The notes under the pieces are model-generated. The model saw only the letters and a list, made by a program, of their open reading frames with translations. It was not told where the DNA came from and searched no databases. A DNA stretch of 23,668 bases, taken from the IMG/VR virus record IMGVR_UViG_3300031339_000044, positions 1 through 23,668 of that record. One strand, 5' to 3'. Each line of letters begins with the position of its first letter. Position 1 is the stretch's first letter. Source of the stretch: a virus. The translations under genes were made by a program, and so were the position numbers. Shown in pieces: positions 1 to 23,668 of this stretch.

Positions 1-1
1 T

Positions 2-1378
2 ACTGATTCAGGAACGAATGGTGGATTAAGATATGCTGCTGATTATTCAGATAATTTTAATCTTAGATCATTAGTTGATAAAGCATATGTTGATTCTGTT
101 GCTTCTGGTTTAGATATAAAAGAATCTATAAGATTAGCAACAACAACAGGTGAAACTAATATTGATTTAACTGGAGGTACATTCGGTGGTAGTATTGATG
201 GTGTTATATTAGATGATGGTAATAGAGTATTAATTAAAAATCAAGATACTAATCCAGAACAAAATGGTATATATGTATTTGATGATGTAGCAGATACCTT
301 TACTAGAAGTGAAGATGCTAATGAAGATGCAGAAGTAACATCAGGATTATTTACTTTTGTTGAAGAAGGTACAGATAATGCTAATAGTGGATATGTATTA
401 AGTACTGCAAATCCAATTACTGTAGGTACTAGTGCATTACAATTTACAAGATTTAGTGCTGCAGGTAGTTTTACTGCTGGGGTTGGTTTATTATTATCTA
501 ATGGGGAATTCTCATTAGATGGTGCTGGTATATCAGGCGATTTCTTAGAATGGACAGGGACTCAATTAAACGTAACTGGTCTTACTTCAACAGTTGATTT
601 TAATGCTTACACTGCAACAACACAAAGTACATTGGATAATAAGGTCGATGTTTCATTATTCAATTCATATACTGGTGATACCCAGACAGCACTAGATGGC
701 AAAGTTGACGATGGTACATTTACTGGATATACTGCATCAACAGATACTAGATTAAATGGTGTTGAGAGTGATATAAATGAGTTATCTGGAAGTACTGTTA
801 GTAATGATACATTTACTGGATATACTGCATCAACAGATACTAGATTAAATGGTGTTGAGAGTGATATTACATTTATTTCGGGTGTCACTGATACCAAGTT
901 AGATGAATCAATATTTAATACATATACTGGTACTAGTTCAGTAGATGAAATACAATTAGTACACACGGGTATAACAGAAGTGAATAATATTACACCGACA
1001 GCACTAACATGGGATGTAGCACAATATAGTGGTTCATCTTATAATTATAGTGGTGGTAGTATTGTCACAATTCAAGAAACAGGTGATTATATTATTTCAT
1101 ATAACATTGCAGTAAGAAATGGTAGTAATGCTAACAAATCACTAGGTGCTAATTTAATACTAGATAATGCAACTGTGATTGATGAAACAGGTTCTGCTAC
1201 ATCAATAGTACAAGGTAATGGTAATGCAAGTATTTTAGTATTGGCTAGTGCGAAGGTATCTTTTGTTGCTGGTGATAATTTAGAATTGGCAGTATTTAGA
1301 AATGGGAATTCTGGTGATGTTAATACAGTAGAAAATACTTCTACTCTTAGAATTGCCAAAGATAGCACATTACAATAA
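2..1378 (+). CDS. Phage tail fibre protein, 5' end missing, with C1q-like tip
   Basis: The frame is open from the window edge, so the true start lies upstream; 458 residues are visible. Visible residues 39-175 match a common phage tail-fibre module: an IKESIRLATT segment, then DDGNRVLIKNQD, NGIYVF, TRSEDA, and a closing GSFTAGVGL/FSLDG. Next come five repeats built on F-x-x-Y-T, with F at residues 200, 220, 240, 271 and 305, probably a trimeric shaft. Residues 314-458 are a beta-rich end (TGDYIISYNI, GDNLELAVF, LRIAKDS) resembling C1q/TNF-like jelly rolls, which form adhesin tips. The likely role is binding the host surface at the end of a tail or side fibre. The module matches are from family memory; the receptor is unknown. 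The stop lies 22 bases before the next fibre gene, so co-transcription is likely. Confidence 0.85.
   Translation, partial: TDSGTNGGLRYAADYSDNFNLRSLVDKAYVDSVASGLDIKESIRLATTTGETNIDLTGGTFGGSIDGVILDDGNRVLIKNQDTNPEQNGIYVFDDVADTFTRSEDANEDAEVTSGLFTFVEEGTDNANSGYVLSTANPITVGTSALQFTRFSAAGSFTAGVGLLLSNGEFSLDGAGISGDFLEWTGTQLNVTGLTSTVDFNAYTATTQSTLDNKVDVSLFNSYTGDTQTALDGKVDDGTFTGYTASTDTRLNGVESDINELSGSTVSNDTFTGYTASTDTRLNGVESDITFISGVTDTKLDESIFNTYTGTSSVDEIQLVHTGITEVNNITPTALTWDVAQYSGSSYNYSGGSIVTIQETGDYIISYNIAVRNGSNANKSLGANLILDNATVIDETGSATSIVQGNGNASILVLASAKVSFVAGDNLELAVFRNGNSGDVNTVENTSTLRIAKDSTLQ
716..867 (+). repeat. Two identical 59-base repeats in the fibre shaft
   Basis: Bases 716-774 and 809-867 appear identical and start 93 bases (31 codons) apart, so both are read in the same frame. 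They encode FTGYTASTDTRL followed by NGVESDI. Such exact duplication suggests recent expansion of the shaft by recombination. Confidence 0.85.
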
Positions 1379-1400
1379 AAATGAAACCTATATATAATAT

Positions 1401-3815
1401 ATGGCACTTGAATATTTTCTTTATAGAACCGATTTTAATAACACGTTAATTGATAGAAACGTGAATGCTTTCACGTTAGGTGCTAATGAGGGACAGATTC
1501 AAATAGATTTCTTAATACCACGTGGACAGTCACTACCTTTATATAGAGAGTCTGGTGGTACTATTGTAGAAAATAGTCAGACTACTATAAATTCATATTT
1601 TGAATCAATAAATAGTATTAGTGAGAATACTTCAGTAGAATATTCTGCATTTACTGGGTTTACTACAACTAACTTAAATAGTGTAAATGCAGCAAGTAAT
1701 GGTGGTGTGTTATTTGGACTAGGACTTAGTATTAATACTGGTAATACAACACAATATATTGTTGCTTCAGGTGCTGCACAAATTATTAATTATACTAGAA
1801 ATAGTGGTAATGTTAATAAGACAGTTGTTCAATATAGTGGGGGTACATTTACTCCTACTGGTTTAACATCTGAAACAATCACATATGTTGCTTTAACAAC
1901 AGGTGGTACGATAATCGAACAATCAACTAGATTCACCTCAGAACAAAAAACTTCAATTAATGAATTAGGTACTATATCACATCCAAATCTAACGAACATT
2001 GCATTTGTATTCTCAAGACCAGAAGTGCCATATGATCCAGTATCAACAATAGTTGATTTTCAAGACTTTATACGTATAGGTAAATTCAATCAAGAGGATT
2101 TTAATATTATACCATCAGCAGGTACATTGTCTTTTACTACAACAGAAGGTAGTTTATATCGTAGAGGTGGTAATTTTAGTAATAATTATGAGTCTCCTGA
2201 TATTACTACTATATCACGTAAAGAACCACAAAATTTTCAATATATTAATCGATTTGGTGTCGTAGTGGATAGTGGATTTACTAACACCCTAATACCTAAT
2301 CAATATGAAGATAGTGGTGGTAATGTATTAACCATCACTGGTAGTAATAATCAAGCTTTAATAACAAGATTATGGTTGGTGGAATCTGGTCGTGTTTTTG
2401 CTCAAAGAGGTCAAGATGTATTTAGTACTTTAACTAATGCAGTTGCAAATATAATTGAAGAACGAAAACAATATGAAATCCCCAATTCATTAATCGATAC
2501 TGGTTTATTGATAGGTGAAGTGGTGCATAGAGCATCTGCAATAGATTTAAGTAATCCTAGAGATGGGTTTATAGTGCCAACAGATAAACTAGGTAATGCT
2601 TTTGGTGGTAGTGTTGATGCATTCTATCAAGAAGATAATATTGAAGTTATTAAAACAAAATCGTCTTTTCCAACACCAGATATTAACGATGATATTTTAT
2701 TGCAAGCAGATACTGTTTATAGAATAAATGGTACGATAAATTTAGGGACATCTAGATTAGTATTTTCAGATAATACAGAATTTATTGGTTTAAGTACTGC
2801 CACAGATATAATTCTTGGTAGTAACCCTAATGCTATGATGGTTGGTACTGGCAATACTGTTGGAATAGATAGTATTACTTTTTTAAATTTTAATACAGGT
2901 GGTACTATATTTGATTTTATTGGTGGTAGTGAAGAAAATCTAATAATTAATAGAGCTATTTTCATTAATTCTGGTGTCGGTAGAATAAGTGATTTTGATT
3001 TAACATTAATAACGAATTGTAAGTTTGATAATATAGCATCACCACTAGTATTTAGTGATAATTCGTTATTAACAGCTAAACTAACACTTAATAATTTATT
3101 ATTTGAAAAGAATATTACTAGCAGTGGTAGTTATATTGTTATAGATACAGGGTCTTATAATGCTATAAACATAAATAATTCATTTTTTCAAATGAGATCA
3201 GGTATCACAGGTATTACTGTAAATTCAGGTGTTACAGTACAATCTGGTAAGATATCTGAAAATGAGTTTATATCATCAGGTGCAACAACATTAGGTTCTC
3301 CTATTGTTGGGGTAAGTAATGAGACTCCTAAATGGGTTTTAAATGATAATGTTGGTCTTGGTTCAGGTACTATTTCAGCTAGTAATTTTGGATATTTTGA
3401 AGTTAAATCTAATGAATTAGAGACTTCAATAATCTCAACTAATGTATTTACTAAGGTTGAATACGATACAGGTGCTGACAGTAACTCAACATTTATTAAT
3501 TTTACCGTTGATGCAAAAAATGAATTAGAATATGTTGGTGATACCGATGAAACAATATTTACGTATTTAATTACTGGTGATTTATTCACCAATAGTAATA
3601 ACCAAACCATGTCAGTTGCAATATTTTTAAATGATACTGATATATTAACTCAACAAGAAATTAGAGCACAAGATGGTGGGATTACATATTCATTTGCATT
3701 AAATGGTGTTGTAATATTATCAAATGGTGACTATTTATCAATATATGTTGAGAATCAATCACAAACAAGAGATATAATAGTAAGAAACGCAAGATTAATA
3801 ATTAACCAACCATAA
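1401..3815 (+). CDS. Tail fibre / tailspike protein with beta-helix and jelly-roll tip
   Basis: This 804-residue protein begins at the first ATG, 22 bases after the preceding fibre gene. The N-terminal 330 residues are Ser/Thr/Asn/Gly-rich. Residues near 340-410 carry a segment ending in DLSNPRDGFIVPTDKLG, a type often seen in phage tail proteins. From about 415 to 665 there are short beta repeats rich in Asn and aliphatic residues (INGTINLG, LVFSDNTEF, LTLITNCKFDN, ININNSFF), the pattern of a right-handed beta-helix as in tailspikes and pectate lyases. Residues 680-804 look like a C1q/TNF-type jelly roll (TNVFTKVEYDTG, GDYLSIYVEN, ARLIIN). It probably binds surface polysaccharide; no catalytic residues could be assigned, so depolymerase activity is open. 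Its stop overlaps the next ATG by one base (TAATG), suggesting coupled translation. Confidence 0.8.
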   Translation: MALEYFLYRTDFNNTLIDRNVNAFTLGANEGQIQIDFLIPRGQSLPLYRESGGTIVENSQTTINSYFESINSISENTSVEYSAFTGFTTTNLNSVNAASNGGVLFGLGLSINTGNTTQYIVASGAAQIINYTRNSGNVNKTVVQYSGGTFTPTGLTSETITYVALTTGGTIIEQSTRFTSEQKTSINELGTISHPNLTNIAFVFSRPEVPYDPVSTIVDFQDFIRIGKFNQEDFNIIPSAGTLSFTTTEGSLYRRGGNFSNNYESPDITTISRKEPQNFQYINRFGVVVDSGFTNTLIPNQYEDSGGNVLTITGSNNQALITRLWLVESGRVFAQRGQDVFSTLTNAVANIIEERKQYEIPNSLIDTGLLIGEVVHRASAIDLSNPRDGFIVPTDKLGNAFGGSVDAFYQEDNIEVIKTKSSFPTPDINDDILLQADTVYRINGTINLGTSRLVFSDNTEFIGLSTATDIILGSNPNAMMVGTGNTVGIDSITFLNFNTGGTIFDFIGGSEENLIINRAIFINSGVGRISDFDLTLITNCKFDNIASPLVFSDNSLLTAKLTLNNLLFEKNITSSGSYIVIDTGSYNAININNSFFQMRSGITGITVNSGVTVQSGKISENEFISSGATTLGSPIVGVSNETPKWVLNDNVGLGSGTISASNFGYFEVKSNELETSIISTNVFTKVEYDTGADSNSTFINFTVDAKNELEYVGDTDETIFTYLITGDLFTNSNNQTMSVAIFLNDTDILTQQEIRAQDGGITYSFALNGVVILSNGDYLSIYVENQSQTRDIIVRNARLIINQP

Positions 3816-4528
3816 TGAAAGTAGCAAAATTAATATCGGGAAGTACATTTACCCAAAGTAGAGATATAGTTATTAATTATTTTCTTGTTGATAATGATTA
3901 TAATTTTGGTATTAATGATACCGAAGATGTTACATCATTTAAAACATTAACTGCGTTTTATGGTGTAGGTAGGTTTAATTATAAAATATATAGAGATTCA
4001 TTAATTGATAATATACTGCCTGATTATCTATTATTAAGTAATGATGAAAAAAGAAATTTAATTTATAATAGAATATTTCCATCTGGCACTACTAACGCTG
4101 CATTAATTAGTTTAGTTGGTTCTCAAAAAGAATTAGATACAATATTTAATACAATTTCTGAGTATGAACTTGTTGACGAAAATAAAACAACAATATTAAA
4201 TGATTTAGATGAAAAATTAGATATCACTGATTTTAATAGTTATACAGGTGATACTTCAACAGTACTTAGTGAATTAAGAACAGATGTAAATACAATAAGT
4301 GGTACAACTAATAATAATTTAACTAATTGGACTTTTTTAGTAACTAATTATGATCAAATACCAATTATAAATGGAACATTAGCGACAGGGGTAGTCTATG
4401 ATTATATATATGATAATATAACAAGATTTAGATTTGTACCAACAACCTATGACCCAAAAGAAGATTCTTTTTATAGTGGTTTTGATGGTACAACATTAAC
4501 AGGAATAATAATAAGTAGAGGGATATAA
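3815..4528 (+). CDS. Fibre-associated structural protein
   Basis: A 237-residue protein whose ATG overlaps the preceding stop by one base. Residues 1-140 (for example NYFLVDNDYNFGINDTEDV and YNRIFPSGTT) belong to no family I recognise. Residues near 139-165 contain FNSYTGDTSTVL followed by RTDVNTISG, the same F-x-x-Y-T repeat as the shaft of the first fibre in the window. The end (YDYIYDNITRFRFVPTTYD) is beta-like. By position and shared repeat it is probably a fibre or baseplate component, perhaps a connector or trimeric attachment protein. That role is inference; the gene itself is well supported by its length and coupling. Confidence 0.65.
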   Translation: MKVAKLISGSTFTQSRDIVINYFLVDNDYNFGINDTEDVTSFKTLTAFYGVGRFNYKIYRDSLIDNILPDYLLLSNDEKRNLIYNRIFPSGTTNAALISLVGSQKELDTIFNTISEYELVDENKTTILNDLDEKLDITDFNSYTGDTSTVLSELRTDVNTISGTTNNNLTNWTFLVTNYDQIPIINGTLATGVVYDYIYDNITRFRFVPTTYDPKEDSFYSGFDGTTLTGIIISRGI

Positions 4529-4542
4529 AATATATAGAAAAT

Positions 4543-6846
4543 ATGGCATTTACACTTTCAGGTACAGCAGTAACACAATCAGGTATCGACACTAGTCTTG
4601 ATGGTTTGGCAGCAATCTCTGGTATCATACGCACACTTTACGGAACACAAGCTATATATAATATGGCGAACAGGCAGTTAATCGTGACAGGTACGTTGAC
4701 AATAGACCCCGAGATTGAAGAAATGCACTTCAATCAGTTCGTTGCAGACAACGGAAGTGTGACAGTCAACAGTGGCGGTGTTTTTACTATCGGTCGGGAG
4801 ATAAATATAGGAGCTGATATAAACAGGTTTAGCTCTGGTACGGCTATTCGCTTTTCTCGAATCAACAACAGTAGCTTCAACGAGAACAACAGCGACCTTC
4901 GACTCAATTCAGGAGGTACGTTGCACTGGTATGGAGGCACAATAATCACTCGCCGAAATATTTCGTTCATGGAAGGTAGCAATATCTTCACCTACTCTCC
5001 TAACGCAATACTAAACGGGCAGCATGATGCTGAGTTTCAGTTACGTATGAGAGCAGCGAACGCAAACATTAACGGTCTGACAACAACTGGCTTATTCGTG
5101 ACATTTATTACATCACCGATCACATGGGATAGTTGGACTCCATTCGACACTCCAAACTTTACACTTTCCTTTTCTGGTGATGCTCCATCAAACGTGTTTA
5201 TTGCTTTACGTGGATTTGACCCAAGTGGAGTTAATGGTGCTAATGGGCAACAGATGGCTGTTTGGTCTAATAAGTGGGCTAGGCTTATCAACTGTAGTTC
5301 TGGATCGGATGTTGTTTTTGGAGGCAATAGCATAACTAGTAGTCCAAATAACCGAGGCTTGTATGAGATTCGACAAGAGGTCAATCTGACATTTAAGGAC
5401 TTAACTGGAGGCGATGTGAACGCTAAGTTCTGGATGACCGATTTCAACAACGGATCACGACTTGCTGCAAACCAGATAAACAACAACCCGAGCTACACCT
5501 CAGATCGTGTCTACTCAGGCACTGCATCGTCAGGTGCTGCTAGCTTGACTACGAACGGTGGTGTACTTACTGCTGTTCTTTGGCGAACTGTTGCTGGTAT
5601 CGGTATGAACGCAAGTAATATATACGACAGACGTAACGAAGCGAACACTAACGCAGACTTGTTTACTTTCTACGCTTGCGAGTACACAAGCCTCATTGAC
5701 CAAGCCGATGTAGTGCTGAAAGGTATTGTTCCAGTTTCAGTCAATCGGATTATGTTCTTAGACCGCACTCTAGTCGAATTAGACAAGTCTGTTGTTGATG
5801 CTTACACCGAAATCGATACCTCTCAAAAGCTTTATGATCGAGCCAAAGCTCACTTGTTCGACATATTTGCTGGACAACCTACAACCTTGGTCAGCCGTTC
5901 AGGAATTGATATTGATTTAGGTGTTAACAATTTAGTCGTAGACTCAACTGCATCTGAGGCTTTTACGTATGACGGTACAACTATCACGATTAAAGCCGAC
6001 ACATTTTCTGGTAACTTGACCACTACAGGTACTATTACTTTTTCTAACGGTGCAATAATGCTGGGAAATTATACTGATGTAAATGGTACGGTTAATCAAC
6101 CTGTTACTATTTCTGCTATTGTTCTTGCCGATACAAGAGTTCAACTCTTTAATGTAACTACAAGTACTGAGATTGATAATACAACAGAGGCTACTACAAG
6201 CTATTCCTTTACCGTAAATTCACAAGCTACAGTAGGCAACGTAATACGATTAAGACTGACTAAAAAAGGGTTTATACCTATTTCTATAAATGCAGTATTT
6301 AATGCTAACGGAATTACTTATTTAGTAAATCAAGTAGCAGATGAGATATATGGTGCTTACGGTATTGATGGTGCAACAGTTACTAAATTTGAAATCGACA
6401 TACCTAATTCAGATTTTGATCTTAATATTGTAGCTAATTTTAGTGGTGCAGAACTTTATGCATGGTATAGCAACATGTTAACTACAGAAGATGGAGTTAG
6501 AAGTTTCTTTAATGCAATTACACCTATTGATTCAGCTAACCTCAGATTAAACAATACAATAATAGATGTTAGATTAGATAATCAAACTTCTTCAAACGTA
6601 TTCCAAAATGATAATATAAGAATTTTTAGAGCAGATGGAACATACCCAGTTATAAACCCAACATCTGGAGGTGGTGGTATTGATATAAACTGGAGAAATG
6701 TTGTATTTACTATTGAAACGGGAACGTCAGGTCTAACTACAGAAGAAGCATTACAACTATCAAGTATTAAACCAGACTTAACTATAATTAACAATGGTGT
6801 AAAAAGAACAAGCTTGTTAATACCATATAATGATGATTTAACATAA
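4543..6846 (+). CDS. Large tail fibre / virion structural protein, mosaic composition
   Basis: A 767-residue protein starting at an ATG preceded by AGAAAAT. The N-terminal two thirds are repetitive beta sequence (SGTLTI-type strands, NSGGTLHWYGGTI, Asn/Ser/Gly-rich), consistent with a beta-helical or beta-sandwich virion protein. YDRAKAHLFDIFAG near residue 431 is followed by DSTASEAFTYDGTTITIKA, a linker type found in several phage fibres. Residues 639-720 (YAWYSNMLTTEDG, NNTIIDVRLDN, FRADGTYPVI, GGGGIDINWRNVVF) resemble a conserved base domain of phage structural proteins. Base composition differs within the gene: sampled 60-base lines give about 45-47% G+C near 4560-5460, 35% near 6000 and 27% near 6240. 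This suggests that a foreign host-recognition part was joined to a resident base domain. Confidence 0.75.
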   Translation: MAFTLSGTAVTQSGIDTSLDGLAAISGIIRTLYGTQAIYNMANRQLIVTGTLTIDPEIEEMHFNQFVADNGSVTVNSGGVFTIGREINIGADINRFSSGTAIRFSRINNSSFNENNSDLRLNSGGTLHWYGGTIITRRNISFMEGSNIFTYSPNAILNGQHDAEFQLRMRAANANINGLTTTGLFVTFITSPITWDSWTPFDTPNFTLSFSGDAPSNVFIALRGFDPSGVNGANGQQMAVWSNKWARLINCSSGSDVVFGGNSITSSPNNRGLYEIRQEVNLTFKDLTGGDVNAKFWMTDFNNGSRLAANQINNNPSYTSDRVYSGTASSGAASLTTNGGVLTAVLWRTVAGIGMNASNIYDRRNEANTNADLFTFYACEYTSLIDQADVVLKGIVPVSVNRIMFLDRTLVELDKSVVDAYTEIDTSQKLYDRAKAHLFDIFAGQPTTLVSRSGIDIDLGVNNLVVDSTASEAFTYDGTTITIKADTFSGNLTTTGTITFSNGAIMLGNYTDVNGTVNQPVTISAIVLADTRVQLFNVTTSTEIDNTTEATTSYSFTVNSQATVGNVIRLRLTKKGFIPISINAVFNANGITYLVNQVADEIYGAYGIDGATVTKFEIDIPNSDFDLNIVANFSGAELYAWYSNMLTTEDGVRSFFNAITPIDSANLRLNNTIIDVRLDNQTSSNVFQNDNIRIFRADGTYPVINPTSGGGGIDINWRNVVFTIETGTSGLTTEEALQLSSIKPDLTIINNGVKRTSLLIPYNDDLT

Positions 6847-6860
6847 TATAAAATTAATAG

Positions 6861-6869
6861 GTATTTATA
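6861..6869. promoter_or_regulatory. GTATTTATA motif, site 1
   Basis: The nonamer ends 3 bases before the ATG of the baseplate-like gene and lies 14 bases after the preceding stop. Here it extends into a perfect 12-base dyad, TATTTATAAATA (6862-6873), reaching the A of the start codon. The reverse complement TATAAATAC equals the T4 late-promoter core. If it acted as a + strand -10 element, the transcript would begin at or inside the ATG, so a simple promoter role for this gene is awkward. Confidence 0.5.
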
Positions 6870-6872
6870 AAT

Positions 6873-7283
6873 ATGAGCACAACATTTAGAAACAACTTCA
6901 TTTTTGTAAAACAACATTCCACTCTTCCAGAGGTTAAATTTTCTATTACTCAAAGAATGAGAGAAAAATATGATATTACTGACGAGATGATGGAGAATGT
7001 TGCAGTCACCTTTTCAATGAGGGATTCAGAGACAGGAATATATCATATTGCAAATGATGGTGGTAAACTTATAACTACAGAAGGTGAGTATATTAATCTT
7101 GATGAATCTAAATACACATTAGCCTATAGATTCAAAGAACATCAAACAAGAAAGGCTGGGAGATATCTAGCTGAATTCAAAGTAGATTTCTTTGGTGACT
7201 ATTGTGGTAAGATCACATTCCCAACAGATGATGAAATCAACATTATTATTGGAAGTTCCTCAACAAAAACTACTGTAGTCTAA
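6873..7283 (+). CDS. Baseplate-like structural protein (BppU N-terminal-like fold)
   Basis: A 136-residue protein. The pattern is an opening FIFVKQHSTLPEVKFSI, then VAVTFSMRDSETG, YTLAYRFKEHQTRKAGRYLAEF and a closing GKITFPTDDEINIII. This resembles the Ig-like N-terminal domain of upper-baseplate proteins (BppU), which attach receptor-binding parts to tail baseplates: a short strand, a described-property strand, and a final T-x-P-x-x-x-x-I-x-I strand. The match is pattern recognition, not a search. Its place directly after the fibre genes and before a clear promoter suggests it ends the tail module. The alternative is a small head or neck protein. The chosen ATG is very close to the GTATTTATA dyad; the next in-frame Met is at residue 29. 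Confidence 0.6.
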   Translation: MSTTFRNNFIFVKQHSTLPEVKFSITQRMREKYDITDEMMENVAVTFSMRDSETGIYHIANDGGKLITTEGEYINLDESKYTLAYRFKEHQTRKAGRYLAEFKVDFFGDYCGKITFPTDDEINIIIGSSSTKTTVV

Positions 7284-7287
7284 AAAC

Positions 7288-7318
7288 TTTACTCTTTATT
7301 TTATTTTCACTATATTTG
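7288..7318 (+). promoter_or_regulatory. Bacteroidetes-type promoter before helicase gene
   Basis: TTTA at 7288-7291 and TATATTTG at 7311-7318 are separated by 19 bases. This fits the known Bacteroidetes sigma-factor pattern TTTG-N19 to 21-TAnnTTTG, with one mismatch in the -33 element. The ATG follows 16 bases after the -7 element. It would start the replication block after the structural genes. Confidence 0.5.
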
Positions 7319-7334
7319 TTTCATAACAAAAAAT

Positions 7335-9107
7335 ATGGTGGATACTAATAAGTTCATAGTAAAATGTAGAAGACCATCTTCTAGAGCTAAAAAATATGAT
7401 CTTCATTTCAATTTCAATAAAGAAATGATAGATTGTATTAAATTGCTTGATTCTAAAAATCGTAGCTATAAGGATAGAGTTTGGTCTTTAAATGTAAAAG
7501 GTCTATTTGAATTAATTTCAATGTTTAGAGGATCGGATAAAGTTCATTTTGACTTTGGATCAGATGAAGAGAAAGAACGTATCAAAGATCAGTTTGATAA
7601 AGTAATTCAAGAGAAGAGAGAGACCGAAAGAAAAACAAGAGAGCTTATTAAGAACAAGAAGTTCTGGATGGAAATGAAATCCGAATATGAGGAAAACTTT
7701 GAAAAATATTCAGACAAAGCACATGCTGGTCTACTTGACCATATCAAACTATATCCACATCAAATTGTTGGAATTTTATTCCTAAAAGAAGTGAAAAATG
7801 CATTATTAGCATTAGATATGGGTACTGGTAAAAGCATTATTAGTATAGGTTATGTAGAATTAATGAAATACAAAAAAGTTTTAGTTATCACACCTAATTC
7901 TTTAAAATTCAATTACCATAATGAGGTTGTTAAATTTACCAATTCAAAATCATATATTGTTGGCTCTAATAAAAATCAATATAGTATTGAAGAATCTAAA
8001 TATGTAATAGTGAATTATGACTACTTTAATTCATCTGATAAAAATCGTGCATTAAAAAAAATTGATGATTTAAAATTAGATGATATAGAAGGAGTAATAT
8101 GTGACGAATGTCAAAAACTAAAAAATACTAAAAGTAATATTTATAAAAACTTTAATAAATTCATTGGTAAATTAAATATTAGTAAAGTTTTTATGAGTGG
8201 GACTCCAATGAATAGTAGAGTTTACGAATTATATACAATTTTAAATCAAATTAGTCCTATTGAATTCTCAACAAAAGAGCATTTTTTTACTCATTATTGT
8301 GGTATGAAATATAATTTAGATGGTTATGGTTGGGAAGTAGATAGTGCAATTAAATTCGATGAATTATATTCTAAAATATCACCATTTATGTATAGAAAAA
8401 GAAAAGAAGAGGTATTGGATGATTTACCAGATAAAAGTTATATTAATTTAGATGTTGAAATGACAAAAAAACAACAGAAAGAATATGATAATATTGTTAA
8501 TTCAACTAAAATGGATTTTTTTGGTAATAAGCAAAATTTAAATCCTTTGGTAATATTAACCGAATTAAGAAAATATTTATCTGAAATAAAGAAAAATAGT
8601 ATATATGATTTAATTAATATTATTATAGAAAATAATGATAAGGTTGTAATAATCGATGTTTATAAAAAACCATTAAATGAAATTCATGAAAAATATAAAA
8701 ATATATCATTATTGCATACAGGTGATTATTCTACCGAATTAAGAGCAGATATGGTTAACAAGTTTCAAGAGAAAAGTAAAGATAAATTAATATTCTTAGG
8801 AACAGTATCAACAACTAATTATGGATTGACATTAACAGAATCAAATATTATGATTTTATTAACACTACCATATACAGTTGGTGAATATAATCAGGTTGTG
8901 GATAGAATATATAGAATTGGACAAAAAAATAATGTAATAATATATTGTCCAATAGTAAAGAGCAGTATTGATGAACATGTATTTGCAATGTTAATGTCTA
9001 AATTAGGTGAAACAACTAAGATATTAGATAATAGAGAAATTGAAATTAATTATCAACATGAAGATATTAATAGTATTATGAAAAAAATTGTATTAGATAT
9101 TGAATAA
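7335..9107 (+). CDS. SNF2/superfamily 2 DNA helicase-type ATPase
   Basis: A 590-residue protein with the full SNF2-like core. LYPHQIVGILFL (139-150) is the Q-motif-like entry; DMGTGKS (161-167) is Walker A; VLVITPNSL (182-190) is motif Ia; DECQ (257-260) is the DExx box; SGTP (288-291) is motif III. GTVSTTNYGLTLTESN (489-504) is motif V, and QVVDRIYRIGQ (520-530) is motif VI with the arginine finger. The first 130 residues (YDLHFNFNKEMI, then DRVWSLNV) look like a HARP/SMARCAL1-type substrate-recognition segment followed by a charged helix. SNF2 proteins translocate on duplex DNA; phage members are thought to act in replication, fork remodelling or recombination. A Bacteroidetes-like promoter lies just upstream, and no Shine-Dalgarno site is visible. 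The exact substrate is unknown. Confidence 0.9.
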   Translation: MVDTNKFIVKCRRPSSRAKKYDLHFNFNKEMIDCIKLLDSKNRSYKDRVWSLNVKGLFELISMFRGSDKVHFDFGSDEEKERIKDQFDKVIQEKRETERKTRELIKNKKFWMEMKSEYEENFEKYSDKAHAGLLDHIKLYPHQIVGILFLKEVKNALLALDMGTGKSIISIGYVELMKYKKVLVITPNSLKFNYHNEVVKFTNSKSYIVGSNKNQYSIEESKYVIVNYDYFNSSDKNRALKKIDDLKLDDIEGVICDECQKLKNTKSNIYKNFNKFIGKLNISKVFMSGTPMNSRVYELYTILNQISPIEFSTKEHFFTHYCGMKYNLDGYGWEVDSAIKFDELYSKISPFMYRKRKEEVLDDLPDKSYINLDVEMTKKQQKEYDNIVNSTKMDFFGNKQNLNPLVILTELRKYLSEIKKNSIYDLINIIIENNDKVVIIDVYKKPLNEIHEKYKNISLLHTGDYSTELRADMVNKFQEKSKDKLIFLGTVSTTNYGLTLTESNIMILLTLPYTVGEYNQVVDRIYRIGQKNNVIIYCPIVKSSIDEHVFAMLMSKLGETTKILDNREIEINYQHEDINSIMKKIVLDIE

Positions 9108-9367
9108 ATATAATGAATATATTGATAAAAAAAGTAAATTTGTTACTAGAGAAGATTGGTTAATAAAATACAATAAACCATTATATAATTTAATTACTAA
9201 AATATATAGTAATGATATACCATTTAAAGAGAAAGTATATCAATTTAGATTTAAATTAAAGAAAACTCCTATATGTAAACAAAAAAAGAGAAAATAAATC
9301 TAAATTTTTAAATCATGATTATCCAAAAATATATGATTCAGGTAAAATAATGTATGTTTATGAATAA
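9100..9367 (+). pseudogene. Decayed small reading frame resembling a homing-endonuclease N-terminus
   Basis: An uninterrupted 65-codon frame runs 9100-9297 but has no ATG, only a TTG at 9100 inside the helicase end. It encodes REDWLIKYNKPLYNLITKIY and then FKEKVYQFRFKLKKTPICK. This resembles the segment before the zinc ribbon (CKxCG...CS..C) of free-standing phage homing endonucleases. At a run of seven A (9281-9287) the frame ends soon after. Removing one A would continue it as SKFLNHDYPKIYDSG to a stop at 9365-9367. No second cysteine pair or HNH motif remains. I read it as a remnant with a deletion and a frameshift; a sequencing error in the A run, or a real small protein, are alternatives. 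Such elements often sit beside replication genes. Confidence 0.4.
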
Positions 9368-9725
9368 ATTGTTTGAGAGTGAAACTAATCCATTGACTAG
9401 TATTTTATTGGCTGCAATGATGGAAGATGGTGAAAAACTTTTAGATGAAGAAAATATTATATATCTTTATCAGGAAATATATGAATACCTAACAATGAAT
9501 ATCACAAAAATAGATGATGTAGACTATCTTGATTTTGACATTGAAAGTGATAAGGAAATTGATTTCATTCAAATAAAAGCTAAAAATATAGTAACTGCAC
9601 TATGGTTTTGTGGTATATTTCCTAATGATAATGAAGGGATATTAGATAAGGGAAAATATAGATACTTGGGCAAGGAATACTCGTTTAACAAAAGAACAAA
9701 AAAATTGAAAGTGAAAACTCTTTAA
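9354..9725 (+). CDS. Small acidic hypothetical protein
   Basis: A 123-residue protein, not recognised. It is acidic and mostly helical in the first half (LTSILLAAMMEDGEKLLDEE, then IYEYLTMNITKIDD), with a short C-terminal beta segment (YRYLGKEYSFNKRTKKLKV). There are two possible starts, at 9354 (M-F-M-N) and 9360; both lie inside the tail of the decayed frame upstream. It ends 9 bases before the DNA polymerase ATG, so the two are probably co-transcribed, and a replication-linked role is possible but not shown. There is no signal peptide or membrane segment. Confidence 0.6.
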   Translation: MFMNKLFESETNPLTSILLAAMMEDGEKLLDEENIIYLYQEIYEYLTMNITKIDDVDYLDFDIESDKEIDFIQIKAKNIVTALWFCGIFPNDNEGILDKGKYRYLGKEYSFNKRTKKLKVKTL

Positions 9726-9734
9726 TTAATTAAT

Positions 9735-12700
9735 ATGGATAACAAAAAAATAATTAATGAAATTAAGAATTTTCTTGATGGTAGCAATAATGATCTAAAA
9801 TACTTGGTTCATGTTGAAACCGACAGAAAAAATAATAAAGCAACATGTTTTATTGAAGAACCAGACCAAGAACCTAAAACTATCGAGGTTAAGTATACAC
9901 CATTCTTATATGTAAAGGATTTGAAAGCTCATAATCGTGCATTATATAATGGAGATAATGAGTATGCTAAGAGAATGATGCTAAAATACGGTATCTCAAT
10001 GAAAAGGATGAAAACTGGTAAGCATCCAAGACTTGAAAATGGTTATCCATATAAAGTTACTAGTAATGAATCTTATGACTCAATAATTCAATACTTCAAA
10101 GAAGGTGGTATTGATATCTATGCAGTTGCTCGTGACATACAAGGTAATCCAATAAGAGATAAGAATGATAAATTAGTGTATTTGAATCGTGATCTATTCT
10201 TTAACGTTTCACCAGAAGAACAATTCTTTATTTCTACTGGTGCTAGATTATTTAAAGGAATTGAAGAGTATAGTGATTTAAATCGAATGACTTACGATAT
10301 TGAGACTAGAGGTTTAAGACCTGAGATTGCTAGAATATTTGCCATTGGTATTAAAGATACTAAAGGACTTAACATCGTACTAGAAACAAAAAATCCTGAT
10401 AGTGATGAGGAAGAACGTAAGTTAATTATTGACTTTTTTAATCTGATTGTTTTGAAGAGACCTGCCGTTATTGTAGGACATAACTCAGAAGAATTTGATT
10501 TTGTTTATATACTAAAAAGAGCAGAAATATTAGGTATTGACTTAAAAGAATTACAAACCACACTAAGTCCCACTAAAGTAATTCAAAAGAAAAGAGGTAC
10601 TGTGAAATTTGGTAACAGTACTGAGAATTACAGAAAAACTATCATGTGGGGTGTGAACATTCTTGATACTTTACATGCAGCTAAGAAAACTGCTGCAGTG
10701 AATACCGAAATTAAGAAAACAGGTCTAAAGTATATATGTAAGTTTGAGGGTATTGCTAAACCTAATCGTATGTATATCGATGGTAGTGATGGTGGTATCG
10801 GTAAAATGTGGGATGATAATAAACTTCATATCATTAACACTGCTGATAATGCATATAAGATAATACCTGATGAATTCCAAGGGGTTGGTGAGGATTTTCT
10901 TTTATTACAACAGAAGAAACAATCACTTACCGATGAAAAGTATAGGGCGTTTAGAAAGCATCTTTTAGATAACAATCCTGAATTTGTTAAATGGCTTAGA
11001 ACTGAGACACCTAAATTATTGAAAAAAAATAATGAAGGTCAAGTAGTTTTCATTGATGGTAAGAATATTCTACGTCAATACTTATTAGATGACTTATGGG
11101 AAACAGAACAAGTTGATAATCTGTACAATCAATCTTCGTTCTTACTTGGTAAATTAGTGCCAACTACATATGGTCGTGTAGCGACTATGGGTAACGCTGC
11201 CATATGGAATCTTTTAATGACAACATGGAGCTATGAAAACGATTTAGCAATACCACATGCCGATGAGAGAGAACAGTTCTCAGGAGGGCTTACACGTTGT
11301 TATAAGAAGGGGTGGACTAAACGTGTTGCGAAGATTGACTTTGCATCGCTATATCCAATGCTTCAACTATGGCTTGACATCTTCCCAATGTTTGATGTTA
11401 CAGGTGTAATTAAGAAAATGCTTATGTATATGACTACAACTCGTAACATATATAAGAAGCTTGCTAGTGGTAAACCATTGAAAGATGAAGAGGTTGAGTT
11501 ATTGAAAGAAATTGATCACGATACATATGAGAAATTTACTTCGGGCATTGAGTTTACTAAAGCAGAACGTGCCATGTATAAAGTTAAGCAGTTACCAATT
11601 AAGATTCTAAATAACTCACTATTCGGTGCATTAGGGTCTGCATTCTCATTTAACTGGTCAGATAATATTTGTGCTGCTAGAATTACCTGTAGTGGTCGTT
11701 TGTCATTAAGACAAGCAATTAGCTGGTTTAAGGACTTTGGCTTAGAGCCGTTGCTTGCAGTAACAGATGGTGTTAACTTTGGTATACCTGACTCCACAAC
11801 CATTAGGATCACAGAAGAGGGTGATGTTATTTATGATCAACCAGAAGGTACAATTGAAGAAATGTGGACATATGCTGGAGAAGTAGGTCTAGGTGCTATC
11901 ATTGAAAAATTCAATGACGAACAAATGAAGTCTGACTTCATGAGTGTAGATAATGATGGTGAATTTAAAGCATGTCTTAATTTATCACGTATTAACTATG
12001 CATTATTAACCGAAGATGATAAAATTAAATTGACTGGTAATACTATTAAAAGTAAAACTATGTCAGAATATATCGAAGACTTTGTGGATAATGGTATGCG
12101 TATGATCTTAGAAGGTCGTGGTGTTGATTTCGTCAACTACTACCATGATTATGCTGAGAAGATTTTCTATAAACAGATACCACTTAAGAAAATTGCTTCT
12201 AAGTCTAAGTTTAAAATGACTATCAAAGATTATTTAAATCGTGGTACTGATAAGAATGGTAGACAAAAGGCTAAACAAGCACATATGGAATTGGTTATTG
12301 CTGATCGTGAGAAAACAGCTAGAGAAGTCTTTAAAGAAAGATATAATGAAATCATTGACTACAATATTAACTTACTAAAAACCAAAGATAAGTCTAAAGA
12401 GGAAGGTGAGATTACTGATAATACTAAAAAGAAAATTGAAGATATTAAATCTAAGGAAGTAGATAATTTTTCTATTGAAGAAGTATTCGATTTAGCTGAT
12501 GCATTCTTACCACCACCACCTGAATTAGACTCTATGGTTTACTATGTGAATAATGGTACTCGTAAATCTCATGGTGATGTTAAGACTGAGAAAATTAAAG
12601 ATGAAAATAAAAAGGTAATTGATGAAAAGATTACTATTAATGCAAATTTAATAAAAACTGAAGATTTAGAAGACAATCCTGACTTGATCGGTGACTATAA

Positions 12701-13514
12701 TGTTGACAAATACTTGGATGCATTTAATAAACGTGCTGAGGTACTACTTGATGGTTTTGATGAAGAAATTAGAGAGGATATTTTAGTGTCGATTAAGCGA
12801 TCTAAAGTTCCTGATGCATCAGGTAAAAAAGTTGAAAAAGTAGAATTAGTTAAAAACGAATTTACATCTAGTGATTTGCAACTTAAAAACTTTAACCATG
12901 ATAAGTATGAGCCATCTATGTACTTGGAGGAAAAAGAGTTAGAATTTTGGAATAGAACTGGTTATGATCCAAAATACATTTGGGATGGTTTTAGTGAAAA
13001 TCCTAATGACTTGACACCTCAAATCTATCAATATACTCTTAATTATTTAAGTGATAAAATGGAGAAAGTAGGTAAACCTAGACTAAAATCTATTAATGAT
13101 GAGATAGTGAAGGATGATTATGTTCTTATTAAAAACTTTAATAATTATTCTATTGGGTATCATAATGGTGATTATATCGAAATCATAAATCCTAATGTTC
13201 AAAACATTCCAGAATCTCCCGAAGAGAAAAAGATAAGAATTGAAAGAGAGAAATACGAAGAAGAAATACTTGAAAAGCTAAAAGAAGGTGAGGATGTTAC
13301 AATTAGTGATGAACTTAGAGAGAAGTTGATGGAAAGAGATATGATAAACGAACTCTTCATGGAATTTAAAAATGAGTATGGGCTTGATCTATCAATATCT
13401 AAAAAACAACTCTTTGATACAGAACCTAAAGCTGAGTTAGCATTTAATGATTTCGTTGAAGCTAGAAAACCACAAGAACCTAGTCAAGAATATATGTTTT
13501 ATGAAAGTGATTAA
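9735..13514 (+). CDS. Family B DNA polymerase with 3'-5' exonuclease
   Basis: This 1259-residue enzyme should copy the phage genome and proofread. The exonuclease motifs are visible: YDIET (Exo I, D188 and E190), HNSEEFD (Exo II, D255) and Y449-x3-D453 (Exo III). Polymerase motif A is IDFASLYP (534-541, D535). Motif B is KILNNSLFG (623-631), with Phe in place of the usual Tyr. Motif C is VTDGVNF (676-682): it keeps the second aspartate (D678) but has Val where the first Asp of the usual DTDS stands. T4 gp43 is about 900 residues, so roughly 350 extra residues lie beyond the palm, mainly after 850. They are charged and include a four-proline run (926-929) and coiled-coil-like stretches near 1163-1205. 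Start: the ATG after TTAATTAAT, with no Shine-Dalgarno site. Confidence 0.95.
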   Translation: MDNKKIINEIKNFLDGSNNDLKYLVHVETDRKNNKATCFIEEPDQEPKTIEVKYTPFLYVKDLKAHNRALYNGDNEYAKRMMLKYGISMKRMKTGKHPRLENGYPYKVTSNESYDSIIQYFKEGGIDIYAVARDIQGNPIRDKNDKLVYLNRDLFFNVSPEEQFFISTGARLFKGIEEYSDLNRMTYDIETRGLRPEIARIFAIGIKDTKGLNIVLETKNPDSDEEERKLIIDFFNLIVLKRPAVIVGHNSEEFDFVYILKRAEILGIDLKELQTTLSPTKVIQKKRGTVKFGNSTENYRKTIMWGVNILDTLHAAKKTAAVNTEIKKTGLKYICKFEGIAKPNRMYIDGSDGGIGKMWDDNKLHIINTADNAYKIIPDEFQGVGEDFLLLQQKKQSLTDEKYRAFRKHLLDNNPEFVKWLRTETPKLLKKNNEGQVVFIDGKNILRQYLLDDLWETEQVDNLYNQSSFLLGKLVPTTYGRVATMGNAAIWNLLMTTWSYENDLAIPHADEREQFSGGLTRCYKKGWTKRVAKIDFASLYPMLQLWLDIFPMFDVTGVIKKMLMYMTTTRNIYKKLASGKPLKDEEVELLKEIDHDTYEKFTSGIEFTKAERAMYKVKQLPIKILNNSLFGALGSAFSFNWSDNICAARITCSGRLSLRQAISWFKDFGLEPLLAVTDGVNFGIPDSTTIRITEEGDVIYDQPEGTIEEMWTYAGEVGLGAIIEKFNDEQMKSDFMSVDNDGEFKACLNLSRINYALLTEDDKIKLTGNTIKSKTMSEYIEDFVDNGMRMILEGRGVDFVNYYHDYAEKIFYKQIPLKKIASKSKFKMTIKDYLNRGTDKNGRQKAKQAHMELVIADREKTAREVFKERYNEIIDYNINLLKTKDKSKEEGEITDNTKKKIEDIKSKEVDNFSIEEVFDLADAFLPPPPELDSMVYYVNNGTRKSHGDVKTEKIKDENKKVIDEKITINANLIKTEDLEDNPDLIGDYNVDKYLDAFNKRAEVLLDGFDEEIREDILVSIKRSKVPDASGKKVEKVELVKNEFTSSDLQLKNFNHDKYEPSMYLEEKELEFWNRTGYDPKYIWDGFSENPNDLTPQIYQYTLNYLSDKMEKVGKPRLKSINDEIVKDDYVLIKNFNNYSIGYHNGDYIEIINPNVQNIPESPEEKKIRIEREKYEEEILEKLKEGEDVTISDELREKLMERDMINELFMEFKNEYGLDLSISKKQLFDTEPKAELAFNDFVEARKPQEPSQEYMFYESD

Positions 13515-13523
13515 TATGTGAAC

Positions 13524-13557
13524 TTCTCGTATTTATAATAAACTGTAAATATGAGAA
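13524..13557 (+). promoter_or_regulatory. Start-codon hairpin built on the GTATTTATA motif
   Basis: TTCTCGTATTTA (13524-13535) pairs with TAAATATGAGAA (13546-13557) over 12 base pairs with one G-U wobble and a 10-base loop. The motif forms most of the left arm, and the ATG of the next gene (13551-13553) lies in the right arm. As RNA it would hide the start codon; as DNA it is an operator-like dyad. Confidence 0.55.
13529..13537. promoter_or_regulatory. GTATTTATA motif, site 2
   Basis: The nonamer lies 14 bases after the polymerase stop and 13 bases before the next ATG, inside the hairpin described at 13524-13557. Orientation is the same as at the other five sites. Confidence 0.5.
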
Positions 13558-14147
13558 AGAAGGATATAAACGAAATCATAGACGGTGACGACAATTTAAT
13601 AGGCACTGAAACAACACCATCTACTGGTGCTAATAAAGAAACTATGGCAAATAATACTACAGATTATAATGCCAAAGTACATGGTCAGAATTTCAAAAAC
13701 GATTTTTTAGGGAGATTGGGGTTCTTCGGTTTCGAATCAGAAGAAGATATCAAAGATGTGAAAGAAAAAATAGCCAAGATGATGTATGGTAAGTACCTGC
13801 AAAGTCTTGACTATTATTATTCTAATCCTGATAAATTAAAGTCTGATTATGAATTACATCTAAGTGGTGGTAATATTGATTTTTCAGGTAATATGAAAGA
13901 TGTTGATCATGAATGGGCTGATGCTATAATGAAAGTTGTTAAGCCACATATGAAAGATCAAATCGATGAGGGTCATGTATCCGAAGAAAAAATTCTTGAT
14001 AAAGACAGAAAAAAAAAGAAAGATGCACTAAAGAAAGAAAAAGATGATGATCATGAGTTGAATTATAAAGCAAAAAGAGTTGCGGATTTAATTGATAAAC
14101 TACCTGAAAAAGATAAAAAGAAGATTAAAGCAATACTTGAGCAATAA
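13551..14147 (+). CDS. Charged hypothetical phage protein
   Basis: A 198-residue protein that I do not recognise. Residues 1-45 are polar and probably disordered (Asp, Thr, Asn). Residues 46-135 look globular (NFKNDFLGRLGFFGFESEED, MYGKYLQSLDYYYSNPDKL, HEWADAIMKVVKPHM). The rest is a strongly charged helix with a Lys/Asp run (150-168) and a C-terminal KRVADLIDKLPEKDKKKIKA helix. The final base of its stop is the first base of the next ATG (TAATG), so translation with the Nudix gene is probably coupled. The start codon sits in a hairpin with the GTATTTATA motif. A virion or assembly role is possible from the surroundings, without direct evidence. Confidence 0.7.
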   Translation: MRKKDINEIIDGDDNLIGTETTPSTGANKETMANNTTDYNAKVHGQNFKNDFLGRLGFFGFESEEDIKDVKEKIAKMMYGKYLQSLDYYYSNPDKLKSDYELHLSGGNIDFSGNMKDVDHEWADAIMKVVKPHMKDQIDEGHVSEEKILDKDRKKKKDALKKEKDDDHELNYKAKRVADLIDKLPEKDKKKIKAILEQ

Positions 14148-14926
14148 TGAATTCTGAACTTTACGATAATGAATACCAAATACCAGATCAGATTCTTAAT
14201 GCAATAAGAATGAAACTTTACAGCTCTTCGGATGCTGAGGGGATTAAACGTGCTAAGAATTTAATCAAATCAGGTAAATGCACATATCAGAATCTTAAGA
14301 GATTAAAGAACTTCTTTGATAATTTCAATCCAAGTACCGAATCTATTGAACAATTTGAACTTGCTGGTGGTGCACAAATGCGTAATTTTGTTAATACTAC
14401 TTTACAAAGAGAGCGTAATAAAGTTGAACATGGTCAGAAAGTTAGACAAGATATTGATGTTGATCTAAATGATCCAGATGTAAAAGCACAAGATGGCACT
14501 GTCAATCTTAGAGAGCAAGAGGAAGAACCTAAATATAAGAATGCATTAGCTATCATATTCAATGTAGATAATGAGATACTTATCTTGAAGAGGTCACCAT
14601 ATGAAGAACAATGGATGCCAAATAAGTTTGGCTTAGTCGGTGGTGGTATCGAAGAAGGAGAGACTGCCGAAGAAGCAATGAGAAGAGAAGTCATAGAAGA
14701 GACTGGTCTTCAGTTAGATATAGTTCTAGATAAGGGTTGTGTACAAACAAATCCTGATAGTAAAGAATATTTATTTCTTACATTATATACAGGTAATAAT
14801 GATGATGTGAAGTTAAATAAGGAACATACTGATTATGTGTGGAGTAATTTTCATTCATTAAAACATCATGATTGTGTACCTAATCTGGAAGAATATGTGA
14901 AGCTTGCTGTAGAAAAGTATGATTGA
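14147..14926 (+). CDS. Nudix hydrolase with N-terminal helical domain
   Basis: A 259-residue protein. Residues 132-250 are a Nudix domain. The box runs 166-188: G166, E172, then REVIEETG (180-187), fitting Gx5Ex7REUxEExGU with the Mg-binding glutamates present. Nudix enzymes cleave a diphosphate linked to another group; substrates range from damaged dNTPs to capped RNA ends or NAD derivatives, and the substrate here cannot be read from sequence. Residues 10-90 form a separate helical domain (PDQILNAIRMKLYSSSDAEG, KRAKNLIKSG, YQNLKRLKNFFDNF, GGAQMRNFVN) that I believe recurs in other phage proteins but cannot name. A typical stand-alone Nudix protein is about 150 residues, so this is a fusion. 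It is coupled to the preceding gene by a one-base overlap. Confidence 0.9.
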   Translation: MNSELYDNEYQIPDQILNAIRMKLYSSSDAEGIKRAKNLIKSGKCTYQNLKRLKNFFDNFNPSTESIEQFELAGGAQMRNFVNTTLQRERNKVEHGQKVRQDIDVDLNDPDVKAQDGTVNLREQEEEPKYKNALAIIFNVDNEILILKRSPYEEQWMPNKFGLVGGGIEEGETAEEAMRREVIEETGLQLDIVLDKGCVQTNPDSKEYLFLTLYTGNNDDVKLNKEHTDYVWSNFHSLKHHDCVPNLEEYVKLAVEKYD

Positions 14927-14928
14927 AA

Positions 14929-14937
14929 GTATTTATA
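14929..14937. promoter_or_regulatory. GTATTTATA motif, site 3
   Basis: The nonamer starts 3 bases after the Nudix stop codon ends (14926) and lies 32 bases before the next ATG. It is followed by a second partial copy with a 10-base palindrome, ATTTATAAAT (14937-14946). Only a weak 6-base arm (GTATTT with AAATAC at 14958-14963) could form a longer hairpin. Confidence 0.45.
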
Positions 14938-14969
14938 TTTATAAATCATATTAATTAAAATACAACAAA

Positions 14970-15209
14970 ATGAGTAGATTATTAGAAAATTCAGACGAAT
15001 ACAGACAGAGAAATAAAGCTAGAAATACCTTTACTTCTGAAGATGATTATAACACAGGACATCCAAATGCTCTAAGTGATGGAGATGAAAGAGGTAGAGG
15101 TCAACAACAAAATCAAGTTGGAACAGCCACCGACATTAGAAAACGTGAAGAATTAGCAACCAAAAGCATGTTCAATAAAAACAATCCGTACAACATCAAC
15201 AATGCTTAA
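14970..15209 (+). CDS. Small hydrophilic hypothetical protein
   Basis: A 79-residue, very polar protein rich in Arg, Asn, Gln and Asp (YRQRNKARNTF, ERGRGQQQNQ), with no hydrophobic core. It is probably disordered or a small binding or virion protein; I do not recognise a family. It follows GTATTTATA site 3. The last 8 bases overlap the start of the WYL-like gene, suggesting coupled translation and a shared function. Gene status rests on the overlap, the preceding motif and an ATG in A-rich context (CAACAAAATG). Confidence 0.6.
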   Translation: MSRLLENSDEYRQRNKARNTFTSEDDYNTGHPNALSDGDERGRGQQQNQVGTATDIRKREELATKSMFNKNNPYNINNA

Positions 15210-16035
15210 AGAAAATAAATTAATACGTGATAAGATCAAAGATTTTAGATTGCTAACAGAATCAATAAGCAGAGATGTTATTATTGATGCTGTGAACAAT
15301 AGACATGTGTTAAAAATTTATTATGCTGGTGATGAAACAATCAATAGAGGTTGGAGAACTATAGAACCTTATGCTGTAGGTGCTCATAAAGATAGTGATA
15401 ACATAGTAATAAGAGCATGGCAACAAGCAGGTGCTACTGATAGTGGTAGAGCACCGAATAAAAAAAATGAAGGACTACCGGGTTGGAGATTATTTAGACT
15501 TGATGGAATAACTTCTGCATATGATTTTCCTAACAAGAAATTTGCAAAAAATGGTGTTAGAGATGGCTACAGAAAAGACGGTGAAGATAAATACATGAAA
15601 AGTGTTATTGCTGCAGTTGTAGCTGGCAGTGATAATATGGCTGTCGATCTACAAGGTATTAGTTCATATACCGAACCTGATGTTATAAAAACTAAACTAT
15701 CTAAGTTTGATCCACAAGGTGAGAAATTTAAAAACTTTTATGATGCTTCTGAAAACCAAGAAGAAGTTATTAAGAGAAGAGTCAATGATTTTTACACTAT
15801 GATTAGGCAGAATAATAAAACTCCATCAAATTATTTGGTTACAAATAAAAATGGTAAATTTTGGTATACTAAAAAAACAAACAAAAATAAATTTCAACCT
15901 GACGAAATAGTTGGCGACCTTAATATTTTATTCCGTAAATATTTTGAACCTAATCAATTTAAAGTCAATCAACAATTTATCGATAAAACAAGAAAAGGGT
16001 ATGAAGATAAGATGAAAAAATCAACTAAAGTATAA
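15202..16035 (+). CDS. WYL-like domain protein without a DNA-binding domain
   Basis: A 277-residue protein. Residues 23-108 fit the WYL fold: VLKIYYAGD (36-44), GWRTIEPYAVG (50-60), IVIRAWQQAG (68-77) and GWRLFRLDGITS (94-105). WYL domains are ligand-sensing or allosteric modules of bacterial regulators and some defence proteins, usually fused to a helix-turn-helix. Here no such motif is visible. Instead, 160 basic residues follow, including HTH-unlike helices (EEVIKRRVNDFYTMIRQNN) and KFWYTKKTNKNKF. It starts within the small upstream gene (8-base overlap). It could be a phage regulator of host transcription, a nucleic-acid binding protein, or a virion component; the domain call is by pattern only. 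Confidence 0.65.
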   Translation: MLKENKLIRDKIKDFRLLTESISRDVIIDAVNNRHVLKIYYAGDETINRGWRTIEPYAVGAHKDSDNIVIRAWQQAGATDSGRAPNKKNEGLPGWRLFRLDGITSAYDFPNKKFAKNGVRDGYRKDGEDKYMKSVIAAVVAGSDNMAVDLQGISSYTEPDVIKTKLSKFDPQGEKFKNFYDASENQEEVIKRRVNDFYTMIRQNNKTPSNYLVTNKNGKFWYTKKTNKNKFQPDEIVGDLNILFRKYFEPNQFKVNQQFIDKTRKGYEDKMKKSTKV

Positions 16036-16052
16036 TTTTTTTAGTTTTTTCA

Positions 16053-16061
16053 GTATTTATA
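16053..16061. promoter_or_regulatory. GTATTTATA motif, site 4
   Basis: The nonamer lies 17 bases after the WYL-like gene and 31 bases before the next ATG, preceded by a T-rich run and followed by A/T-only sequence. Its 3' part can pair with TTTTATAA at 16075-16082, but this may be chance in such AT-rich sequence. Confidence 0.45.
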
Positions 16062-16092
16062 AAAAATAATAAAATTTTATAAGAAATTTGAG

Positions 16093-16860
16093 ATGGATTT
16101 TCAAGGAATAAAAAATAGAGTCGAAGAAGAAAGAAAAAGAAGAGCTACCGAAGGTGAGCAACGTGGTGATACAATGACAATGCCACGAGGCAATGCACCA
16201 AAAGATAGTTTACTACACGAGCTTCAATTATCATTACAAACTGGTAAAGCAACACCAATGGTTGAAAATATGAAGCAAGTCGATAGAGTTGCTAATAGTA
16301 AATCGGGTGCATCTGGTAGACCAGCACAAGGTGGAAATGGTGGGGGTGGATTAGGTGATGTACTATCACAACATATCGGTGCACCTCCTAAACAACAACA
16401 AGGATATGATCAACAGCAACCGCCTAGACAGCAGATTAATGAACAACAACATAATCCTCGTGATGATCAGTTTGATAGACAATTTCAACAGAGACCATCA
16501 TCCCAAGCTTCATTAAGTGAACAATTAAGTCAAATGGGTGGTAGTGGACAAATGAATCCTCAGCAACAAATGATGGAAGCATATCAGAAGATGCAAGGTA
16601 CACAACAACCAATGAACAATCAGCAACCACAACAGCAACCACAATACAATGGTGGTAATATTAATGAGCAAGTGAGTCAAGCATTAAATAATGTTGATTT
16701 TTCATCGTTATTACAAGAATCATTGAAGAGTACTATTATGGAAATGTATTCTATGGAAAAGGTTCAAAAGTCTCTTATTGAGAATAAAGATGTAATTAAA
16801 AAGATTGTAAAAGAAACATTAATCGAACTTTCTCAAGCAAAAAAGAAAACTACTGGTTAA
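16093..16860 (+). CDS. Gln-rich, low-complexity phage protein
   Basis: A 255-residue protein. Residues 1-30 are a charged helix (KNRVEEERKRRATE), and 72-88 are Gly-rich. Residues 99-187 are dominated by Gln, Pro and Asn (QQQ runs), resembling prion-like or assembly-prone segments. Residues 203-250 form a conserved-looking amphipathic helix (FSSLLQESLKSTIMEMYSME, KKIVKETLIEL). I cannot name a family. Possible roles are a prohead scaffold or core protein, or a linker in virion assembly, because such proteins are often low-complexity with a structured C-terminal helix; this is inference. It is a single gene between GTATTTATA sites 4 and 5, with no overlap on either side. Confidence 0.7.
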   Translation: MDFQGIKNRVEEERKRRATEGEQRGDTMTMPRGNAPKDSLLHELQLSLQTGKATPMVENMKQVDRVANSKSGASGRPAQGGNGGGGLGDVLSQHIGAPPKQQQGYDQQQPPRQQINEQQHNPRDDQFDRQFQQRPSSQASLSEQLSQMGGSGQMNPQQQMMEAYQKMQGTQQPMNNQQPQQQPQYNGGNINEQVSQALNNVDFSSLLQESLKSTIMEMYSMEKVQKSLIENKDVIKKIVKETLIELSQAKKKTTG

Positions 16861-16864
16861 TAAA

Positions 16865-16873
16865 GTATTTATA
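16865..16873. promoter_or_regulatory. GTATTTATA motif, site 5
   Basis: The nonamer lies 4 bases after the Gln-rich gene and upstream of the intrinsic terminator at 16885-16912. A + strand transcript starting here would meet the terminator within about 35 bases, which argues against it being a simple promoter for the 954-residue gene. Confidence 0.45.
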
Positions 16874-16884
16874 GAAAAGTAGAT

Positions 16885-16912
16885 GCTCATAGTTCTACTA
16901 TGGGCTTTTTTT
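16885..16912 (+). terminator. Rho-independent terminator
   Basis: GCTCATAG (16885-16892) pairs with CTATGGGC (16898-16905) over 8 base pairs with one G-U and a 5-base loop, followed by seven T (16906-16912). It probably ends transcription after the Gln-rich gene. An overlapping 6-base stem, AGTAGA (16878-16883) with TCTACT (16894-16899), could compete with it. Confidence 0.8.
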
Positions 16913-16925
16913 ATGTCAAAAAAAT

Positions 16926-19790
16926 ATGGGTATTATAAGAAGAGAAATATGGACACTTGATGAGGATTTCGAATTACAAGAAGATTATCCTACATCTTGG
17001 GATAAAGAGGAATTCAAAAAACAAACAAGCTTTGCTGCTAGAAAAAAATATGCTGATCAGCATTTACAAAAATTAGGTTCTGGTTCTGCAAGACATGTAT
17101 ATGCTATTGATGATGAAAAAGCATTGAAATTAGCTGCTAATAGAAAAGGCTTAGATCAAAATGCTGATGAACATAAAATATCAACTATTGGGTGGCATGA
17201 TGATGTAGTTGCCAGAGTATTTGATTCACATCCAGATGATTTATGGATTGAAAGTGAGCTTGCTCGTAAAATAAAACCAACTAGATTTAGGGAATTAACA
17301 GGCTTCAATATTCAAGATGTGGGTGCTTTTTTGAATCAGTATAATGATGAAAGAAATGGTAGAAGAGTTAGCTATGGTAAATTAAGTGACAATCTTTATC
17401 AGGAAATGGTTAATAATGAATTTATCATGGACATATTATCAATTGTGGATAATTGGGATATGCAGACAGGAGACTGGGGTAGGATTTCTTCATATGGTGA
17501 AGTGAAAAGAAACGGAAAACCACAAGTTGTTTTAATCAACTATGGTTTAACTCAAGACACATATAAGACACACTACGATAAATCTCAGAATCGTCCTGTT
17601 TATGAAAATACATTAAAAAGGGAAGGTATTAGTAAAAATTTAATTAATAGGATTAATGAGATGATGAAACCTATTGTTGATCAAGGTGATCTGGAAAAGT
17701 TATCAACTGATAATACTCAAGTCTATGACGGTGGATATGGTGGATTTGCATTACAACCAGATAGTGTATCACAAGGTGGATTAAATAGTGATATTGATGA
17801 AAATCTAGATAAATTCTCTAATGTCAATACTAAAGCAATTCAAAGTGCAATCAATAGCATTAAAACATTTGATCCAAGTAAAATATCTGATTTATATAAA
17901 AAATCGGATTTGATAAATATCTATAATAGTTATATGATTGCTGCCCGTAATACAGAAGAGGTATTATCAGCTTCAAGTAATGAGGTAAATTTCTATGATA
18001 AATTAATGTTAATTCAAGATTTTCTAAAAAGATTAAATATTGTTAATGAAAATTTAGAATATAATCATGTCAACGATGCATCACCTGAAAGTGATAAGTA
18101 TCAATTAGCAGAATATGAGGAAGTTATTAATGATAAGTTCAAAGAAGAAACGATTCATGATATAGCTAAGAATGCAAGTGAAAGACTTGGGTATCATGGT
18201 GAACTATCATATATGGGTAAAGGTGATAATGGATATGAATATGATCTAGGTGATGGTAAAGTCTTAAAAATTACTGGAAGTGAAACAGAAGCTGCAGAAA
18301 GTTTAAGATTGAAAGGTAAAGATAATCAACATCTAGCAAAAATATTTAATGTATATCAAATTAATAAAGAACATATTCAACTATATATAGTATTACAAGA
18401 AAAGATTGACACCAGTAGACAAGGTGAGATGGGTCAATATAGTAAAGAGTTAAATTCATCATTTTCTAAAAATATTAATAAACCACTTGGAAAACTATTA
18501 ATGGCATACTATACTGATCCAAATTTATATAATATGGTATATGCAGATAAGATTGAAAAAAGTCTTGAATTAAATAATGTTTCTGAAAATGCTAAAAATT
18601 TCTACTATGGATTGATTGGTATAATGGATGAAGTTAAAACTGCAAAATTAGATACCATCGATTTTTTCCTTCCAAGTAACTTAGGATATAAAAATGGTAA
18701 TTTAGTTTTCTTTGATTTTGGAGGTAGATACGATAAATCAATCGGTAAGAAAAAACCTAAGCAAATGAAAATGGGTGAAGGTGGTGATTCTCTTTATATG
18801 ACACAAAATGGAACTAGAGATGAAGATTTTGAAGAGGATATGGGTGAGATGAATGAACGTATCACTAGTTATATGCCAAAGTCTAAGAAAGTAAGTGTTA
18901 AGAAGAAATGTGTTATTGGTGGTAATGAAGATGGAACTTCAACTGCATGTAATAAAGGTGATATTAACAACTTTGACATTGAAGAAATTAATGATGACAA
19001 TACTGACAGAAGAAAAGACAATTTTATTAATGTAGCTGAGGATGATGAAACAAATCGATATTATTTTGAAACCATGATTAGTGAAGAAATAAAACGTAAC
19101 ATAGCTGAGGATTATGTAAACGATAATCACACTAGAAATATCATACATAGTTATATTAATATTGTGTTGGACAAATATCTATACCCAAACTTGGATAATA
19201 TTATTGCTAGAAATACTAAATCTACTGGTATTGATGAAATAAACCTCACTCCTTTAGAAATTAAAGATGAACTACCTAATGATTTAAAAGATGTTGAAAC
19301 GGCATTAGTTAAAATAATACATAATACGGAGGCTTTGTATAGACCTGAAGAAAATACTATTTATCTAGGGTTTCTACCTGTAGAAATACCAAGTGAATTT
19401 AAGAATGATAGAAATGCAGTTGGTGATTATGTTAAGCAAATACTTACAAAATATCGTGATAAAATTAAAAGAACTTTAGTTCATGAATTAACACATGCAT
19501 TTGATCAAAAGAGAGGTTATTTAACTACCCCAAACTATACTATTTCTGATGATGTATATGATAAAGTATATTATAATAATAGTGCAGAGACAAATGCACA
19601 TTTTTATGAGTTACTAGAACATTTATTGGATTTAGATAAAGTAGCTAATTTTAATGAATTCATTAATAGACTTGTTGGAAGATCAGAAACTAGGTTTGCA
19701 ATCTACTATAGAGAATTAGAACCTAAGAAGAAAAGAAGAATGATTGGTAGATTATATAAATTCTATAGTGGATATATAGAAAACAAGTAA
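16926..19790 (+). CDS. Multidomain protein: two kinase-like folds and HExxH metallopeptidase
   Basis: A 954-residue protein. The first kinase-like region, about 45-210, has a glycine-loop form LGSGSARHVY (50-59), lysine strand KALKLA (K68), NWDMQTGDWGRI and VLINYGL (202-208), where NYG replaces DFG, so it may be inactive. The second, about 415-605, has MGKGDNGYEYDL and GKVLKIT (K448), HLAKIFNVY, FLPSNLGY (N585) and FFDFGG (DFG 597-599); it keeps the residues expected for ATP and metal binding, but no HRD is seen. A CVIGGNEDGTSTACNKGD segment (662-679) is unassigned. The C-terminal domain contains HELTH (853-857) and ETNAHFYE (E888), a zinc peptidase arrangement with H853, H857 and probably E888. 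Such a protein could modify and cut host or virion proteins. The domain calls are by motif; the combination is unusual. The gene stands alone after a terminator. Confidence 0.75.
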   Translation: MGIIRREIWTLDEDFELQEDYPTSWDKEEFKKQTSFAARKKYADQHLQKLGSGSARHVYAIDDEKALKLAANRKGLDQNADEHKISTIGWHDDVVARVFDSHPDDLWIESELARKIKPTRFRELTGFNIQDVGAFLNQYNDERNGRRVSYGKLSDNLYQEMVNNEFIMDILSIVDNWDMQTGDWGRISSYGEVKRNGKPQVVLINYGLTQDTYKTHYDKSQNRPVYENTLKREGISKNLINRINEMMKPIVDQGDLEKLSTDNTQVYDGGYGGFALQPDSVSQGGLNSDIDENLDKFSNVNTKAIQSAINSIKTFDPSKISDLYKKSDLINIYNSYMIAARNTEEVLSASSNEVNFYDKLMLIQDFLKRLNIVNENLEYNHVNDASPESDKYQLAEYEEVINDKFKEETIHDIAKNASERLGYHGELSYMGKGDNGYEYDLGDGKVLKITGSETEAAESLRLKGKDNQHLAKIFNVYQINKEHIQLYIVLQEKIDTSRQGEMGQYSKELNSSFSKNINKPLGKLLMAYYTDPNLYNMVYADKIEKSLELNNVSENAKNFYYGLIGIMDEVKTAKLDTIDFFLPSNLGYKNGNLVFFDFGGRYDKSIGKKKPKQMKMGEGGDSLYMTQNGTRDEDFEEDMGEMNERITSYMPKSKKVSVKKKCVIGGNEDGTSTACNKGDINNFDIEEINDDNTDRRKDNFINVAEDDETNRYYFETMISEEIKRNIAEDYVNDNHTRNIIHSYINIVLDKYLYPNLDNIIARNTKSTGIDEINLTPLEIKDELPNDLKDVETALVKIIHNTEALYRPEENTIYLGFLPVEIPSEFKNDRNAVGDYVKQILTKYRDKIKRTLVHELTHAFDQKRGYLTTPNYTISDDVYDKVYYNNSAETNAHFYELLEHLLDLDKVANFNEFINRLVGRSETRFAIYYRELEPKKKRRMIGRLYKFYSGYIENK

Positions 19791-19827
19791 TTTGCAACAT
19801 TTCATTATATTTTTCGTATAAAATATA

Positions 19828-21048
19828 ATGAGTCAAACTACAAACATAATGTCATTACAAGACCTTCCAATTAAGGAAGAAGTTCACCAACTAGGTGGTA
19901 AAATCTACTCTGTTGGTGGTGCTGTACGTGATGAGTGGTTAAATAAACAATCCAAAGATTTGGATATACTAATCACTGGTATACCTATGAATAAGCTAGA
20001 GCAGCTACTTTCCAAATACGGAAAGGTAGATGCTGTTGGTAAATCATTTGGTGTGCTTAAGTTTGTACCTAAAGGATCGACTCAAGATATCGATGTTGCT
20101 ATACCAAGAAAAGAACGTGCCACAGGTGAAGGTGGTCACAAAGGTTTTGAAGTCGATGCTGACCACAATATACAATTAGAAGAAGATTTATATAGAAGGG
20201 ACTTTACATTTAATGCAATGGCAAAAGACATGGATGGTAACTTAATCGATCCGTTCGGTGGTAGAATGGATATTACTAAGAGAACAGTTAGAGAAGTTAA
20301 TCCTGATACATTTACTGATGATCCATTACGTATGTTAAGAGCAGTACAGTTCGCAGCTAGATTTGATATGGATATCCATGAATTTACTAAGGAGAGCATA
20401 AGAGTGAATGCTTATAGAATTAATGAGATTGCTGGTGAGAGAATTCTTGAGGAACTCCGTAAGGTTGTTGACAAGGGTGGTAACAAAGTAAAAGCTATTC
20501 ACTTGTTAATATCAACTGATTTATACAAAGAGATAGCAGGTGTTGATATCACTGAAGAACAGATAAGTTGGTTTGAAAAAAGTATATGGAGTGATGTTGA
20601 AACATTAGGTGAATTTCTTTATATGTTATTCCAACCATTACTAACAGTAGAATTTATTTATGAAATCAGTGAAAAACTTAAACTGGATAATAATACTGAA
20701 AATGAGTTGAGAGCATTGGCACATGCTGATGCATTTAAGGATTTTGGATTTACCGATGCAGGTAAAAGAGATGTTTTATCTAAAGTTTACAGTGTATATC
20801 CTAAAGTCCTAAAAAGCGGTGTGCTACCACTACAGTATTTTCACTGTGTCAATGAATTTGAAAGAGGTCTTTACCCTAAATCAATTAAAGACTTAGCCAT
20901 TAATGGTAATGATTTGATGGGGATAGGATTGAAAGGTATTGAGATTGGTAAAGCATTGAAAAAGGCATTGATTGAAATTTATTCTGACAAAGTTAGTAAT
21001 AGTAAAAAAGATTTATTAAATTTAATCGCAAAAGAAGATAATGGGTAA
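19828..21048 (+). CDS. tRNA nucleotidyltransferase / poly(A) polymerase family protein
   Basis: A 406-residue class II nucleotidyltransferase. Motifs: GGAVRD (30-35), DLDI (44-47, metal-binding D44 and D46), QDIDVAIPR (third Asp near 87-89), RRDFTFNAMA (123-132), DPFGG (141-145), DDPLRMLRAVQFAARF (164-179) and ERILEEL (204-210). A C-terminal helical part has INGNDLMGIGLKGIEIGKAL. Length and domain order match bacterial CCA-adding enzymes, which add or repair the CCA end of tRNA; poly(A) polymerases share all these motifs, so activity is not settled. In a phage it could maintain tRNA ends attacked by host nucleases. It heads a cassette whose next gene begins 8 bases before its stop. The start is the ATG after AAAATATA; MSL at residue 8 is an alternative. 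Confidence 0.9.
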   Translation: MSQTTNIMSLQDLPIKEEVHQLGGKIYSVGGAVRDEWLNKQSKDLDILITGIPMNKLEQLLSKYGKVDAVGKSFGVLKFVPKGSTQDIDVAIPRKERATGEGGHKGFEVDADHNIQLEEDLYRRDFTFNAMAKDMDGNLIDPFGGRMDITKRTVREVNPDTFTDDPLRMLRAVQFAARFDMDIHEFTKESIRVNAYRINEIAGERILEELRKVVDKGGNKVKAIHLLISTDLYKEIAGVDITEEQISWFEKSIWSDVETLGEFLYMLFQPLLTVEFIYEISEKLKLDNNTENELRALAHADAFKDFGFTDAGKRDVLSKVYSVYPKVLKSGVLPLQYFHCVNEFERGLYPKSIKDLAINGNDLMGIGLKGIEIGKALKKALIEIYSDKVSNSKKDLLNLIAKEDNG

Positions 21049-21442
21049 AATTTTATACACAGCAGTAGTATTGACGAATCAATCACATGTTAAATTGATG
21101 ATGACTTTAGGTGATCTCATTCCTGATGATTGGAAGAAATTCGCACATCATATGACAGTGGTATTTGGTCAGGGTCTTCCCGAAAACTTGGAAAAGTATA
21201 ATGGTATGAACGTGAAGCTTACTGCAACTAAATTAGGTATTTCTGACAAAGCAATTGCAGTTAAAGTTGAGGGATTTTATAGTAATAATGATATCCCTCA
21301 CATTACCGTTGCTGTGAATACACAAGCAGGTGGTAAACCATTTGATTCGAATAAGATTACTGATTGGAAACCACTAAGTGAAGTGACTAATGTTAGTAGT
21401 ATTGAATTTGATGGAGTGGTGACGGAAGTTAAAGCGAATTAA
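21041..21442 (+). CDS. 2H phosphoesterase-like protein
   Basis: A 133-residue protein with the two HxT signatures of the 2H superfamily: HHMTVVF (H37, T39) and PHITVAV (H87, T89), spaced 50 residues apart. This superfamily (LigT, cyclic phosphodiesterases, tRNA-ligase phosphodiesterase domains, viral 2'-5' phosphodiesterases, phage Acb1) opens cyclic or 2'-5' phosphodiester bonds. The opening KILYTAVVLTNQSHVKLMM and the closing FDGVVTEV are consistent with the duplicated fold. It overlaps the nucleotidyltransferase by 8 bases and the nuclease-like gene by one (TAATG), so RNA-end processing is a natural guess; removal of cyclic-nucleotide or 2'-5' oligo signals used in host defence is another. 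The substrate is unknown. Confidence 0.75.
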   Translation: MGKILYTAVVLTNQSHVKLMMTLGDLIPDDWKKFAHHMTVVFGQGLPENLEKYNGMNVKLTATKLGISDKAIAVKVEGFYSNNDIPHITVAVNTQAGGKPFDSNKITDWKPLSEVTNVSSIEFDGVVTEVKAN

Positions 21443-22083
21443 TGAAAAAAAGAAAAGAAGACTACGAAAAAGGTGTTAGACTAGAGGATAAATTTGAGAC
21501 CATACTTCAAGAAGAGTATGGTCTTGATACCTCAAGAAGTACCAGAGATCAAGATAGACTAGAGGGTTGGGATATCTATGTTGGTGAATACATGCATGAA
21601 GATGCTAATGTAAACATAGTGAATTTACTTGGTAGTAGAATTGATGTTAAAGGTATTAAAGGTGATGGATATACATGGCTTGAGTTATTAGCATATAGTT
21701 CTCAAATAGGTGATAGAAAACTAGGATGGTTATTAAGAGGGAAAGCAGATTATATTGCTTTTGAAAGAGCTAATGATTTTCTAGTGATAAAGAAATCCAA
21801 CCTAAAGGATTTCGTCTATAATAAGATTCCTCTACTACAAGAGCTAGAAGATAAAACAGCTAATCTAGATGCATCTTTAGAAAATAAAGAAAGATGGTTT
21901 TGCAATGATATATGTGCAGCGTGGGGTTTATTTGACATGATTGATGATCGGCATAGAAAAGATGAAGCTTTATATGAAATATTATATACTCGCTGGCAAT
22001 ATGATCACATGCCTGATTTATTGTTTAAGATAAAGAATAGTGATCTAGTTAATATGTCCGATTTCATAATTAAAAAAAGATAA
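21442..22083 (+). CDS. PD-(D/E)XK nuclease-like protein
   Basis: A 213-residue protein. N-terminal helix GVRLEDKFETILQEEYGLDT is followed by QDRLEGWDIYVGEY (D44), SRIDVKGIK (D68 and K70) and WLELL (E81). This fits a PD-(D/E)XK core, D44...D68-x-K70, as in many phage and restriction nucleases. KADYIAFERANDFLVI is the strand often found after the core. The last 80 residues (WFCNDICAAWGLFDMIDD, YTRWQYDHMPDLL) are unassigned and helical. The target, DNA or RNA, is unknown. It is coupled to both neighbours by one-base TAATG overlaps and is followed by a second protein of the same fold, so the two may act as partners. Confidence 0.65.
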   Translation: MKKRKEDYEKGVRLEDKFETILQEEYGLDTSRSTRDQDRLEGWDIYVGEYMHEDANVNIVNLLGSRIDVKGIKGDGYTWLELLAYSSQIGDRKLGWLLRGKADYIAFERANDFLVIKKSNLKDFVYNKIPLLQELEDKTANLDASLENKERWFCNDICAAWGLFDMIDDRHRKDEALYEILYTRWQYDHMPDLLFKIKNSDLVNMSDFIIKKR

Positions 22084-22622
22084 TGGCAGAATTCAAAGAA
22101 TCTAAAGTGGCAGGTGATGTTATTGAACATGAAATACTAGCTCAAATTCATCAGCAATATCCCGAAGCATTTACAACTGAAAAAGAAGGTAAATTTTCAG
22201 ACTATGACATCTATATCCCTGAACTCAAAGAAGGAATTGAAGTGAAGGGTGATTACAAATCAGCAGAAACTGGCAACTTAGTTATTGAGGTTGAAATGAA
22301 CGGCAGACCTTCTGCCCTATCAGTAACCAAGGCTAAATATTGGGTGTTTGTAGAAGGATATCGCAAAATCTGGATCAGACCTATCGATATCTATAGGTTT
22401 CTAGAACCTAAAATTTATTACGGAAGAACCACGTTCACAGGCGATGGAGATAGCAAATCAAAATGGGCATATTTAGTGAATCATAAGGAATTTGTTGAGT
22501 ATGTTTATAAATTAGAGAATGGTAAGGTTGAAATGATTAAAAAAGATTCACCTATCTACTTCGACAATTATTCTAAAAGGTTCAATCTAATGAACGGCAA
22601 CAACAAAACACAAGATATATAA
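22083..22622 (+). CDS. PD-(D/E)XK endonuclease-like protein
   Basis: A 179-residue protein with a clear PD-(D/E)XK pattern: VIEHEILAQI helix, FSDYDIYIP (D42), GIEVKGDYKS (E53 and K55), LVIEVEMNGRPSALSVTKA (E69 and E71, then a conserved-looking RPSAL turn), and KYWVFVEGYRKIWIRPIDIYRFL as the following strands and helix. Proteins of this kind in phages are often labelled resolvase-like or restriction-like endonucleases. Its fold matches the preceding protein, but the sequence is not closely similar by eye. Start: the ATG overlapping the previous stop by one base. It ends 14 bases before the membrane protein gene. Function inferred: cutting DNA or RNA, possibly host DNA degradation, branch resolution or repair. 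Confidence 0.75.
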   Translation: MAEFKESKVAGDVIEHEILAQIHQQYPEAFTTEKEGKFSDYDIYIPELKEGIEVKGDYKSAETGNLVIEVEMNGRPSALSVTKAKYWVFVEGYRKIWIRPIDIYRFLEPKIYYGRTTFTGDGDSKSKWAYLVNHKEFVEYVYKLENGKVEMIKKDSPIYFDNYSKRFNLMNGNNKTQDI

Positions 22623-22636
22623 TAATAGAGTTATTA

Positions 22637-22867
22637 ATGGGAATTGGATTATCTGTGGCAGCAATAATATTAGTAATTGGATTAGTTAGAGTATTATTAG
22701 CTCCGTATACGGGTTTCATTAACTTCATAATGGAAATATTACTAATTGATCTATTAATTGGCATTGTCTATCTTAGTAAAAAATATAAGAAAAGACATAA
22801 CCAATTTACCAGAACTAAAAGTAGTGATACTAGAGTTTTTGTAGAAGAATATGTAAAATTATATTAG
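22637..22867 (+). CDS. Small two-helix membrane protein
   Basis: A 76-residue protein. Two hydrophobic segments, about 3-21 and 27-47, are followed by a basic stretch (KKYKKRHNQ) and a polar tail. By the positive-inside rule the tail, and with two helices also the N-terminus, should lie in the cytoplasm. The first helix is not a clear signal peptide, as no cleavage site is visible. Holins and superinfection-exclusion proteins can have this layout, but no motif settles it. It is the last gene of the cassette before GTATTTATA site 6. Confidence 0.65.
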   Translation: MGIGLSVAAIILVIGLVRVLLAPYTGFINFIMEILLIDLLIGIVYLSKKYKKRHNQFTRTKSSDTRVFVEEYVKLY

Positions 22868-22884
22868 TAGAATCAAAATAAAAT

Positions 22885-22910
22885 ATCATAGTATTTATAT
22901 GTACTATGAT
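22885..22910 (+). promoter_or_regulatory. Perfect inverted repeat over motif and start codon
   Basis: ATCATAGTA (22885-22893) and TACTATGAT (22902-22910) are perfectly complementary over 9 bases with an 8-base loop. The repeat contains the start of GTATTTATA site 6 and the first possible ATG of the next gene (22906). No T run follows, so it is not a terminator. It could be a protein-binding operator, or an RNA hairpin that hides the first ATG and favours the second at 22915. Confidence 0.55.
22891..22899. promoter_or_regulatory. GTATTTATA motif, site 6
   Basis: The nonamer lies 23 bases after the membrane-protein gene and 6 bases before the first ATG of the ParB-like gene, inside the inverted repeat at 22885-22910. 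The extended reverse complement, TATAAATACTAT, follows the T4 late-promoter consensus beyond the core. Confidence 0.5.
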
Positions 22911-23668
22911 TGATATGAGATACAAACCATCTTGGCTTCCCCAAATGTCAGCACCTTTTGGTGTTGTGACAGATATGTTAGAAAAGGAAGGTATTGGATT
23001 AAAACTAGTAAAAGTTAATCCGAAGAAGTTAAAACCTAGTCAAGGTATTATATTTGCTGAAAAAGTATCAGAAATGAATCCTAAAGCACTTAAGCCGATT
23101 TGGATATCAGAGGATGGTTATGTCTTAGATGGTCATCATAGGTACGGTTCTGCACTCTCACATGAGCTTCCAACCTTAAAAGCTATTCAAATTCAATTAC
23201 CAGCAAAAGATGCTGCACGATTATTGAATAAGATACAAGATATTTATGATTATGAGTCACAAAGAAAAATGGAAGAGGTAGTTGCACAAGATCAAATCAA
23301 TGCAATGCAAGAACCTGATTTCTTAGAAGAACTACAAAAAGATATCGCTGAGACTAAAGCAGCGAAACATAAGAAAAAGAAAATGAAAGGTTACCGACAA
23401 AGTGAGTTAAAAGAAAACTCTAAAGTTGGAAATTTCTTTTCACCTAAAAAGATCGATGGATATAAGGAATATGAAATGGAATTTAATAACATTTTAGATA
23501 CCGATGATATCGGTGTTATTTTACATCCTGATTCTTCACCAGCTAATTCTTTAGCGAAAAGCTGGTTTCCGAATATCGAATTTGATAAGGTTGCAAAAAA
23601 ATATAACGTTAGACCTGACAGTATAATGAATCGTGCTGTTAGTGAGAAAGCCAGAAAATTAGGGTACG
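22906..23668 (+). CDS. ParB/sulfiredoxin-fold protein, 3' end missing
   Basis: 254 residues are visible before the window ends. Residues 35-100 form a ParB/Srx-type domain: LVKVNPKKLKPSQGIIFAEK, then PIWISEDGYVLDGHHRYGSA with the D-G-H-H-R signature (75-79), where ParB-type proteins use DGxHR to bind or hydrolyse nucleotides. Phage members of this fold include DNA-modifying, nuclease and kinase-like proteins, so the role is not clear. A charged Lys-rich linker follows (AAKHKKKKMKG, 152-162), and the remainder (KIDGYKEYEMEFNNILDTDD, SLAKSWFPNIEFDKVAKKYN) is unassigned. The start is at 22906, within a hairpin, or at 22915. It is the first gene after GTATTTATA site 6. Confidence 0.75.
   Translation, partial: MIDMRYKPSWLPQMSAPFGVVTDMLEKEGIGLKLVKVNPKKLKPSQGIIFAEKVSEMNPKALKPIWISEDGYVLDGHHRYGSALSHELPTLKAIQIQLPAKDAARLLNKIQDIYDYESQRKMEEVVAQDQINAMQEPDFLEELQKDIAETKAAKHKKKKMKGYRQSELKENSKVGNFFSPKKIDGYKEYEMEFNNILDTDDIGVILHPDSSPANSLAKSWFPNIEFDKVAKKYNVRPDSIMNRAVSEKARKLGY

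Follow-up and report, generated by a model that had tools for sequence, protein, structure and literature searches.

A module-shuffling phage polyprotein with two kinase-like domains and a putative zincin-type metallopeptidase: candidate capsid cargo of huge T4-like phages

The window (the whole stretch of DNA analysed, a virus record of 23,668 bp) contains an uninterrupted ORF of 954 codons that begins with ATG and has no internal stops (Table 1). The same locus is present in two other IMG/VR contigs, L002 and L003, and because their proteins are found at the equivalent position there we conclude that the ORF is a real gene; the single chain of 954 residues described in an earlier note on this DNA is borne out. 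The L003 protein lacks residues ~296-372 and the entire metallopeptidase but has kept its linkers, and it stops right after NRYYFEEIVREEVKK, a point at which the window chain runs on into the protease. Searches with the single protein, or with three close rows, returned only these two near relatives. The wider family was opened by degenerate DNA patterns (CNQGD segment and linker) and by a profile of the second kinase-like domain (K2), which located 9 and 43 loci (two CNQGD patterns), 26 loci (EDLEYNHV linker pattern) and 75 loci (K2 profile) in IMG/VR.

Table 1. Features of the polyprotein and of its neighbours in the window
Feature	Position	Strand	Basis
Conserved upstream block: 198-aa gene, NUDIX, small ORF, WYL-domain protein, Q-rich protein	13551..16860	+	NUDIX 1.3e-16, WYL 1.5e-4
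Polyvalent protein, 954 aa: leader, K1, linker, K2, CNKGD segment, metallopeptidase	16926..19790	+	ORF; proteins of L002 (99% identical) and L003 (84%; 643 aa)
N-terminal leader, residues 1-19, with LxE sites LDE13 and LQE19; candidate capsid-targeting sequence	16926..16982	+	L015 homology, L038 start
K1, kinase-like, residues 27-231, phrog_4301 family; K68, E82, N205 (relatives: D)	17004..17618	+	PHROG match, XacN1, alignment, fold search
LAE396 site, end of recurrent linker ENLEYNHVNDASPESDKYQLAE	18105..18113	+	Linker consensus EDLEYNHVxxDATxDEYxLxE
K2, kinase-like, residues 398-605; K448, E455, D579, N585, D597	18117..18740	+	30 aligned copies; model and PDB fold search
MNE644 site separating K2 from the CNKGD segment	18849..18857	+	[LIMV]xE at the same position in most relatives
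CNKGD segment, residues 645-688, ~45 aa, best conserved part of the family	18858..18989	+	Single copy in most polyproteins
ISE720 site ahead of the metallopeptidase module	19077..19085	+	Leaders of stand-alone homologues
Putative zincin-type metallopeptidase module, residues 721-954, HELTHAFD, E888-x-N-A	19086..19787	+	Profile match, model
HELTH 853-857 (zinc site), then D860	19482..19496	+	Invariant in 10 sequences; inside one predicted helix
E888, Glu ligand	19587-19589	+	Invariant in 10 sequences
tRNA nucleotidyltransferase (CCA-adding type), separate gene	19828..21048	+	PolyA_pol 1.2e-23
2H phosphoesterase-like protein, separate gene	21041..21442	+	tRNA_lig_CPD 3.1e-05

The C-terminal module is supported as a zincin-type metallopeptidase by its motif and by homology. 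Its profile matches the proteins of PA5oct and LR756508 (hhalign E 3.1e-31), and eight residues (H853, E854, H857, D860, Y882, E888, N890, and A891) are invariant among 10 metallopeptidases, which bears out the HELTH motif and downstream Glu recognised in the earlier note. The predicted structure (pTM 0.77) shows a sheet, then a helix carrying HELTH, and then a helix carrying E888. This arrangement fits the phage-type MPTase of Iyer et al. 2017, in which HEXXH is followed by an Asp three residues on and by a Glu in the next helix; near the end of strand 2, where that MPTase has a conserved His, some family members have a His and others do not. A fold search of the model against the PDB gave nothing at E<0.001, with zincins ranking top, and the profile found nothing among PDB sequences. 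Against a viral structure library there were three matches at E<1e-3 (6e-5), all uncharacterised or unnamed. Membership of Pfam M76 is ruled out (14.2 bits vs a gathering cut-off of 25.2).

Two kinase-like folds, proposed in the same note, are supported by structure prediction and fold search. In the AlphaFold2 model of residues 20-640 (21 aligned relatives), both kinase domains are confident and the linkers poor, and the PDB search with this model returned kinase-superfamily structures only, among the matches listed: APH(2'')-IIa (8.2e-4), JNK1, the TYK2 pseudokinase-kinase pair (531 columns), MLKL, PINK1, and PknB. The note had credited the second region with Lys, Asn, and DFG; K448 and D597 are indeed present and the columns are conserved in the K2 copies. 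Across 30 aligned copies the invariant columns are G, K, T, E, N, G, Y, D, and G, and the Lys, Glu, Asp, Asn, and DFG-type Asp are kept in nearly all (L002 has D579 changed to Asn). K2 thus has the residue set of the kinase superfamily and a bilobal fold, with an Asp-to-Asn spacing of 6 rather than 5. The monophyletic kinase group of Iyer et al. 2017 is marked by a Gln in the last N-lobe strand, an insert between His and Asp, and a reduced C-lobe; the LQE at Q491 would fit that Gln in many K2 copies, but other copies differ. Pfam scans of 30 family members found no kinase family, and the K2 profile gave no significant match to a solved kinase among PDB sequences (its sole hits were PBP2X and one Hfq, with a best E of 0.001, which we judge spurious), so the assignment of K2 as a kinase rests on motifs and fold.

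K1 matches PHROG phrog_4301 (2.5e-14) and ORF170 of XacN1 (1e-9), and its profile aligns by sequence to a portion of the kinase SteC (3.5e-5). The family also includes a "protein kinase domain-containing protein" of Asteriusvirus, but these homologues are stand-alone proteins of ~200 aa. K1 had been called degenerate on the strength of NYG in place of DFG. The domain does look degenerate and NYG (residues 205-207) is there; however, NYG is found only in the window contig (L002 has DYD and L003 DHG) and Asp is kept in all aligned relatives, which rules it out as a family trait. We call K1 degenerate because the catalytic-loop Asp (D178) is not conserved family-wide: among polyprotein copies this column holds D, N, A, G, S, or Q, and the Asn becomes Asp. 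The Lys, the Glu, and the Asp of DxG are present in relatives, and the full kinase catalytic residue set is incomplete. The Asteriusvirus homologue has a canonical catalytic loop (DIRKQN...DYG), whereas the polyprotein copies do not.

Between K2 and the protease lies the CNKGD segment (CNQGD in the family). The stretch CVIGGNEDG/ACNKGD singled out earlier is present and belongs to a conserved family segment, but the spelling CVIGGNEDG is private to the window, because G668E is derived there (judged against L003 and the family); relatives have GGNGDG or G(L/N)GNTS at this place. A search for the CNQGD segment in named phages gave no match. The site behind the segment is imperfect in the window (EINDD vs S[IV]xE). 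At the other end of the chain, the homology with L015 (SITE|DYPESF) begins directly behind ELQE|DYPTSW of the window, and the start of L038 (MSREIWNLNE) is similar to MGIIRREIWTLDE. Polyprotein N-termini such as MTYAEFKTNFLPE look like the capsid-targeting leaders of T4.

Family contigs reach 597 kb and the polyproteins reach 3198 aa. Most members are giant mosaics, in which the usual order is K1, at least one copy of K2, linker, CNQGD segment, and changing cargo domains, and the order of K1, K2 copies, CNQGD, and cargo is shuffled among relatives. Cargo domains above the Pfam cut-off comprise ART-PolyVal (8e-14), S-adenosylmethionine lyase (2.8e-14), GNAT, cytidylyltransferase-like, 2'-5' RNA ligase (2H), and CCA-adding nucleotidyltransferase; a metallopeptidase-bearing relative (L024) has SprT-like and DarA_C above the cut-off, and a match to Acb1 (anti-CBASS) recurs in relatives below it. 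The two enzymes encoded downstream of the polyprotein in the window recur as parts of it elsewhere: the CCA-adding domain is fused into the polyprotein in L016, L017, L030, L037, L127, and others, and 2H/Acb1-like domains are polyprotein parts in relatives. The separate CCA and 2H genes of the window have no clear leader. Of the upstream genes, the 198-aa, NUDIX, WYL, and Q-rich ones have homologues near the polyprotein in 50-83 loci. One family copy comes from a contig assigned to a Bacteroidota genome bin; it contains K1 and K2 and has WYL and Q-rich genes next to it as in the window, and the host of these phages is therefore probably a member of the Bacteroidota.

The modules are separated by short sites of the form [LIM]xE. 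The T4 prohead protease gp21 (S77) cuts after L/I-X-E (PMC9026906). The recurrent linker ends in [LIM]xE in 21/22 new loci, the segment behind CNQGD ends in [LIVM]xE in all 26 held-out non-redundant members (26/26) with unrelated sequence beyond it, and [LIM]xE precedes the fused CCA domain in 11/11. In the window protein, 11 of the 15 [LIM]xE sites fall in linkers, whose share of the chain is 38% (P 0.006). For a wider count, boundaries were taken as BLAST match edges internal to both proteins and were set without looking at the motif. [LIM]xE was found at 103 of 174 module starts (55.6 expected, z 7.5) and 97 of 163 ends (51.9 expected), counts that are not independent, as sites are shared by descent. 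With one example per distinct context, the figure was 67/136 against 42.9 expected (z 4.4), and the [LIM]xD, [LIM]xK, and reversed controls were null. In a held-out set, [LIM]xE occurred at 118/292 (86.6 expected, z 4.0) and [LIM]xD and [LIM]xK were again not enriched, but the reversed motif E-x-[LIM] was (z 3.2, distinct contexts), so general acidity of the linkers may explain part of the signal. For the form [LIM][NTSGKDA]E, which was picked after the first set had been viewed, only the held-out value (z 5.9) counts.

Individual modules can be followed across these sites. One and the same module stands behind YMLGE| inside L036, behind YVLGE| inside L040, and as a separate gene behind MVNNKQNLDE| in L050. 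K1 is preceded by SITE| in L015, by ELQE| in the window, and, in the stand-alone XacN1 protein, by an N-terminal FLSE|. The leaders of stand-alone metallopeptidases end in LTE, LIE, INE, LFE, MKE, or LNE, and the metallopeptidase of L030 is a cassette between MLGE| and ALIE|.

Evidence for an S77 protease comes from related phages, the window being a 23.7-kb fragment without head genes. The protease was detected in all 11 of the family-bearing records (those with the polyprotein or its K2 domain) of at least 240 kb that were tested, including a syntenic one; ten matches lie above the Pfam cut-off and one (G024) below. It was also found in one 203-kb and one 200-kb record and in PA5oct, XacN1, ph0011, and LR756508. 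No match came from one 218-kb and one 200-kb record, both possibly incomplete, or from the shorter polyprotein-bearing fragments. The gene block that surrounds the window polyprotein also occurs in S77-bearing phages. Both PA5oct metallopeptidases, homologous to the window module, are annotated as structural protein (ESI-MS/MS). The earlier note had offered packaging and injection as one option; the virion annotation of these homologues makes this a likely role, and packaging of the window protein itself would follow by analogy with them.

The window and L002 differ in an unusual way. All 9 differences between their polyprotein genes are nonsynonymous, none being synonymous; the other ten shared genes together have 10 nonsynonymous and 16 synonymous ones (Fisher P 0.0015). 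With L003 and the family as outgroup, four of the 9 differing residues are derived in the window (D205N, A438E, A572T, and G668E), of which D205N in K1 and A438E in K2 are at conserved kinase residues; S188Y and G207D in K1 and D579N in K2 are derived in L002. K1 and K2 contain six of the differences, and five of these are on columns conserved at 90% or more (46/413 columns), with a post hoc P of about 1e-4. Plain sequencing error is an unlikely source of the excess, since the other genes of the pair differ mostly synonymously. By this comparison of two contigs, both sister viruses altered conserved residues of both kinases independently, a pattern that suggests either selection against kinase activity or lost constraint.

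We suggest that the protein, a short member of its family, is probably a capsid-targeted polyvalent cargo of huge T4-like phages that is cut in the prohead into separate enzymes, which are then injected. This reading is based on the modularity of the family, the junction sites, the presence of S77 in related phages, and the virion annotation in PA5oct. Weighing against it are the enrichment of the reversed motif in the held-out set, the shared descent of the sites, the imperfect EINDD site of the window, the separate CCA and 2H genes with no clear leader, and two of the records of 200-218 kb with no S77 match. Under this proposal the protein would be a late product, and its N-terminal leader, perhaps with help from the CNQGD segment, would bring it into the prohead. 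S77 would then cut after [LI]-x-E in the leader and linkers and so free K1, K2, and the metallopeptidase. The pieces would be injected along with the DNA and could act on defence or regulatory proteins of the host, modifying or degrading them; K2 may work as an active kinase, and the zincin may serve as a protease effector. The CCA-adding enzyme and the 2H phosphoesterase might mend the ends of tRNAs or break down cyclic-nucleotide alarm signals.

The chain might instead be an ordinary polyvalent protein (Iyer et al. 2017), packaged and injected uncut, with [LIM]xE marking flexible acidic linkers. Full-length transfer has precedents in the N4 virion RNA polymerase and ArdC/TraC1 (PMC5512222), and the enrichment of the reversed motif at the held-out boundaries would fit. 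Nevertheless, we think this unlikely: the sites sit exactly at the junctions (26/26, 11/11, and 21/22), [LIM]xD and [LIM]xK are not enriched, all the large genomes tested have the S77 protease, and once a module becomes its own gene, as in L050, a leader ending in LDE stands in for the linker. A role inside the cell, with a protein made after infection and left unpackaged in which K1 as a pseudokinase controls K2 and the protease acts on a phosphorylated target, appears quite unlikely to us. It would account for the loss of a conserved catalytic Asp in K1 and its retention in K2, and the gene does share its block in the window with those for DNA polymerase and helicase. Against it, PA5oct metallopeptidases are annotated virion proteins, leaders resemble capsid-targeting sequences, and the three domains occur apart and in varying numbers. 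The coupling of a pseudokinase-regulated kinase to a protease, which the earlier note had suggested, is not supported: the domains are modules that shuffle between [LIM]xE sites, L003 having no metallopeptidase, PA5oct having it as a stand-alone protein and L030 elsewhere in the chain, K2 varying in copy number, and XacN1 having K1 alone.

It is also conceivable, but very improbable, that the metallopeptidase is the processing enzyme and releases the kinases by cutting its own chain, a mechanism put forward for DdrB-like polyvalent proteins of P1. Zincins are the commonest polyvalent domain and autoprocessing by the metallopeptidase has been proposed for them, with assemblin-like peptidases noted at C-termini (PMC5512222); the module is C-terminal in the window protein. 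Yet an HExxHxxD metallopeptidase of this kind is found in only 3 of 69 polyproteins, which makes it an unlikely general self-processing enzyme, L003 has the linkers without it, and that of PA5oct stands alone.

The proposed capsid cargo can be compared with known systems. A 2017 paper (PMC5512222) had already described polyvalent proteins that carry kinases, metallopeptidases, GNATs, ARTs, NTases, and 2H domains, so the statement that no described phage protein has such a set was too strong. The window family is like them in joining many unrelated catalytic domains in one chain (kinase, zincin, ART-PolyVal, GNAT, NTase, and 2H) and in that they are predicted to be packaged and injected, as we propose here. 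It is unlike them in its conserved EDLEYNHV linkers and CNQGD segment, in the combination of two or more kinases with a CCA-adding enzyme, and in junction [LIM]xE sites that point to a prohead protease rather than autoprocessing; the word "linker" is absent from PMC5512222. The internal proteins and Alt of T4 (PMC9026906) share with the family a short leader ending in [LI]xE, S77 (here in related phages), and injected enzymes (here proposed), but T4 cargo is encoded by separate genes with terminal propeptides, whereas one chain of the window family would yield several enzymes. PA5oct gp380 and gp381 and the tandem homologues of LR756508.1 belong to the same metallopeptidase family and have leaders ending in LTE or LIE; unlike the window protein, they are stand-alone single-domain proteins. 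The literature searched gave no account of polyproteins that are segmented by [LI]xE and processed by a separate prohead protease (S77).

A bolder version of the cargo proposal combines it with the sister comparison. Gag-pol-like cargo polyproteins of huge phages, up to 3200 residues long, with changeable anti-defence and RNA-repair enzymes, would be delivered to the prohead, cut by S77 at [LI]xE linkers, and injected, and host selection would have been strong enough that two sisters independently lost conserved residues in both kinase modules. We offer this combination tentatively, as possible rather than probable.

With the capsid-cargo proposal, what was loosely a "multi-domain phage protein" becomes a delivery system that can be tested, and two literatures are brought together, that on polyvalent proteins and that on T4-type head proteolysis. 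The linker and the CNQGD segment can serve as queries for finding new anti-defence enzymes (SAM lyase, Acb1-like, ART, GNAT, protease, and kinase cargo), and the [LIM]xE boundaries would allow the enzymes that huge phages may inject to be predicted module by module.

The most strongly conserved part of the polyprotein family is a segment of about 45 residues with the consensus ERxxSYMxGSxxVxVKKKCxLxGxGNTSxACNQGDINNLxxxSIxE, which carries [LIM]xE sites, resembling the T4 prohead protease cleavage motif, on both flanks; a search of named phages found no relative of it. Between the window virus and its 99%-identical sister, L002, the polyprotein gene (window 16926-19787; L002 8001-10862) shows nine nonsynonymous and no synonymous differences, the remaining genes standing at 10:16, and conserved residues of both kinase-like domains have been altered independently in the two viruses. 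Cargo differs among relatives (see the table), and the L038 chain with the S-adenosylmethionine lyase also holds a 2H/Acb1-like domain.

Features of the polyproteins and of neighbouring small genes
Feature	Location	Residues	Strand	Match value	Remark
198-aa gene	window 13551-14147				conserved; adjoins polyprotein in 50 loci
79-aa ORF, start MSRLLENSDEY	window 14970-15209				further short protein with LxE near N-terminus
CNQGD-type segment, ~45 aa	window 18858-18989				single copy in most polyproteins
S-adenosylmethionine lyase domain	L038 1057-5613	884-999	-	2.8e-14	polyprotein cargo
NleE (cysteine methyltransferase family) match	L031 627-5741	766-917	+	4.4e-5	inside polyprotein; weak, below cut-off

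The sole match of the 198-aa gene, to bacHORMA_1, is weak and below the cut-off (0.0058). The frames matching the S77 prohead protease are unusually long at 576-718 residues (G003, G019-G022, G024, G029 and W04), and in G003, G019-G022 and W04 the match falls into two separate halves, as if the protease sequence accommodated a large insert or an extra domain.

The polyprotein locus L165 (JAKQEK010000201.1), which has the WYL and Q-rich genes as neighbours, lies on a contig that binning placed in a Bacteroidota MAG, a hint that the host may belong to the Bacteroidota.
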